Source: Bosea sp. 29B
Lineage (GTDB): Bacteria > Pseudomonadota > Alphaproteobacteria > Rhizobiales > Beijerinckiaceae
Direction: 5' to 3'
Length of the DNA stretch: 64,000 bases
Assembly: GCF_902506165.1 (NCBI RefSeq)
Contig: NZ_LR733817.1
Span: 2,013,407 to 2,077,406 of the forward strand
Shown here: positions 1-64,000 of the stretch, in pieces
How positions within the stretch are numbered: the stretch's first letter is position 1
Layout of the letters: each line of letters starts with the position of its first letter
Made by a program: the position numbers and the translations under genes
The notes under the pieces: generated by a model
The model's input: the letters and a program-made list of their open reading frames with translations, nothing else
Told to the model about the DNA's origin: nothing
The model's database searches: none

Positions 1-2320
1 CGCTGATCGGGTCGCGGTCGCGGTCGGAGAGGATCGCGTTGATGTTGCGCGTCGCCGCGCCCGTCACCGATCCCCCCGGACGCCCGAGCGGCGTGCAGGC
101 CTCCCACCAGCCGAACTCGGCGATCACGGTCCCGGCCGGCTGCGTCGGCTCCAGCTTCGCCCGCAATTTCGCCTCACCGTCGCGCGTGCGCACGATCACC
201 CAGTCGCCGGCGACGATGCCGCGCGCCTGTGCATCCGCCAGGCTGAGTTCGACCGAGGGGTCAGGCGCCTTGCGCCTGAGCGAGGCGACATGGCGGTGCG
301 AGGAGTGGACGAACCAGCCGGACTTCGCTGTCGAAAGCAGCAGCGGCAAGTCGGCCGGGCGCCCGGCCGCGCTCGCAGGCTCGACATGGCACGGGAGCGC
401 CGGGTGGCCAAGCGCCAGCAATTGCTCGGAATAGATCTCGACCCGGCGGCTCGCGGTCGGGAAGCCGGCGACGCCGCCTTCCTTGCGTACCGCAGCGTAT
501 TTGCGTTCCGGATTGGGCTGCGGCACGCGGATGCCGCCCGGCGCTTCCCGCAATTGCGCGACACTGAGCCCCAGCGGTTCGAGCTGGTGGTTCCAGCCGG
601 CCTCGATCGAACCGCCGAAGAAGGCCTCGGCATGGCCGAGCCGGCAGGCGAGTTCGAAGGCGATGTCGTAATCGGCCCGGACATCGCCGCGCGGCGGCAC
701 TATGGCCTGGCGCAGCTGGATGTGCTCGACCGCTTCCTGCGTGATCTCGAAGCCGAGCCGTAGCGCCTCGCGCTCCCAGGGCATGCTCGCCGGCAGGACG
801 ATGTCGGCCTGCTCGGCGGTCGGGTTCATGAACATGTCGACATGGACATGGAAGTCGAGCGCCTGCAGCGCCGCGCGGTTGCGCCCGGAATCCCCCTGCG
901 ACACCACGAAATTGGTGCCGAAGCTCATCAGTCCGCGGACGCGATAGGGTTCGCCCTCGAGCACGGAACGGCAGAAATCGCGGGCGGTGATCCAGCCCTT
1001 GGCCGGCGGGCCCAATGGCAGCTCGGCGAGGCCGAGCGCCTTGCGGCGCTGGGCTTCCGGCAGCAGGGCATAGTCATTCACGGCGCGGAAGGGCGGCGCG
1101 CTCGTCCAGACATTGCCACCGATGCGGTCGCTCGCGCCGGTCAGCGCGTAGAGCGTGCCGATGGCGCGCTCGATCATCGTCGCGTTGGAATGCTGGCCGA
1201 CGCCGGTCCAGGAGTGATAGGCGAGCCGCGGCGAGCCCTCGAACAGGCCATAGAAGCGGGCGAGGTCATCGATCGCGAGCCCGGTGATCCCAGCGACATG
1301 CTCAGGCGCGAAGGCGGCAGCTTCGCGCGCCAAGAGCCGCATCACGGTAGCGCAGGCGATCGTTCGGCCATCCGCGCCCTGCAACGTCGCCTCGCCGTCG
1401 AGGACGATGTCCTGCGGCCGCGCCAGCGCTTCTGATGTGTCATAGGCCGCAGCCGAACCATCCGGGCGCAGCAACACGAAAGCGTCAGTCGCGCCGTCCA
1501 GCCAGAGGTCGCGCGACCGGAGCAGGCGCCCGGTGGCAAGATCGACCAGCATCGGCGCATTCGTCCATTGCCGGACGAAGGCATCGTCATAGCTGCGCTT
1601 CGCCAGGAGATGGCGGATCGCGCCCATGGCGAGCGCTCCGTCGGCGCCCGGGCGGATGCCGAGCCAGAGATCGGCGCTCTCACCGGCGCCGCCACGCTTG
1701 GGATCGACCACCGCGACGGTCGCACCGCGCTTGCGGGCCTCGGCTATGCGGGTCGCCTGCGCCAGCCAGGTCCGCGTCGGGTTGTGCCCCCAGAGCACGA
1801 TGGCGTCGGCATTGTCGTAATCGGCGGCGCCGATGCCGCGGCCATAGGTCAGGGCCTGGGCGAAATCCTTGTGCCAGCCGCAGATCTCGACGGCATAGAT
1901 CAGATTGGGACTGCCGAAACAGCGGATGAAGCGCTCAACCCATTCGAAACTGTCCACCATCGGCGTGCCGCTCGGCGTCGTCACCGCGAAGGCGACAGTC
2001 TCAGCCCCGGTTTCGCGTCGGATGGTGCCGAGCCGCTCGGCGATCGTATCGAGCGCTTCCGGCCAGTCGATCTCGACCCAGTCCGGCGTTTCGGCGCCGC
2101 GCGGCGTCGTGCGCTTCAGCGGCTTGGTCAGCCGCAATGGGCTGTCGACCAATTCGGGCGCTGCCCGGCCCTTGGCGCAGAGCGCAGCCCCCGTCGGATG
2201 GGCCGGATTGGGCGCGACGGCCACCAGACGCCCGTCCACCACATGATTCAGTGAGCCGCAGCGGGAGCGACACAGGGTGCAATAACCCTCTTTGATTTCG
2301 GCATTCCGCACATCGGACAT
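1..2320 (-). CDS. Molybdopterin oxidoreductase, 3' end cut by the window
   Basis: A member of the Mo-bis-PGD (DMSO reductase) superfamily, 773 codons visible with the C-terminus outside the window. The N-terminus carries the [4Fe-4S] pattern Cys14-x2-Cys17-x3-Cys21-x26-Cys48 followed by Lys50. The segment EICGWHKD puts a Cys near residue 147 where Cys-ligated members hold molybdenum. The C-terminal part (about residues 660-770) looks like the molydop-binding beta-barrel, with phrases such as GDWVIVRTRDGEAKLRA. There is no Tat signal, so it is probably cytoplasmic, like BisC or assimilatory-type enzymes. The ATG at 2320 lies just before the first Fe-S Cys. Its substrate cannot be deduced. It is divergent from a GntR regulator, a likely controller. 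Confidence 0.85.
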   Translation of the reverse strand, partial: MSDVRNAEIKEGYCTLCRSRCGSLNHVVDGRLVAVAPNPAHPTGAALCAKGRAAPELVDSPLRLTKPLKRTTPRGAETPDWVEIDWPEALDTIAERLGTIRRETGAETVAFAVTTPSGTPMVDSFEWVERFIRCFGSPNLIYAVEICGWHKDFAQALTYGRGIGAADYDNADAIVLWGHNPTRTWLAQATRIAEARKRGATVAVVDPKRGGAGESADLWLGIRPGADGALAMGAIRHLLAKRSYDDAFVRQWTNAPMLVDLATGRLLRSRDLWLDGATDAFVLLRPDGSAAAYDTSEALARPQDIVLDGEATLQGADGRTIACATVMRLLAREAAAFAPEHVAGITGLAIDDLARFYGLFEGSPRLAYHSWTGVGQHSNATMIERAIGTLYALTGASDRIGGNVWTSAPPFRAVNDYALLPEAQRRKALGLAELPLGPPAKGWITARDFCRSVLEGEPYRVRGLMSFGTNFVVSQGDSGRNRAALQALDFHVHVDMFMNPTAEQADIVLPASMPWEREALRLGFEITQEAVEHIQLRQAIVPPRGDVRADYDIAFELACRLGHAEAFFGGSIEAGWNHQLEPLGLSVAQLREAPGGIRVPQPNPERKYAAVRKEGGVAGFPTASRRVEIYSEQLLALGHPALPCHVEPASAAGRPADLPLLLSTAKSGWFVHSSHRHVASLRRKAPDPSVELSLADAQARGIVAGDWVIVRTRDGEAKLRAKLEPTQPAGTVIAEFGWWEACTPLGRPGGSVTGAATRNINAILSDRDRDPIS

Positions 2321-2323
2321 AAG

Positions 2324-2349
2324 GTAGTGTATTACGCGTGACGCGCTAC
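2324..2349. promoter_or_regulatory. Imperfect 26-bp dyad, candidate GntR operator
   Basis: Between the divergent oxidoreductase and GntR genes is a dyad with GTAG at one end and CTAC at the other; the two 13-base halves agree at 9 positions. It starts 4 bases upstream of the oxidoreductase start codon. If it is the operator, the regulator would control both genes from one site. Seen directly as a palindrome; operator function is inference. Confidence 0.4.
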
Positions 2350-2430
2350 TTCAAGTCAGAGATGCGACTCGCCATATCCGGGTTGAACGTGGCAGAGAGC
2401 ACCAACTATTCGGCGCAAGGTAGGAAACGG

Positions 2431-3099
2431 ATGCTGCTGGTCTCGGGAGACGCCAATCTGCGTGAACAGGTCGTCGATCAGCTGCGGATCGCGATCGTCT
2501 CCGGCGAGATGCCGCCCGGCACGGTCTGCTCGGTACCGTCTTTGGCGCGCACGCTCGGTATCTCGACGACGCCGATCCGCGAGGCCCTGCTCCAGCTCAC
2601 CTCGGACGGGCTGCTCCAGCCGATGCGCAATCGCGGCTTCCGGGTCGTCGATCCCTCGCTCGACGAGCTGCGCGGCATCTTCGAGGTCCGCATGCAGCTC
2701 GAGGCATCCGCCTTCCGCAAACTGGTCAGGATGGGGGCCGACGATCTCTCGGAACTTCAGGCGCAGGCCGACGCCATCGCCCAATCGGTCGAAACCGGAG
2801 ACGTGCCGCGCTATCTCGCGGCCGACCGGGCTTTTCATGCAGAGCTGCTGGCGCTCGCCGGTAACGAAGTGCTGGCCGACATCGTGCTGCGCCTACGCGA
2901 CCGGATGCGGCTCTACGGGATCCGCTCGGCCCACGGCCTGGAGCGGCAGAGAGCCTCCGTGCCGGAGCATTACCGCATCATCGAGGTCATTCGGCAGGGG
3001 CTGGAGGACGAGGCCGAGGCGCTGATGACCAGCCATGTCATGGCCTGGGAACCGATCTTTACCGAGGCGATCGCCCAGAGAAACGCCGAATCCGCCTAG
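2431..3099 (+). CDS. GntR family regulator, FCD (FadR/VanR-type) subfamily
   Basis: A 222-residue transcription regulator. Residues about 8-75 are a winged helix-turn-helix (LREQVVDQLR, then SVPSLARTLGISTTPIREAL and a wing ending FRVVDP). Residues about 80-215 form the all-helical FCD ligand domain with the usual metal-site pattern: Asp/His in ADRAFHAELL, His in PEHYRII and His in MTSHV. The reading frame is open from GTG 2338, but ATG 2431 has an AGGA Shine-Dalgarno at good spacing and gives a normal family length, so it was chosen; ATG 2362 is the alternative. It is divergent from the molybdopterin oxidoreductase, suggesting control of that gene by a small carboxylate or related ligand. The ligand is unknown. 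Confidence 0.87.
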   Translation: MLLVSGDANLREQVVDQLRIAIVSGEMPPGTVCSVPSLARTLGISTTPIREALLQLTSDGLLQPMRNRGFRVVDPSLDELRGIFEVRMQLEASAFRKLVRMGADDLSELQAQADAIAQSVETGDVPRYLAADRAFHAELLALAGNEVLADIVLRLRDRMRLYGIRSAHGLERQRASVPEHYRIIEVIRQGLEDEAEALMTSHVMAWEPIFTEAIAQRNAESA

Positions 3100-3535
3100 A
3101 GGTCGCTTTCGCCTGTCAGTGCCGTTTCTCCTTGAGGCTAGGCTGTCCTGATGAGTTGCGGCAGAACCGCCGGTTCCCATCTCTGCAGGACCTTGCCCGA
3201 GGAGATCACGCTCCTCGATGGCACCGGTATCGGCCTTCTGGAGTTGGCGGTGACCGTGGACATCGTCCAGTCCGCAGCGGCGAAGGGCGTTGCGACCGAG
3301 GCTGAGTTCTGAGCAGCCGCGGCGAAGCTGCTCGACCTCCGCGAGCTGCAACAGGAATTCTTGAGGCTATAGAGGTCAGGTCGCTTTAGGCCGCATTTCG
3401 GCTCGTGCTTCTGCGAGTGCCATTGGCCGTGGCTTGCTTCATCAAGCACATCAGTCAAATTTGATTGGCGCGCGAACATGCCATAGAGGCAGGTCAGCCA
3501 GCTGCAGACCGTGTGATCGGATGCGGATGTTCATT
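3100..3535. other. Gene-poor stretch with a possible coding remnant
   Basis: No convincing gene. A 53-codon open frame at 3151-3312 (+) starts MSCGRTAGSHL and ends at TGA. The same frame then stays open with protein-like sequence (AAAAKLLDLRELQQEFLRL) to a TAG near 3372, so this may be a decayed gene. GC bias is weaker than in the flanking genes. No similarity is recognised. Confidence 0.3.
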
Positions 3536-3943
3536 ATGAATGACGACCGGCCCGGCCTTCTAGACCAAGCCAACGGAATGGCCCTCAGGAGGGCACGTAA
3601 GGAACGCGGCCTGACCCAAACCGCAGTAGGAAAGATACTGGACGTAAGCCAGCAACGCGTCAGCAAGTATGAGCGAGGCTCAGGTCACATCAACTTCAGG
3701 AAGCTGGAGATTCTGGCACCCGCATTAGGTGTTGATGTAATATTCTTTCTCCGGCACCTCATCCTGACGATCTCCTCAAGCGGTGCCTCTGACACTCCGC
3801 AAGCTAAATATTCTGCTGGGACTGTTATTGCCACCTGGCGGGAGTTGAAGGCCGAGTTCGAGATGCTGACGACGGCCGCCGGGCGCGAGGCCAGCATAAC
3901 CGCGGTCAAAAGGATCAGGAAACAGGAAGCCGAGCTGGCTTGA
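3536..3943 (+). CDS. XRE/Cro-C1 family transcriptional regulator
   Basis: A 135-residue protein with one N-terminal helix-turn-helix (about residues 16-72: MALRRARKERGLTQTAVG, then DVSQQRVSKYERG), typical of XRE regulators of mobile or accessory regions. The C-terminal half, rich in Lys, Glu and Arg, has no recognised domain and may help dimerisation. Starts at 3521, 3527 and 3536 are in frame; none has a good Shine-Dalgarno, and the shortest was taken. Codon use is less GC-biased than in the neighbours (for example GATGTAATATTC), which hints at horizontal origin. It stands alone between a gene-poor stretch and a terminator shared with the initiator tRNA gene. Confidence 0.75.
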   Translation: MNDDRPGLLDQANGMALRRARKERGLTQTAVGKILDVSQQRVSKYERGSGHINFRKLEILAPALGVDVIFFLRHLILTISSSGASDTPQAKYSAGTVIATWRELKAEFEMLTTAAGREASITAVKRIRKQEAELA

Positions 3944-3975
3944 ATGTCTGAGAACCAGCCATTACGCAAAGAATA

Positions 3976-4010
3976 CAAAAAACCCCGCCGCGGTTTGCGA
4001 CGGGGTTTTT
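3976..4010. terminator. Bidirectional intrinsic terminator
   Basis: The arms AAAACCCCG and CGGGGTTTT enclose a 13-base loop, with A and T runs on the two sides. It can terminate the XRE gene on the plus strand and the initiator tRNA transcript on the minus strand. Confidence 0.85.
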
Positions 4011-4029
4011 GGTATTTGTTTTGGTATAT

Positions 4030-4106
<77 letters not shown>

Positions 4107-4177
4107 GGCGAAGCCCAACGTTCCCGTGAAGCGCAGTAGAGCGGCCCCGCCAGCGGCGGCGCCGTCTCGATGGCCGC

Positions 4178-4207
4178 TTTATAGGGGGACCCAACTCAGA
4201 CTGTCAA
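4178..4207 (-). promoter_or_regulatory. Sigma-70 promoter of the initiator tRNA gene
   Basis: On the minus strand a perfect -35 TTGACA (4207-4202) and a -10 TATAAA (4183-4178) are 18 bases apart, about 65 bases before the mature tRNA 5' end. The strength fits a stable RNA gene. The spacing is one longer than ideal; reading the -10 as CTATAA gives 17. Confidence 0.75.
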
Positions 4208-4518
4208 CACGCTTCTTGAAAGTTTTTCGACAGCGGCTCATTTTTTTATCCGGCTCGCGATTTCCGCGGGTTTTACCCCTGTTCGGCGCAGGTCTGGCCG
4301 CCCTGGCTGGGCCGGCTGAGAGGCCTCGCCTGCAAACAGCCGCAATTTTTCCTCACAGCCACGAGGCCAACGCCGGGACGGTCTGCGGGGCGAACCCCGA
4401 GATTGATTCCCATGCGGGACGCGGGCATGGTCTCTGCTCTATATAAGACGGGGATCGAGCCCGTCCGTGGCATCGACTCAGCGCCCTCGGGCGTTTCAAT
4501 GGATTCGCCAGACGCCCG
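4208..4518. other. Intergenic region upstream of the M23 peptidase gene
   Basis: No gene is supported. It must contain the promoter of the peptidase gene at 4519, but no -35/-10 pair stands out on the plus strand. A short T run lies at about 4240-4247. Confidence 0.4.
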
Positions 4519-6555
4519 ATGAACGCCCCTCCGGATCTCAGAGCGCCGCATGAGCCGCTGACGCCGGAAGCGACGGCGCTGCTCGTCGACCTCGGGATCG
4601 AACCGCCGATCACTCCGGCCGGGACGACGCCCGCCGGCATGGACCGCCGCGGCGTCTCGCTGCGCTGGCTCGCCGCCTGCCTGCTCGTCGGCTCCTGCGG
4701 TGCGGCCCTGCTCGGCGGCGCCATCCTGGTCGCGGTGCGCGGCGACACCAGCTTCGCCGAGCGCCCCGAGCCGGTCACCCCGCATCAGACCACGTCGGCC
4801 GGCGGCGGCGCCCGTAAGGGTGACAAGCTCGTCGCGGAACAACCGATCGCCTCGGCGCGGCATAGCGTGCGCGCGCCGATGTCCCAGCGCATCGGCGATC
4901 GCGAGGTCATCCGGGTGCGCCCCTTCGTGCGTCTGTCGACCAATCTGTCGCTGACCAGCGGCGTCTATGCCGCCAACATCCCGCCCTTCAATCCGCTGCG
5001 GCTCTTCGCCGAGGGCGCTCCCAGCGGTGAACGCTATGCCGAACCGGTCACCGAGATGCCGGATGCGGACGTCTCGATCACCAAGCGCGATCTCGCCGAC
5101 ATGCCGATCACGCCCGGCAAGGCCAATCTGACGGACGCCGATGTCGTCAACCAAATGGAAGAAGAACGCGCCAACCTGGCCGCTGCCGACCGCCGCGCCG
5201 CCCTGCCGATCCCGCCTCAGCTGATGCTGAGCCGCACGCTGGCTCAGGGCAACCAGACCGCAGGCGCCGCCGGCAGCCTGTTGTCCTATGCCCCCGCCAC
5301 CGACACCTCCTTCTCAGGCATCGAGGTTCGCGTCGTCCCGGAGAACGTGACCAATGCGCCGAAGACTCCGATGGCGGCCACGCGCGAGCCACAGGTCGAG
5401 GAAAAGCTCCTGATCACCCGCCGTGGCGAGAATTTCGAAACCGTGGTGCGCAATGCCGGCGCCAACCGCGACCAGATCGTCTCGATGATGAAGGCCTTTG
5501 ACGGCCGCGTGAAGGTCGCCGCCCTGCCGGAGGGCCAGGTGCTGCAGGCGCTGTTCGCGCCCGGCCCGCGCCCCGGCGATCCCCGCCAGATCGTTCGCGT
5601 CGCCCTGCTCGACAATGGGCGTCCCTCCGCCGCCGTCGCGATCAACGACAAGGGCCTGTTCGTCCCGGTCTCCCTGCCGCGGGCGGAAGTTGCCGGGCCG
5701 CAGCAGAAATCGCAGGTCGGCGCGCAGGACGACGAGGAGGAAGAGGAAGAGGAGGGCGGCACCGGCGCGCGTCTCTACGAGAGCCTCTACGAGACCGGGC
5801 TGCGCCACGATCTGCCGCGTCCGCTGATCGACGAGCTCGTCCGGATCTTCTCCTATGATCTCGATTTCCAGCAGCGGGTGCGCGGCGGCGACAATCTCGA
5901 AGTCATCTTCACCGACGACGACGACGGCGAGCGCGCCGAGATCCTTTCGGCGAGCCTCACCGTCAATGGTGAGACGCGGCAGGTCTTCCGCTATCAGGCG
6001 CCCGAGGATGGGCTGATCGACTATTTCGACAGCGATGGCCGCTCGCTGAAGAAGTTCCTGCTGCGCAAGCCGATCAGCGACGGCGAGATGCGCTCGGGCT
6101 TCGGCATGCGCTACCATCCGATCATGCGCTATTCGAAGATGCATACCGGCATCGACTGGGCCAACAAGATCGGCACGCCGATCCTGGCCGCCGGCAACGG
6201 CACGATCATCAAGGCCGAATGGGATTCCGGCTATGGCCGGCGCATCGAGATCCAGCACGCCAACGGCTACGTCACCGCCTACTCGCACCAATCGGCCTTC
6301 GCCAAGGGCATCGCGCCGGGCGTCAAGGTCCGCCAGGGCCAGGTGATCGGCTTCCTCGGCAATACCGGCCTCTCGACCGGGCCGCATCTGCACTATGAGG
6401 TCCTGGTCAACGGCAACTTCGTCAACCCGATGAAGATCAAGGTGCCGCGCGGCCGCGAGCTCGACGGCAAGGCACTGGTCGAGTTCAAGCGCCAGCGCGA
6501 CGAAGTGCTGGGCCTGATCGAAAAGGCCGGAGGCCAGACCGCGCAACTGCGCTGA
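4519..6555 (+). CDS. M23 (LytM) family metallopeptidase, membrane-anchored
   Basis: A 678-residue envelope protein. Residues about 49-72 form a transmembrane anchor after a cytoplasmic N-terminus, placing the rest in the periplasm. The C-terminal LytM domain (about 510-650) has the zinc set: His533, His542 and Asp546 in HTGIDWA, and His623/His625 in GPHLHYEV, so the peptidase should be active. Family members cleave peptidoglycan cross-links (MepM-like DD-endopeptidases) or activate amidases. The central region is low in recognisable domains and includes an unusual acidic run (DDEEEEEEEGG) at about 402-412, just before a helical segment preceding the catalytic domain. The start ATG has only a weak Shine-Dalgarno. 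Not obviously in an operon. Confidence 0.88.
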   Translation: MNAPPDLRAPHEPLTPEATALLVDLGIEPPITPAGTTPAGMDRRGVSLRWLAACLLVGSCGAALLGGAILVAVRGDTSFAERPEPVTPHQTTSAGGGARKGDKLVAEQPIASARHSVRAPMSQRIGDREVIRVRPFVRLSTNLSLTSGVYAANIPPFNPLRLFAEGAPSGERYAEPVTEMPDADVSITKRDLADMPITPGKANLTDADVVNQMEEERANLAAADRRAALPIPPQLMLSRTLAQGNQTAGAAGSLLSYAPATDTSFSGIEVRVVPENVTNAPKTPMAATREPQVEEKLLITRRGENFETVVRNAGANRDQIVSMMKAFDGRVKVAALPEGQVLQALFAPGPRPGDPRQIVRVALLDNGRPSAAVAINDKGLFVPVSLPRAEVAGPQQKSQVGAQDDEEEEEEEGGTGARLYESLYETGLRHDLPRPLIDELVRIFSYDLDFQQRVRGGDNLEVIFTDDDDGERAEILSASLTVNGETRQVFRYQAPEDGLIDYFDSDGRSLKKFLLRKPISDGEMRSGFGMRYHPIMRYSKMHTGIDWANKIGTPILAAGNGTIIKAEWDSGYGRRIEIQHANGYVTAYSHQSAFAKGIAPGVKVRQGQVIGFLGNTGLSTGPHLHYEVLVNGNFVNPMKIKVPRGRELDGKALVEFKRQRDEVLGLIEKAGGQTAQLR

Positions 6556-6582
6556 ACCTCGTTCCCCTGCCCGGCGGGCCTG

Positions 6583-7500
6583 ATGCTATCGTCCTTCTTC
6601 ATCGTCCTTCCCGTCTTCGGCCTGATCGCGATCGGCTATGGCGCGCGCTGGCTGAAGCTTCTGCGAGAGACGACCGGCGAGGGCCTCTCGGACTTCGTCT
6701 TCGTCCTCGCCATCCCCTGTCTGCTGTTCAAGACGCTGGCGACGGCCACGATCCCGCTGGACCAGCCCTGGGGCTACTGGATCTCCTATTTCACCGGCCT
6801 CGCCGTCGTCTGGGTGATCGCCCAGCTCGTGGCACGGCATCTGTTCGCCCGCAAAGGTCCCGAGCTCGTCGTCTCCGGCTTCGCCGCAGCGCAGTCGAAC
6901 ACCGTCTTCGTCGGCATCCCGATGATCCTGAAAGCCTATGGCGAGGCTGGCGCGGTACCGCTCAGCCTGCTGCTTGCCGTGCATCTGCCGGTGACGATGA
7001 CGGCTGCGACACTTCTCGTCGAAGGCAAGGGGACTTCGCCGCTCCTGCTGCTCAGGCGTCTGTTCACCCACCCGATCGTCGTCGGCATTCTCCTCGGCAG
7101 CGCCGTACGCCCCTTCGTGGGCATGCTTCCGGCGCCGTTCTGGTCGATCGTCGACCTTATCGCCGGCGCCGCCGTCCCCTGCGCCCTGGTCAGCCTCGGC
7201 ATCGCGCTGCGGCGCTACGGCCTGGCCTCCGGCATCGGCCTGCCCGCGATCCTGAGCTTCCTCAAGCTCATCCTGCACCCGCTGATCGTCTTCCTGCTGG
7301 CGACGAAGGTCTTCGCCATGCCGGTGGCCTGGGCCGGCGTCGCCGTGCTCTTCGCCGCCTGCCCCTGTGGCATCAACGCCTATCTCTTCGCCGAACGCTA
7401 CAAGCAGGGCGTCGCCGACGCCTCGAGCGCGATCGCACTCTCGACCGGCCTATCGCTCTTCACCACGATCGGTTGGCTGACTTTTCTGGGCGTCGGCTGA
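6583..7500 (+). CDS. AEC family transporter (auxin efflux carrier-like)
   Basis: A 305-residue integral membrane protein with about ten hydrophobic segments arranged as two five-helix halves, as in the AEC/PIN-like family. Family hallmarks include the N-terminal FGLIAIGYGARW and the central AAAQSNTVFVGIPM, the unwound-helix substrate site. Bacterial members export or import organic anions such as malate or malonate; the substrate here is unknown. It begins 27 bases after the M23 peptidase and could be read through from it, though the functions look unrelated. It converges on gluQ. Confidence 0.85.
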   Translation: MLSSFFIVLPVFGLIAIGYGARWLKLLRETTGEGLSDFVFVLAIPCLLFKTLATATIPLDQPWGYWISYFTGLAVVWVIAQLVARHLFARKGPELVVSGFAAAQSNTVFVGIPMILKAYGEAGAVPLSLLLAVHLPVTMTAATLLVEGKGTSPLLLLRRLFTHPIVVGILLGSAVRPFVGMLPAPFWSIVDLIAGAAVPCALVSLGIALRRYGLASGIGLPAILSFLKLILHPLIVFLLATKVFAMPVAWAGVAVLFAACPCGINAYLFAERYKQGVADASSAIALSTGLSLFTTIGWLTFLGVG

Positions 7501-7532
7501 GCGTCTCGCCGGAGCAGCAGCCCGCCGGGCAG

Positions 7533-7548
7533 CGATTCACGTGAAACC
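7533..7548. other. parS-like site 1
   Basis: CGATTCACGTGAAACC matches the bacterial parS consensus TGTTTCACGTGAAACA at 13 of 16 positions, with a perfect TTCACGTGAA core. It overlaps the last codons and TGA stop of gluQ. A second such site lies 18 kb away. ParB binding is inference. Confidence 0.55.
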
Positions 7549-8421
7549 GAGCTGGCACCGGATCGCCTCCGGCGTCACCCCGTCCGCCCGCAGATCGGCG
7601 AGGCTCCGGGAGAGCCGGCTCTTCGCCAGCTTCTGCCCGGTCTCGTCGCTGAGCAACCGGTGGAAATGATAATGCGGCGTCGGCAGGCCCAGCAGGCGCT
7701 GTAGCAGCACATGGATCCCGGTCGCAGCCTCCAGATCCATGCCGCGCACGACGTGGCTGACGTCCTGCAGCGCGTCATCGACGACCACCGAGAGATGATA
7801 GCTCGTCGGCACGTCCTTGCGCGCCAGCACGACATCGCCCCAGCCAGCCGGATCGACGGTGACGTCCCGCTGCGCTCCAGTTTCGTCGAAGAGCCGGTAG
7901 ACGAGCGCTTCACCGGCCATCCGCGCCAGGGCGCGGTCCATGGCGAGCCGCAGCACATGCGGCTCGCCGGCCTCCCGGCGTCGGCGTGCTTCAGCTTCAT
8001 TTAGGTCACGGCAGGTGCCGGGATAGAGCGGCGCGCCATCGGGATCGCGCGGCCAGGGCGTTCCGCTCTCGGCTTCGCATCGGCCCACGGCCCCCTTCAC
8101 CCGCTGGCGCGAGCAGAAGCAGGGATAGATCAGCCCCATCGCGTCGAGCCTGTCCAGCGCCCGGCGATAATCGTCGAAATGCCGGGATTGCCGCCGCACT
8201 ACAGGAGCAAAGGAAACGCCGAGCCAGGCAAGGTCGTCACGGATGCCCTGCTCGAATTCGGGCCGGCAGCGCGTCAGGTCGATATCCTCGATCCGCAGCA
8301 GCAGCTCGCCAGCCGAACACGCCGCAAGCTGCTCGTTGAGCAGTGCCGAATAGGCATGGCCCAGATGCAGCCGCCCGTTCGGGCTCGGCGCGAACCGGAA
8401 GATCGGAGAAGACGGAGCCAT
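7537..8421 (-). CDS. gluQ: Glutamyl-Q tRNA(Asp) synthetase
   Basis: A 294-residue truncated GluRS paralogue that charges glutamate onto queuosine 34 of tRNA-Asp. It keeps the class I catalytic fold: FAPSPNGRLHLGH (HIGH signature, His19/His22), the RIEDID motif, zinc-type cysteines (PCFCSRQR, GRCE, PGTCR) and a degenerate KMSKS loop (KLAKSRLS). It lacks the anticodon-binding domain, the mark of the family. ATG 8421 is preceded by AGGAGG at short spacing; the frame extends upstream but without similarity. A parS-like palindrome overlaps its stop codon. Confidence 0.93.
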   Translation of the reverse strand: MAPSSPIFRFAPSPNGRLHLGHAYSALLNEQLAACSAGELLLRIEDIDLTRCRPEFEQGIRDDLAWLGVSFAPVVRRQSRHFDDYRRALDRLDAMGLIYPCFCSRQRVKGAVGRCEAESGTPWPRDPDGAPLYPGTCRDLNEAEARRRREAGEPHVLRLAMDRALARMAGEALVYRLFDETGAQRDVTVDPAGWGDVVLARKDVPTSYHLSVVVDDALQDVSHVVRGMDLEAATGIHVLLQRLLGLPTPHYHFHRLLSDETGQKLAKSRLSRSLADLRADGVTPEAIRCQLGFT

Positions 8422-8497
8422 CGCCTCCTGTCTATGGTCCTGCGCATCCCCAGCCAAGTCCGGTCTCCTGACACAGCCCGGACGTGCGATCGGCGAT

Positions 8498-8601
8498 AGA
8501 GCAATTCCAGCAAAAGTGCGTAGCGATTTTGCGTCCGGAATTGCGTAAAACAAGGAGATAGAGCCCTGGAGGCGAACTTCTGTTCGCCGGAAATGCTCTA
8601 G
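8498..8601. repeat. Structured intergenic repeat, copy 1
   Basis: A 104-bp element bounded by AGAGCA and TGCTCTAG. It contains a hairpin GCAATTCC/GGAATTGC, then the shared phrase TAAAACAA, then a second hairpin GGCGAAC/GTTCGCC. The same layout with different stem sequences recurs at 43351-43454. It lies between the divergent gluQ and glycosylase genes and ends 12 bases before the latter's start. Confidence 0.75.
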
Positions 8602-8612
8602 ACCGGATCAGC

Positions 8613-9254
8613 ATGACCACGATCACCAGCACCGCCGATCTTGAAGAGGGCATGGCTGCCCTCGTCACGCTCGATCCCATCTGGGAACAGATCATCGCCC
8701 GGACTGGCATCCCACCGCTGCGTCGACGCGAGAGCGGATTCTTGAGCCTGGCCTCGATCATCGTCTCGCAGCAGCTCTCGGTGGCGAGCGCCCGCGCCGT
8801 CTGGGCGAGGGCCGAGAGCGTGCTTGCCCCCCTGACGTCGGAACGCGTCCTCGCTGCCAGCGACGAGGAGATGCGGCTATCGGGTCTGTCCCGACCGAAG
8901 CAGAAGACGCTGCGCGCCGTCGCCGCGGCGATCGCCGAGAACCGGCTCGATCTTGCAGCGCTGGAGACGGCAACACCGGAGTTCGTCCACGCGCATATGA
9001 CCGCCGTCTCCGGCATCGGCCCCTGGACGGCGGATGTCTACCTGCTGTTCTGCCTCGGCCATCGCGACGGCTTCGCCGCCGGCGACCTTGCGGTGCAGGA
9101 GGCGGCGAAAGTCGCCTTCAATCTGCCGGCACGGCCGAAACCTGCCGAGCTGGCCGCTCTGGCCGAGGCATGGCGGCCCTGGCGCGGCGTCGCCGCGCGG
9201 CTGCTCTGGGCCTATTATGCGATGTTGAAATCGCGCGAGGGCATCAACGCCTGA
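8613..9254 (+). CDS. DNA-3-methyladenine glycosylase II, AlkA-like
   Basis: A 213-residue HhH-GPD base-excision repair enzyme that should remove alkylated purines such as 3-methyladenine. The helix-hairpin-helix is AVSGIGPWTADVYLL (about residues 130-145), followed by the catalytic Asp in FAAGDLAVQEA. The Lys of bifunctional glycosylase/lyases is absent, so it should be monofunctional. It lacks the N-terminal AlkA domain of Escherichia coli and is close to the short Mag-type proteins. The start has no clear Shine-Dalgarno and lies just behind a structured repeat, so expression may be modest or leader-controlled. Confidence 0.88.
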   Translation: MTTITSTADLEEGMAALVTLDPIWEQIIARTGIPPLRRRESGFLSLASIIVSQQLSVASARAVWARAESVLAPLTSERVLAASDEEMRLSGLSRPKQKTLRAVAAAIAENRLDLAALETATPEFVHAHMTAVSGIGPWTADVYLLFCLGHRDGFAAGDLAVQEAAKVAFNLPARPKPAELAALAEAWRPWRGVAARLLWAYYAMLKSREGINA

Positions 9255-9258
9255 AGCG

Positions 9259-10056
9259 TCAGCCGCGTGCGATCTTCAGCGCCGTCTGCGCCGCATTGCG
9301 CAGGAAGCCCGTATCGCTCATCACCGTGACCAGCCGCGCACCGAGCGCGATGCCTTCCGCGGCGCGCTCGGCGCTCGCGGCATAGAAGGCGACCGGCTTC
9401 TTCACCGCATTCGCCCGGGCCACGATATGGCGCAGCGCGTCATCGACTTCCTTGGCCCCGGCATTGACGGAGGCTCCGCCCGACAGCGCAATCGAGAGAT
9501 CGGACGGGCCGACGAAGAGCGCGTCGATCCCCTCGAGCGCGAGGATGTCATCGACGATCGCCATCGCCTCACGGGTCTCGATCATCGCGAAGGTCAGCGA
9601 GAAATCGTTGGCTTGCTTGAGATAAGCGTTCTGGTCGAGGCCAGAGGCGCCGAGGCCGCCATAGCTGCCCCAGCTGCGCTCGCCGAGCGGCGGATACTTG
9701 GCATAGGCCGCGAGCCGGCGCGCATCCTCGATCGTGTTGATCATCGGCGCGATCACGCCGGAGGCGCCGGAATCGAACAGCTTCGAGACGTTCTGGAACT
9801 CGCCGACCGGAATGCGCGCCAGCGCCGGCTTGCCGGCAGCGTTGATCAGCGGGATCGCCCGGATCACCTCGGCAAGCGTGATCGGGCCGTGCTGCATGTC
9901 GAGCGTGACCGCGTCGAAACTTTCCTGCGCCAGGATCGCGGCGATGCTCGGATCCGGCAGCCCGCACCAGGCGGACAGCAGCGTCTCGCCCTTGGCGAGA
10001 CGATCGGCGAGCGAGGACAGCACGGTCGGCTTAGCGGCGGTCATGAGCGCATTCAT
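9259..10056 (-). CDS. HpcH/HpaI-type class II aldolase
   Basis: A 265-residue enzyme of the HpaI family, which cleaves 4-hydroxy-2-oxo acids to pyruvate or a related keto acid plus an aldehyde, with a divalent metal. The catalytic base is His56 in TLDMQHG; metal ligands are expected in MIETREA (Glu) and GPSDLS (Asp). Family identity is clear, but the true substrate (2,4-dihydroxyheptanedioate, 2-keto-3-deoxy-rhamnonate or similar) cannot be read from sequence. The neighbours give no catabolic context. It converges on the glycosylase gene with only 4 bases between the stops. Confidence 0.87.
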   Translation of the reverse strand: MNALMTAAKPTVLSSLADRLAKGETLLSAWCGLPDPSIAAILAQESFDAVTLDMQHGPITLAEVIRAIPLINAAGKPALARIPVGEFQNVSKLFDSGASGVIAPMINTIEDARRLAAYAKYPPLGERSWGSYGGLGASGLDQNAYLKQANDFSLTFAMIETREAMAIVDDILALEGIDALFVGPSDLSIALSGGASVNAGAKEVDDALRHIVARANAVKKPVAFYAASAERAAEGIALGARLVTVMSDTGFLRNAAQTALKIARG

Positions 10057-10200
10057 CCGGTTGCCCGCTCTTCACCACTGGCGGGTCCGGCGACCCTGGA
10101 CCGAACCGGCGGTGAAAGGCAAACGATGCGGCATGCACCATGCTCAAGGGAGCAATGCGGAGATGGCCACCTCAGAGTCCGTTTGGAAAGTCGCTCCGGC

Positions 10201-10289
10201 CGGTCGGCTGGCGGCGTTTTCGAGAACCGGAGCGCAGCGGACATTCGTCCGTGAGCACCGGAAGCGCAGAAAACGCCGCCAGACGGCCG
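10201..10289. repeat. REP-like palindromic element
   Basis: The arms at 10201-10221 and 10269-10289 are inverted copies agreeing at 19 of 21 bases, including the 14-base CTGGCGGCGTTTTC. The 47-base loop holds a further inverted pair, CGGAC/GTCCG. It lies between the end of the zeta inhibitor gene and the aldolase start and may act as terminator or be a dispersed palindromic repeat. Confidence 0.7.
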
Positions 10290-10315
10290 CCGGAGTAGAG
10301 TTTACAAATGGGCTC

Positions 10316-10639
10316 TCAGCGGCCGGCCTGGATCTCGTCGGCGGCCTTGATCAGGAGCTCGGTCATCGTCCGACGGATCTCATCGTCCGCGACCGCGACG
10401 CCGCCCGCGGCGAAATCGGCCTTGACCTTGCGCAGCACGTCGTCGTCGCCGGCTTCCTCGAAATCGGCGAGCACCACCGACTTGGCATAGGCATCGGCAT
10501 CGGCGCTGCTCTTGCCCAGCTTCTCGGCAGCCCACAGGCCGAGCAGCTTGTTGCGCCGGGCCGTCGCCTTGAAGCGCAGCTCCTCATCATGCGCGAACTT
10601 GTTCTCGTAGGCATCCTTGCGCTGGTCGAAGGTGGTCAT
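10316..10639 (-). CDS. DUF1476 protein, F1-ATPase inhibitor zeta subunit
   Basis: A 107-residue, highly charged, mostly helical protein of the alphaproteobacterial DUF1476 family. A Paracoccus denitrificans member is the zeta subunit that blocks ATP hydrolysis by F1-ATPase through its N-terminal region. Here the conserved start MTTFDQRKDAYENKFAHDEE is present and fixes ATG 10639; an upstream in-frame start would add 22 unlikely residues. It acts in the cytoplasm on F1. It is monocistronic, with palindromic elements on both sides. Confidence 0.9.
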   Translation of the reverse strand: MTTFDQRKDAYENKFAHDEELRFKATARRNKLLGLWAAEKLGKSSADADAYAKSVVLADFEEAGDDDVLRKVKADFAAGGVAVADDEIRRTMTELLIKAADEIQAGR

Positions 10640-11059
10640 GTGGTTCTTATCCTCTTCGGAGCGGCAATCTTGCTGCGGCGCGATATCAGCTTCGCCATAT
10701 AGCAATGTGATAGCGGTGCGGGCTAGAGCCGGATCAGGTCAGATTGAACCAAGCTGATCGGAACGGGCTCTGAGGCCCAGCTGTCCAACTTGATCCCGCA
10801 CGGTCAAATCCGACGTCGCGACCCCGCCTCAGGCGCTTTGTTGCGTTTGCAGCACGAAAGGCCCATATAGCGCGACGTGTGGCCGGCTCCTAGGGAGCAG
10901 GGCCCGCATGAACCAGCCGGACCGGCGCGCCAGGATCGAACTCGACAGAGCAACGAGATTGCGCGAGAGCGTGCTGAAAAGGGCCATGATCCCGCCGCGG
11001 GCAACCGCGACCAGAGAGAGGCCGACCCTTTGGATTTCCTCAAGCCACGGTATATCCCG
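10640..11059. other. Intergenic region upstream of purC
   Basis: About 420 bases without a supported gene. It contains the 47-bp palindrome at 10725-10771 and presumably promoters for the zeta inhibitor (minus) and purC (plus). A frame open upstream of purC shows no protein-like bias. No purine riboswitch is apparent. Confidence 0.4.
10725..10771. repeat. 47-bp palindromic intergenic element
   Basis: Bounded by AGAGCC and GGCTCT, with an inner pair ATCAG/CTGAT. The ends resemble the AGAGC...GCTCT ends of the larger structured repeats, but the body differs. It lies in the divergent region between the zeta inhibitor and purC. Confidence 0.5.
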
Positions 11060-11824
11060 ATGAACCGCCGCCGTCGCATTTACGAAGGCAAGGCGAAGGT
11101 CCTCTATGAGGGACCGGAGCCCGGAACGCTGATCCAGCATTTCAAGGACGACGCAACCGCCTTCAATGCCAAGAAGCACGAAGTGATCGACGGCAAGGGC
11201 GTGCTCAACAACCGCATCTCCGAGCACATCTTCAGCAATCTCAACGACATCGGCGTTCCCACGCATTTCATCCGCCGGCTGAACATGCGCGAGCAGCTGA
11301 TTCGCGAGGTCGAGATCATTCCGCTTGAGGTCGTGGTCCGCAATGTCGCGGCCGGCTCGCTTTCGACCAAGCTCGGCATCGAGGAAGGCACCCAGCTGCC
11401 GCGCTCGATCATCGAGTTCTATTACAAGAACGACGCGTTGGGCGATCCGATGGTCTCGGAAGAGCACATCACGGCCTTCGGTTGGGCAACGCCGCAGGAG
11501 ATCGACGACATCATGGCGCTTGCCATTCGCGTCAATGATTTCCTCTCCGGCCTCTTCCTCGGCGCCGGCATCCGTCTCGTCGACTTCAAGATCGAGTGCG
11601 GCCGGCTCTGGGAAGGCGACATGATGCGCATCGTCGTCGCCGACGAGATCAGCCCCGATTCCTGCCGGCTCTGGGACATCAGGTCGAAAGACAAGATGGA
11701 CAAGGATCGCTTCCGCCGCGACCTGGGTGGGTTGATCGAGGCCTATACCGAAGTGGCGCGCCGCCTCGGTATTCTCGGCGAGAACGAAAAGCCGGGCCCG
11801 GCGGGCCCCCGGCTGGTGCAGTAA
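11060..11824 (+). CDS. purC: SAICAR synthetase
   Basis: A 254-residue phosphoribosylaminoimidazole-succinocarboxamide synthase, joining CAIR and aspartate with ATP in purine synthesis. The N-terminus [19 protein letters not shown], the ATAFNAKK segment and the [11 protein letters not shown] and DFKIECG motifs are standard, and the length is normal. ATG 11060 precedes the conserved start; the frame open to 10877 lacks similarity. It is followed after 17 bases by a lipoprotein gene, and purS and purQ lie further on, so the locus looks like a purine operon with inserted genes. Confidence 0.96.
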
Positions 11825-11841
11825 TTGCCGCGCGTCGTGCT

Positions 11842-12420
11842 GTGAGCGTGACGGCTACCAAGTCTCTGACGACCGGACGGGGGCGCTTACGCTCCCGTTT
11901 GCGTTTCGGCGCGCTCGCGCTCGGCATTGTCCTAATCGCCGGCTGCGCCGATCATTTCGGGCCGGGCCTGGTCCAGCTCGCAGCCGGGCGCGGCTGGGAA
12001 CCGCTGCCGATCCAGAACTGGGTCGTCAACGACGGCATCAATCCGAAAGCGATGGTCTTCTGCACGCCGCAGGACTGCCAACGGCCGGGCGTCGCCGCGC
12101 TCTTGAGCTTCGAAGGCAGCGAAGCCGCGGACATGGCGCGGACGCTTGCGCTCAACCCGGCGCGGCTGGCACGCGAGTTCTCCAAGCGCCCGAAGGCGAA
12201 GCAGGCCGAGAAGCCGAAGAGCACAACCACTGTCTCGCGCTTCAAGCAGGACGGCACCGACGGCATCCTCGTCGAGATCCGCGCCAAGGACGGCGGCCGT
12301 CTGGCTGCGACCGCGATCCTCTACGCGCGCAAGGACACCACGCTATCCATGGCGATCGCCGTGACCGATGATTCGCAGGCCGCACAGGACTTCGCCCGCG
12401 CTACCTGGGCAAGCCGCTGA
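11842..12420 (+). CDS. Predicted lipoprotein, unknown function
   Basis: A 192-residue protein with a basic N-terminus, a hydrophobic stretch and a lipobox (VLIAGC, Cys35), predicting export and lipid anchoring. The mature part contains FCTPQDCQRPGVAALLSF and a basic stretch near 110-125. The general layout is shared with the second lipoprotein of this locus (13222-13809): a Cys-x(n)-Cys phrase followed by AALLSF/VVYARL-like strands. GTG 11842 was taken as the start; GTG 11848 is equally possible. Its place between purC and purS suggests co-transcription but no purine role is implied. Confidence 0.7.
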   Translation: MSVTATKSLTTGRGRLRSRLRFGALALGIVLIAGCADHFGPGLVQLAAGRGWEPLPIQNWVVNDGINPKAMVFCTPQDCQRPGVAALLSFEGSEAADMARTLALNPARLAREFSKRPKAKQAEKPKSTTTVSRFKQDGTDGILVEIRAKDGGRLAATAILYARKDTTLSMAIAVTDDSQAAQDFARATWASR

Positions 12421-12453
12421 CATCATCGGTAGACCGGCAGGCAGGAGGCCTCG

Positions 12454-12894
12454 ATGGGCGACAAGCCGCAACTCGACCCGCAACTCGTCCAGGATTTCGT
12501 CAGGGCCGCGCATGGCAATCTCGACAGGGTCACGGCGCTCGTCGCCGAGCATCCGACCGTGGTGAACGCAGTCTGGGACTGGGGCGGCGGCGATTGGGAG
12601 AGCGGGCTCGGCGCAGCCGCCCATACCGGGCGACGCGAGATCGCCGAGTTCCTGCTGGCGCGGGGCGCGCGGATGGACGTCTTCGCAGCGGCGATGCTCG
12701 GCCATCTCGACCTCGTTCGCGCCCATCTCGCCGCGATGCCGACCGCCCTGGATGCGCCCGGCCCGCACGGCATCCCGCTGATCACGCATGCCAGGATGGG
12801 CGGTGACTTGGCGAAGCCCGTGCTCGACCATCTGCAGGGTCTGCTGGACGGCCGCGTCACTGCCGCACCCGCGCTCGACGCGACAAAGAGTTGA
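12454..12894 (+). CDS. Ankyrin repeat-like protein
   Basis: A 146-residue soluble protein with two to three ankyrin-type helix pairs, for example FVRAAHGNLDRVTALVAEHP and AAHTGRREIAEFLLARGARM. AGGAGG lies at good distance from ATG 12454. Such short single-domain proteins normally bind partners; none is suggested by sequence. It lies between a lipoprotein gene and purS in the same direction. Confidence 0.75.
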   Translation: MGDKPQLDPQLVQDFVRAAHGNLDRVTALVAEHPTVVNAVWDWGGGDWESGLGAAAHTGRREIAEFLLARGARMDVFAAAMLGHLDLVRAHLAAMPTALDAPGPHGIPLITHARMGGDLAKPVLDHLQGLLDGRVTAAPALDATKS

Positions 12895-12947
12895 GCCCTC
12901 GCCGATTCACCGCTAAGGCACCCCCACAATCCCGCCCGGAGATCACG

Positions 12948-13190
12948 ATGAAAGCCCGCGTCACCGTCACCCTCAAGACCGGCGTGCTCGACCCGCAGGG
13001 CAAGGCGATCGAGGGCGCGCTGAAATCGCTCGGTATCGATGGCGTCGGCTCGGTCCGCCAGGGCAAGGTCTTCGACATCGAGCTCGACGGCGCCGACAAG
13101 GCCGCAGCCGAGGCCGCCCTCAAAGCCGCCTGCGAGAAGCTCCTCGCCAACACCGTCATCGAGAACTACCGCGTCGAGCTGGTCGGCTGA
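12948..13190 (+). CDS. purS: FGAM synthase subunit PurS
   Basis: An 80-residue protein that forms the small subunit of the three-part formylglycinamidine synthase (PurS-PurQ-PurL). The conserved N-terminus MKARVTVTLKTGVLDPQGKA and the C-terminal NTVIENYRVE are clear. GGAG precedes the ATG. PurQ is encoded 630 bases downstream after an inserted lipoprotein gene; PurL is not in the window. Confidence 0.95.
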   Translation: MKARVTVTLKTGVLDPQGKAIEGALKSLGIDGVGSVRQGKVFDIELDGADKAAAEAALKAACEKLLANTVIENYRVELVG

Positions 13191-13221
13191 CCGTCCGCTT
13201 CCATCGAGAAACCCGTCGACC

Positions 13222-13809
13222 ATGCTCAAGATCGGCCTCGCTGCCCTGCTCGCGCTCACCCTGGGCGCCTGCCAGACGACTGCCACCAAGCCGCGGCGCC
13301 TGGCCGAAGGAGAGTTCGACACACCGATCAAGGCTGGCGAAACCCGGCTCCGCCTCCAGAACTTCGATCGCGAGAAATGGCAGAGCCGCGGCCTCGACAC
13401 ACTGAGCGCGGCACGCACCGCCTTCGTGTGCCGGCCATTGGCCTGCCCGGCCCCCTCATGGGTGGTATACGCTCGCCTCAACAGCCCGACACGCAAACCC
13501 GACCCGCAGGCGCTCCTCGATCTGGCGCAGCGCGTTGCCGACAAGGCGGCACAGGAGGGCGCAACCATCACGGCTCAGCCGCGCACCGGAACCACCAAGG
13601 GCTTCCCTTCCTTCAGCTTCGCCTACACCAAACAGCGTGACGGCAAGACGGAGTTCGGCAGCTCGACCTCGGTATTTGCCGGCTCGCTTGCCTTCAACAT
13701 CCTGTCGGTCTCGCAGAACGAGGCGGCCACCGGCCGCCATCTCGACGAGTTCCTCAGAGCGGTCGAGATCGTCGATGGCGGTCCGCGCCGTAACGCCAGC
13801 CGTCGATAG
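13222..13809 (+). CDS. Predicted lipoprotein, unknown function
   Basis: A 195-residue protein with a signal peptide ending in a lipobox (LTLGAC, Cys17), so likely lipid-anchored in the envelope. The mature protein contains FVCRPLACPAPSWVVYARL and a C-terminal region ending in basic residues. No domain is recognised. It lies between purS and purQ in the same direction with short gaps, so it is probably co-transcribed with them. It may be distantly related to the lipoprotein at 11842, from the shared layout only. Confidence 0.7.
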   Translation: MLKIGLAALLALTLGACQTTATKPRRLAEGEFDTPIKAGETRLRLQNFDREKWQSRGLDTLSAARTAFVCRPLACPAPSWVVYARLNSPTRKPDPQALLDLAQRVADKAAQEGATITAQPRTGTTKGFPSFSFAYTKQRDGKTEFGSSTSVFAGSLAFNILSVSQNEAATGRHLDEFLRAVEIVDGGPRRNASRR

Positions 13810-13823
13810 GAAAGGGCCATCCC

Positions 13824-14519
13824 ATGCGCGCCGCCGTCATCACCTTCCCCGGCTCGAATCGCGACGGCGACGTCGCCAAGGCCCTGCGCCAGGCGGGCGC
13901 CACGGTCGACCATGTCTGGCATAGCGACCATGAGCTGCCGGCCGGGACCGACCTCGTCGTCCTGCCCGGCGGCTTCTCCTATGGCGATTATCTGCGCTGC
14001 GGCGCCATCGCCGGGCGCGCCCACATCATGGACGCGACGCGGGCCCATGCGGCGCGCGGCGGCCTCGTGCTCGGCATCTGCAACGGCTTCCAGATCGCCT
14101 GTGAGGCCGGTCTGCTGCCGGGCGTGCTGGCCCGCAACGCCGATCTGAAATTCGTCTGCAAGCGCCAGCACCTCAAGGTCGAGCGCAACGACACCGCCTT
14201 CACCTCGGCCTATGCCAAGGGCCAGACGATCGATGTCTGCATCGCCCATGGCGAGGGCAACTATATCTGCGATCCCGAGACGCTGGCCCGGCTCGAAGGC
14301 GAGGGGCTCGTCGCCTTCCGTTACTCCGATGCTGAAGGCAACGTCACGACGACCGCCAATCCGAACGGCTCCCTCAACGGCATCGCCGGCATCTATTCGC
14401 CCGGCCGCAATGTGCTCGGCCTGATGCCGCATCCGGAGAACCTGATCGACGGCCTCGTCGGCGGCACCGACGGTCGCGGCATGTTCGAAAGCCTGGTCGG
14501 CGGCAAGAAGGCGGCGTGA
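13824..14519 (+). CDS. purQ: FGAM synthase glutaminase subunit PurQ
   Basis: A 231-residue class I glutamine amidotransferase that supplies ammonia for formylglycinamidine synthesis. The nucleophile is Cys86 in LVLGICNGFQIA, and the His-Glu pair is in LMPHPEN near the C-terminus. The N-terminal MRAAVITFPGSNRDGD is typical. Works with PurS (upstream) and PurL (elsewhere). AGGAAAGG precedes the ATG. It converges with ccmG. Confidence 0.96.
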   Translation: MRAAVITFPGSNRDGDVAKALRQAGATVDHVWHSDHELPAGTDLVVLPGGFSYGDYLRCGAIAGRAHIMDATRAHAARGGLVLGICNGFQIACEAGLLPGVLARNADLKFVCKRQHLKVERNDTAFTSAYAKGQTIDVCIAHGEGNYICDPETLARLEGEGLVAFRYSDAEGNVTTTANPNGSLNGIAGIYSPGRNVLGLMPHPENLIDGLVGGTDGRGMFESLVGGKKAA

Positions 14520-14530
14520 CAAAGAGCGTC

Positions 14531-14564
14531 ATTCTCGGGCGGAGCGAAGCGCAGACCCGAGAAT
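14531..14564. terminator. Hairpin between convergent purQ and ccmG
   Basis: The arms ATTCTCGGG and CCCGAGAAT enclose a 16-base loop. It is a candidate terminator or palindromic repeat; there is no strong T run. A comparable hairpin (GTCATTCCG-type) lies between another convergent pair at 38744. Confidence 0.5.
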
Positions 14565-14636
14565 CTCATCCCGGAAAAGGCGCCCTCTTCTCCTGAGATG
14601 GTCGGGCCTGACCCGACCATGACGCGCTCATGCGCG

Positions 14637-15233
14637 TCACTTCACCAGCGCCGCCGCCTTCGCCAGCATGCGTGACGCCGCCTGCCCGTCGAGCGGGCCG
14701 ACATGCTTGTCGAGAATGCGCCCGTCCGGCCCGATCAGGAAGGTCTCGGGTACGCCGTAGACGCCCCAGTCGATCGCGGCGCGGCCGGCACGATCGGCAC
14801 CGACAGCAGAATAGGGATTGCCGAGCGCGCCGAGGAAGCGGCGGGCGTTCTCGGCCTCGTCCTTGTAGTTGAAGCCGACAAGCTGGACCTTGCCCTGCTT
14901 CACCGCGGCCGAATCAGCCATGGCGACGAGGAAGGGATGCTCGACCCGGCAGGGCGCGCACCAGCTGGCGAAGACGTTGACGATCGTCGCCTTGCCTTTC
15001 GCCAGATCGGCCATGCCGAAGCTGGGAACCGGCTGGCCGTCGCGCTGCAAGCCTTCGAGCGGCGCCAATGTGACCGCCGGAGCCATCTTGCCGATCAGGG
15101 CCGAGGGCACCTTGCTGGCATCCCCCGAGAACAGCCCCTTGGCGAACACCGCCGCCAAAGCCGCGAACATCAGCAGCGGCATCGCATAAAGCCAAGGCGA
15201 ACGTCGCGGCGGTGAAACGGACGCTTCGCTCAT
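14637..15233 (-). CDS. ccmG: Cytochrome c maturation thiol-disulfide protein CcmG/DsbE
   Basis: A 198-residue periplasmic thioredoxin anchored by a transmembrane segment at about 14-33. The redox site is Cys92-Ala-Pro-Cys95 in FASWCAPC. It reduces apocytochrome c (directly or through CcmH) before haem attachment. Length and motifs are normal. The ATG overlaps the ccmD stop (ATGA), so it is translated from the ccmCD transcript. Confidence 0.94.
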   Translation of the reverse strand: MSEASVSPPRRSPWLYAMPLLMFAALAAVFAKGLFSGDASKVPSALIGKMAPAVTLAPLEGLQRDGQPVPSFGMADLAKGKATIVNVFASWCAPCRVEHPFLVAMADSAAVKQGKVQLVGFNYKDEAENARRFLGALGNPYSAVGADRAGRAAIDWGVYGVPETFLIGPDGRILDKHVGPLDGQAASRMLAKAAALVK

Positions 15234-15403
15234 GACGACGCTCCGCCACGACGGCCGGCGCCGCGCTCTTCCAGCGCCGCGAGTGCGCGCCTCTGCGCGC
15301 GCCGATCGAGCAGGATCGCTGCCGCGAGACCGCCGAGGATCACAGCCGCCGCCAGATAGGCGGCAAGGATGAAGCCGGCATGGGGTCCGAGCAGATCCAT
15401 CAT
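15230..15403 (-). CDS. ccmD: Haem exporter protein CcmD
   Basis: A 57-residue single-span membrane protein. Its N-terminus MMDLLGPHAGFILAAYLAAA is typical, followed by a basic cytoplasmic tail (DRRAQRRALAAL). CcmD joins the CcmABC complex and helps release holo-CcmE. Both ends overlap neighbours by ATGA, as usual in this operon. Confidence 0.93.
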   Translation of the reverse strand: MMDLLGPHAGFILAAYLAAAVILGGLAAAILLDRRAQRRALAALEERGAGRRGGASS

Positions 15404-16158
15404 TGCGCCGCCTGGAGCGAGAGCCGGTCGAGCCGCTCGGCCTCGAAGATCGTCAGCGTCCGGACCCGCCGGCGCAGAATCTCGGCCTGCATCGCGGCGC
15501 AATGCAGCGCCAGCGCCAGCAGCGTGAAGCCGACAGCGGTGATCACCAGCGGCCAGAGCATCGAGGAATGGATGGTCGGCCCGCCCAGCCGCAGCACCGA
15601 GGCCGGCTGGTGCAGGGTGCTCCACCAGTCGACCGAGAACTTGATGATCGGGATGTTGACGCAGCCGACCAGCGTCAGGATCGCGACGGCCCGGCCGGCC
15701 CGCGAGGGCTCGTCGATGGCGCGGCGCAGTGCGATCAGGCCGAGATAGAGCAGGAACAGCACCAGCATCGAGGTCAGGCGCGCATCCCAGACCCAGTAGG
15801 TACCCCACATCGGCTTGCCCCAGAACGAGCCGGTGAGCAGGCAGATCAGCGCGAAGCAGGCGCCGATCGGCGCCGCCGCCTGCTGGGCGACATCGGCGAG
15901 CGGATGGCGCCAGACCAGGACGCCAAGCGCCGACAGCGTCATCATCGAATAGAACATCAGCGCCAGCCAGGCGGCCGGCACATGGATGTACATGATCCGA
16001 ATCGTCTCACCCTGCTGGTAGTCGGACGGGGCGACGAACCAGACGAGATAGAAGCCGATCGCGAGCAGCAGCGCCGCAGCCCCCGCGAGCCAGGGCAACA
16101 AGACGCTCGACAGGCGCATGAAGCGCGCCGGGTTGGCCAGTTCGGTAAGGCTCGCCAT
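15400..16158 (-). CDS. ccmC: Haem exporter protein CcmC
   Basis: A 252-residue integral membrane protein with six predicted spans. It presents haem to CcmE through its WWD-type periplasmic segment, here WGTYWVWDARLTS, flanked by conserved His residues (VPAAWL upstream with IHVP; IHSS downstream). ATG 16158 (MASLTELANPARFM) was chosen; the frame runs further upstream with unlikely sequence. In most relatives ccmC follows ccmB directly; here two small genes separate them. Confidence 0.94.
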   Translation of the reverse strand: MASLTELANPARFMRLSSVLLPWLAGAAALLLAIGFYLVWFVAPSDYQQGETIRIMYIHVPAAWLALMFYSMMTLSALGVLVWRHPLADVAQQAAAPIGACFALICLLTGSFWGKPMWGTYWVWDARLTSMLVLFLLYLGLIALRRAIDEPSRAGRAVAILTLVGCVNIPIIKFSVDWWSTLHQPASVLRLGGPTIHSSMLWPLVITAVGFTLLALALHCAAMQAEILRRRVRTLTIFEAERLDRLSLQAAQ

Positions 16159-16266
16159 GAAGTGGTGGCCGACTCTGCTCTTCTTTCGACCAGAGAGCAT
16201 GTAGCAATCGCCGGCCCGGCTCACAATCGATGAGCCGTCCCTGCGACGATGAGGCCGCCCGCCGCG

Positions 16267-16509
16267 CTAGTCTTTCTCGGGAGCGCTCTCTGCCTCACGC
16301 TCGTCGCCATCGAGAACGCCAAAACTACCGGAACGCGCGCCTTCGGCGGCGACGGCAAACCCCTCAGCCTGCAGGCCTCGGCGCAGCAGCTCGCGCACCG
16401 CAGCCGCACGGCTCGGCATGCGCTTGTCGAAGCGCCAGTTCTCGACGGCGCGGAGTTCATCCGCGCTCAGCATGATCTGCAGCCGTTCGCCGCGTTCCAG
16501 ATCCGACAT
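16267..16509 (-). CDS. Small ribbon-helix-helix-like protein
   Basis: An 80-residue protein. Residues about 10-45 (LQIMLSADELRAVENW, then RMPSRAAAVRELLRRGL) match the strand-helix-helix pattern of RHH DNA-binding proteins; the C-terminus is acidic and probably disordered. No toxin-like partner is adjacent. It lies upstream of ccmC in the same direction, with 108 bases between, and interrupts the usual ccmB-ccmC order. The inverted repeat just upstream (16533-16569) could be its operator. Function unknown. Confidence 0.7.
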   Translation of the reverse strand: MSDLERGERLQIMLSADELRAVENWRFDKRMPSRAAAVRELLRRGLQAEGFAVAAEGARSGSFGVLDGDEREAESAPEKD

Positions 16510-16532
16510 GGCGCGCTCCCCATCGCGCTAAA

Positions 16533-16569
16533 AATGAGTAAGTGATGATATAGACGCAAGCGACTCATT
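16533..16569. promoter_or_regulatory. Inverted repeat, candidate operator of the RHH-like gene
   Basis: AATGAGT (16533-16539) and its complement ACTCATT (16563-16569) are 23 bases apart, just upstream of the RHH-like start. RHH proteins commonly autoregulate through such sites. Seen as sequence; function inferred. Confidence 0.35.
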
Positions 16570-16714
16570 CGCAAGGGGAGGCGTAACCCGCGGTACCTTA
16601 GCGTCATGCCACGTAAACGCTTTCGGCGTAAGTTGCTAACTATTTGATGTTATTCAACTTTTTATTTGATTCCCACACAGCTTTCGGCTAACCCTCAGCG
16701 CAGGAGGGATTGTC

Positions 16715-16936
16715 ATGCTCATCACGCTTTCCGATCCCATGCGGCGCGCCATCGAAACGACGCTGCGTTCGAAGGCCGGTGAATCGCGGATCGTCAACGT
16801 CTTCGGCGTGGCCGAAGAGGTGCAGCTCCGCTTCATCGACGACAATGTCGCGCTCGAGGATATCGCTGCCGTCGTCGCGCATCTCGCAGCACAATCTGGC
16901 TGCGCGCTGGAACTCGACCGGGGTAACTTCTCTTAG
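16715..16936 (+). CDS. Small hypothetical protein
   Basis: A 73-residue protein of unknown function, preceded by a good AGGAGG. It is mildly acidic and has no signal or membrane segment; the sequence RIVNVFGVAEEVQLRFIDDN suggests a short alpha/beta fold. It is opposite in direction to the flanking ccm genes and ends 11 bases before the ccmB stop, so its presence forces ccmCDG to use a promoter separate from ccmAB. The AT-rich stretch at 16610-16680 is a plausible promoter region. Confidence 0.6.
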   Translation: MLITLSDPMRRAIETTLRSKAGESRIVNVFGVAEEVQLRFIDDNVALEDIAAVVAHLAAQSGCALELDRGNFS

Positions 16937-16946
16937 GTCGGAGTTG

Positions 16947-17612
16947 TCAGTCCGGCTGGCGCAGCGCCGCCGCCGCGGCGATGCAACCCACTGCCGCGGC
17001 CATCAGTGACAGCGCCGCCAGTATCAGCAATGGGCTCTGCAGTGGCATCGGCCCGCGTGCCGCGTCGGAAGCCGAAACACCGAAGATCAGCACGGGCACG
17101 CAGAGCGGCGCGACCAGGATCGGCAGGATCAACCCGCCGCGGCGCAAACTGGCCGTCAACGCCGCGGCCGCCGCACCGATGAAGCTCAGCGCCGGCGTGC
17201 CGAGCGCGAGGCTCGCCGTCAGCGGCAGCACGCTCTCCGCCGGCAGCGCGACGAGCAGGCCAAGCAGCGGCGCGGCCAAGGTCAGCGGCAGCCCTGTCGT
17301 CAGCCAATGCGCCAGCGCCTTGGCGAACACGGCGAGTTCCAGCGGTAGCGGCGCGCTGCGGATCAAATCGAGCGAACCGTCCTCCTCATCGGCCTGGAAC
17401 AGCCGGTCGAGCCCGATCAGCGTCGCCAGCAGCGCCCCCAGCCAGAGGATGGCCGGCCCGATCCGTGACAACAGGTTGAGGTCGGGCCCGAGCGCGAACG
17501 GGATCAGCACGACCACGGTGAGGAAGAAGACGAGCGCGAGCTCGCCGCCACCGCCAGCCCGGACAGCCAAGGCGAGATCGCGCCGGAGGATGGCGAGGAA
17601 GGCGCCGGTCAC
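16947..17612 (-). CDS. ccmB: Haem exporter permease CcmB
   Basis: A 221-residue permease with six hydrophobic spans, the membrane partner of CcmA in the ABC unit that drives release of CcmE-haem. The conserved FFLTVVVLIPFALGPD and the loop DEEDGSLDLI after span 2 identify it. It overlaps the ccmA stop by 4 bases. Confidence 0.94.
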   Translation of the reverse strand: MTGAFLAILRRDLALAVRAGGGGELALVFFLTVVVLIPFALGPDLNLLSRIGPAILWLGALLATLIGLDRLFQADEEDGSLDLIRSAPLPLELAVFAKALAHWLTTGLPLTLAAPLLGLLVALPAESVLPLTASLALGTPALSFIGAAAAALTASLRRGGLILPILVAPLCVPVLIFGVSASDAARGPMPLQSPLLILAALSLMAAAVGCIAAAAALRQPD

Positions 17613-18229
17613 GGGCCGATCCTGAGTTCGCGCGCGCCCTCGAGGCCGAGCGGGCCGTGGGTCGCCGCCAGGATCGCGCCGCCCGCCGCCAGATGCGCTT
17701 GCATAAGCTGTGACAGCATCGCCTGCGAACTGGTGTCGAGCGCTGCCATCGGCTCGTCCAGCAGCCAGATCGGCCGCGCCGCCACCAGGAGGCGCGCCAA
17801 TGCCACGCGCCGGCGCTGCCCGGCCGAAAGATAGCCGACCGGCAGAGGCCCGGCATGCGGCAGGCCGACCGTCGCGAGCGCCTCGGTCGGGGTGAGTCCG
17901 GGCTGCCCCAGCAAATCCTGCGCGAAACGCAGGTTCTCCGCCGCCGTCAACGCGGTCTTGAGGCCGTCGCGGTGGCCGACGAGATGGGCGGCCTCCGCCA
18001 ACGGGGTATCGTCGAGACCGTCGAGCTTGATCGCGCCAGCCTCGGGGCGCAGCCGCCCGCTCAACATGGCGATCAGGCTCGACTTACCGGCGCCATTGCG
18101 GCCGGTGAGCGCGATCGCCGTGCCATTTTCCAGGAGGAATCCGACACCATCGAAGATCGCGCGCCCGCCGCGGCGGCAAGCGAGCCCCTCGGCCATCAGG
18201 GCGAATCTCTGGAATGGAATCTGCGTCAC
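17609..18229 (-). CDS. ccmA: Haem exporter ATPase CcmA
   Basis: A 206-residue ABC ATPase with Walker A GRNGAGKS (43-50), signature LSAGQRRRVALARLL and Walker B IWLLDEPMAALD. It powers the CcmABCD complex in cytochrome c maturation. ATG 18229 was taken; Met12 (18196) is possible. It is divergent from acnA, the usual rhizobial arrangement. Confidence 0.94.
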   Translation of the reverse strand: MTQIPFQRFALMAEGLACRRGGRAIFDGVGFLLENGTAIALTGRNGAGKSSLIAMLSGRLRPEAGAIKLDGLDDTPLAEAAHLVGHRDGLKTALTAAENLRFAQDLLGQPGLTPTEALATVGLPHAGPLPVGYLSAGQRRRVALARLLVAARPIWLLDEPMAALDTSSQAMLSQLMQAHLAAGGAILAATHGPLGLEGARELRIGP

Positions 18230-18465
18230 GCCGAGCCTGTCTTCCGAAGCGTCATTAGCTCTTCATCCGACGCATATCGAGCCTGTAGCGAGCTTCTTGG
18301 AATTGATCTATAGAACCCGTGGCTACGCCGCACGCCGATCCGGCGCGGGGCTCGGGCACTCCCGGGGCGGCGTGCGCGTCATGCGCAACAGGCCTTCGAC
18401 CGGATTCATCCGCAAGGAGGGATTCGGCTCGTGACCGCAACCCCTTGATCAGGATGTAAGCCAAA

Positions 18466-21177
<2,712 letters not shown>

Positions 21178-21198
21178 GGCTCGGCGACGATAATACTG

Positions 21199-21230
21199 GA
21201 CGCCCGGCCAAAAGCCGGGCGTCTCTCTTT
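21199..21230 (+). terminator. Intrinsic terminator of acnA
   Basis: A perfect 10-bp stem GACGCCCGGC/GCCGGGCGTC with a CAAAA loop is followed by TCTCTTT, 22 bases after the acnA stop. Confidence 0.88.
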
Positions 21231-21368
21231 GGTCGTGACGGTTGTCCTATCCTGCACGCAGGTGTAAGGGGGCGGTCACAGCCATCCTCGGCGGGGGGCT
21301 TGGGGCAGGCGCGGGGCGAACGCGCCCGGACGCCATCCGCCATCATCATCCAAGACGGGAGCACCCGC

Positions 21369-21650
21369 ATGTCCGCCACGTTCGAGACGGTCGCCGGCAT
21401 CATTTCGGAAACTTGCGACATTCCTCGCGAGAAGATCACGCCCCAAAGCCACGCGATCGAAGATCTCGGCATCGACTCCCTCGCCTTCCTCGACATCGCT
21501 TTCGCGATCGACAAGGCCTTCGGCATCAAGCTGCCGCTGGAGCAGTGGACCCAGGAGGTCAACGAGGGCAAAGCGCCGGCCGAGCAGTATTTCGTGCTCG
21601 AGAACCTGTGCAAGCGCATCGACGACCTCGTCGCCGCCAAGGCCGCCTGA
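21369..21650 (+). CDS. acpXL: Acyl carrier protein AcpXL for lipid A very-long-chain fatty acids
   Basis: A 93-residue specialised acyl carrier protein. The phosphopantetheine attachment site is Ser37 in [10 protein letters not shown]. In rhizobia AcpXL carries the 27-hydroxyoctacosanoate-type chain that is put on lipid A. Compared with house-keeping AcpP it has the longer C-terminus ([20 protein letters not shown]). GGGAG lies before ATG 21369. It is the first gene of the VLCFA cluster. Confidence 0.95.
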
Positions 21651-21740
21651 GCGCATCCCGGCCCGCCAGGGCCATCGCTGGACGTTAAGACGCCGCAAGC
21701 GGGGCCCGACCCCGATCGCGGCGAGACGGGTTGAAACCGC

Positions 21741-22202
21741 ATGCGCCTCGAATATTTCGACATGATCGACAAGGTCGAGAGTTTCGATCCGGCGGCCAAG
21801 CGGATCCTGACCCGCTCGACCGTTCCGGCGACAAGCCCGGTCTTCGAGGGCCATTTCCCCGGCCACCCGCTCGTTCCCGGCGTCCTGCTCACCGAAACCA
21901 TGGCGCAGGCCTCCGGCTATCTTCTGCTCGGGCTCAACGGCCTGACGCAGATGCCTTTCCTGATGATGGTCGACAAGGCGCGCTTCCGCACTTTCGTCGA
22001 ACCGAACGCAGTGCTCGACGTCAGCGCCGAACTCGTCCACGAGGGCTCCGGCTACGCAGCCACGAAGGCGAAGATCGCCATTGCCGGCAAGCCGATCTGC
22101 GATGCCGAACTGCGCTTCCGCCTGATGCCCTTCCCCGCCGATATGCGCACGCTGATGCAAAGCCGCATCACCGCCATCGGCCTCTCCCCGGAGGCAGCCT
22201 GA
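21741..22202 (+). CDS. fabZXL: 3-hydroxyacyl-ACP dehydratase of the VLCFA cluster
   Basis: A 153-residue hot-dog fold dehydratase. Catalytic His38 is in FEGHFPGHP and the acid Glu52 in LTETMAQASG, as in FabZ. It should dehydrate 3-hydroxyacyl chains on AcpXL in each elongation round. It ends one base before the next gene's ATG, so the two are translationally linked. Confidence 0.93.
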   Translation: MRLEYFDMIDKVESFDPAAKRILTRSTVPATSPVFEGHFPGHPLVPGVLLTETMAQASGYLLLGLNGLTQMPFLMMVDKARFRTFVEPNAVLDVSAELVHEGSGYAATKAKIAIAGKPICDAELRFRLMPFPADMRTLMQSRITAIGLSPEAA

Positions 22203-22203
22203 C

Positions 22204-23334
22204 ATGGCCCGCGACGTCGTCATCACCGGCATCGGCCTTGCCTCCAGCCTCGGCGAGGGCATCGAGGCGCATGCGCAGGCGCTCGCCTCCAATGCCGCTC
22301 CCGTCGTCGACACCCAGAGCTTCGCGCCCTACCCGCTGCATCCGCTGAAGCCGCTCGAGCTCGACAAGCAGATCCCGAAGAAGTCCGACCAGCGCCAGAT
22401 GGAGCCCTGGCAGCGCCTCGGCGTCTATGCTGCGGGCCTCGCCCTCGACGATGCCGGGTTGAAGGACGACACCGAGGCCAAGAGCCAGCTCCAGGTCATC
22501 GTCGCCGCCGGCGGCGGCGAGCGCGACCATGCCGTCGACGCCGCCGTGCTGGCCGGCCTGCGCAACGCCAACCAGCCCGGCGCCTTCCTCAACGAACGGC
22601 TGATGGGTGATCTCAGGCCAACCTTGTTCCTGGCCCAGCTTTCCAACCTGCTCGCCGGCAATATCGGCATCGTCCACGGCATCACCGGCGCCTCGCGCAC
22701 GCTGATGGGCGAGGAGCAGGCCGGCGTCGACGCGATCCGCACCGCTCAGGCCCGGATCGCGGCCGGCCAGGCCGACATTATCCTCGTCGGCGGCGCCTAC
22801 AATGCCGAGCGCCGCGACATGCTGCTGCTGTTCGAGCTCGGCGGCTTCCTGCGCTCCACCGATTTCGCACCGGTCTTCGCTCGCAGCGAGGCGCCCGGCA
22901 TGATCACCGGCAGCGCCGGCGCCTTCCTCGTGCTGGAATCAGCCGAGCGCGCCGCGGCGCGCGGCGCCAGGGCGCATGCGCGCCTCAGCCATGCCGGCGC
23001 TCATCGCAGCCGCCGCCAGCCCGGCTCGGTCGCCAAGGCACTAGACGAACTGCTCTCCGGCTTCGGCCCGATCGGCGCCAACGTGCTGGCGATCTCAGCT
23101 GCGACCGGCTGCGCCGAAATCACCGACGAAGAAGCCGCTGCCATCGCCAAGGCCGCCCCGAAGGCGCGCCGCATCGCCACCGGCGACCTCGTCGGCCATT
23201 CCATCGAAGCCGCCTTCCCGGTCTCGGTCGCGCTCGCCGCGTCCGCGCTCTCGACCGGCGCGGCGAATGAGGCGATCGTCACCGGCGCCGCGCATTGGCG
23301 CGGCGAAGGCGCCGCCCGTCTGGTCAAGGCTTAA
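22204..23334 (+). CDS. fabF2XL: Beta-ketoacyl synthase-like protein lacking the active-site Cys
   Basis: A 376-residue thiolase-fold protein of the FabF family, shorter than FabF1 of the same cluster. The nucleophile elbow reads GITGASRTLMGEE (Ala163 where FabF has Cys), and the NAHGTST region is replaced by ISAATGCAE, so the first catalytic His is also gone; only a LVGHS-type motif remains. It is therefore expected to be inactive alone and may pair with FabF1 to set chain length, as chain-length factors do with ketosynthases in type II polyketide systems. The family assignment is firm; the pairing is inference. Confidence 0.85.
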   Translation: MARDVVITGIGLASSLGEGIEAHAQALASNAAPVVDTQSFAPYPLHPLKPLELDKQIPKKSDQRQMEPWQRLGVYAAGLALDDAGLKDDTEAKSQLQVIVAAGGGERDHAVDAAVLAGLRNANQPGAFLNERLMGDLRPTLFLAQLSNLLAGNIGIVHGITGASRTLMGEEQAGVDAIRTAQARIAAGQADIILVGGAYNAERRDMLLLFELGGFLRSTDFAPVFARSEAPGMITGSAGAFLVLESAERAAARGARAHARLSHAGAHRSRRQPGSVAKALDELLSGFGPIGANVLAISAATGCAEITDEEAAAIAKAAPKARRIATGDLVGHSIEAAFPVSVALAASALSTGAANEAIVTGAAHWRGEGAARLVKA

Positions 23335-23345
23335 GGAGAGGCGTC

Positions 23346-24629
23346 ATGGGTGCAAACCATCGCGACAGCCAGGGCCGGCCGATCGTCGCCGTCACCGGCC
23401 TCGGCATCGTCACCTCGCTCGGCCAGGGCAAGGACGCCAATTGGGAGGCCCTGACCGCGGGCCGCTCCGGCATCCACCGGATCGAGCGCTTCCCGACGGA
23501 AGGCCTGCGCACCACCATCGCCGCGACCGTCGACTTCCTGTTCGATGGCTCCTTTGCCGCCCCCGAGCTCTCCGAGAAGCTCGCCACCCTCGCCGCCGAG
23601 GAAGCGGTGGTGCAGAGCGGCCTCGGCGCCGCCGGTGATTTCCCCGGCGAACTCTTCATGGCGGTGCCGCCGGTCGAGATGGAATGGCCGCAGAAGCAGG
23701 AACTGGCGCAGGCCGTCGAGGGCGATCCCGATTACGACGCGCTGCTGCGCGTCGCCGCCCGCCACAAGCACCAGGCGATGCACGAGCTCTTCCTGTTCGG
23801 CGGCGTCGCCGAGCACATCGCCGAGAAATTCGGCACCAAGGGTTCGCCGATCTCGCTCTCGACCGCCTGCTCCTCGGGCGCGACCGCGATCCAGATGGGC
23901 GTCGAGGCGATCCGTCGAGGCGAGACCGAGGCCGCGCTCTGCATCGGCACCGACGGCTCGGTCCATGCCGAGGCGCTGATCCGCTTCTCGCTGCTCTCGG
24001 CCCTCTCGACCCAGAACGATCCGCCGGAGGCCTCCGCCAAGCCGTTTTCCAAGAACCGTGACGGCTTCGTCATGGGCGAGGGCGCCGGCGCGCTGGTGCT
24101 GGAGGATTACGACCACGCCCTGGCGCGCGGCGCCACCATCCTCGGCATCGTCGCCGGCTGCGGCGAGCGCGGTGACGGCTTCCACCGCACCCGCTCGAGC
24201 CCGGACGGCAAACCGGCGATCCTCGCCATGCAGGATGCCCTGGCCGACGCCGGACTCACCCCTGATGATGTCGACTACATCAACGCGCACGGCACCTCGA
24301 CGCCGGAGAACGACAAGATGGAGGCGATGAGCTGCTCCGCCGTCTTCGGCGAGCGCATGGCGAATCTCCCGATCTCCTCGAACAAGTCGATGCTCGGCCA
24401 TACGCTGACCGCGGCCGGTGCGGTCGAGGCGGTGATCTCGCTCATGACCATCGCCAATGGCCGGATACCGCCGACGATCAACTACAGCACGCCCGATCCG
24501 GCGATCGCGCTCGACGTCATTCCGAACGAGGCCCGCGACGCCAAGGTCCGGACCGTTCTGTCGAACTCCTTCGGCTTCGGCGGCCAGAACACCTGCCTCG
24601 TCCTGACGGCGGGACCGGACGCAGCATGA
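23346..24629 (+). CDS. fabF1XL: Beta-ketoacyl-ACP synthase of the VLCFA cluster
   Basis: A 427-residue condensing enzyme with an intact triad: Cys175 in STACSSGAT, His315 in INAHGTSTPEND and His352 in KSMLGHTLTAAGAV. It should elongate AcpXL-bound chains beyond C18. ATG 23346 has AAGGAGAGG ahead. Its end overlaps the next gene by ATGA. Together with the Cys-less FabF2 upstream it makes an adjacent active/inactive pair. Confidence 0.94.
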   Translation: MGANHRDSQGRPIVAVTGLGIVTSLGQGKDANWEALTAGRSGIHRIERFPTEGLRTTIAATVDFLFDGSFAAPELSEKLATLAAEEAVVQSGLGAAGDFPGELFMAVPPVEMEWPQKQELAQAVEGDPDYDALLRVAARHKHQAMHELFLFGGVAEHIAEKFGTKGSPISLSTACSSGATAIQMGVEAIRRGETEAALCIGTDGSVHAEALIRFSLLSALSTQNDPPEASAKPFSKNRDGFVMGEGAGALVLEDYDHALARGATILGIVAGCGERGDGFHRTRSSPDGKPAILAMQDALADAGLTPDDVDYINAHGTSTPENDKMEAMSCSAVFGERMANLPISSNKSMLGHTLTAAGAVEAVISLMTIANGRIPPTINYSTPDPAIALDVIPNEARDAKVRTVLSNSFGFGGQNTCLVLTAGPDAA

Positions 24630-25372
24630 CCAGGGTTCTCGTCACCGGCGGCGCCAAGGGCGTCGGCGCCGCGATCGTGCGGGCGCTCGTGGCCGATGGC
24701 CACGATGTCGACTTCACCTATCGCTCCTCGGGTGAGCAGGCGCAGGCGCTCGCTGCCGAGATCGCGGAGGCCGCGCCCGGCCGCAGCGTGCGCGCCTTGT
24801 CGCTCGATCTCTCCGACAAGGCCGCGCTCGACGCCTTCTGCGAGCAGTGCGAGGGCGAGGCCTGGTTCGGCCTCGTCCACAATGCCGGCCAGCCTTATGA
24901 CACGCTCGCCGCCATGCTGGTTCAGGACAAGGCCGAGGCGGCGATGCAGGTCAATTTCTGGGCCTTCACACGCCTCGCCAAGAGCCTGATGCGCGGCATG
25001 ATCCGCGCCAAGGCCGGCCGCATCGTCGCGATCGGCTCTGTCGCGGCGCTGCGCGGCAACCCCGGCAATGCCGCCTATGCCGCGTCCAAGGGGGCGCTGA
25101 TCTCCTATGCCAAGACGCTCGCGGTCGAGACCGGTAAGCGCGGCGTCACCGTCAACGTGATCGCGCCGGGCTTCGTCGATACCGACATGATGGCGCCCTA
25201 CGCCGCCTATCGCGACAAGATGGAAAGCCAGATCCCGGCCGGCCGCTTCGCCAGACCGGAGGAGGTCGCGGGCCTCGCCGCCTTCCTGATGAGCCCGCCG
25301 GCCGCCTACATCACCGGCACGGTCCTCCCGATCGATGGTGGCCTGACCGCCCATCTCGGCGTGCATCGCTAA
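24626..25372 (+). CDS. FabG-type short-chain reductase
   Basis: A 248-residue classical SDR: cofactor site TGGAKGVG near the N-terminus, catalytic Tyr and Lys in YAASKGA, and a C-terminal segment ITGTVLPIDGG. Position inside the VLCFA cluster, with an ATGA overlap to fabF1, suggests it reduces 3-ketoacyl-AcpXL. The six-gene rhizobial cluster as I remember it has no SDR at this point, so this is either a lineage-specific addition or a variant arrangement. Confidence 0.88.
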   Translation: MTRVLVTGGAKGVGAAIVRALVADGHDVDFTYRSSGEQAQALAAEIAEAAPGRSVRALSLDLSDKAALDAFCEQCEGEAWFGLVHNAGQPYDTLAAMLVQDKAEAAMQVNFWAFTRLAKSLMRGMIRAKAGRIVAIGSVAALRGNPGNAAYAASKGALISYAKTLAVETGKRGVTVNVIAPGFVDTDMMAPYAAYRDKMESQIPAGRFARPEEVAGLAAFLMSPPAAYITGTVLPIDGGLTAHLGVHR

Positions 25373-25385
25373 GGGCGCGCTCCAA

Positions 25386-25401
25386 CGCTTCACGTGAAAC
25401 A
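25386..25401. other. parS-like site 2
   Basis: CGCTTCACGTGAAACA matches the parS consensus TGTTTCACGTGAAACA at 14 of 16 positions with a perfect TTCACGTGAA core. It is intergenic, 14 bases after the SDR stop and before the toxin-antitoxin pair. Confidence 0.6.
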
Positions 25402-25444
25402 TGGTAAACGCACGGCGCTTGGCGCTGCGCTGCGAACCGCCTAT

Positions 25445-25467
25445 GTTCACTGTGAACCGGAGTGAAC
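25445..25467. promoter_or_regulatory. Candidate operator of the toxin-antitoxin pair
   Basis: The perfect palindrome GTTCACTGTGAAC is followed 4 bases later by another GTGAAC half-site, ending 5 bases before the antitoxin ATG. RHH antitoxins autoregulate through such arrays. Pattern seen directly; binding inferred. Confidence 0.6.
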
Positions 25468-25471
25468 CAGC

Positions 25472-25720
25472 ATGACGGCAGCCTTCACCATCCGCCTCGA
25501 CGACGAGACGCTCGCCAAGCTTGATGCGCTGGCGGCGGACACCGACCGCTCGCGCAACTGGCTCGCCGCCAAGGCGATCGAGAACTATGTCGAGCTCAAC
25601 GCTTGGCAGATCGAGCAGATCAAGGCCGGTCTGGCGGAAGCCGATCGCGGTGAATTCGTCAGCGAGGCCGACCTCGACGCTATCGAGGCTGAAATCCGGG
25701 CGAAGATCGACCGACCATGA
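25472..25720 (+). CDS. RHH (CopG/ParD-like) antitoxin
   Basis: An 82-residue protein. The N-terminal FTIRLDDETLAKLDAL plus RSRNWLAAKAIENYV is a ribbon-helix-helix DNA-binding fold; the acidic C-terminus (EFVSEADLDAIEAEI) would bind the toxin. Its stop overlaps the toxin start by ATGA. A three-half-site operator sits just upstream. It is placed inside the VLCFA-lipid A cluster, where it is not expected. Confidence 0.9.
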   Translation: MTAAFTIRLDDETLAKLDALAADTDRSRNWLAAKAIENYVELNAWQIEQIKAGLAEADRGEFVSEADLDAIEAEIRAKIDRP

Positions 25721-26001
25721 AGATCGTCTGGACGCCGCGCGCTCAGCGCAACCTACGCGATGCGGCGCGATACCTGACGCAATTCAATCCGCATGCCGCG
25801 CTCGCGATGGTGCAGACCATTCGTGCGGCGCCGCAGCAGCTCTTGCACCATCCTGCGAGTGGCCGGCCGGGACGTATCGACGGTACGCGTGAACTCGTGA
25901 TCACCGGCACCGCCTATATCCTGCCGTACCGCTTGCATCGAGACGCCATCGAAATCCTCGCCGTCATTCACACCTCCCGGCAATGGCCGGGTCAGCTCTG
26001 A
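25717..26001 (+). CDS. RelE/ParE family toxin
   Basis: A 94-residue basic protein with the ParE/RelE superfamily pattern: MKIVWTPRAQRNLRDAARYL at the N-terminus, HPASGRPGRIDGTREL in the middle and IEILAVIHTSRQWP at the C-terminus, the last typical of ParE-like proteins that poison gyrase. Whether this one acts on gyrase or as an RNase is not decidable. It overlaps its antitoxin and is 17 bases before the alcohol dehydrogenase-like gene. Confidence 0.9.
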   Translation: MKIVWTPRAQRNLRDAARYLTQFNPHAALAMVQTIRAAPQQLLHHPASGRPGRIDGTRELVITGTAYILPYRLHRDAIEILAVIHTSRQWPGQL

Positions 26002-26018
26002 TAAGGTTCGAATTCCTC

Positions 26019-27041
26019 ATGCTCTCGCTCCAGCTCCATGGCGACCGCGACCTCCGCCTCGAACAGATCGAACCGCCGCCACCGCCTGCTCCCGGCGAGG
26101 TCCAGATCCGCGTTCGCGCCGTCGGCCTGAACTATCTCGACCTCTGGGGTTTCCGCGGCATGGCCTTCGCCAAGCGCAAGATGCCGCAGGCGGCCGGCGT
26201 CGAGGCGGCCGGCGAGGTCGTCGCGGTCGGCGAGGGCGTCTCGCGCTTCCGCGAGGGCGATACCGTGACGATGTACGGCGCCGAGACCTGCGGCCATTGC
26301 AAGGCCTGCCGCGAGGGCCGCGACAATCTCTGCGAGAACGTCGCCGGGATCATGGGCTTCCATATCGACGGCTTTGCCCGCGAGCTGATCAACCGGCCCG
26401 AGCGCCTGGTGATCAAGGCACCGAAAGGCGTCTCCTTCGAGGACGCCGCCTGCGCGCCGATCGGCTTCGGCACGGTCCAGCACATGCTGTTCGACAATGC
26501 GAAGCTGGAGCCGGGCGAGTCGGTCCTGGTCCATGCCGGCGGCTCCGGCATCGGCACGGCGGCTATCCTGATGGCCAAGGCGATCGGCTGCACCGTCTAC
26601 ACCACCGTCGGCGACGACGAGAAGGGCGCGAAGGCCAAGGCGCTCGGCGCCGATTTCGTCGTCAACTACAAGACCGAGCGCTTCGAGGGCGAGGTCCGCC
26701 AGCTGACCAAGCGCAAGGGCGTCGACGTCGTCTTCGAGCATGTCGGCGCCGACACCTGGAACGGCTCGCTGCTCTGCCTGAAGCGCGGTGGCCGCCTCGT
26801 CACCTGCGGCGCGACCTCGGGCGCCTCGACGACGATGAACCTGATGCAGCTCTTCCAGCAGCAATACCGCATCACCGGCTCCTTTGGCTGCCGGATCGAG
26901 AACATCGCGCAATCGCTGGAGAAGATGGCTGCAGGCATGAAGCCGGTGATCGATTCGGTCTTCCCGCTGGCGCAGTTCGAGCAGGGCCTCGCCCGGATCG
27001 AAGGCCGCAAGGTCTTCGGCAAGGTCATCGTCACGCTCTGA
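26019..27041 (+). CDS. fabXL: Zinc alcohol dehydrogenase-like protein of the VLCFA cluster
   Basis: A 340-residue MDR-family oxidoreductase. The structural zinc cysteines are in CGHCKACREGRDNLC, and the nucleotide fold begins HAGGSGIGTAAILMA. In rhizobia the gene at this position (an adh-like gene) takes part in making or reducing the very-long acyl chain on AcpXL; the exact step is not established to my knowledge. ATG 26019 was chosen; a start at 25983 would overlap the toxin gene. Confidence 0.85.
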   Translation: MLSLQLHGDRDLRLEQIEPPPPPAPGEVQIRVRAVGLNYLDLWGFRGMAFAKRKMPQAAGVEAAGEVVAVGEGVSRFREGDTVTMYGAETCGHCKACREGRDNLCENVAGIMGFHIDGFARELINRPERLVIKAPKGVSFEDAACAPIGFGTVQHMLFDNAKLEPGESVLVHAGGSGIGTAAILMAKAIGCTVYTTVGDDEKGAKAKALGADFVVNYKTERFEGEVRQLTKRKGVDVVFEHVGADTWNGSLLCLKRGGRLVTCGATSGASTTMNLMQLFQQQYRITGSFGCRIENIAQSLEKMAAGMKPVIDSVFPLAQFEQGLARIEGRKVFGKVIVTL

Positions 27042-27101
27042 GCGACCCTTTGAGCCGGCGCGACTTGACGCGCCGGCCGCAATCCCGCAAGTCGCGCCGC
27101 A

Positions 27102-28130
27102 ATGGCGAGGTCCTTCCCGGATGCTGCGCCGACGGACCGGGCTGGGATTTTGAGGCAGCTGAAGCAATTTGCGACGCGCATCGGCGCTGCGCTGATGATC
27201 GGGCTTATCCGCACGATCTACGCCTTCCTGCGCGCACTCGGGCCGGAGCGCGCCTCCGATTTCGGCGGCTGGCTCATGCGCAGCGTTAGCCCCCTGATCC
27301 CGGTCAACCGCGTCGCCTATGCCAATGTCCGTGCCGCCTTCCCGGGTATCGCCGATGCCGAGGCACGGCGCATCGTCCGCGGTGGCTGGGAGAATCTCGG
27401 CCGCACTGTCGCCGAATACGCCCATCTCAAGACGCTGTTCGATTACGACTACCACAACCCCGATCCGAACGGCCGGATCGAGGTCGTCGGCATCGAGCAT
27501 TTCATCGCGCTGAAGGACGACGACAGGCCAGGCCTGATCTTCTCGACGCATCTCGCCAACTGGGAACTGCCTGCGATCTGCGCGGCGACCTACGATCTCG
27601 ACACCACCGCCGTCTTCCGTGCGCCGAACGATCCGGCCATCGCCGCGGTTGTCCACGAGATCCGCTCCGGCGCGATGGGTGGGCTCGCCGCCGCCAAGCA
27701 GGGCGCCGCCTTCGCCATGCAGGGCGTGCTCGAGAATGGCGGCCATCTCGGCATGCTGATCGACCAGCATTTCACCCGCGGCGTGGTCGTGCCTTTCCTC
27801 GGCCGGCCAGCGCTGACCAACCCGATCCTCGGCAAGTTCGCTCGCCGCTTCGAATGCCCGGTCCACGGCGTGCGCGTCATCCGCCTGCCGAACCGGCGCT
27901 TCCGCATCGAGTTGACGCCGCCGCTCGACCTGCCGCGCGATGCCAATGGCGAGATCGACGTCACCGGCGCCATGGCGATGATGACCGCCGTGGTCGATGG
28001 CTGGGTCCGGGAATATCCTGAGCAGTGGCTCTGGATGCACCGGCGCTGGCGCCCAAACCTGATCAGCGCTGAGGCCCTGGCACGTTTTCGCGATCAGGCG
28101 CCGCAGAAGCCTGTTTTCAAGGCAACGTGA
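27102..28130 (+). CDS. lpxXL: Lipid A VLCFA acyltransferase LpxXL
   Basis: A 342-residue LpxL-type acyltransferase, membrane-associated through its N-terminal hydrophobic helix (about 28-45). The catalytic H-x4-E is His150-Leu-Ala-Asn-Trp-Glu155 in STHLANWEL. It transfers the very-long-chain acyl group from AcpXL to Kdo2-lipid IVA. It is the last gene of the cluster and confirms the assignment of the upstream genes. Confidence 0.94.
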   Translation: MARSFPDAAPTDRAGILRQLKQFATRIGAALMIGLIRTIYAFLRALGPERASDFGGWLMRSVSPLIPVNRVAYANVRAAFPGIADAEARRIVRGGWENLGRTVAEYAHLKTLFDYDYHNPDPNGRIEVVGIEHFIALKDDDRPGLIFSTHLANWELPAICAATYDLDTTAVFRAPNDPAIAAVVHEIRSGAMGGLAAAKQGAAFAMQGVLENGGHLGMLIDQHFTRGVVVPFLGRPALTNPILGKFARRFECPVHGVRVIRLPNRRFRIELTPPLDLPRDANGEIDVTGAMAMMTAVVDGWVREYPEQWLWMHRRWRPNLISAEALARFRDQAPQKPVFKAT

Positions 28131-28198
28131 TTTCCAATTGAGTGGAGAGTAGCGCTTTTGGTAACCGCCTGCTTCTATACAGGCGTCGAGTTCGAATG

Positions 28199-28951
28199 AT
28201 GGTCCGCCAGATCAGCAACATCGCTGCTGCCGCTGCTCTCCTGCTCCTCGCAGGTGCCCCGGCGCATGCTCAGCAGCCGGCGGTGCGACCGCAGGCGGTG
28301 GTCGAGCTTTTCACCAGCCAGGGCTGCTCGTCCTGCCCCGCGGCGGACGCGCTCTTCACCGAGCTCGCCAAGGACCCCAAGCTGATCACCCTGACCCTGC
28401 CGGTGACCTACTGGGACTATCTCGGCTGGAAGGACACGCTCGGCCAGGAGGTCTTCAGCAAGCGCCAGAAGCTTTACGCCAAGGCGCGCGGCGACGGCCA
28501 GATCTACACACCCCAGGCCGTGGTCAACGGCGCTGCCCATATCGTCGGCTCCGACAAGGGCGGCATCGACAAGCTCGTCCAGGAGCAGGGCAAGGACGGC
28601 TTCCCGGTCAAGGTCGACCTTTCCGAGGCGGATGGCGCACTGCGTGTCGGCTTGGGCCAAGCGCCTTTCACCAGCGAGAAACCGGCCGTGGTCTGGCTGC
28701 TGCAGGTCAGCCGAACCGCCAGTGTTCCGATCGAACGCGGCGAGAACAGCGGCAAGACCGTGACCTATGCCAATGTCGTGCGCGGTATCAGCCGGATCGG
28801 CGAATGGAATGGGCAGGCTGCGACCTTGAGCGTTCCGCTGGAGACCGTCCGCTCCGCCGCGAAGGCCGATTCTTACGTCGTGCTGGTCCAGGGCGATCTC
28901 TACGCCCGGCAGAGTATGATCCTCGGCGCCGCGCGCGGTCCGGCGAAGTAA
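28199..28951 (+). CDS. Secreted DUF1223 thioredoxin-like protein
   Basis: A 250-residue protein with a signal peptide cut after PAHA (about residue 24) and a thioredoxin-like site QGCSSCPAAD. Members of DUF1223 are predicted exported redox proteins without a fixed role. The rest follows the family: YWDYLGWKDTLG and the segment YTPQAVVNGAAHIVG. ATG 28199 gives the most regular signal peptide; ATG 28196 is next to it. It follows lpxXL by 68 bases. Confidence 0.87.
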   Translation: MVRQISNIAAAAALLLLAGAPAHAQQPAVRPQAVVELFTSQGCSSCPAADALFTELAKDPKLITLTLPVTYWDYLGWKDTLGQEVFSKRQKLYAKARGDGQIYTPQAVVNGAAHIVGSDKGGIDKLVQEQGKDGFPVKVDLSEADGALRVGLGQAPFTSEKPAVVWLLQVSRTASVPIERGENSGKTVTYANVVRGISRIGEWNGQAATLSVPLETVRSAAKADSYVVLVQGDLYARQSMILGAARGPAK

Positions 28952-28955
28952 TTCG

Positions 28956-29564
28956 CTACAGAATCACCACTTTGTTCGGCAGCTCGTCGACATCGTCGGC
29001 TGCCGGTGGCGCATGGGCCGCGAGCACGGCGCCGACATCGCGCACCGCTGCGATCAGGCCCTCGCGCAACGCATCTTGCGCCGCGGCCGCCAGCAAGGGC
29101 TCTACGATCTTCTGCCAGGCCTCGCCATCGACCTTGGCCGAGATACCGGCATCGGCGACCACCTCGGCATAGCGCTCCTGCACGGCGATATAGAGCAGCA
29201 CGCCGGTGCGCCCCCGCGTCAGCGTCAGCCCGCGCGCCGTGAACTCGCGCAGCGCCGTCTCATGCGCCTGCCGGCGCTTGACGAAACCGGGCACGAAGCG
29301 CCCGCCGCGGCCATACCAGAGCAGCGTCGCGAGCAGCAGCGCCGCGGCGATCAACTGGGTCAGGAAGATGCTCGCCGCGCTCAACGTCGTCAGCAGCAGG
29401 AACGGCCAGGGCACGAACAGGGAGAGCGCCAGCGCCAGCACCAGCGGCACCGCGACATAGCTGCCGGCAGCCCGGTCGACGACCACGACGATCTCGCCGG
29501 AGGTCTGCCGCTCGGCTTCGCGCACCGCTTCGGCGATGGCGTCGCGATCATCGGAATTCAGCAT
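28956..29564 (-). CDS. TPM domain membrane protein
   Basis: A 202-residue protein. Its N-terminal TPM-like part (SDDRDAIAEAVREAERQTSGEIVVVVD) is followed by two or three membrane spans and a cytoplasmic or periplasmic C-terminal portion. It is in one transcription unit with the second TPM protein and LemA upstream, an association widespread in bacteria. ATG 29564 begins right after the upstream stop; the longer frame is improbable. Confidence 0.82.
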   Translation of the reverse strand: MLNSDDRDAIAEAVREAERQTSGEIVVVVDRAAGSYVAVPLVLALALSLFVPWPFLLLTTLSAASIFLTQLIAAALLLATLLWYGRGGRFVPGFVKRRQAHETALREFTARGLTLTRGRTGVLLYIAVQERYAEVVADAGISAKVDGEAWQKIVEPLLAAAAQDALREGLIAAVRDVGAVLAAHAPPAADDVDELPNKVVIL

Positions 29565-29565
29565 C

Positions 29566-30381
29566 TCACCAATCCCCCGAAGCCCCGCCACCGCCGGACG
29601 AGCCGCCGCCGCCAGAGAAACCGCCCGAGCTCGAGCCACCTCCCCAACCCGAGCCCCAGCCGCCCGAGGAGGACCCGCCGCTCCAGCCTGAGCCGCCGGA
29701 GGGCGGCAGGACGATCCAGCGCCCATCCCGCGTCCGGTGCCGGCGTGCCCCGCCGGAGGAGCGGCCGAGCTCGCGCATGAAGCTCACGATCAGGATGAAC
29801 ACCATGATCATGACGAAAATCACCGCGGCGGTCTCGACCCAGGAGGATTCATCGCTGCGGATCTGGGCCCGCCGCTGCCATTCCTCGGCATCGCCGGCCA
29901 GGATCGAGAGGATCGCATCGACGCCGCCCTCGATCCCCCCGGCGAAATCGCCGTTCTTGAACTTGGGCGCGACCGCGGTCGTGATGATCACCTTCGAGAG
30001 CGCGTCGGTCAGCGCCCCTTCCAGCCCATAGCCGACCTCGATGCGCACCTTGCGCTCGTTCGGCGCGACGATGAACAGGACGCCATTGTTCTTCGCCTTG
30101 TCGCCGAGCTTCCAGGCCCGGAACAGGCCGTTGGCGAACTCCTCGATCGGATAGCCCTGCAGCGAGGGCAGGGTCGCGACCACGACCTGGTCGCTGGTCT
30201 TCTCCTCATGCGCCCTGAGCTTCTGCTCGATCCGGCTGAAGGCCTCGGCATTCAGGAGGTTCGAGTTGTCGACGATGCGGCCGGTCAGCGCCGGATAGTT
30301 CGGCTCGGCGGCCGCAGCGAGAAGGGGAAAGAGCAGGAAGACGAACAGGATCGCGAGCGGGCGGACGAGCGTCTTGGTCAT
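29566..30381 (-). CDS. TPM domain protein with Gly/Ser-rich tail (YgcG-like)
   Basis: A 271-residue protein: signal peptide (about 1-24), a TPM domain in the periplasm (about 30-150, DQVVVATLPSLQGYPIEEFA), one transmembrane helix (about 185-205) and a C-terminal tail very rich in Gly and Ser (about 228-271). TPM proteins have been linked to photosystem repair and membrane stress in other organisms; here the role is unknown. Its neighbour is a second TPM protein, and LemA is encoded upstream. Confidence 0.88.
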   Translation of the reverse strand: MTKTLVRPLAILFVFLLFPLLAAAAEPNYPALTGRIVDNSNLLNAEAFSRIEQKLRAHEEKTSDQVVVATLPSLQGYPIEEFANGLFRAWKLGDKAKNNGVLFIVAPNERKVRIEVGYGLEGALTDALSKVIITTAVAPKFKNGDFAGGIEGGVDAILSILAGDAEEWQRRAQIRSDESSWVETAAVIFVMIMVFILIVSFMRELGRSSGGARRHRTRDGRWIVLPPSGGSGWSGGSSSGGWGSGWGGGSSSGGFSGGGGSSGGGGASGDW

Positions 30382-30434
30382 GACCAGCCTCGGGCCGATT
30401 CGCCACTAAACGAAAGCAGGCGAGACATCATCGA

Positions 30435-30466
30435 GGAACTCTTCTCCCATCCGGGAGAGAGGTTCC
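30435..30466. other. Intergenic hairpin between lemA and the TPM gene
   Basis: The arms GGAACTCTTCTCCC and GGGAGAGAGGTTCC pair at 11 of 14 positions with a 4-base loop. It may stabilise mRNA ends or attenuate read-through from lemA. Confidence 0.45.
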
Positions 30467-30508
30467 CCGCGCCTCTTCGAGATAGAGTGCCTGCACGCTG
30501 GAGGTCGC

Positions 30509-31117
30509 TCAGAACTTCACCGCCGGCGGCCGTTCGGCTCCTGCCGTCGCCGAGAAGCTCTCCATCGGCTTGGCGCCCCAGAACAGACGGGCCCAGATCA
30601 CTCCGGGGAAGGTCCGGATCTCCGTATTGAAGGCCTGCACCGCCTGGATGTAGTCGCGCCGGGCGACCGCGACGCGGTTCTCGGTGCCTTCGAGCTGCGA
30701 CTGCAATGCCAGGAAGTTCTGGTTCGACTTCAGCTCGGGATAGCGCTCGACCGTCACCATCAGGCGCCCGAGCGCGCCGCTGAGCTGGTTCTGCGCGTCC
30801 TGGTATTCCTTGAACTTGGCGGGGTCGGTGATCGTGGAGGCGTCGACCTTGACCTGCGTCGCCTTGGCGCGCGCCTCGATCACCTGAGTCAGGACCTCGC
30901 GCTCCTGCTGGGCATAGCCCTTCACCGTCTCGACCAAATTGGAGATCAGGTCGGCCCGGCGCTGATACTGGTTCTGCACCTCGCCCCAGGACGCCTTGGC
31001 CTTCTCCTCGAGCGTCGGCACGTTGTTGTAGCCGCAGCCTGCCAGAACCAGGCCGAACAGCCCGATCAGCAGCATGACGAGGGGACGGCGAATTGCCGGA
31101 AACTGCGTGAGCACCAT
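30509..31117 (-). CDS. lemA: LemA family protein
   Basis: A 202-residue protein with an N-terminal hydrophobic segment and a lipobox-like LVLAGC (about residue 28), followed by the all-helical LemA domain (YQRRADLISNLVETVKGYA; FNTEIRTFPGVIW). It is envelope-anchored; function is unknown though the gene commonly goes with TPM genes, as here. AAGGGG precedes ATG 31117. Confidence 0.9.
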   Translation of the reverse strand: MVLTQFPAIRRPLVMLLIGLFGLVLAGCGYNNVPTLEEKAKASWGEVQNQYQRRADLISNLVETVKGYAQQEREVLTQVIEARAKATQVKVDASTITDPAKFKEYQDAQNQLSGALGRLMVTVERYPELKSNQNFLALQSQLEGTENRVAVARRDYIQAVQAFNTEIRTFPGVIWARLFWGAKPMESFSATAGAERPPAVKF

Positions 31118-31257
31118 AACGAACCCCTTCGGCTTAGGCAGAGCAAATCTAAGGCCGACCATAGCCGCGCCGCCCGGCAGATCAAACCAGCGCCGCAAGC
31201 ATGGCGCGCAAACCGGGAAGCACGCTAGTCTGCACGGCAATCGAAGAGGACAGGACC

Positions 31258-33018
31258 ATGCCGCATACATCGTCCGCATTCGGTACCCACTCGATCATCG
31301 CTCTCGGCCTCTGGCTCGCCGCTGCAACCGCAGCCCCGGCCCAGACCATGGCGCCTGCGCCCGAAGCCGCCACCGGCCGCACCGCCAAGACGCTCGGCAC
31401 GGCGCAGCGCTATATGGCCGCAGCGGCCAACCCGCTCGCCGCCGCGGCCGGGCGCGAGATGCTGCGGGCCGGCGGCAGCGCCACCGATGCCGCGATCGCG
31501 ATCCAGCTCGTGCTCAACCTGGTCGAGCCACAGAGCTCTGGCATCGGCGGCGGCGCCTTCTTCGTCTATTGGGACGAGGCTGGCCGCCAGATGACCACGC
31601 TCGATGGCCGCGAGACCGCACCGAAGGCGGCAAGGCCGGAGCGTTTCCTCGGCGCCGACGGCAAGCCGATGAAATTCGTCGACGCCGTGGTCGGTGGCCG
31701 CTCGGTCGGCGTGCCCGGCACGGTCCGGCTGCTCGAAGAAGCCCATAAGCGCTGGGGCAAGCTGCCCTGGGCCGAGGTCTTCGCCCCGGCGATCAGGTTG
31801 GCCGATGAGGGCTTTGCCATCTCACCGCGCCTCAACGGCCTCCTCGCCCAGGAAATGAACCTCGGCAAGGACGCCCGCGCCGCCGCCTATTTCTACGAGG
31901 CCGACGGCAAACCCAAGCCGGTCGGCACCATCCTGAAGAACCCGGCCTTCGCAGCGACGCTCCGCGCCATCGCCGGCCGCGGTGCCGACGCTTTCTACGA
32001 AGGCGCGATCGCCGAAGACATCGTCGCGACGGTGACCGGCCACACCAGCAATCCCGGCGATATGACGTTAGACGACCTTGCCGCCTACAAGGTCGAGGAG
32101 CGCGCCCCGCTCTGCGGCCGCTATCGCGCCTATACGCTCTGCGGCATGGGCCCGCCGAGCTCGGGTGCCGTCGCCGTGCAGCAGATCCTGGGCATGCTGG
32201 AGACCAAGGACATCGCCCGTCTCGGCGCCGGAGCAGAGGCCACGCATATGTTCGCCGAGGCCGGCAAGCTCGCCTTCGCCGACCGGGCGCTCTATCTCGG
32301 CGATCCCGCCTTCGTCAGCGTCCCGACCAATGGCCTGATCGACGAGGACTACATCCGCGAGCGGGCCAGGCTGATCAGCCCTGACAAGGCAATGGGCAAG
32401 GCCAGCGCCGGCACCCCGCCGAACAAGCGCGCCTTCCTGTTCGCACCATCCGAGGGCGTCGAGAACGGCACCAGCCACATCTCGGTGATCGATGCCGCCG
32501 GCAACGCGGTCTCGATGACGACGACGATCGAGGACGGTTTCGGCTCGCGCCTGATGACCAAGGGCGGCTTCCTGCTCAACAACGAATTGACCGATTTCTC
32601 CTTCGCGCCGTCGGAGGACGGCAAGCCGGTCGCCAACCGGGTCGAGCCCGGCAAGCGCCCGCGCTCCTCGATGGCGCCTACCATCGTCTTCGACGCCTTC
32701 GGCCGGCTCTATGCCGTCACCGGCTCGCCCGGCGGCAGCCAGATCGTCGGCTACGTCGCCAAGACGCTGGTCGCCTTGCTCGACTGGAAGATGGATCCGC
32801 AGCGTGCCGTCGACCTCGCCAATTTCGGCAACCGCAACGGCCCGACCGAGCTGGAAAAAGGCAGCGAAGCCGAAGCCTGGAAAACTGCGCTTGAGGCCAA
32901 AGGCCATGAGGTCCGCTTGATCGACATGACCTCCGGCATCCAGGCGATCGTCAAGACGCCGGAAGGCTATCTCGGCGGCGCCGACGGGCGGCGTGAGGGT
33001 GTGGCGATCGGCGATTGA
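31258..33018 (+). CDS. ggt: Gamma-glutamyltranspeptidase
   Basis: A 586-residue secreted Ntn-hydrolase with signal peptide (about 1-28). It is made as a precursor and cut in front of the nucleophile Thr405 in NGTSHISVIDAAGNAVSMT. It hydrolyses or transfers the gamma-glutamyl group of glutathione in the periplasm. PQSSGIGGGAFFVYW and the oxyanion-side RPRSSMAPTIVF are typical. Length is normal. Confidence 0.95.
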   Translation: MPHTSSAFGTHSIIALGLWLAAATAAPAQTMAPAPEAATGRTAKTLGTAQRYMAAAANPLAAAAGREMLRAGGSATDAAIAIQLVLNLVEPQSSGIGGGAFFVYWDEAGRQMTTLDGRETAPKAARPERFLGADGKPMKFVDAVVGGRSVGVPGTVRLLEEAHKRWGKLPWAEVFAPAIRLADEGFAISPRLNGLLAQEMNLGKDARAAAYFYEADGKPKPVGTILKNPAFAATLRAIAGRGADAFYEGAIAEDIVATVTGHTSNPGDMTLDDLAAYKVEERAPLCGRYRAYTLCGMGPPSSGAVAVQQILGMLETKDIARLGAGAEATHMFAEAGKLAFADRALYLGDPAFVSVPTNGLIDEDYIRERARLISPDKAMGKASAGTPPNKRAFLFAPSEGVENGTSHISVIDAAGNAVSMTTTIEDGFGSRLMTKGGFLLNNELTDFSFAPSEDGKPVANRVEPGKRPRSSMAPTIVFDAFGRLYAVTGSPGGSQIVGYVAKTLVALLDWKMDPQRAVDLANFGNRNGPTELEKGSEAEAWKTALEAKGHEVRLIDMTSGIQAIVKTPEGYLGGADGRREGVAIGD

Positions 33019-33080
33019 GCTTCATCAGCCTGTCATAGGACGGGCGCTGGGTGCCGGCCCCACCCCTAGGGATCGCCGCC

Positions 33081-33773
33081 ATGCGCATCACCGCCTCCGC
33101 CCTGCTGACCGCAGCGCTTCTTCTCGTCGCCCCGGCCTGGGCCGGCGAGGGCAAGCCCTTCGCTACCGCCGAGACCATCGACCTCCTCACCCTGCTGAAA
33201 CCACCGCCGGCGAATGACTCCGCCCAGACCAGGGCCGAGCTCGCCGAGGTGCTGACCATCCAGGTCACCCGCACCCAGCAGATGGAAGCGCAGGCGCAAG
33301 CCGACGTGGTCGAGGATGTCTGGCGCTTCTCGGAGGTGATGGGTCCGGCCTTCAAGCCGGAGGCGCTGCCGACACTCTCGGCCTTCTTCGACCGCGTCGT
33401 CGCGACCGAAGGCGCCGTCGTCGACCCCGCCAAGGACAGCTGGAAGCGCCCGCGCCCGCATCAGTACAGCCCGCTCGTCAAGCCGGTGGTCAAGCTGTCG
33501 AATTCGGGTGCCTACCCGTCCGGCCACACCACGGTCGGCACGCTGATGGGTATCGTGCTGTCGAACATGGTGCCGGAGAAGCGGGCGGAGATCATGGCCC
33601 GCGCCTGGGCCTATGGCGAGAACCGCATCGTCGGCGGCATCCATTTCCGCGCCGACATCGAGGCCGGCCGCATCGCCGGCAGCGTCATCGCCATCAGGAT
33701 CATGGAACAGCCGGATTTCCGGGCCGAGTACGCCGCCGCCCGCACCGAGCTGCGCAAGGTGCTCGGGCTCTGA
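33081..33773 (+). CDS. Class A acid phosphatase (PAP2 family), secreted
   Basis: A 230-residue periplasmic phosphatase with signal peptide ending AWAG. The three phosphatase signatures are present: K-x(n)-RP (KDSWKRPRP), PSGHT and the third motif ENRIVGGIHFRADIEAGR. It is likely a non-specific acid phosphatase of the PhoN type. It follows ggt by 62 bases, and is convergent with the next gene. Confidence 0.88.
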   Translation: MRITASALLTAALLLVAPAWAGEGKPFATAETIDLLTLLKPPPANDSAQTRAELAEVLTIQVTRTQQMEAQAQADVVEDVWRFSEVMGPAFKPEALPTLSAFFDRVVATEGAVVDPAKDSWKRPRPHQYSPLVKPVVKLSNSGAYPSGHTTVGTLMGIVLSNMVPEKRAEIMARAWAYGENRIVGGIHFRADIEAGRIAGSVIAIRIMEQPDFRAEYAAARTELRKVLGL

Positions 33774-33774
33774 G

Positions 33775-34272
33775 CTAGCCCCGCCGCGGCAGATCGGGGC
33801 GGTTAGCCTTTTCGCCACCCGCCCCGCGCCCGGCGATCAGCCAGTAGACGAAGCCAGTGGCGGCCCCGACCAGGAAGAGCGCCGACACGACCTGCATCTC
33901 GCCGGCACTCGGCGTCCTGGTCATGCCCAGCATGGCGAGCGGCAGGATCGCCGCCAAAAGGCCGGTGAGGCCGCTCTGGATCAGCCCGCTGCGGAATCGG
34001 AAGAGCTCGGAGCCGATCGCGACCAGCACCACCGGCAGCACCAGGATGGCGAAGCCGAGCCGGCCGAGCAGCGCGAACGCCGCCTCGGCTGTCGGGCCGG
34101 GATCGAAGCCGCGCTCGGCCTGATCGAACAGCGCCGACAACAAGCGATCGAAGCCGCCGCCGATCAGCAGGCCAAGATCTGGCGAGGCGACGCCGGCGAT
34201 CATCAGCGCGACCAGGCCCGAGCCGATCGCAAACAGCAGCGCGAACGGGATCAGCAGCAGCCAGCGCAGCAT
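33775..34272 (-). CDS. Predicted membrane protein
   Basis: A 165-residue protein with about four hydrophobic spans and a basic C-terminal tail. No family is recognised. Its start ATG overlaps the rlmN stop (ATGA), so it is translated with rlmN. A longer frame upstream is just the rlmN antiphase. Confidence 0.72.
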   Translation of the reverse strand: MLRWLLLIPFALLFAIGSGLVALMIAGVASPDLGLLIGGGFDRLLSALFDQAERGFDPGPTAEAAFALLGRLGFAILVLPVVLVAIGSELFRFRSGLIQSGLTGLLAAILPLAMLGMTRTPSAGEMQVVSALFLVGAATGFVYWLIAGRGAGGEKANRPDLPRRG

Positions 34273-35492
34273 CAATGCGCCGCCGTCGCAGCGTCGGCTT
34301 CGCCTTGCTCCAGCATCAGCCGGGCTCGGGCCGAGAGCTTCTCGGTCTCGCTCTTGAGCTGACCGCAGGCGGCGAGGATGTCGCGCCCGCGCGGCGTGCG
34401 CACCGGCGAGGCATAGCCTGCCTTGAACACGATCTCGGAGAAGCGCTCGATCCGCTCCCAGTCCGAGCACTCGTATTTCGTGCCGGGCCAGGGGTTGAAC
34501 GGGATCAGGTTGATCTTGGCCGGGATGCCCTTGAGCAGGCGCACCAGCTCGCGCGCCTCGGCATCGCTGTCGTTGACGCCCTTGAGCATGACGTACTCGA
34601 AGGTGATCCGCTTGGCGTTCGACAGGCCAGGATAGTTCCGGCAGGCGTCGAGCAGGTCCTTGATCGGATACTTCTTGTTGAGCGGCACCAGCTCGTTGCG
34701 CAGCTCGTCGCGCACGGCATGGAGTGAGATCGCCAGCATCGTGCCCATCTCGTCGCCGAGCGGGCCAATCTGCGGCACCACGCCCGAAGTCGAGACGGTG
34801 ATGCGCCGGCGGCCGAGCGACAGGCCCTGATCGTCGGTGATCACGCCGATCGCATCGCGCACGCCATCGAAATTGTAGAGCGGCTCACCCATGCCCATGA
34901 AGACGATGTTCGAGACGAAGCGCCCGCCATCATTGGGAACGAAGGCGCCGTCAGGCGCGCTGCGGTTGGGGAAATCGCCGAGCCGGTCGCGTGCGACCAT
35001 CAACTGCGTGACGATCTCTTCAGTCGTCAGGTTGCGGACGAGCCGCTGCGTGCCGGTATGGCAGAAGGTGCAGGTCAGCGTGCAGCCGACCTGGCTGGAG
35101 ACGCAGAGCGTACCGCGGTCGACCTCGGGAATGTAGACGCATTCGATCTCGGCGCCGCGGTCGCGCGGGCCGGTTGGCGCCATGCGCAGCAGCCATTTGC
35201 GGGTGCCGTCGCTGGAGACCTGCTCGGCAGTGACCTCCGGCAGGTCGAGCGTGAAATGCTCGGCGAGCTGGGCGCGCAGACCCTTGCCGATCGTCGTCAT
35301 CTCCGCAAAGTCGCGGACGCCAAAATGGTAGATCCAGTTCCAGAGCTGGCCGACGCGCATGCGCCGTTCCTTCTCGGAAATGCCGATCTCGGCCAAGGCC
35401 GCATCCAGACCGGCGCGCGTGCGCCCAGCCAATGAAGGCCGCATAACAGGTACGGCCGCCGGAGAGGCGGCTTCAGCAACAGAGAGATTCAT
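34272..35492 (-). CDS. rlmN: Dual-specificity RNA methyltransferase RlmN
   Basis: A 406-residue radical-SAM enzyme that makes 2-methyladenosine at 23S rRNA A2503 and in tRNA. The cluster cysteines are Cys137, Cys141 and Cys144 in [12 protein letters not shown], and the second catalytic Cys is in DILAACGQL near the C-terminus. The N-terminus is slightly extended compared with Escherichia coli. Follows ialB in the same direction. Confidence 0.96.
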
Positions 35493-35571
35493 CGGAACTC
35501 GGCTCGCAACGGGCGATCTCGCCCGGAATTGGCCGCCTCATAGCACGAGAGCGGCCTATCGCGAAATCGGC

Positions 35572-36168
35572 CTATTTGCAGGCGTCCTCGGCCCGCTTGA
35601 CGATCTGCGAGATGCCGGCGAGCGAATACTTGTCGCTGGTCGCATTGCCGCGCTTCGAGGTGCCCTTGATCTCGAGGCCCGCCCCTTTGCGCAGCGCATC
35701 GAGCATGCGGCCTTCCTCGGCCGGATTCTTCAGCCAGACATTCTGGCCCTTGGCGACCAGCGCGAAGCGCTCGGCGCCGATGATCGCCTGATGCTCGACA
35801 TCTTCCTTGAGGTCGAAATTCATCACCAGGCTGATTTCGTTGCGCACGCCCTCACCCGGGCGGCTGGAGATGAACAGCAGACCTTCGACGTCCTTGAGAT
35901 TGGCCGGCGTGCGGGTCTCGGCCTTGGACAAAGCGTAGCAGATCTTCGTGCGGCCTTGCTGCGACGAGAAGGCCTGCCATTTGCCGGCGGTTTCGAGCAG
36001 CAGTGCTTGGCCCTGCCCTCCGGCCGCAGCCGTCTTGGCCGGCGCTGGCTTGCTGCCGGCGCGCTGGGCCTGTGCCGGGGCGACCGCAAAGGTCAGGGCC
36101 GCCAGGCCGAGCAAGGCAGCGGCCAAGGCCGGGCGGCGGGCGGAAGAGGGAGCCGAAATGCGAATCAT
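35572..36168 (-). CDS. Invasion-associated locus B (IalB) family protein
   Basis: A 198-residue exported protein with a signal peptide (about 1-35, cut after AQA). The IalB-type domain contains KICYALSKAETRTP, with a Cys matched by another near the C-terminus (AEDACK), probably a disulfide. IalB is known from Bartonella invasion, but family members are widespread in free-living alphaproteobacteria with unclear role. Confidence 0.88.
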   Translation of the reverse strand: MIRISAPSSARRPALAAALLGLAALTFAVAPAQAQRAGSKPAPAKTAAAGGQGQALLLETAGKWQAFSSQQGRTKICYALSKAETRTPANLKDVEGLLFISSRPGEGVRNEISLVMNFDLKEDVEHQAIIGAERFALVAKGQNVWLKNPAEEGRMLDALRKGAGLEIKGTSKRGNATSDKYSLAGISQIVKRAEDACK

Positions 36169-36422
36169 GGATCGCCAGTAACCAACAAAAACGTTAACGC
36201 CGAATGGAGAATGCGCGGGATCGGCGATCCGGACTATCGCAGCGCGACGGATAGAATGTCACGATCCTGGCGAAAATGCGAACGCCCGCCGCAGGTACAC
36301 CAGCCGGACGACGCCTTCTCCTTCAATAGTTTAGGGTAAGCCCGCACCCGGTTCCGTTCGGCTTCGAGCTGTGCCAGCCTTGTGCAGATGCGAGAGAAAC
36401 GGCCGGACGGGATGAAGGATCG

Positions 36423-37394
36423 ATGAAGGCGCTGCTCTGCGAAGCCCTCGGACCGGCCGAGACCCTGGTGATCCGCGATCTGCCTGAACCGGAGCCAGGC
36501 CCCGGCGAGATCGCGATCCGGGTCAAGGCCGCGGCGCTCAACTTCTTCGACACTCTGGTGATCCAGGGCCGCTACCAGGTGAAGCCGCCGCTGCCCTTCT
36601 CGCCCTCGGCCGAATGCGCCGGCGTGGTCAGCGCCGTCGGCGACGGCGTCACGGATTGGCGGGTCGGCGAGCGCGTCGCCGCCTGGCTCGGCCATGGCGC
36701 GGCCCGCGAGATCGTCGTCGTTCCGACTGAGGCCGCGATCCAGATTCCCGACAAGCTGAGCGATCACCAGGCCGCCGGCCTTTTCGTCACCTATGGCACC
36801 GCCATGCACGGGTTGATCCAGCGCGGTGAGATCAAGCCGGGCGAGACGCTCGCCATTCTCGGCGCCGCGGGCGGTGCCGGCCTCGCCGCGGTCGAGATCG
36901 GCGCCCTGCTCGGTGCCAAGGTGATCGCCTGCGCTTCCTCGCCGGACAAACTCGCCCTCGCCCGCGAGCATGGCGCGCAGGAGGGGCTGGACTATGCCGC
37001 CGACGACCTCCGGGCTGGCTTGCGGCGTCTTGTTCCCAATGGTCTCGACGCGCTCTACGACACGGTCGGCGGCGAACTCGCCGAACCGGCGCTAAGGTCG
37101 ATGGGTTGGGGCGGGCGCTATCTCGTCGTCGGCTTTGCCGGCGGCGAGATCCCGAAGATCCCGCTCAACCTCTTGCTGCTGAAGGGATGCGACCTGCGCG
37201 GCGTCTTCTGGGGCGACTTCGTCCGGCGCGATCCGGCCGGCCACCGCGCCAATATGGAGCGCCTGCTCGCCTGGGCCGCCGCCGGCAAGATCCGCGCCCA
37301 TGTCCATGGCGCCTATCCGCTCGAGCAGGCGGCGGAAGCGCTCGCGCTGATCGCCGAGCGCAAGGTCCAGGGCAAGGTCGTGCTGACGCCGTAA
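36423..37394 (+). CDS. NADPH:quinone reductase-like zinc-independent oxidoreductase
   Basis: A 323-residue MDR-superfamily protein. It has the quinone-reductase layout with no structural zinc cysteines, a Rossmann fold beginning ILGAAGGAGLAAVEIG and an N-terminal GroES-like domain (AALNFFDTLVIQGRYQ). It probably reduces quinones or enoyl-type substrates with NADPH. AAGGA is at proper distance from ATG 36423. Confidence 0.88.
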   Translation: MKALLCEALGPAETLVIRDLPEPEPGPGEIAIRVKAAALNFFDTLVIQGRYQVKPPLPFSPSAECAGVVSAVGDGVTDWRVGERVAAWLGHGAAREIVVVPTEAAIQIPDKLSDHQAAGLFVTYGTAMHGLIQRGEIKPGETLAILGAAGGAGLAAVEIGALLGAKVIACASSPDKLALAREHGAQEGLDYAADDLRAGLRRLVPNGLDALYDTVGGELAEPALRSMGWGGRYLVVGFAGGEIPKIPLNLLLLKGCDLRGVFWGDFVRRDPAGHRANMERLLAWAAAGKIRAHVHGAYPLEQAAEALALIAERKVQGKVVLTP

Positions 37395-37397
37395 ACG

Positions 37398-37778
37398 TCA
37401 GAGATCGGCCAGCATCTCCCTGGCCTTGTCGCGATGTTGCTGCGTGATCGAGCCGGCGACGGCGGCGAGAGCCGCCGCGATCACCGCGGCATCGTCGGTG
37501 AAGCCGAGCAGCGGCATCACATCGGGGATCGCATCGAGCGGCAGCACGAAATAGCCGAGCGCCGCCAGCAGCGTCAGCTTGACCCGCCGCGGCGTCGAGG
37601 GATCGCGTGTGCACACCCAAGCGGCGAGCAGATCCTCGGCGAAGGGGATGCGCTTTACCACCCGCTTCAGCCGCCCGATGAACTCGGAGCCGAAGCGTGC
37701 CTCGTCGCGCAGGCTCTTGCGGATCGACGCCATTTCTTCCGCGGTGAAACGCTGTCCGAAGCCGAAGCTGTCGCTCAT
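37398..37778 (-). CDS. YkvA family (DUF1232) protein
   Basis: A 126-residue protein. The DUF1232 core is LLAALGYFVLPLDAIPDVMPLLGFTDDAAV (about 70-100), probably one or two membrane helices, followed by a short helix. Function is unknown. GGGAGAGAGG precedes ATG 37778. Its stop is 3 bases from the convergent quinone reductase stop. Confidence 0.88.
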   Translation of the reverse strand: MSDSFGFGQRFTAEEMASIRKSLRDEARFGSEFIGRLKRVVKRIPFAEDLLAAWVCTRDPSTPRRVKLTLLAALGYFVLPLDAIPDVMPLLGFTDDAAVIAAALAAVAGSITQQHRDKAREMLADL

Positions 37779-37950
37779 TCCTCTCTCCCTTGGCGCGCCA
37801 GATCTCTAGCCCGCCGTCGACGCAGAAATGTGGCCCCGCATGAAGGGCTGCACAAGGGACCGACTCAGAATCGCACGTCGAACCCTCTTGGATGCCGAGC
37901 ATCGCGCCTCTAAACCCCATGCAGCAATGTCAAAAGACGCGAGGGACGCC

Positions 37951-38736
37951 ATGAAGCTCGACTCCTCCATCGCCGCCATCGTCACCGGCGGCGCTTCCGG
38001 CCTCGGCGAGGGCACGGCGCGCATGCTCGCCAGCCATGGCGTCAAGGTCGCGCTGTTCGACCTGAATGCCGAGCGCGGCGAGGACGTCGCCAGGGAGATC
38101 GGCGGCCTGTTCTGCGCCTGCGACGTCACCAGCGAAGAATCGGTCGACGCCGCCCTGAAGAAGGCGCGCGCCGCCCATGGCGTCGCCCGCATCGTCGTCA
38201 ACTGCGCCGGCATCGCCCCTGGCCGCCGCGTCGTCTCGAAAAAGCGCGACACCGGCGAGCTCGTCGCCCACGACCTCGCCACTTTCGAGAAGGCGGTCGC
38301 GATCAACCTGACCGGCACCTTCCGCCTGATCGCCAAATCGGCGGTGGCGCTCGCCGCGCTCGATCCGATCACCGAGGATGGCAGCCGCGGCGTCTTCGTC
38401 TGCACGGCGTCCGTCGCCGCCGAAGACGGCCAGATCGGCCAGGCCGCCTATGCCGCCTCCAAGGCAGGCGTCGTCGGCCTGACCCTGCCGGTCGCGCGCG
38501 ACCTTGCCGGCGTCGGCATCCGCATCGTTACGATCATGCCCGGCCTGTTCGAGACGCCGATGTTCGCCGGCCTGCCGGACGACGCCCGCGCCTCGCTCGC
38601 CGTCTCGGTGCCGCACCCCTCGCGCCTCGGCCGGGCCTCGGAATATGCCGCTTTGGTCAAGAGCATCGTCGAGAACGACATGCTGAACGGCACCGCGATC
38701 CGCCTCGACGGCGCGATCCGGCTGGCACCGAAGTAA
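37951..38736 (+). CDS. Type II 3-hydroxyacyl-CoA dehydrogenase-like SDR
   Basis: A 261-residue SDR with cofactor site TGGASGLGEGTARML, catalytic YAASKAG and the phrases VNCAGIAPGRRVV and FCACDVTSEESV that resemble HSD17B10-type 3-hydroxy-2-methylbutyryl-CoA dehydrogenases. It likely serves fatty or branched-chain acyl-CoA oxidation. ATG 37951 with AGGGA was chosen over an upstream Met (37927). Confidence 0.85.
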   Translation: MKLDSSIAAIVTGGASGLGEGTARMLASHGVKVALFDLNAERGEDVAREIGGLFCACDVTSEESVDAALKKARAAHGVARIVVNCAGIAPGRRVVSKKRDTGELVAHDLATFEKAVAINLTGTFRLIAKSAVALAALDPITEDGSRGVFVCTASVAAEDGQIGQAAYAASKAGVVGLTLPVARDLAGVGIRIVTIMPGLFETPMFAGLPDDARASLAVSVPHPSRLGRASEYAALVKSIVENDMLNGTAIRLDGAIRLAPK

Positions 38737-38743
38737 GGCCCCT

Positions 38744-38797
38744 CCGCGCTGTCATTCCGAGGCGCCGCGTAGCGGTGAACCCGGAATGACAGCGCGG
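38744..38797. terminator. 16-bp perfect hairpin between convergent genes
   Basis: CCGCGCTGTCATTCCG and its exact complement flank a 22-base loop. Directly after the SDR stop and before the yciB stop on the other strand, so it could terminate both. No T run; it may be a palindromic repeat used as a terminator. Confidence 0.7.
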
Positions 38798-38804
38798 AAG
38801 CACT

Positions 38805-39428
38805 TTACTCAGCACTTTCCGGCCGCTTGATCTCGTGCTTGAGGATCAATGGCGTCTGGGCGAGCGCGAAGATCATGGTCAGCGGCATCACGCCCCAGAC
38901 CTTGAACGCGACCCAGAAATCCTGCGTCTGCGTGCGCCAGACCACCTCGTTCAGCGCCGCCAGCACGAAGAAGAACAGGCCCCAGCGCAGGGTGAGCTTG
39001 CGCCAGCCTTCCTCGTCGAGCTGCAGCACGCTGTCGAGCACCAGCGCCAGCAGCGAGCGGCCGAAATAGAGCCCGCCGAGCAGGATGCAGCCGAACAACG
39101 TGTTCACGATCGTCGGCTTGACCTTGATGAAGAAGGCGTCGTCGAGCGCCAGCGTCAAACCGCCGAAGACCGTCACCACCACGGCATTGACGATCGCCAT
39201 GCGCGGCAGATGGTTCATCACGATCTTCGACAGCGCCAGCGCGATCAGCGACGCCGCGATGAAGACGCCGGTCGCGACGAAGATGCGCCGGTCCTCGGCG
39301 ACGCCGAACCAGCGATCGCCATAGGAATTGACGAAGAAGAAAATCGCCAGCGGCCCGAATTCGAGCGCGAGCTTGAGCAGCGGATTGATCGGTTTTGCCG
39401 CGCTCGGGCTCGCCGCCGTCCCACTCAT
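38805..39428 (-). CDS. yciB: Septation protein A / YciB family membrane protein
   Basis: A 207-residue inner membrane protein with about five or six spans (KLALEFGPLAIFFFVNSYGD at the start). YciB is linked to cell envelope integrity and division in other bacteria. Its start overlaps ftsY (ATGA), a gene order well known in rhizobia. Confidence 0.92.
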   Translation of the reverse strand: MSGTAASPSAAKPINPLLKLALEFGPLAIFFFVNSYGDRWFGVAEDRRIFVATGVFIAASLIALALSKIVMNHLPRMAIVNAVVVTVFGGLTLALDDAFFIKVKPTIVNTLFGCILLGGLYFGRSLLALVLDSVLQLDEEGWRKLTLRWGLFFFVLAALNEVVWRTQTQDFWVAFKVWGVMPLTMIFALAQTPLILKHEIKRPESAE

Positions 39429-40600
39429 GCCGCTTCTCCCAGCCCTGCCACGGCGCGGGCGAAATCACGCGCCGAGAATGGTTCGAGGTCGTCGACACTC
39501 TCGCCGACGCCGATGAAATGCACGGGCAGGCCGAACTGCGCCGCCAAGGCCACGAGGATGCCGCCGCGCGCCGTGCCGTCGAGCTTGGTCATCACCAGTC
39601 CGGTGACGCCGGCGGTTTCGCGGAAGGCTTCGACCTGGCTGACCGCGTTCTGGCCGACGGTGGCGTCGAGCACGAGCAGCGCCGCATGCGGCGTCTGCGG
39701 ATCCAGCTTGCGGATCACCCGCACCACCTTGGCCAGCTCGTCCATCAACCCCGTCTTGTTCTGCAGCCTCCCGGCCGTGTCGATCAGCAGCACGTCGGTG
39801 CCCTCGGCCTTGGCCTTCTGCAGGGCCTCGAAGGCGAGTCCGGCCGAATCGGCGCCCTGCTGACCGGAAACGACCTGCGCGCCCGTCCGCTCGCCCCAGA
39901 CCTTGAGCTGTTCGATCGCCGCCGCACGGAAGGTGTCGCCCGCCGCCAGCATCACCGACTTGCCTTCGGCCCGGAACTTGGCCGCGAGCTTGCCGATCGT
40001 CGTCGTCTTGCCCGAGCCGTTGACCCCGACCATCAGGATCACGAACGGCTTTTTGGTGGCGTCGATCGCAAGCGGGGTGGCGACCGGGGTCAGAATCGCC
40101 TCGACCTCACGCGCCAGGATCGCCTTCACCTCCTCCGGCTCGATCTGCTTGTCATAGCGACCTTCGCCGACCGCCTTGGCGATCCGAGCCGAGGTCGCAA
40201 GGCCGAGGTCGGCCTGGATCAGGATGTCTTCCAGGTCCTCAAGCGTCCCGGCGTCGAGCTTGCGCTTGGTGAAGAGGTCGCTGATCCCGGTCGTCAGCGC
40301 CGAGGACGTCCGCGACAGGCCGTCGCGCAGGCGGCGCCACCAGCTCCGCTTGGGCTGGACCGGTTCAGGCTGAGGCTGCGGCTCCGGTGGCGTGACCGGC
40401 AGCGGCGCGTCCTCGCTGAGCAGGATTTCTGGCGCAGCCGGTGCGGCCGGCTCGGCTTCGGGTACGATCTCGGCCACGGGCCCGGCCGGCGGCTCGGACA
40501 GGGGAGCGGGCGCCGGTTCCGGCGGCCGTGACGGCTCCGGTTGGTCCAGCCCGAACAGCTTCGAGAAGAAGCCGCGTTTCTTCGGTTCGGTCTCGCTCAT
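39425..40600 (-). CDS. ftsY: Signal recognition particle receptor FtsY
   Basis: A 391-residue SRP receptor GTPase. The N-terminal about 70 residues are acidic and Pro-rich (the membrane-targeting A domain); the NG domain has GVNGSGKTTTIGK, DTAGRLQNK and TKLDGTARGG. It docks SRP-ribosome complexes at the membrane. ATG 40600 (MSETEPKKRGFFSKLFG) is the right start; the frame continues upstream without similarity. Confidence 0.96.
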   Translation of the reverse strand: MSETEPKKRGFFSKLFGLDQPEPSRPPEPAPAPLSEPPAGPVAEIVPEAEPAAPAAPEILLSEDAPLPVTPPEPQPQPEPVQPKRSWWRRLRDGLSRTSSALTTGISDLFTKRKLDAGTLEDLEDILIQADLGLATSARIAKAVGEGRYDKQIEPEEVKAILAREVEAILTPVATPLAIDATKKPFVILMVGVNGSGKTTTIGKLAAKFRAEGKSVMLAAGDTFRAAAIEQLKVWGERTGAQVVSGQQGADSAGLAFEALQKAKAEGTDVLLIDTAGRLQNKTGLMDELAKVVRVIRKLDPQTPHAALLVLDATVGQNAVSQVEAFRETAGVTGLVMTKLDGTARGGILVALAAQFGLPVHFIGVGESVDDLEPFSARDFARAVAGLGEAA

Positions 40601-40671
40601 CGCCCGTCCTGCCGCGATGCGCGGCAACGCTTCAGGTTGCATGGCCTCGCGGCCTTGTTTAGCGCAATGCC

Positions 40672-41415
40672 ATGACCACGCCCGAGCGACCAGTCCTTTC
40701 GCAGGACGACCTGCCCTTCGCGTTGCTGCATCGCGACGCGATGATGCTCGTCATCGACAAGCCGGCGGGACTTCCGGTGCATCGCGGCCCGGCGGCGAAA
40801 GGCCGCATCATCCCGGTGCTGACCGACCATCTCGACGCCCTGCGCTTTGGCCTGCCACGCCGGCCCGAGGCGGCGCACCGGCTCGACAAGGACACTTCCG
40901 GCTGCCTCGTGCTCGGTCGGCACCCGCGCGCCATGGCGCAGCTCAACCAGCTCTTCCGCGATGGCCGCATCGAGAAAATCTACTGGGCGGTCGTCGAGGG
41001 CGAACCCGCCGAGGATGCGGGGTTGATCGACCTGCCCCTAGGCAAGCGCTCGCCCGAGCGCGGCTGGTGGATGAAACCAGACCCCGAAGGCCTGCCTTCG
41101 CAGACACGCTACCGCGTGCTCGGCCGCGGCCATGTCGACGGCACGGCCATCGCCTGGCTGGCGCTTGAGCCGCTGACCGGCCGCACCCACCAATTGCGTG
41201 TGCACTGCGCCGCCAGCTTCGGGCCGATCCACGGTGACGAAATCTACGGCACGGCGCCGCGCGATGCCGGTCCGGGCCTGCACCTGCATGCACAAAGCAT
41301 CTCGATTCCGCTCAATCCGAAGCGCGATCCGGTGACGATCGTCGCCCCGCCGCCACCGCATATGTACGCGGCGCTCGCGGCCTGCGGCTGGCCTGGCGGC
41401 GATAAGCTTTCCTAA
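40672..41415 (+). CDS. RluA family pseudouridine synthase
   Basis: A 247-residue RNA pseudouridine synthase. The catalytic Asp is in the signature AHRLDKDTSGCLVLG. No S4 domain precedes the catalytic domain. RluA-type enzymes modify 23S rRNA or tRNA; the target cannot be told. It is divergent from ftsY. Confidence 0.9.
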   Translation: MTTPERPVLSQDDLPFALLHRDAMMLVIDKPAGLPVHRGPAAKGRIIPVLTDHLDALRFGLPRRPEAAHRLDKDTSGCLVLGRHPRAMAQLNQLFRDGRIEKIYWAVVEGEPAEDAGLIDLPLGKRSPERGWWMKPDPEGLPSQTRYRVLGRGHVDGTAIAWLALEPLTGRTHQLRVHCAASFGPIHGDEIYGTAPRDAGPGLHLHAQSISIPLNPKRDPVTIVAPPPPHMYAALAACGWPGGDKLS

Positions 41416-41508
41416 ACCCTAACGCCGCGATGGCTTGCGACAAGACCTCGTCAACCATTCTCTAAGGCGTTCCTGCTATCCCCGGTTGCAGAGACCGCGG
41501 GGCTTTTC

Positions 41509-42162
41509 ATGCTGGACAAGGTGGCGAGAGTGGCGGAAGCGCGCGATGCGCTGCTGACCTTCGCGCAGGCGCGGGCCGACATCGCGGCTGATGCCGGGGC
41601 GAATGCCGCGCTCGCTACGCTTTTGGGCTGGGTCGAGAGCTATCTGATGCGCGAGCATCCCGATCTCGGCCGCACCGGCGCCGTCTGCCCCTTCACCCGC
41701 CAGGCTGCACGCATCAACACGGCGCGGCTCGCCATCTGCACCGCCGGCCCCGACGAGGAGGAGCGCGCCTTCGCTTTGATCCACGGCAGCTTCGGCGCGC
41801 TCGACGCCATCCCCTGCAAGCCCGGCATGGTGCATTTCCGCACGGTCATCGTCGGCTTCCCGAACTGCAGCGATGAACGCGGCGTCGCGATGCTGCAGCG
41901 CGTCCAGAAGCGGCATAAGGTCTATTCGCTCGCGCGCGGCCGGATGATCGGGCTCATGTACGAGGCTTCCGAAGCGCCGGGCTTGTGGAACCGCGATTTC
42001 CGGCCCTTGCGGGCCCCCCTGCCGGTCCTCGCCATCCGTCACATGGTCGAGCACGATGCGCCCTTCGCCGCCCGGCATCCGCTGTTGCTCGCCCCCTATC
42101 TCGCGAAGTTCCGCCTGGCGGGGGCCAAGCGCCTGATCGATCACCTCCGCGGCCAGGAATGA
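41509..42162 (+). CDS. Conserved protein of unknown function, possibly DUF6875-like
   Basis: A 217-residue soluble protein. The phrase HPDLGRTGAVCPFTRQA near residue 50-65 and the FRTVIVGFPNCSDERGV segment look like a small family seen near biosynthetic genes in other bacteria (tentatively DUF6875, by memory). No catalytic motif is evident. It overlaps the next gene by ATGA, suggesting they work together. Confidence 0.6.
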   Translation: MLDKVARVAEARDALLTFAQARADIAADAGANAALATLLGWVESYLMREHPDLGRTGAVCPFTRQAARINTARLAICTAGPDEEERAFALIHGSFGALDAIPCKPGMVHFRTVIVGFPNCSDERGVAMLQRVQKRHKVYSLARGRMIGLMYEASEAPGLWNRDFRPLRAPLPVLAIRHMVEHDAPFAARHPLLLAPYLAKFRLAGAKRLIDHLRGQE

Positions 42163-43352
42163 GCATGCCCGCCAAGTCCATGCGCCGGGACACGGAAGGA
42201 TCGCCCTCGCCCGGCGATGCGGTGGCGGCGAGCTTCTCCGTCGAGATCCTGACCGGCCGCGACGCTTTCCTCGCCCTGAAACCCGAATGGGACGCGCTTT
42301 TCGCCCGCGCCGGCCTGCCGCAGCAGCTCTTCCAGCGCCATGCCTTCCTGCGGCACTGGTGCGATCACTATCTGCCTGCCGGCGATCGCCTCTGCCTGGT
42401 CGTGGGCCGCGAGTCCGACCGCCTGGTCATGCTCTGGCCGCTTGAGCGCCGGCGCCGCCTCGGTCTCGAGCTGGTGCGCCTGATGGGTGCGCCGGTGGCC
42501 CAGTTCGGCGATATCCTCGTCGAGCCAGGCCCGCGACGCGAGCACTGGCTGGAGCGCGGCTGGGAAGCACTGCGCCGGCACGGGATCGACCTCGTCGAAT
42601 TGCGGCTTGTCCGTGCCGACGCGGCACTTGCCCATTGCGGCCGGCTCGCGCTGGTCGCCCCAGTGGTGAGCCAGGAAGCGCCATTCGCCGACCTCGCCTT
42701 GCGCGTTGCGCCGGACGGACCGAGCCTCGCCTACCCGGCGCGCGACCGCTCGAATTATCGCCGCCGCCTTCGCCGGCTCGCCGAGCGCGGCGAGATCGTC
42801 TTCGCTCATCAGGAGCCCGGTCCCGAGGCGGGAGCGCTGGCCGAGCAGGCGGTGGCGATGAAGCGCGACTCGCTCGCCCAGCATGGCATCGTTGCCCCCG
42901 CGGTCTCGAACCTGCGCTTCGGGCGCTTCTTCGCAGCCCTGGCCGCCGAACCGAACGAGGATACGGGGCTGCGTCTCTCGGTCGTCACCTGCGACGATCG
43001 CCCGGTCGGAATCGATCTGTCCTTCGATTGCAAGGGCCGCAGCTTCGGCCATGTCATCGCCAGCGACCTCGCCTTCGAGCGCGAAGGTCTCGGGCGGGTG
43101 CTGATCCACCACGCTTTCGCCAGCGCCAGGGCGCGCGGCAACGCGATCTTCGATCTCCTGGCGCCCGCCGACCCTTACAAGCGTGAGCACGCTGATGGGG
43201 CCGTGCCGGTCCGTGACTTCACGGTGCCCCTGAGCTGGCGCGGGCAGCTCGCCTGCGACCTCGCGCTGCCGCAGCTGCGGCCGACGTTGAAGGCGATCGT
43301 CAAGCGCCTGCCGGCAGGCTGGGTGCAACGCTTTGCGGGGTCCGGGAGCTAG
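42159..43352 (+). CDS. GNAT-fold acyltransferase of the CelD/BcsL-like group
   Basis: A 397-residue protein with two GNAT-type halves, as in CelD/FemAB-like acetyltransferases (DRSNYRRRLRRLAERGEIVF; DLSFDCKGRSFGHVIASD). Such enzymes acylate polysaccharide or sugar precursors. It overlaps its upstream partner by ATGA, and its TAG stop is partly formed by a structured repeat. Confidence 0.82.
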   Translation: MSMPAKSMRRDTEGSPSPGDAVAASFSVEILTGRDAFLALKPEWDALFARAGLPQQLFQRHAFLRHWCDHYLPAGDRLCLVVGRESDRLVMLWPLERRRRLGLELVRLMGAPVAQFGDILVEPGPRREHWLERGWEALRRHGIDLVELRLVRADAALAHCGRLALVAPVVSQEAPFADLALRVAPDGPSLAYPARDRSNYRRRLRRLAERGEIVFAHQEPGPEAGALAEQAVAMKRDSLAQHGIVAPAVSNLRFGRFFAALAAEPNEDTGLRLSVVTCDDRPVGIDLSFDCKGRSFGHVIASDLAFEREGLGRVLIHHAFASARARGNAIFDLLAPADPYKREHADGAVPVRDFTVPLSWRGQLACDLALPQLRPTLKAIVKRLPAGWVQRFAGSGS

Positions 43353-43454
43353 AGCATTTTCGAGCGAAGTGGATACCGGTTCGCGTGAAGAAAATGCGAT
43401 AAAACAAAGGCCTGGAGCAACTCCGCGATTCGGAGAATTACGGAATTGCTCTAG
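43351..43454. repeat. Structured intergenic repeat, copy 2
   Basis: The 104-bp partner of the element at 8498. It begins AGAGCA and ends TGCTCTAG, with hairpin GCATTTTC/GAAAATGC, the TAAAACAA phrase and hairpin CTCCG/CGGAG. Its two ends supply the stop codons of the convergent genes on both sides. Confidence 0.75.
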
Positions 43455-43753
43455 CTCGCCATCGCGTCCATGGCGCGCGCCAGCCTGACGTCGAGCTCAG
43501 TCAGGCCACCGGCATCATGGGTCGACAGCGTCACCACGACGGTCTTGTAGACGTTCGACCATTCCGGGTGATGATCGAGCTTCTCGGCGAGCAGCGCCAC
43601 TCGGCTCATCCAGCCGAAGGCCTCGTTGAAGTCGCGGAAGACGAAGCGCTTGCTCATCGCCTCGCGGCCTTCGACCAGCGTCCAGCCGGTCAGGACCGAC
43701 AATGCCTCCTTGCGGGCCTCCGGACTCAGGCGCTTCGGGCGGTCATGTCCCAA
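43451..43753 (-). CDS. phhB: Pterin-4a-carbinolamine dehydratase
   Basis: A 100-residue PCD/DCoH fold protein. The active-site motif is [13 protein letters not shown] (two His and a Trp). It regenerates dihydropterin after aromatic hydroxylation; no hydroxylase is in the window, so its role may be elsewhere. The TAG stop lies in the structured repeat. It ends upstream of thpR on the same strand. Confidence 0.94.
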
Positions 43754-43755
43754 TG

Positions 43756-44334
43756 TTACCTCCGCTGCGAAAGCGCGCCGAGTGGGCGGTTCGGATAGTG
43801 CAGGCCGAGCGGATAGGCCGCCTCCAGCACATAGGGGCCGCCGCCGATCGAATCGCGCGACGACATCAGCGCCAGGCGCCGCGCCATGAAGCTGATCGGT
43901 CGCACGATCGGATGCAGAGCGAGGTAATGCGCGACGTCGGCCGGCGAGACGTCCCGCAAGCGCGCCAGCGTCACATGCGGCGTGAACTTGCGTGATTCGG
44001 CCGGCAGGCCGAGCCGCCGCATCAATCGCTCCAGCTCTGCCTGCAGCTCATTGAGCTTCGGCGAGGGCTGGACACGAGCGAACACGGCGCGCGGCCGATC
44101 GCCACCGAAGCTGCCGAGCTGATCGAGCGTGATCGTCAGCGGCTCGCCGCCGACATCGTTGAGGAAGCTGTCGACGTCATGGGCCATGCGCCGATCGACA
44201 TCACCCAGGAAGCGCAAGGTGATGTGGTAGTCGGCGGCCTCGATCCAGCGGGCGCCGACCAATCCGCCGCGATGCAGCGTCAGGGTCGAGGCGACCTCGG
44301 CGGGAATCTCTAGCGCGGTGAACAGCCTAGGCAT
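43756..44334 (-). CDS. thpR: RNA 2',3'-cyclic phosphodiesterase
   Basis: A 192-residue 2H phosphoesterase with the two motifs HITLRFL (about residue 38) and HVTLARL (about 125). It opens 2',3'-cyclic phosphates on RNA ends. The start [11 protein letters not shown] is typical. The gene is 2 bases upstream of phhB, so co-transcribed. Confidence 0.93.
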
Positions 44335-44422
44335 GACGAATCAGTGCCAAGCATTTGTGACTCTGGCGAGACGGCAGCCTCGCATCGTCAGCCGCGGTTC
44401 ACAAGTCGGCTCTGCTTTCCCG

Positions 44423-45478
44423 TCATGGACAGGGGTTGCCGACCCGCTGATGGATCGCGTCGATCTTCGCTTCCAGCTCCGGTGAGATCGTCACCGAAGC
44501 GGAGCCGATCGCCGTCCTGAGCTGCTCCATGCTGGTCGCCCCGATGATGTTCGAGGTGACGAAGCAGCGCGAGGTCACGAAGGCCAGCGCCATCTGGGCC
44601 GGGTCGAGCCCGGCCTCGCGCGCGAGCCCGACATAGGCCTTGATCGCCTCTTCTGCGCCGGCGGTCTCGTAGCGCTGGCCACGATCGAACAGTGTCGAGC
44701 GCGCCCCGGCGGGCCGGGCGCCATCCAGGTACTTGCCGGTGAGATAGCCCTGGCCGAGCGGCGAATAGGCGAGCAGCCCGACCTCTTCGCGCATGGCGAT
44801 CTCGGCCAGCGCCGTCTCGAAGGTGCGGTTCAGGAGATTGTAGGCGTTCTGGATCGACTGGACACGGGATCGATCGCCATCCTTCGCCGCGGCGAGGAAG
44901 CTCATCGTGCCCCAGGCGCTCTCATTCGAGAGGCCGAGATGGCGGATCTTGCCGGCCTTGACCATGGCGGTGAAGGCGTCGAGCTGCTCGGCGAACGGTG
45001 TCTCGTCCTCGGCTTTCGTAAATGCAGCCTGGTTGAAGCGCGTCGGGTTCGAGCCCCATTGCATCGGCCGGTCGGGGAAATGAATCTGGTAGAGGTCGAT
45101 ATAGTCGGTCTGCAGCCGCTTCAGGCTCTTGTCGACGGCTTCCTCGATCTGCCTGCGGTTGACCCGGGTCGGGCCCTTGTCGTCGCGGAACCAGTCATTG
45201 CTGGAGCGGCCAACGATCTTGGACGCCAGGATCACCTTGTCGCGATTGCCGCGCGCCTTGAACCAGCTGCCGATGATCGTCTCGGTCGCTCCTTGCGTCT
45301 CCGGCTTCGGCGGAATCGAATAGAGTTCGGCCGTGTCGAAAAAATTCACGCCCTGGTCGAGCGCGTAGTCCATCTGCGCATGGCCCTCGGCCTGCGTGTT
45401 CTGCTGGCCGAAGGTCATCGTGCCCAGGCAGATCGCCGAGACCTTGAGATCGGTGCGGCCGAGACGGCGGTGGTCCAT
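44423..45478 (-). CDS. Aldo/keto reductase, Tas-like
   Basis: A 351-residue NADPH-dependent aldo/keto reductase: TIM barrel with catalytic Asp/Tyr in FFDTAELYS, Lys in VILASKIVG and His in IDLYQIHFPD. It resembles the Tas/YhdN group, which acts on various aldehydes. ATG 45478 (MDHRRLGRTDLKVSA) is the family start. Confidence 0.92.
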   Translation of the reverse strand: MDHRRLGRTDLKVSAICLGTMTFGQQNTQAEGHAQMDYALDQGVNFFDTAELYSIPPKPETQGATETIIGSWFKARGNRDKVILASKIVGRSSNDWFRDDKGPTRVNRRQIEEAVDKSLKRLQTDYIDLYQIHFPDRPMQWGSNPTRFNQAAFTKAEDETPFAEQLDAFTAMVKAGKIRHLGLSNESAWGTMSFLAAAKDGDRSRVQSIQNAYNLLNRTFETALAEIAMREEVGLLAYSPLGQGYLTGKYLDGARPAGARSTLFDRGQRYETAGAEEAIKAYVGLAREAGLDPAQMALAFVTSRCFVTSNIIGATSMEQLRTAIGSASVTISPELEAKIDAIHQRVGNPCP

Positions 45479-45553
45479 GGCGAAAGGCTCCGGAGGCGGA
45501 CGCACCGGAAACGCGCCGCGCATGACGAGGGTGATGGCAGGATGCACCCTGGC

Positions 45554-46255
45554 TCAGGAGCGCGGGCGCAGGGAGGCGAGGAACCGCTCCACCGTCGGCA
45601 GGATGCGCTGCGCGATGACGCGCACGCCTTCAGCCGTCGGATGCAGCATGTCGGGCTGGTTCAATACCCGGTCCCCGGCGATCCCGTCCAGAAAGAAGGG
45701 ATAGAGGATGAGCCCATGTTTTTCGGCAAGCTTCGGATAGATCGCGTCGAAGCGGGCGACGTAGTCGGGGCCATTGCTGCGCGGCGCATACATGCCGGCG
45801 AGGAGGACCGGAATGCCACGCGCCTTCAATCCGGTCACGATCGCGTCAAGTGACTTCTCGGTCAGCGCCGGATCGACCCCGCGCAGGGCGTCATTGGCGC
45901 CGAGCTCGAGGATGACGCCATCGGTCCCGTCGGGCACCGACCAGTCGAGCCGCTCCAGCCCGCCCTGCGAGGTGTCGCCGGAGACGCCGGCATTGGCGAT
46001 CTCGACCGAAATCCCCTTGTCGCGCAGCATCTTCTCCAGCACCGTCGGGAAGGCGGCGCTGCCGGGCAGATTATAGCCGGCGCTCAAACTGTCGCCGAGC
46101 GCCACCAGCTTGAGAGGCTTGGTCTGGGCGAAGGTGGAGCTGTTCATCGAAAAAGAACCCAGGCTGGCGAAGACGAGCAGCATCACCGCCCAAATGCGCG
46201 GCGGCAGCTGGATTCGTGACAGTAAGCGCCCATATCGGTTGGCGGCGCGACGCAT
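45554..46255 (-). CDS. tesA: GDSL esterase/thioesterase, TesA-like
   Basis: A 233-residue SGNH hydrolase. The Ser is in ALGDSLSAGY, the Asn in GANDALRG and the Asp/His pair in PDMLHPTAEG. The N-terminal hydrophobic region (about 20-45) suggests export or membrane attachment. As in Escherichia coli it is divergent from an ABC transporter ATPase-permease pair. The start is uncertain. Confidence 0.9.
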   Translation of the reverse strand: MRRAANRYGRLLSRIQLPPRIWAVMLLVFASLGSFSMNSSTFAQTKPLKLVALGDSLSAGYNLPGSAAFPTVLEKMLRDKGISVEIANAGVSGDTSQGGLERLDWSVPDGTDGVILELGANDALRGVDPALTEKSLDAIVTGLKARGIPVLLAGMYAPRSNGPDYVARFDAIYPKLAEKHGLILYPFFLDGIAGDRVLNQPDMLHPTAEGVRVIAQRILPTVERFLASLRPRS

Positions 46256-46325
46256 GGCGGTTCGGATCCCTTCGGCTCGGAATGGCGGTCGAAGCGGCGA
46301 CATCGGATGGGATGAAAGCGGAAAC

Positions 46326-47039
46326 ATGGCGGTGAGCGAAGGAACCCCGGCGGTGATCGAACTGCGCGATGTCGAGCTCAGTCTGGGGCGCGGCGCCGCC
46401 CGCGTCCATATCCTCAAGGGCGTCTCGCTGGCGATTCCGCAAGGGCAGGCCACCGGCCTCGTCGGCCCGTCTGGCTCCGGCAAGTCGACGCTGCTGATGA
46501 CCATGGCCGGGCTGGAGCGGCCCGATTCCGGGCTGGTGAAGGTCGCTGGCCAGGATTTCGGCGCGCTCGGTGAGGACTTGCTCGCCCTCTTCCGCGGCCG
46601 GCATATCGGCATCGTCTTCCAGTCCTTCCATCTCGTGCCGACGATGACCGCCCGCGAGAACGTCGCCCTGCCGCTGGAGCTCGCCGGCGCGGACGACGCT
46701 TTCGAGCGCGCCGCGGCCGAACTGCGCAATGTCGGCCTCGGCGAGCGCATGGATCACTACCCGGCCCAGCTTTCCGGCGGCGAGCAGCAGCGGGTCGCCA
46801 TCGCCCGCGCCGTTGCGCCCGACCCGGCGATCCTCGTCGCCGACGAGCCGACCGGAAATCTCGACGAGAGCACTGGCCGCTCGATCGTCGACCTGATCTT
46901 CGCGCTCCGGCGCGAGCGCGGCGCCACTCTCGTGCTGGTCACCCATGATCTCTCGCTCGCCGGCAGCTGCGACCGCACCGTCCGCCTGCGTGCCGGGCGG
47001 ATCGAGACCGAGGCCGGCACCGAGGCGCTGGCGATTTAG
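46326..47039 (+). CDS. ABC transporter ATPase, YbbA-like
   Basis: A 237-residue ATPase with Walker A GPSGSGKST, signature LSGGEQQRVAIARA and Walker B ILVADEPTGNLD, of the LolD/MacB/YbbA group that pairs with FtsX-type permeases. Its stop codon TAG now spans the junction of a 261-bp mobile element. Without the element and one TA copy the stop would be TAA and the permease ATG would start one base later. Confidence 0.93.
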   Translation: MAVSEGTPAVIELRDVELSLGRGAARVHILKGVSLAIPQGQATGLVGPSGSGKSTLLMTMAGLERPDSGLVKVAGQDFGALGEDLLALFRGRHIGIVFQSFHLVPTMTARENVALPLELAGADDAFERAAAELRNVGLGERMDHYPAQLSGGEQQRVAIARAVAPDPAILVADEPTGNLDESTGRSIVDLIFALRRERGATLVLVTHDLSLAGSCDRTVRLRAGRIETEAGTEALAI

Positions 47040-47299
47040 AGGCTGTTATGGACTCTGGCGTGGATTTGATGAGGTCAAAACGGCGGAGATGGGAGGAGCA
47101 TTGCGCCGCCGATACATTCGTATCGGCAAGCGATGCGACGCTGCAGCTCCGTCGTTTTCACCTCACCCGCAGGGCGCGGCGCTTTTGCGCGACTGCCGTG
47201 TCGTTCTTCGTAGCAAACCGGAAGGTTTGCGTCCTCGAACTCCTTGCATTCGCGCAAAATCGCCAGCGTCAAATCCACGCCAGAGTCCATAACAGCCTC
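47039..47299. mobile_element. MITE-like element with 31-bp perfect terminal inverted repeats
   Basis: A 261-bp non-coding element whose ends (47039-47069 and 47269-47299) are exact inverted copies, beginning GAGGCTGTTATGG. It is flanked by TA on both sides, consistent with a TA target duplication. Inside are an 18-bp pair at 47071-47088 and 47147-47164 (16 matches), a perfect 8-bp hairpin at 47108-47127 and a perfect 7-bp hairpin at 47213-47230. No transposase is coded, so it would need a parent element. Confidence 0.88.
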
Positions 47300-47303
47300 T
47301 AAG

Positions 47304-49898
47304 ATGCACGCCCCCGTCAAACCCTCAGCTTCCCCCTCTACTCCAGCGCGCCGCCCGGCCGGCCTGAAGCTCGCCTTGCGCCTCGCCTGGCGCGATCTGC
47401 GCGGCGGCCTGCGCGGCTTCGGCGTCTTCATCGCCTGCCTGGCGCTCGGCGTCATGGCGATCGCCGCGGTGTCCTCGGCCTCGCGCGGCCTGAGCGAAGG
47501 CCTCGGCCGCGAGGGCCGGCGCATACTCGGCGGCGATGCCGCCTTCAGCCTGATCCACCGCGAGCCGACCGCCGAGGAACACGCCTTCCTCGCCCGCCAT
47601 GGCCGGGTCTCGACCATCGCGACCCTGCGCAGCATGGCCAATGCCGGCGAGAAGGGCGCGGCCCTGGTCGAGCTCAAGGCTGTCGATGGCTCCTATCCCA
47701 GCATCGGCGAACTACGCACCGATCCCGCCCAGCCGGCGGCCGATCTGCTTGCCTTGCGCGACGGCGCCTATGGCGGCATCGCCGATCCCGTCCTGTTCGG
47801 CCGGCTCGACCTCAAGCCCGGCGACACCGTGCTGATCGGCTCGGCGCGGGTGCAATTGCGTGCCAGCCTGACCTCCGAGCCCGACAAGATCGCCGCCGGC
47901 GTCGGCTTCGGCCCGCGCCTGATCCTCTCGCAGGACGCGCTGCGGGCGTCCGAGCTGCTGCAGCCCGGCAGCCTGGTGCGCTGGACCGCTCGGGCCATCT
48001 TGCCCGATGGCGCCAATACCGATGCCGCGCTCGAGACCCTCCTCGCCAGCGCGACGCGCGAACAGCCGAATGCGGGCTGGGAAGTCCGCTCGCGCGCCAA
48101 CGCCGCCCCGAATTTCCAACGCAATATCGAGCGCTTCACCCAATTCCTGACCCTGGTCGGACTGACCGCGCTCCTGGTCGGCGGTGTCGGCGTCGCCAAT
48201 GCGGTGCGCCGCTTCGTCGAGGCCAAGCGGCTCGACTTCGCCACGCTGAAGGCGATCGGCGCCACCGGCGGCCGGGTCGTTGCCATCCATCTGACCGAGG
48301 TCATGCTCGTCGCCGGCTTCGGCATCGCGATTGGGCTCGCGCTCGGCGCTGCCGCGCCTTTCGCGCTTGGCTATATGCTTGCCGACATCCTGCCGCTGCC
48401 ATTCGAGCCAACGCTCGCTCCGGTCGAACTCGCCATCGCCGCGCTCTACGGGCTGCTGACGGCGCTGGTGTTCGCCATCATCCCGCTCGGCCGCGCCCAT
48501 GACGTTCCTGTCTCGGCGCTGTTCCGCGACCAGATCGAACCCGATCGGCGCCAGCCGCGCTGGTTCTATCGGGCGATCTTCCTGGCCGCGCTTGCCGGCC
48601 TCGTCGGCGTCGCGCTCGTCTTCGCCTATGATCGGCGCATCGCGCTGATCTATATCGGCGCCGCCGCCGGCATCTTTCTGCTGCTGCGGCTGATCGCCTG
48701 GGGCCTGATGGCACTGGCCCGCCGGGCCGGGCGTCCGAAGCGGCCGGCATTGCGCATGGCGCTCGCCAACACCTATCGGCCGGGCGCGCTGACCCAGTCG
48801 CTGGTGCTGTCGCTGGGCCTGGGCGTCGCCCTGCTCTCGACGCTCGCCTTCATCGACGTCAGCCTGCGCCGGCAACTGACCCAGTCCATGCCGCAGAAGG
48901 CGCCGAGTTTCTTCTTCCTCGACATCCCCAACGCCCAGGCCGCCGCCTTCGATCGCTTCCTCGCCGAGCAGCGCCCCGGCGCCCATGTCGAGCGCGTGCC
49001 GATGATGCGCGGCCGCATCGTCAGCGTGAACGACGTCCCGGCCGAGCAGATCAAGGCGAGCGAGCAGATGGCCTGGGTGCTCGAGGGCGACCGCGGCATC
49101 ACCTATTCGACCGCCATGCCCGAGGCCTCCAGGCTCGCCTCGGGCGAGTGGTGGCCGGAGAACTATCGCGGCGAGCCGCTGGTCTCCTTCGATGCCCGCG
49201 CCGTCGAGGGGCTCGGCCTCAAGCTCGGCGACAAGCTGACCGTCAACGTGCTCGGCCGCAACATCAGCGCGCGCATCGCCAATTTCCGCGACATCGAATG
49301 GCGCTCGCTCGGCATCAACTTCGTCATGGTGTTCTCGCCGAACACCTTCGCCGGCGCGCCGCACACCAACCTCGCCACCGTCACCGACAAGGGCGCGACG
49401 CCCGCGGCCAGCGACGCCGCGCTGATGCGTCAGCTCGCCATCGCCTTCCCGGCGGTGACGGCGGTTCGGGTCAAGGACGCGCTGGAGGCGGTCAACACCA
49501 TCGTCGGCCAGCTCGCCGGTGCGATTCGCGGCGCCTCCGGCCTCGCCATCAGCGCGAGCTTGCTGGTGCTGGCCGGTGCTCTGGCGGCCGGACAGAGGGC
49601 GCGGCTCTATGACGCGATGATCCTGAAGACGCTCGGCGCGACTCGCCGCTTCATACTTTCGTCGTACATCCTCGAATACGCAGGCATCGGTGTCGTGTCC
49701 GCCCTCTTCGGGCTTCTGGCAGGTGCCGCCGCGGGCTGGGGGGTCGTCACGCAAGTGATGAAGATAGATTTCGTCCCTGATCCGACAGGCGCTATTATCG
49801 CTGCGACTGCAGCCATCGTGGTCACCGTCGTGTTCGGATTGATCGGAACGCTGCAGATACTGTCGAAAGCGCCCGCTTCTCATCTGAGGAATTTATGA
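47304..49898 (+). CDS. ABC transporter permease, FtsX-like (YbbP-like)
   Basis: An 864-residue permease with about ten spans and two FtsX-type domains with large extracytoplasmic regions (about 70-275 and 520-700). The first domain is followed by VGGVGVANAVRRFVEAK and the last by LAAGQRARLYDAMILKTLGATRRFI. It pairs with the ATPase upstream and probably has a tesA-linked function. It starts 3 bases after a mobile element, so its translation now depends on its own initiation region. Confidence 0.93.
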   Translation: MHAPVKPSASPSTPARRPAGLKLALRLAWRDLRGGLRGFGVFIACLALGVMAIAAVSSASRGLSEGLGREGRRILGGDAAFSLIHREPTAEEHAFLARHGRVSTIATLRSMANAGEKGAALVELKAVDGSYPSIGELRTDPAQPAADLLALRDGAYGGIADPVLFGRLDLKPGDTVLIGSARVQLRASLTSEPDKIAAGVGFGPRLILSQDALRASELLQPGSLVRWTARAILPDGANTDAALETLLASATREQPNAGWEVRSRANAAPNFQRNIERFTQFLTLVGLTALLVGGVGVANAVRRFVEAKRLDFATLKAIGATGGRVVAIHLTEVMLVAGFGIAIGLALGAAAPFALGYMLADILPLPFEPTLAPVELAIAALYGLLTALVFAIIPLGRAHDVPVSALFRDQIEPDRRQPRWFYRAIFLAALAGLVGVALVFAYDRRIALIYIGAAAGIFLLLRLIAWGLMALARRAGRPKRPALRMALANTYRPGALTQSLVLSLGLGVALLSTLAFIDVSLRRQLTQSMPQKAPSFFFLDIPNAQAAAFDRFLAEQRPGAHVERVPMMRGRIVSVNDVPAEQIKASEQMAWVLEGDRGITYSTAMPEASRLASGEWWPENYRGEPLVSFDARAVEGLGLKLGDKLTVNVLGRNISARIANFRDIEWRSLGINFVMVFSPNTFAGAPHTNLATVTDKGATPAASDAALMRQLAIAFPAVTAVRVKDALEAVNTIVGQLAGAIRGASGLAISASLLVLAGALAAGQRARLYDAMILKTLGATRRFILSSYILEYAGIGVVSALFGLLAGAAAGWGVVTQVMKIDFVPDPTGAIIAATAAIVVTVVFGLIGTLQILSKAPASHLRNL

Positions 49899-50115
49899 GG
49901 TCTGACTCAAGTCGGTCGGACATAAACATGAACAGAGCGTAATGTTGCATCGACTGGGCGACGAATTTCTATGCCGAGCGCCCCGCTAACCATGCGGCCC
50001 CCTTGTAAGCCTGCACGATCCCCCTCATATTTCGCGATGTCGCCACGTTGGTGCGCGGCGGTGGGTGTCGCAAGGGCGATGTCCGCCAGGCAAAGTTTCA
50101 AGGGGAACTCTCTCC

Positions 50116-50892
50116 ATGAGCGATTTCGACCGCAACGCTCAGGTCTGGGGCACCGGCCGCGCCCAGCAGACCAGCGCCGTCGAGATGGACCAGGGCCTGC
50201 GCTCGTTCATGCTCGGCGTCTACAACAACATGAGCATCGGCCTGGCCATCACCGGCCTGATGGCGATCGGCATCTCGATGCTGGCGATCGCCGGCTACTC
50301 GCCCTCGGGCAAGGTCACCGCGCTGACGCCGCTCGGCCAGGCGCTGTACCTCAGCCCGCTGAAGTGGGTGGTGATGCTGGCGCCGCTGGCCTTCATCTTC
50401 TTCTTCTCGTTCAAGGCCGAGAGCATGAGCTCGTCGACCGCGCGCGCCATGTTCTTCGCCTTCGCGGCGGTGATGGGCATCTCGCTGTCGTCGATCTTCG
50501 TGGTCTTCACCGGTGAATCGATCGCCAAGGTGTTCTTCATCACCGCGGCCTCCTTCGCTGGCCTCAGCCTGTTCGGCTACACTACGAAGAAGTCGCTGTC
50601 GGGCATCGGCTCGTTCCTGATCATGGGCCTAATCGGCCTGGTGATCGCCTCGGTGGTCAACATCTTCCTGGCCTCGAGCGCTCTGTCCTTCGCCATCTCG
50701 GTGATCGGCGTGCTGGTCTTCGCCGGCCTGACCGCCTGGGATACGCAGCGCCTGAAGGAAATGTACCTGTACTCGGACATGGACTCCGAGTCGGCCGCGA
50801 AGCTCTCGGTGAACGGCGCCCTGTCGCTCTACCTGAACTTCGTCAACATGTTCCAGATGCTGCTCTCGCTCTTCGGCTCGCGCCAGGAGTGA
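50116..50892 (+). CDS. Bax inhibitor-1/YccA family membrane protein
   Basis: A 258-residue protein with seven predicted spans and a short cytoplasmic N-terminus, as in BI-1/YccA/TMBIM. Members form Ca2+-leak channels or modulate FtsH. LKEMYLYSDMDSESAAKLSV and the ending LYLNFVNMFQMLLSLFG are typical. GGGGAA precedes ATG 50116. A strong terminator follows. Confidence 0.93.
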   Translation: MSDFDRNAQVWGTGRAQQTSAVEMDQGLRSFMLGVYNNMSIGLAITGLMAIGISMLAIAGYSPSGKVTALTPLGQALYLSPLKWVVMLAPLAFIFFFSFKAESMSSSTARAMFFAFAAVMGISLSSIFVVFTGESIAKVFFITAASFAGLSLFGYTTKKSLSGIGSFLIMGLIGLVIASVVNIFLASSALSFAISVIGVLVFAGLTAWDTQRLKEMYLYSDMDSESAAKLSVNGALSLYLNFVNMFQMLLSLFGSRQE

Positions 50893-50916
50893 TCAGGGCA
50901 ACAGCCTGAAAACACG

Positions 50917-50945
50917 AAACCCCGGCCGCAAGGCCGGGGTTTTTC
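50917..50945 (+). terminator. Intrinsic terminator after the BI-1 gene
   Basis: An 11-bp perfect stem AAACCCCGGCC/GGCCGGGGTTT with a GCAA loop and a following T run. It also lies between convergent genes (DUF2794 on the minus strand). Confidence 0.92.
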
Positions 50946-50974
50946 TTTTGGGGCCAAGCCCATGTGTGGCGATC

Positions 50975-51343
50975 TCAGCTCACCACGCTCAACCGCTTGT
51001 CGAGCACCTTGAGCACCCGGCTCAGTTCGGCTCCGCGCTTCAGGATCAGCCCGGTCGCGGTCACCACCGAATAGGTACCCTGCCGCCGCGCCAGCGACGG
51101 GTCCTTGACGATCCGGTAGAGTGGGACCTCGGCCGTGCGGCGAAAAACCGAGAACTGTGCCTTGTTGCGCAGGAAATCGATGGCGTAATCGCGCCACTCG
51201 CCAGCCGCGACCATGCGGCCATAAAGGTTGAGCAGCTCGTTCAGCTCACGGCGATCGAAGGTCACAGAGGAGGGCGCGGCAGCAGCCGGAAAGGTGACGA
51301 CAGCGCCCACTCGCTGACCTGGCGGAGTTTCGCTTTCACTCAT
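50975..51343 (-). CDS. DUF2794 protein
   Basis: A 122-residue alphaproteobacterial protein of DUF2794. The core FDRRELNELLNLYGRMVAAG and WRDYAIDFLRNKAQFSVFRR are typical. Function unknown. It is convergent with the BI-1 gene and has a 330-base gene-poor region upstream. Confidence 0.9.
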   Translation of the reverse strand: MSESETPPGQRVGAVVTFPAAAAPSSVTFDRRELNELLNLYGRMVAAGEWRDYAIDFLRNKAQFSVFRRTAEVPLYRIVKDPSLARRQGTYSVVTATGLILKRGAELSRVLKVLDKRLSVVS

Positions 51344-51672
51344 CGCGCCTCCTGTTCATCGCCGGCCGTTACCCGGCCAGGGATGATGCGCCCGCCCTCC
51401 AGCGCTGGCAAGGGCGCCGCAAGACAGATTGATGACTGGCCCGGCATCCTTCTCCGGCTCCAGGGCGATTGCCATGATTTTGCCGCGCTTGCGCCAAGCG
51501 AGCGCCCCGTTGCGGGGCTCAACTCCGATTCGTTGCTTCGGCGGCCCGGCCTGTCCGGTTCCGGACACGTCAGCCCCCCAGCCCCTCCGGCGCTGCGGCG
51601 GGCCGGGCCAACGAGTCGAAGCCAACTCACGGCTGGCGGTCTCCGCCGGCCGTTTTCTTTTGGCCGGGATCC
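51344..51672. other. Gene-poor region upstream of DUF2794
   Basis: No gene is supported. Short frames here are compositional shadows. A small hairpin GCCCCGTTGCGGGGC lies at about 51504-51518, and the CGGCCG(T)TTTTCTTTTGGCCG stretch at about 51647 could be a weak structure. It should contain the DUF2794 promoter. Confidence 0.35.
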
Positions 51673-52290
51673 TTACCGCGACGCGCCGTGATAGTCGGGA
51701 TTGGGCCGCATATCGACAGCCGAGGCGATTCGGTTCGACATGTTGAAGAAGGCGGCGACCGCCCCGATGTCCCAGATGTCGCGCTCGCCGAAGCCGGCGG
51801 CGCGCAGGACCTGCCGATCCTCCTCCTCGATCTTGTGCGGCTCTTCCGTCAGCTTCACCGAGAAGTCGAGCATGGCGCGGTGGCGCCGCGAGAGCTGAGC
51901 GGCGCGGTAGTTCATCACCATCATCTCGCCGAGCACGGGGTCGCCCGAGAGCTGGCGCACCGCCTGGCCATGCGCGGTCAGGCAGTAATAGCAGCGGTTC
52001 ACGCTGGAGACTGCGACCGCGATCATCTCGCGCTCCAGCTTCGATAGGCCGGACGGGGCCAGCATCAGATCATTGTAGAAGCTGGCGAAGGCCTGGAGCT
52101 TGGCGTCGTCATGGGAATAGGCGGCCAGGACGTTCGGGATATAGCCGAGCTTTTCCTCGCATTTGGCGAAATAGGCCTGCATCGGCTCGGAAAGCTCGGC
52201 TCGCGGCAGAGAGAGCGCCATCACGGCAGGCGGCGCGTCCTGCTTCGCAGGCTGCTCACCCACCATCGCTTTGTCATGCTTCTTCGTCAT
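51673..52290 (-). CDS. AhpD-like carboxymuconolactone decarboxylase family peroxidase
   Basis: A 205-residue protein with the redox motif Cys-x2-Cys in RCYYCLTAHG, as in AhpD-like and peroxidase-related members of the CMD family. It probably reduces peroxides or serves a lipoamide-linked partner. The start MTKKHDKAMVG follows a GCAGAG Shine-Dalgarno-like sequence. Divergent from the GDH gene. Confidence 0.88.
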   Translation of the reverse strand: MTKKHDKAMVGEQPAKQDAPPAVMALSLPRAELSEPMQAYFAKCEEKLGYIPNVLAAYSHDDAKLQAFASFYNDLMLAPSGLSKLEREMIAVAVSSVNRCYYCLTAHGQAVRQLSGDPVLGEMMVMNYRAAQLSRRHRAMLDFSVKLTEEPHKIEEEDRQVLRAAGFGERDIWDIGAVAAFFNMSNRIASAVDMRPNPDYHGASR

Positions 52291-52444
52291 CTCTGCATTC
52301 CTTACGCTGATATCCGCGCGGATCGGGCACAAGCTGCCGTGTCCGCGCCATATTGGTGCAATCTGGCTGCTGGCATCCGACGAAAGTTGCAGCGGCCGGT
52401 GAGCTATGTCATCGCTTCGGCAAAATAGCAGGGGGAAGAAGACT

Positions 52445-55400
52445 ATGGCCAAGCGCGAAGCGAATGCTACGGCTGCAGCCGTCACCGCGATCGAGGCAGC
52501 TGCCCATGAGCTCGGTTCGGCGATGCCCGCGGACTTCCCCAAGCTGCTCTATGGCCGAACCGTCGCCGAGGATCTCGTCGCGTTGCCGCCGGAGTTCCTG
52601 GCTCGCGCCGCCGACGCCGCCTACGCTCACCTGACCGGCAACCGCAAGCCCGGCGAGCCCAATCTGCGCTTCCGCGACGAGGCCGTGAAGGAGGATGGGC
52701 GCGAGCGCCAGATCACCATCCTCGAGGTCGTCAACGACAACAAGCCGTTCCTGCTCGATTCGACCCTCGCCGAGCTCGCCGAGCAGGGCTACGAGCCTCG
52801 GCTCGTCGCCCATCCCATCCTCGCCGTGGTGCGCAAGGATGACGGCACCTTCCAGTCGCTCGCCGGCGAGGCCTCGGGCCGTGCGGTCGAGGGCACGCGC
52901 CGCGAGAGCCTGATCCATATCCATCTCGACCGGATCGACACCGCCGAGGCCCGCGAGCGGCTCGCCGCCGGCCTTGCCCGCGTCTATGTCGATGTCGGCC
53001 TCGCCGTCGACGACTGGGCCGCGATGCGCGGGCGAATCACCGAGGTGATCCAGTCCTATCGCGCCAATCCGCCGCCGCTGCCCGAGGACGAGGTCGCCGA
53101 GGCCCTGAATTTCCTCGAATGGATCGCCAGCGACAATTTCACCCTGCTCGGCGTGCGCGCCTATCGCTTCGCCGGTGGCGACACCGCCGCCGACCCTGTC
53201 GATTCCTCCGGCCTCGGCATCCTGCGCGACCCGGATGTCCGGGTGCTGCGCAAGAATCGCGAGCTGGTGGTGATGACGCCGGAGATCCGCGCCTTCCTGG
53301 CCAAGCCCCAGGCGCTGATCATCACCAAGGCCAACGTCAAGAGCCGCGTCCATCGCCGCGTCCATCTCGACTATGTCGGTGTGAAATTATTCACGCCTGA
53401 CGGTCGGCTCGACGGCGAATTGCGCATCGTCGGCCTGCTCACCTCGAACGCCTATACCGGCAGCGCCCGTGCCATCCCCTATCTGCGCCTCAAGGTCGCG
53501 CGCGTGCTCAAGAGCACCGGCTTCGACCCATCGAGCTATTCCGGCCGCGCCCTCTACAACGTGCTCGATGCCTTCCCGCGCGATGAGCTCTTCCAGATCG
53601 ACGTCGAGACGCTGGAGCGCTTCGCCCTCGACATCATGCAATTGACCGAGCGGCCGCGTATCCGTGCGCTCGCCCGTGCCGACGAGTTCGACCGCTTCGT
53701 CTCGGCGCTCGTCTTCATCCCGAAGGACCGCTACGACACCACGGTGCGCCGCCGCGTCGGCGAATTCCTCGCCCGCGTCTACCAGGGCCGCGTCTCGGCC
53801 GGCTATCCGGCCTATCCGGAGGGGCCACTCGCCCGCACCCACTACATCATCGGCCGCGACGAGGGCCGCACGCCCAAGATCGACCGCAACACGCTGGAAG
53901 CCGGCATCGCCGCAATCGTCCGCACCTGGAGCGACGGCCTCAAGGACGCGCTCGATGCTGAGAAGGCCGGCCCCGCCGCCCGTTCCCTCGCCGAGCGCTA
54001 TGCCGAGGCCTTCGGCGCCGCCTATCGCGAGCGTTATTCCGCAGAGGACGCGCTGGTCGACATCGACATGCTGCAGAAGCTGTCGGATGAGCGCCCGCGC
54101 GCCGTCAATCTCTATCGCCGCGACGGCGACGGGCCAACCAGAGCCAATCTCAAGTTGTTCTCGCGCGGCGCCGCGATCTCGCTCTCCGAGCGCGTGCCGA
54201 TGCTGGAGAACATGGGCTTCCGCGTCGTCAACGAGCGCACCTTCAACATCACGCCGCAGCAGAACGGCGGGGGCAGCGCCGACAGCCGCGTCTGGCTGCA
54301 CGACATGACGCTGGAGCGCGCCAGCGGCGGCGAGATCGACATCGAGAACCTCGATCCGACGATCGAGGCGGCGCTGATGGCGCAGTTCCGCGGCCTCACC
54401 GAATCCGACCGCTTCGACCAGCTCGTCCTCGCCGCCGGCCTCGCCTGGCGCGAAGCTGCGCTGCTCCGGGCGCTCGGCCGCTATCTGCGCCAGGTCGGCG
54501 CACCCTATGCACAGGACTACATCGCCGACGCGCTGACCCGCCATTCCGGCATCGCCACCGGCCTGGTGAAGCTATTCGTCGCCAAGTTCGATCCGCATCT
54601 CACCGAGAAGAAGCGCGCCGAGCAGGTGAAGGCCGAGCGCGAGCGCATCGAAGCCGCGCTCGCCGACGTCACCAGCCTCGACGAGGACCGCATCCTGCGC
54701 CGCTTCGTCAATCTGATCGACGCGACGCTGCGCACCAATTTCTTCCAGATCGGGCCTGACGGGCACCCGCGCAGCACGATCTCGTTCAAGCTCGCCTCCG
54801 GCCAGGTCGACGGCATGCCGTTGCCGCGGCCGCTCTACGAGATCTTCGTCTATTCGCCACGCGTCGAGGGCATTCATATGCGCTTCGGCAAGGTCGCCCG
54901 CGGCGGCCTGCGCTGGTCGGACCGGCCGCAGGATTTCCGCACCGAGGTGCTCGGGCTGGTCAAGGCCCAGCAGGTCAAGAACGCCGTCATCGTCCCGGTC
55001 GGCGCCAAGGGCGGCTTCGTGCCCAAGCAATTGCCGCCGGCCTCCGACCGCGCTGCCTGGCTCGCCGAAGGCACCGAGAGCTACCGCATCTTCATTCGCA
55101 CCCTGCTCGAGCTCACCGACAATCTCGACGGCGAGAAGATCCTGCCGCCGCCCGACACCGTCCGCCATGACGGCGACGATCCCTATCTCGTCGTCGCCGC
55201 CGACAAGGGCACCGCGACCTTCTCCGACACGGCCAATGCGCTCTCGGCCGAGAAGCATCACTGGCTCGGCGACGCCTTCGCCTCGGGCGGCTCGCAGGGC
55301 TACGACCACAAGGGCATGGGCATCACCGCCCGCGGCGCCTGGGAAGCGGTGAAGCGCCATTTCCGCGAGATCGACGTCGACATCCAGACCACCCCCTTCA

Positions 55401-57283
55401 CCGTGGCGGGCGTCGGCGACATGTCCGGCGACGTCTTCGGCAACGGCATGCTGCTCTCGCCGGCGATCAAGCTGATCGCCGCCTTCGACCACCGCGACAT
55501 TTTCCTCGATCCCGATCCGGATTCGGCCAAGAGCCTGGCCGAGCGCCAGCGCATCTTCGCGCTCCCACGTTCGTCCTGGGCCGATTACGACAAGTCGTTG
55601 ATCTCCAAGGGCGGCGGCATCTTCTCGCGCCAGGCCAAGAGTATCGCGCTCTCGCCCGAGATCCGGCAGGCCATCGGCTTCGACAAGGCGCAGGTCACGC
55701 CAGCCGAATTGATGACCGCGATCCTGAAGGCGCCGGTCGACCTGCTCTGGTTCGGCGGCATCGGCACCTATATCCGCGCCAGCGACGAGAGCGACGCCCA
55801 GGTCGGCGACCGCGCCAATGACGCGATCCGCGTCACCGGCTCCGATCTGCGCACCCGCGTGGTCGGCGAAGGCGCCAATCTCGGCGCGACCCAGCGCGGC
55901 CGCATCGAGGCAGCCCGCAACGGCGTGCGTCTCAACACCGATGCGATCGACAACTCGGCCGGTGTCAACACCTCCGACGTCGAGGTCAACATCAAGATCG
56001 CGCTGGCCGATCCCGTTCGCGACGGCCGCCTGCCCGAGAAGAAGCGCAACGCTTTGCTCGCTGAGATGACCGACGAGGTCGGCCTGCTCGTCCTGCGCAA
56101 CAACTACCTGCAGACGCTGGCGCTCTCGCTGACCGAGGCGCAGGGCATCCAGGCGAGCCCGCATCTGCGCCGGCTGATGGTTCGGCTGGAGGAAGAGGGC
56201 CGGCTCGACCGCGGCGTCGAGTACCTGCCCTCCGACGCGGTGCTGATCGAGCGCGAGAAGCGCGGCGAGGGCCTGACCCGGCCGGAGCTCGCCGTGCTCA
56301 TCGCCTATGCCAAGCTCGCCCTGCACGACGCTTTGCTCGATTCGGCGATCCCCGACGACCCCTACCTCAAGAGCGAGCTCGTCCGGTACTTCCCGCAGGC
56401 GCTGCGCGAGGGCTATGGCAAGGAGATCGCCGGCCACAGGCTGCGCCGCGAGATCGTCGCGACCCAACTCGCCAACGCCATCATCAACCGTGGCGGCCCG
56501 GCCATCGTCTCGATGCTGGCCGACCAGACCCGCGCCGAGGCGCCGGCGATCGCGGCGGCCTATGCCGTCGCCCGCGATGCCTTCGACCTGATCACGCTGA
56601 ACGGCGCCATCGACGCGCTCGACGCCAAGCTGCCGGGCAAGACCCAGACCGGGCTCTATGCAGCCGCGCAGGAGCTGGTCGTCGACCGGATGCGCTGGTT
56701 CCTGCGTCGCGGCGTCGCCAAGCCCGGCGCGATCGAGCAGACCGTGGCGCATTATGCCAAGGGCGTCGCGGCACTGGAGGGCGCGCTCGGCGAATTGCTG
56801 CCCGAGGCGGCTGCCCAGGCACGCAATGCCCGCATCGCTGCACTGACGGCCGAGGGCGTGCCGGAAGCGCTGGCGACCCGCGTCGCCAGCCTGCCCTGGC
56901 TTGCCGAGGCGACGGACATCGTCGACATCGCCAGCCGGACCAAGCGCGACATCGTCGAGGTCGCCCGGATTCATTTCGGGACCGATTCGGTCTTCGGCTT
57001 CTCGACGCTGACGTCGGCTGCCGCGGCTGTGCCAGCCACCGACGATTACGAGCGCCTGGCCCGCCAGCGCGCGGTCGAGACCTTGACCGATGGCCATGCC
57101 GGGTTGACGCAGGAGATCGCCACCGGCAAGTCCGGTCCGGACGCGCTGAAGGACTGGCTGGCCGAGCGCGGCGCCGATGCCGAACGCACCCGCGCCACCG
57201 TCTCGGCCATTGCCATGTCGGGCCTCTCCCTGCCAAAGCTGATGGTGGCGGCCGGCATGCTGGCCGATCTGCCGCGCCGCTGA
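52445..57283 (+). CDS. NAD-specific glutamate dehydrogenase, large (180 kDa) type
   Basis: A 1,612-residue enzyme that catabolises glutamate to 2-oxoglutarate and ammonia. The N-terminal about 700 residues are regulatory (ACT-like domains); the catalytic region lies around 780-1280, with MRFGKVARGGLRWSDRPQDF and VPVGAKGGFVPKQ among the conserved phrases, and a nucleotide domain containing RVVGEGANLGATQRGRIEAA. Length is normal for this class. Start at ATG 52445 follows a GGGGAAGA sequence. Confidence 0.95.
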   Translation: MAKREANATAAAVTAIEAAAHELGSAMPADFPKLLYGRTVAEDLVALPPEFLARAADAAYAHLTGNRKPGEPNLRFRDEAVKEDGRERQITILEVVNDNKPFLLDSTLAELAEQGYEPRLVAHPILAVVRKDDGTFQSLAGEASGRAVEGTRRESLIHIHLDRIDTAEARERLAAGLARVYVDVGLAVDDWAAMRGRITEVIQSYRANPPPLPEDEVAEALNFLEWIASDNFTLLGVRAYRFAGGDTAADPVDSSGLGILRDPDVRVLRKNRELVVMTPEIRAFLAKPQALIITKANVKSRVHRRVHLDYVGVKLFTPDGRLDGELRIVGLLTSNAYTGSARAIPYLRLKVARVLKSTGFDPSSYSGRALYNVLDAFPRDELFQIDVETLERFALDIMQLTERPRIRALARADEFDRFVSALVFIPKDRYDTTVRRRVGEFLARVYQGRVSAGYPAYPEGPLARTHYIIGRDEGRTPKIDRNTLEAGIAAIVRTWSDGLKDALDAEKAGPAARSLAERYAEAFGAAYRERYSAEDALVDIDMLQKLSDERPRAVNLYRRDGDGPTRANLKLFSRGAAISLSERVPMLENMGFRVVNERTFNITPQQNGGGSADSRVWLHDMTLERASGGEIDIENLDPTIEAALMAQFRGLTESDRFDQLVLAAGLAWREAALLRALGRYLRQVGAPYAQDYIADALTRHSGIATGLVKLFVAKFDPHLTEKKRAEQVKAERERIEAALADVTSLDEDRILRRFVNLIDATLRTNFFQIGPDGHPRSTISFKLASGQVDGMPLPRPLYEIFVYSPRVEGIHMRFGKVARGGLRWSDRPQDFRTEVLGLVKAQQVKNAVIVPVGAKGGFVPKQLPPASDRAAWLAEGTESYRIFIRTLLELTDNLDGEKILPPPDTVRHDGDDPYLVVAADKGTATFSDTANALSAEKHHWLGDAFASGGSQGYDHKGMGITARGAWEAVKRHFREIDVDIQTTPFTVAGVGDMSGDVFGNGMLLSPAIKLIAAFDHRDIFLDPDPDSAKSLAERQRIFALPRSSWADYDKSLISKGGGIFSRQAKSIALSPEIRQAIGFDKAQVTPAELMTAILKAPVDLLWFGGIGTYIRASDESDAQVGDRANDAIRVTGSDLRTRVVGEGANLGATQRGRIEAARNGVRLNTDAIDNSAGVNTSDVEVNIKIALADPVRDGRLPEKKRNALLAEMTDEVGLLVLRNNYLQTLALSLTEAQGIQASPHLRRLMVRLEEEGRLDRGVEYLPSDAVLIEREKRGEGLTRPELAVLIAYAKLALHDALLDSAIPDDPYLKSELVRYFPQALREGYGKEIAGHRLRREIVATQLANAIINRGGPAIVSMLADQTRAEAPAIAAAYAVARDAFDLITLNGAIDALDAKLPGKTQTGLYAAAQELVVDRMRWFLRRGVAKPGAIEQTVAHYAKGVAALEGALGELLPEAAAQARNARIAALTAEGVPEALATRVASLPWLAEATDIVDIASRTKRDIVEVARIHFGTDSVFGFSTLTSAAAAVPATDDYERLARQRAVETLTDGHAGLTQEIATGKSGPDALKDWLAERGADAERTRATVSAIAMSGLSLPKLMVAAGMLADLPRR

Positions 57284-57343
57284 GGCCGGTTATCAGGACA
57301 TTGGTCGCCGCCCGTGAAGCGTGCGGCGACCGCAGGAGAATAT

Positions 57344-57553
57344 GTGACGATGAATCCCGAAGAGGACAGCGCAGCCGCGACACGGATCGACCCGAAGCTG
57401 CTGGAGATCCTCGTCTGCCCGGTGACCAAGGCGACGCTGGAATACGACGCTGCGCGCCAGGAACTGATCAGCCGCGCCGCCAAGCTCGCTTATCCGATCC
57501 GCGACGGCATCCCGATCATGCTGCCGGAAGAGGCGCGCCAGCTGGAGGGGTAG
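57344..57553 (+). CDS. Trm112/YcaR family small protein
   Basis: A 69-residue Trm112-like protein with [17 protein letters not shown] and [16 protein letters not shown]. In eukaryotes Trm112 activates methyltransferases; bacterial YcaR-type roles are unclear. GTG 57344 has AGGAG at 5 bases; ATG 57350 is the alternative start. Follows GDH by 60 bases. Confidence 0.88.
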
Positions 57554-57563
57554 TGCCGGTATT

Positions 57564-57692
57564 CGGCATCTTACTCGGGCTGACTCAGGTAAGATTCAGG
57601 CAGACTCTGGATATTTGCGGCCCAATCCGTCGGGAGCAGCCGGCCTGACTCGGTATGACCGGCTCGCAGTCCGCTTGTGACCGAGTAATGCC
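57564..57692. repeat. Inverted repeat bounding a convergent gap
   Basis: GGCATCTTACTCGG (57564-57577) and CCGAGTAATGCC (57681-57692) are inverted copies with a two-base difference in length, enclosing the space between the convergent Trm112-like and ubiH genes. It could fold as a long stem or be a decayed element. Confidence 0.4.
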
Positions 57693-58942
57693 TACAGCAT
57701 CTCGCCCTTGAGTAGTCGCGGCGTCGGCCCGGCCAGTCCGGCCGCCTCGCGGATGAAGAAGCGCTTCAGCCCCGGCATGCGCTCGACCAGGCCGAGGCCG
57801 AGGTCGCGCGCCAATCGTAACGGGGTCGAATCGTTCGAGAACAGCCGGTTGAGGCCGTCGGTGACGACACCCATGGCGACCGTGTCGAAGCGCCGGCCCT
57901 TCTCATAGGCTTCGAGCACCTCGGAACCACCGGCATCGAGGCCGAGCCGGGCCGCGTCGACGATCGCCTCGGCCAGGGCCGCGACGTCCTTCAGCCCGAG
58001 ATTGAGACCCTGGCCGGCGATCGGGTGGATGACATGGGCGGCGTCGCCGAGCAGCGCCAGCCTGTCGCCGACGAAACGGCGCGCCACGCCGAAGGAAAGC
58101 GGATAGGCGCCCGGGTGGCTCTCCAGCCCGATCTCGCCCAGCTCCAGGCCGAAGCGGCGCTCGACCTCGAGCAGGAAGTCGCTCTCGTCCAGCGCCAGCA
58201 AGGCCGGGACATTCTCGCTCCGCTCGGTCCAGACGATCGACGAGCGATGGCCGAGCTTGCCGCCATCGGCCAGAGGCAGGATGGCGAAGGGGCCGGACGG
58301 CAGGAAGTGCTCGACCGCCCGCCCGTCATGCGGTCGCTCATGGCCGATCGTCGCGACGATACCCGATTGCGGATAGGACCAGCCGACCCAGCCGATGCCA
58401 GCCAGCTCGCGCAGTTTCGAGCGGGCGCCGTCAGCCGCGACCAGCAGCGCGGCATCAAGGGTTTCTCCACCGGTGAAGACGACTCCGATCAGCCCGTCAT
58501 CGTCCACCGTGCCGGAACGGACGCCCTCGGGCCGCAATTCGACGCCATTGGCGCGCGCGACCTGGAGCAGTGCCGCCATCAGCGCCCCATTCTCGACCAT
58601 ATGGGCGAAGGGCTGGCCGGGTTCGATCTCGCCGTCGAAGGTCAGGAAGACCGGCCGCACCAGATCCGGCGTGCGGCTATCGGTGATGACCATCTCGGTC
58701 ATCGCTGTCGCGGTGGCTTCCGCCAGACGCCAGATGCCGAGCGCCTCCAGCATGCTGCGCGCCGCCGCCGCGACCGCATAGGCGCGATCGTCGGCGCGCG
58801 GCGGGCCCGCCAGTGTCGGATCGGCGACGATCACGTCGAAGCTCTCGCCCAGCGCCTGCTTCAGCGCGACCGCCAGCGTCAGCCCGGCGACGCCGCCGCC
58901 GGCGATGACGATGCGTTGGCTCGCATTCTCGGGTCTCTGCAC
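57692..58942 (-). CDS. UbiH/COQ6 family FAD monooxygenase
   Basis: A 416-residue flavoprotein hydroxylase of ubiquinone synthesis. FAD motifs: GGGVAGLTLAVAL at the N-terminus and GDAAHVIHPIAGQGLNLG near 300. It hydroxylates the quinone ring, but which position (UbiH, UbiF, UbiL) cannot be told. GTG 58942 is preceded by GAGGAAG and gives the right length; the frame continues upstream. Confidence 0.92.
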   Translation of the reverse strand: MQRPENASQRIVIAGGGVAGLTLAVALKQALGESFDVIVADPTLAGPPRADDRAYAVAAAARSMLEALGIWRLAEATATAMTEMVITDSRTPDLVRPVFLTFDGEIEPGQPFAHMVENGALMAALLQVARANGVELRPEGVRSGTVDDDGLIGVVFTGGETLDAALLVAADGARSKLRELAGIGWVGWSYPQSGIVATIGHERPHDGRAVEHFLPSGPFAILPLADGGKLGHRSSIVWTERSENVPALLALDESDFLLEVERRFGLELGEIGLESHPGAYPLSFGVARRFVGDRLALLGDAAHVIHPIAGQGLNLGLKDVAALAEAIVDAARLGLDAGGSEVLEAYEKGRRFDTVAMGVVTDGLNRLFSNDSTPLRLARDLGLGLVERMPGLKRFFIREAAGLAGPTPRLLKGEML

Positions 58943-59058
58943 TGTCGTCTTCCTCGCATCGCGCCGCTTGACGCGGCCGAGTCGCTCGTTGCTGATGCTT
59001 TCTCGTCTTGCCCATAGCCGGCCGGGGCTGCAAGCCCGGGCCGTGCCGGTTCCTGCCG

Positions 59059-59925
59059 ATGACACCAGCCGCCAACACCCTGCTCTCGATCTTCGATCTC
59101 GAACCGCTCGGACACAACCGGTTCCAGGGTCGCAGCCCCGACAATGGCTGGACCCGCGTTTTTGGCGGCCAGGTGATCGGCCAGGCGCTCTATGCCGCCT
59201 GCAAGACCGTCGAGGAGCGCCAACCGCATTCGCTGCACGCCTATTTCATGTTGCCGGGCGATCCGGCGATTCCGATCGTCTACGAGGTCGAACGCCTGCG
59301 TGATGGCGGCTCCTTCTCGACACGGCGCGTGCTGGCACTGCAGAAGGACGCGGCGATCTTCGCCATGTCGGTCTCCTTCCAGATCGCCGAACCCGGCTAT
59401 GACCATCAGATGCCGATGCCCGCCGTGCCGATGCCGGAGGAGCTTCCCGGTCGTGACGGCATGGAACGCGACGTGCTGCCTCATATGCCTGAGGCGGTGC
59501 GCGCCTATTACCGGCGCGAGCGGCCGATCGAAATCCGCCCCGTCGAGATGAGCCGTTACGCGGCGGATGGGCCGCGGGAGCCGAAATTCAATGTCTGGGT
59601 CAGGGCGTCGCAGAAACTGCCCGAGGAACCGGCGCTGCACCAGAGCGTGCTCGCCTATGCCTCGGACCTGATGCTGCTCGATTCCAGCCTGATCGCCCAC
59701 GGCACCAGCGTCTTCGACCGGCGCGTCCAGAGCGCCAGCCTCGACCATGCCATGTGGTTCCATCGCCCCTTCCGGGCCGATGACTGGCTGCTCTACGCCC
59801 AGGACAGCCCTTCGGCCTCGGGTGCGCGCGGCTTCTCGCGCGGGCTGATCTTCGACCGGCAGGGGCATCTGGTCGCCTCGGTCGCGCAGGAAGGCCTGAT
59901 CCGGCCGCGGCCAGATCGCGCCTGA
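59059..59925 (+). CDS. tesB: Acyl-CoA thioesterase II
   Basis: A 288-residue double hot-dog thioesterase hydrolysing medium to long acyl-CoAs. Start MTPAANTLLSIFDLEPL and the segments GWTRVFGGQVIGQAL and SLHAYFMLPGD are typical; the C-terminal catalytic region contains LDHAMWFHRPFRADDWLLY. Divergent from ubiH. Confidence 0.95.
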   Translation: MTPAANTLLSIFDLEPLGHNRFQGRSPDNGWTRVFGGQVIGQALYAACKTVEERQPHSLHAYFMLPGDPAIPIVYEVERLRDGGSFSTRRVLALQKDAAIFAMSVSFQIAEPGYDHQMPMPAVPMPEELPGRDGMERDVLPHMPEAVRAYYRRERPIEIRPVEMSRYAADGPREPKFNVWVRASQKLPEEPALHQSVLAYASDLMLLDSSLIAHGTSVFDRRVQSASLDHAMWFHRPFRADDWLLYAQDSPSASGARGFSRGLIFDRQGHLVASVAQEGLIRPRPDRA

Positions 59926-59967
59926 GCGCGCGATCGCCTGCTTTCGCGGCATCTGCCTAATTATTGA

Positions 59968-60498
<531 letters not shown>

Positions 60499-60524
60499 TC
60501 CCCGACCATCCCAGGAGCTTTTCG

Positions 60525-62003
60525 ATGAACAACAAGACCCTTAACCGGGCCGGGCTGGTCGGGCTGGCCTTCGCCGCGATGGCCGGCGCCGCGCTGGCGC
60601 AAACCCCGGCCGCCCCGCCGGCCCCCGTGCCCAACAAGGGCGACGTCGCCTTCATGATGAGCTCGACGATCCTCGTCCTGCTCATGACCGTGCCCGGCCT
60701 GGCCCTGTTCTATGGCGGCCTCGTCCGGTCCAAGAACATGCTCTCGGTGCTGACTCAGGTCTTCGCCATCGTCTGCATCGTCAGCCTGATGTGGATCATC
60801 TTCGGCTACTCGCTCGCCTTCACCAATGGCGGCGGCCTCAACGACTTCGTCGGCGGCTTCTCCAAGGCCTTCCTGCGCGGCGTCGACGGCAATTCGACCG
60901 CGGCGACCTTCTCCAACGGCGTCGTCATCCCGGAATATGTCTACATCGCCTTCCAGATGACCTTCGCCTGCATCACGCCGGCCCTCATCGTCGGCGCCTT
61001 CGCCGAGCGGATGAAGTTCTCTGCGCTGCTGCTCTTCATCGTGCTCTGGGTCAGCTTCATCTATTTCCCGATGGCCCACATGGTCTGGTACTGGGGCGGG
61101 CCTGACGCGGTCGGCAATGCCGCCAAGGCGCTGGCCGAGGCCGGCACGGACGGCAAGGCCGCGGCCCAGGCGGCGCTCGACGCGGTCAATGCCGATGCCG
61201 GCATGCTGTTCAAATGGGGGGCGCTCGACTTCGCCGGCGGCACCGTGGTGCACATCAATGCCGGTATCGCGGGCCTCGTCGGCTGCATGCTGATCGGCAA
61301 GCGCATCGGCTTCGGCCGTGAGCTGATGGCCCCGCACTCCCTGACCATGACGCTGATCGGCGCCGCTCTGCTCTGGGTCGGCTGGTTCGGCTTCAACGCC
61401 GGCTCCAACCTCGAAGCCAACGGCACTGCGGCGCTCGCCATGATCAACACCTTCGTCGCCACTGCGGCGGCGGCGGTCGCCTGGCTGTTTGTCGAATGGG
61501 CGGTGAAGGGCAAGCCCTCCATGCTCGGCATGGTCTCGGGCGCGGTCGCCGGCCTCGTCGCCGTCACCCCGGCCGCGGGCTTTGCCGGCCCGATGGGCTC
61601 GATCCTGCTCGGCCTCGTCGTCAGCCCGGTCTGCTTCATCTTCTGCTCGACGGTGAAGAATGCGCTCGGCTACGACGACTCGCTCGACGTGTTCGGCATC
61701 CACTGCATCGGCGGCATCATCGGCGCGCTGGCCACGGGCATCCTGGTCAACCAGGCGCTCGGCGGCGCTGGCATCCCCGACTATTCGACCAAGCCCGGCG
61801 AGCTGGTCGCCGCGACCTACGAGTTCGGCACGGCCTTCATGGCCCAGCTCAAGGCGGTGCTGTTCACGCTCGTCTTCAGTGGCGTCGGCTCGGCGATCCT
61901 CTACAAGATCGTCGACGTCGTCATCGGCCTGCGCGTCCCGGCCGACCAGGAGCGCGAGGGCCTCGACATCGCCGAACATGGCGAGCGCGCCTATCACGAC
62001 TGA
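60525..62003 (+). CDS. amtB: Ammonium transporter AmtB
   Basis: A 492-residue ammonia channel with a cleaved signal peptide (about 1-24) and eleven spans. The pore residues fit: MVWYWGGPDAVG and DFAGGTVVHINAGIAGLVG with the twin His region (VHINAG; IHCIGG). GlnK, encoded 26 bases upstream, controls its activity by binding the cytoplasmic face. Confidence 0.96.
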   Translation: MNNKTLNRAGLVGLAFAAMAGAALAQTPAAPPAPVPNKGDVAFMMSSTILVLLMTVPGLALFYGGLVRSKNMLSVLTQVFAIVCIVSLMWIIFGYSLAFTNGGGLNDFVGGFSKAFLRGVDGNSTAATFSNGVVIPEYVYIAFQMTFACITPALIVGAFAERMKFSALLLFIVLWVSFIYFPMAHMVWYWGGPDAVGNAAKALAEAGTDGKAAAQAALDAVNADAGMLFKWGALDFAGGTVVHINAGIAGLVGCMLIGKRIGFGRELMAPHSLTMTLIGAALLWVGWFGFNAGSNLEANGTAALAMINTFVATAAAAVAWLFVEWAVKGKPSMLGMVSGAVAGLVAVTPAAGFAGPMGSILLGLVVSPVCFIFCSTVKNALGYDDSLDVFGIHCIGGIIGALATGILVNQALGGAGIPDYSTKPGELVAATYEFGTAFMAQLKAVLFTLVFSGVGSAILYKIVDVVIGLRVPADQEREGLDIAEHGERAYHD

Positions 62004-62030
62004 GCCAGGGGTCTACCTCTCGCGCATCAT

Positions 62031-62059
62031 CGCCCCGGCGGGACACCGCCGGGGTTTTT
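62031..62059 (+). terminator. Intrinsic terminator after amtB
   Basis: A perfect 9-bp stem CCCCGGCGG/CCGCCGGGG with a GACA loop and TTTTT, 30 bases after the stop. Confidence 0.93.
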
Positions 62060-62071
62060 CATTGGCGCCTC

Positions 62072-62413
62072 TCAGTCGCGGCTCTCGGCACGGTCGAGCA
62101 CGATCTCGAGCACCTGCACCGTCTCCGGCAATTCGATCAGAAACTCGGCATCGCGTTCGAGATGATGGATCCTGCGCGGATCGGGCCCGGCGAAGCGGGA
62201 CATCGCCTCGACGCTCTCCCAATAGGAGATCGTCACGAACTCGCTCTCGGTCTCCCGATCCTCGCGGAACATCTGCGCGCCGAGCGCCTTCTTCGCCAGC
62301 GGCCGGACGCCGACCTCAAGCAGGTACACCGCATAGGCATCAGCCTTTTCCGGTACGGTGCGACCGCGCCAGATCCGGGCAATTCTCGCGATCCTGTCGT
62401 CGCCATCGGCCAT
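62072..62413 (-). CDS. ABM-fold (antibiotic biosynthesis monooxygenase-like) protein
   Basis: A 113-residue protein with the ferredoxin-like ABM fold pattern: ARIWRGRTVPEKADAYAVYL, then EFVTISYWESVEAMSRFAG and HHLERDAEFLIELPETVQVL. Its role is unknown, perhaps stress or heme-like oxygenation. It is convergent with amtB. Confidence 0.75.
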   Translation of the reverse strand: MADGDDRIARIARIWRGRTVPEKADAYAVYLLEVGVRPLAKKALGAQMFREDRETESEFVTISYWESVEAMSRFAGPDPRRIHHLERDAEFLIELPETVQVLEIVLDRAESRD

Positions 62414-62504
62414 CTCGCCCTCCTTGCGGTTGCTGCTCGGAAAAATGCCTTGGCCAGCCCAATCGTTCCTCGGACTGCTGACAGTCCGCGGCGGCAGTGC
62501 AAGG

Positions 62505-62519
62505 TTAAGCGGGCCTTAA
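62505..62519. promoter_or_regulatory. CtrA-type box upstream of ftsK
   Basis: TTAA-GCGGGCC-TTAA matches the full CtrA consensus TTAA-N7-TTAA and is 72 bases before the ftsK ATG. CtrA is the cell-cycle regulator of alphaproteobacteria. Sequence seen; binding inferred. Confidence 0.65.
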
Positions 62520-62590
62520 CCGGACCTTCCTAACCTGCCGGTTCGACAGGTGGCCTTCGCCGCCTTCCTGATGCCCGCAGACACGGCCCG

Positions 62591-64000
62591 ATGCGCACGA
62601 TCCGACGCTCCTCATCGCTGATCGACCGCCTGCCCGATCCGGTGCGCGAGTTCCTGTCGCGCCGCGCCGCCGAGATCGGCGGCATGGCGATGCTCGCGCT
62701 GATGGTCGCTGTCGCCGTCGCCCTCGCGACCTGGTCGGTCGACGATCCCAGCCTCAACAACGCCACGCGCGGCACCGTGCACAACCTGCTCGGCCGGCCT
62801 GGCGCGATGATCGCCGATCTCGCCATGCAGCTGCTCGGCCTCGGCGTCGTCGCGCTGCTGCTGCCGCCGCTGCTCTGGTCGCTCCGGCTGATTCGCTTCC
62901 ACCTCTTCGATCGCAGCGCCCTCAAGCTCGTGCTCTGGGTCGTCGGCATCGTCTCGAGCGCCGCGGTGGCGAGCGCCCTGCCGGCGACGCCGCGCTGGCC
63001 GTTGCCGACCGGCATGGGCGGCGTGATCGGCGACGCGCTGCTGCAAGGCACCCGCAACATCGTCGGCCTCGGCGGCACCGCGCTAGGCGGCCTCGTCGCC
63101 TTCGTTTTCGCCGGCATCGCCATCCTCTCCGTCACCGCCGCCGCCGGCTTCGGTTTCGTCACCGACGAGGACCCCGAGCTCGACCAGGACGATGATGCGC
63201 CCTTCGCCGATGGCGAGGAGCGTCGCGACGACGAGCCCGGCTTCTCGGTGATCCTGATCGGCTGGGTCGCCCATGGCGCCATGGCACTGAAGGCCGCGAT
63301 CCTGCGCCGTCTGCCGCGCCCGCCGCAGCCGGCTTCCGCGAGCGCGATGCCCGTGCCGGCCCAGGCCGGCCGGGTCCGCCGCGAGCCGAACTTCACCGGC
63401 GATCCGGAGGCCTACCGGTCCCCTGTCGTCGCCCCCGAGCTCGTGCGCCCCGCTGCCGCCAAGGCCGCGCCGAGCGCCCGGCCGGCTTACGACGATGATG
63501 ACGAGCCCTTCGAGGCGCAGGACGTGCGCGATCTCAATGCGCCGCGCGTCGCCGCGCCGGTGCGGGCACCCAAGCCGGGCAAGCGCCTGTCGCGCGAGGC
63601 GCAGCCTTCGCTGCTCGACCGCGAGGGCTTCGAGCTGCCGCCGCTGACCTATCTCGCCGAGCCCAAGAAAGTCCCGGCGAACACCGTCTCCACCGACGCT
63701 CTGGAGCAGAACGCCACCTTGCTGGAAGGCGTGCTCGAGGATTTCGGCGTGCGCGGCGAGATCAGCCAGGTTCGCCCCGGCCCTGTTGTGACGCTGTACG
63801 AGCTTGAGCCCGCGCCGGGCACGAAGTCGTCGCGGGTGATCTCTCTCGCCGACGACATCGCGCGCTCGATGAGCGCGGTCTCGGCGCGTGTCGCGGTGGT
63901 GCAGGGCAAGAACGCGATCGGCATCGAGCTGCCCAACGCCAAGCGCGAGACGGTGTTCCTGCGCGAGCTCCTCGCCTCCCAGGATTTCGAGGGCACCAAG
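62591..64000 (+). CDS. ftsK: DNA translocase FtsK, 3' end outside the window
   Basis: 470 codons visible. The N-terminus has about four transmembrane segments (about 28-195) that anchor it at the septum, then an acidic/proline-rich linker (about 195-345) and the start of the motor domain (DREGFELPPLTYLAE; RPGPVVTLYELEPAPGTKSS). FtsK aligns the chromosome at division and activates XerCD at dif. A CtrA-type box lies upstream. Confidence 0.93.
   Translation, partial: MRTIRRSSSLIDRLPDPVREFLSRRAAEIGGMAMLALMVAVAVALATWSVDDPSLNNATRGTVHNLLGRPGAMIADLAMQLLGLGVVALLLPPLLWSLRLIRFHLFDRSALKLVLWVVGIVSSAAVASALPATPRWPLPTGMGGVIGDALLQGTRNIVGLGGTALGGLVAFVFAGIAILSVTAAAGFGFVTDEDPELDQDDDAPFADGEERRDDEPGFSVILIGWVAHGAMALKAAILRRLPRPPQPASASAMPVPAQAGRVRREPNFTGDPEAYRSPVVAPELVRPAAAKAAPSARPAYDDDDEPFEAQDVRDLNAPRVAAPVRAPKPGKRLSREAQPSLLDREGFELPPLTYLAEPKKVPANTVSTDALEQNATLLEGVLEDFGVRGEISQVRPGPVVTLYELEPAPGTKSSRVISLADDIARSMSAVSARVAVVQGKNAIGIELPNAKRETVFLRELLASQDFEGTK

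Follow-up and report, generated by a model that had tools for sequence, protein, structure and literature searches.

The junction between the genes ybbA and ybbP of Bosea sp. 29B is interrupted by an IS5-type MITE, which lies in the TA of the ybbA stop codon and has been inserted there in one Bosea species. The object is of an ordinary kind, and its unusual part is the combination of stems that are matched between insertions, decay of these stems in place, and several classes of ends. The explanation that we consider best overall, with a probability of roughly 0.8, is that the palindrome of this IS5-type MITE belongs to its mobile lineage and that the element may serve as a relay within the operon. 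According to this explanation, a transposase acting in trans would have moved the non-autonomous element of the IS5-family type that now lies in the TA of the ybbA stop codon; separate insertions carry different but matched arms, and after insertion, with the exceptions given below, these arms decay one side at a time.

The window, that is, the whole stretch of 64,000 nucleotides that was analyzed (contig NZ_LR733817.1, positions 2,013,407 to 2,077,406), contains the element and its neighboring genes as listed in Table 1. As the first-pass annotation had described, a 261-bp core with perfect 31-bp terminal repeats is flanked by TA on both sides (47037-47301), the 31 bases read inward from either end being identical, and the gene limits that it gave (ATPase stop TAG at 47037-47039 and permease ATG at 47304) were also recovered. 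The stop codon of the ATPase survived the insertion as TAG because the first base of the element after the TA is G. The net insert of 263 bp rules out a multiple of three. The proposed nested hairpins are borne out by the predicted fold, a multi-way junction composed of the terminal stem, two long arms, and a 3-bp hairpin between the arms. The RNA fold has a predicted energy of -168.5 kcal/mol (z -16.8; none of 200 shuffles was equally stable) and the DNA fold is similar (z -15.4). The possibility that arms 1 and 2 of the window element are mutual inverted copies was rejected (local score of 14 vs a shuffle maximum of 22).

Table 1. Features of the ybbA-ybbP junction, in window coordinates.
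Feature	Coordinates	Strand	Basis or remark
TesA-like GDSL esterase, divergent neighbor	45554..46255	-	NCBIfam TesA model, score under cut-off
YbbA-like ABC ATPase	46326..47039	+	NCBIfam YbbA, score under cut-off
Left TA	47037..47038	none	inside ATPase stop TAG 47037-47039; sequence and 65/65 empty relatives
MITE core, 261 bp, class A	47039..47299	+	sequence, genus-wide matches
Left terminal repeat, 31 bp	47039..47069	+	first 12-16 bases equal the ends of IS5-family elements
SD-like GAGG	47039..47042	+	overlaps ATPase stop; 5 nt ahead of ATG 47048
Possible relay frame, 84 codons	47048..47302	+	TAA 47300-47302, one base ahead of permease ATG; putative function
Hairpin arm 1	47070..47165	+	limits counted from predicted fold
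Hairpin arm 2	47175..47268	+	predicted fold
Right terminal repeat, 31 bp	47269..47299	-	perfect inverse of left repeat
Right TA	47300..47301	none	sequence
YbbP-like FtsX-type permease	47304..49898	+	NCBIfam YbbP, score under cut-off

In E. coli, according to passages of a study of these proteins, YbbA, YbbP, and TesA form one complex and their genes are clustered, with tesA in the opposite direction (PMC12646458). The permease is encoded by a single copy in all 67 Bosea genomes, and the junction was readable in 66 of them; that of G033 (L103) was unreadable and stands outside the count of 65 relatives. Empty orthologous sites had been set beforehand as a test of the insertion, and all 65 readable junctions other than that of the source genome are empty. 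The close coupling expected without the element was likewise observed, as in all 65 the ATPase stop either overlaps the ATG or is separated from it by 1-10 nt; this stop is TGA in 64 and TAA in one. Among the ten closest relatives (permease identity of 92-97%), nine have GCGATC TGA(G/C)ATG and one has an overlapping TGATG. Removal of the element and one TA yields GCG ATT TAA G ATG, as had been claimed, but the exact empty site TAAGATG was found in none of the 65 relatives, and the pre-insertion site would have been two bases away from the sequence of the closest relatives. Because the relatives have no TA at the insertion point, we infer, rather than directly see, the duplication of TA at this site. 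No SD-like motif (GGAG, GAGG, AGGA, or AAGG) was found at -17 to -4 of the ybbP ATG in the source locus, and the same scan found none in nine of the ten closest relatives and GAGG in the tenth. With the stop and the ATG overlapping or near each other and ybbP mostly devoid of an SD, termination-restart coupling of the two genes is likely the ancestral state.

The identification of the element as a MITE, already made in the first pass, agrees with its short length (261 bp), the lack of a transposase, the 31-bp terminal inverted repeats, the 65 empty junctions among 65, and the presence of 69 full-length copies at 53 sites. The search for further copies that had been suggested returned matches at E≤0.001 in at least 27 of the 67 Bosea genomes, source included, with up to 11 places scored per genome, so that these counts are lower bounds. 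Near full-length copies occur in 22 of the matching genomes, and the richest (G027) has 13 full-length rows; two genomes (G002 and G025) have only the interior of the element, with other ends, and three (G004, G057, and G065) match over no more than 37-52 bases, within an inner hairpin. In the named genome collection, an exact match to a 24-base segment of the core was present in 21 stretches, all from Bosea. Within a draw of 248 genomes from the taxonomic family, in which up to three places per genome were scored, at least six gave a match at E≤1e-6, including two from other genera; phage and plasmid records gave no match to the element. The source genome harbors three related elements, namely the window copy, a copy of 75% identity, and one of another end class. 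The 75%-identical copy likewise interrupts a stop codon, that of a gene which we take from its translation to be fliG. The same stop codon, presumably that of fliG ahead of fliH, is occupied in two species by L002 (G000:C1:1075811-1076078, subfamily B) and L122 (G027, subfamily A). Variant forms were also observed: six copies (L166, L169, L273, L274, L275, and L276) have the same ends around shorter palindromes of 161-185 bp including TA, apparently with one arm, and three others (L110, L112, and L165) comprise copies that are joined back to back, contain an interruption, or have grown to 369 bp. Besides, the left flank of L022 and the right flank of L036 have 57 identical bases beside unrelated insertions, perhaps another repeat.

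The family to which the MITE belongs is indicated by its ends. A genus search with the bare end TAGAGGYTGTTA brought up, in G056, a transposase remnant that bears the same end and matches DDE_Tnp_1 above the cut-off, and the relatives of this remnant in named plasmids are whole IS5-family elements. Three of them, carried by Methylobacterium radiotolerans pNYY1_3, Lichenicola cladoniae, and Sphingomonas parapaucimobilis, were read at both ends (L236, L237, and L238) and all begin and end with GAGGCTGTTATG. They are 854-867 bp long including TA, have perfect terminal repeats of 12-15 bases, score above the cut-off for NCBIfam NF033580 (DUF4096 + DDE_Tnp_1), and, in M. radiotolerans and L. cladoniae, have TA on each side. 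The 12-16 bases at both ends of the MITE are the same as the ends of these elements of about 860 bp; thus, of the transposase types that the first-pass annotation had suggested as bearers of the same ends, the IS5 option was found, in three alphaproteobacterial plasmids. TA ends and YTAR sites are linked to IS630, and the MITE has both, but at its ends it agrees with transposase elements of the IS5 family (NF033580), so that an origin as an IS630/Tc1-type MITE is highly improbable. Judged by its terminal sequence, the MITE is of the IS5-family type, and its group is probably IS427, considering the length, IR, and DR of the published IS5/IS427 rows (832-865 bp, IR of 12-21, and DR mostly of 2; table rows in PMC3281130).

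An intact transposase element with the ends of the MITE was not found in the 67 Bosea genomes. Transposase relatives at E≤1e-30, with 36-43% identity, occur in nine of these genomes, and none was found in the source genome (G000) or in the five copy-rich genomes. TA-flanked repeats matching at least 12 of 16 bases were absent from all 30 Bosea IS5-type loci, and the nine such loci whose ends were read all differ from the MITE. An end in G036 (L179) resembles by eye that of the G056 remnant and adjoins an IS3-type integrase gene; it gave no protein match at E≤1e-5. The small Bosea genome G034 has 19 matches to the tail of an IS5-type transposase, and four of its loci (L210-L213) show, by eye, 3-bp TNA repeats at their ends. 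The record that contains L237 (NZ_CP155770.1, S. parapaucimobilis) is an 869-bp circle made up of nothing but the IS5-family element, with TAGCTA at the join between the two ends; it could be a circular form of the IS or have arisen in assembly.

The behavior of the palindrome was followed in an alignment (A1) of 62 of the 69 full-length copies, from which L108, L109, L118, L119, L137, L145, and L146 were excluded for length. Across these 62 copies, 30 of 76 pairs changed on both sides (17.5 in shuffles), and 312 cells did (87.7 in shuffles). The double changes of the terminal stem led to another Watson-Crick pair in 214 cells, compared with 15 G-U, 34 A-C, and 15 other cells, and the column pair 19/257 shows all four Watson-Crick types across the 62 copies with no intermediate. 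The picture within one site is different: the terminal stems of 14 orthologous same-site pairs at seven sites had no matched change and 31 one-sided changes (0 vs 21 in the 11 pairs whose interiors are at least 0.95 identical and 0 vs 10 in three pairs at 0.92-0.95), a count that covers 14 of 20 same-site pairs and seven of 13 sites, with pairs within one site not independent of each other. Between different sites, the 169 pairs with an interior identity ≥0.95 gave 527 matched and 356 one-sided changes, plus 117 in which both sides changed but did not pair, and the 398 pairs at 0.92-0.95 gave 1609, 734, and 282, respectively; these counts are not independent, since pairs share copies. Because matched changes are frequent between sites and absent from these 14 same-site pairs, the pairing belongs to the mobile lineage: the long palindrome is mainly a property of that lineage, with different but matched arms in different insertions and one-sided decay in place. 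Change in place amounts to 0.6-6% depending on the part of the element, and the difference between sites reaches 32% in the inner terminal stem and 33% in one arm-1 helix vs 4-10% in the remainder; the left inner end has 58 distinct strings among the 69 copies.

Six same-site pairs were left out of the count above. L014/L132 (five matched, one unpaired, and three one-sided changes) was set apart because its elements are as dissimilar as separate insertions, and L002/L122, which joins classes B and A, had ten matched and two one-sided changes. One matched change was found in L105/L146 (six one-sided) and one in L108/L133 (three one-sided), both of which also have a 17-bp length change, and none in L104/L137 (one one-sided) or L118/L131 (no one-sided). 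In each of L108/L133, L118/L131, and L105/L146, one species carries at the common site a copy that exceeds that of the other species by 17 bp, which may reflect conversion among copies. Mismatches in the terminal repeats were rejected as an age clock, as shared and private sites differ little (1.92 vs 1.47 of 24, p 0.07). Since three of 25 shared-site copies likewise had no mismatch in the 24 pairs, the perfect ends of the window element are no proof of youth.

The palindrome of such a MITE may be a site for the transposase or a signal in RNA, and these roles can be told apart in part by comparing copies at one site with copies at different sites; here, the comparison points to mobility. The pairing could be needed or made during transposition, either because only paired copies move or because fold-back synthesis copies one arm from the other. 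The contrast between 527 matched and 356 one-sided changes across sites and 0 and 21 in the 11 same-site pairs with interiors ≥0.95 is consistent with this, as is the lack of intermediates at column pair 19/257, and a precedent exists in E. coli, in which template switching turns imperfect palindromes into perfect ones, as stated in part of PMC7202029. The same picture would nevertheless arise if a few active master copies had compensated step by step, and we give a role of pairing in transposition even odds, as a complement to the best explanation rather than a competitor. The first-pass annotation had suggested that the element could now be an RNA-level regulator, and the element could conceivably switch the processing or stability of the RNA between ybbA and ybbP, as has been proposed for Correia/NEMIS through RNase III and for ERIC through RNase E, precedents described in passages of PMC10969869 and PMC2229807. 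The predicted RNA hairpin is very stable, and arm 1 has 50 G-U vs 16 A-C cells, as pairing of RNA from this strand would allow, 23 of the G-U cells coming from one pair. The suggestion is not supported, as the pairing of the terminal stem is not kept in place in the 14 orthologous pairs and the element had no Rfam match at E≤1. The rate of change of the terminal stem (0.027-0.029) is no lower than that of most other parts (0.006-0.060), and A-C exceeds G-U both in the terminal stem (34 vs 15) and in arm 2 (23 vs 18). The one-sided decay of the arms at occupied sites means that the hairpin is not conserved as a local regulator, and an RNA switch is unlikely.

The ends of these elements are also interchangeable, since related interiors carry four unrelated end classes. 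Class C ends (GGGTGTGTCGTCAGC) are found in L029 and L030, class D ends (GAGCCTCTAACAAAA) in L005 of the source genome, L031, and L163 and, with changes, in L032 and L033, and class E ends (GGGTCGAAACTCAATTATGG) in L281 from another genus; the palindrome of L030 was found by one detection routine and missed by another. Palindrome length is nearly constant across classes (261-265 bp in seven aligned representatives). Local scores of the interiors against the window element were 146 for C, 126 for E, and 51-66 for D (shuffle maxima of 22-37), compared with end scores of 6-15 between classes, 42-47 within D, and 20 for A vs B. The interior of class D is the weakest link, scoring 67-77 with B but only 26-41 with C and E, near the shuffle maxima of 24-30. 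The halves of the class D element L005 (also L283; G000:C1:2143553-2143815, source genome) resemble inverted copies of each other, with a local score of 62 vs a shuffle maximum of 22 and a 71% match to its own reverse strand. The matched changes between sites, together with unrelated end classes on related interiors, suggest that the ends change in both arms together, either by fold-back copying or by selection of paired copies in transposition. It is rather doubtful that, in Bosea and relatives, the outer stem is rewritten by fold-back during mobility, an end acquired or mutated in one arm being copied onto the other so that one element could switch between transposases, and that, at operon insertions, this end provides a ribosome start and a frame handing ribosomes to the next gene. 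If such rewriting were true, it would explain how elements devoid of a transposase switch their transposase dependence.

TA flanks both sides of 42 of the 69 full-length copies and a single side of 26. The sequences of the 53 sites are mainly CTAG (19), TTAG (11), CTAA (8), and TTAA (7), and the TA lies in a stop codon at 13 of them, in intergenic regions at 34, inside predicted genes at four, and at a gene edge at two, as classified by a purpose-built codon-model gene finder, for which the window junction served as the only check. Relative to the own flanks of the copies, stop codons appear overrepresented, as 6 of 80 YTAR lie in stops vs 13 of 49 insertions (p 5e-5) and 3 of 28 CTAG do (p 0.0015). 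In a control of 230 kb, 19 of 88 extragenic CTAG are in stops vs the same 13 of 49 insertions (p 0.33), and 32 of 230 YTAR are (p 0.029), a mild enrichment. Because the larger control is unremarkable with respect to CTAG, special targeting of stop codons is not needed and was rejected.

The consequences for ybbP depend on how its translation would begin. De novo initiation would be unlikely, because the SD is absent and the ATG adjoins the base of a highly stable stem. The end of the element read inward is GAGG-N5-ATG, and ribosomes finishing at the TAG of ybbA might restart there and read through the hairpins along the 84-codon frame, whose stop is a single base away from the ybbP ATG. Since this frame stops so close to the permease, the coupling of ybbA and ybbP may be relayed rather than lost, and an insertion could by this means occupy a coupled operon without breaking the coupling. 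We regard this relay, taken by itself, as tentative and somewhat less likely than not. Among the copies with a 261-bp core, 13 of 24 have a start at the relay position with the right TA forming part of the stop codon, and 11 lack this frame. Codon-position bias within the frame is weak (0.059, 0.089, and 0.101), so that it would matter through translation and not through its product, and a conserved 84-aa protein was rejected.

Tight junctions, defined post hoc as those with the upstream stop at most 16 nt before and the next start at most 13 nt after the insertion, received 10 insertions (orthologous copies counted once) at nine distinct junctions among the 81 elements tested; L002 and L122 share one of these junctions and L159 was counted as distinct by eye. 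All ten are oriented with transcription (binomial p of 0.002 for ten, 0.004 for nine, and 0.008 for eight), and within junctions of up to 60 nt 14 insertions follow transcription and three sites are opposite (L012/L107, L014/L132, and L125). The relay frame is present in seven of the ten, that of L124 running 6 bases past the element end; L017 and L159 lack the start codon at that place, and in L002 the ATG is followed by a stop after four codons. The excess over other copies (7 of 10 insertions vs 15 of 53 rows, mixed units, p 0.025) is confounded, as a core length of 261 is a lineage trait too, and is not independent evidence. The insertion could instead be mildly harmful, uncoupling the translation of ybbP and persisting only through its youth, in keeping with its occurrence at the ybbA-ybbP site in a single species and with a ybbP that has no SD. 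However, tight junctions were hit repeatedly and always in one orientation, and L013/L015, L016/L157, and the L017 group are common to different species, so that insertions of this kind do persist; we consider harm possible, with the balance leaning modestly against it.

In comparison with known systems, the Bosea MITE resembles the IS427 group of the IS5 family in its terminal 12-16 bases and in the TA at its ends and differs from it in lacking a transposase and in having 31-bp repeats instead of the 12-15 perfect bases of the three ISs. The Chunjie MITE of Geobacter uraniireducens is also reported to lie in an operon and, according to the title of the study that described it, leaves the operon structure undisturbed. 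The review passage has it disrupting one of two phosphate uptake operons (PMC10969869). Correia/NEMIS, ERIC, and RUP, compared by their descriptions, are similarly small, TA-flanked, and mostly intergenic, with stable long stem-loops (sections of PMC2229807), whereas the Bosea MITE has no Rfam match, carries two arms on its terminal stem, and has stems that vary in a matched way between insertions. Finally, an open frame crossing the element is also known from Rickettsia RPE, YPAL, and short Correia elements, whose frames are, in the sections of PMC2229807 that describe them, fused to host genes, whereas the frame of the Bosea MITE would be a separate, putative relay from stop to start.
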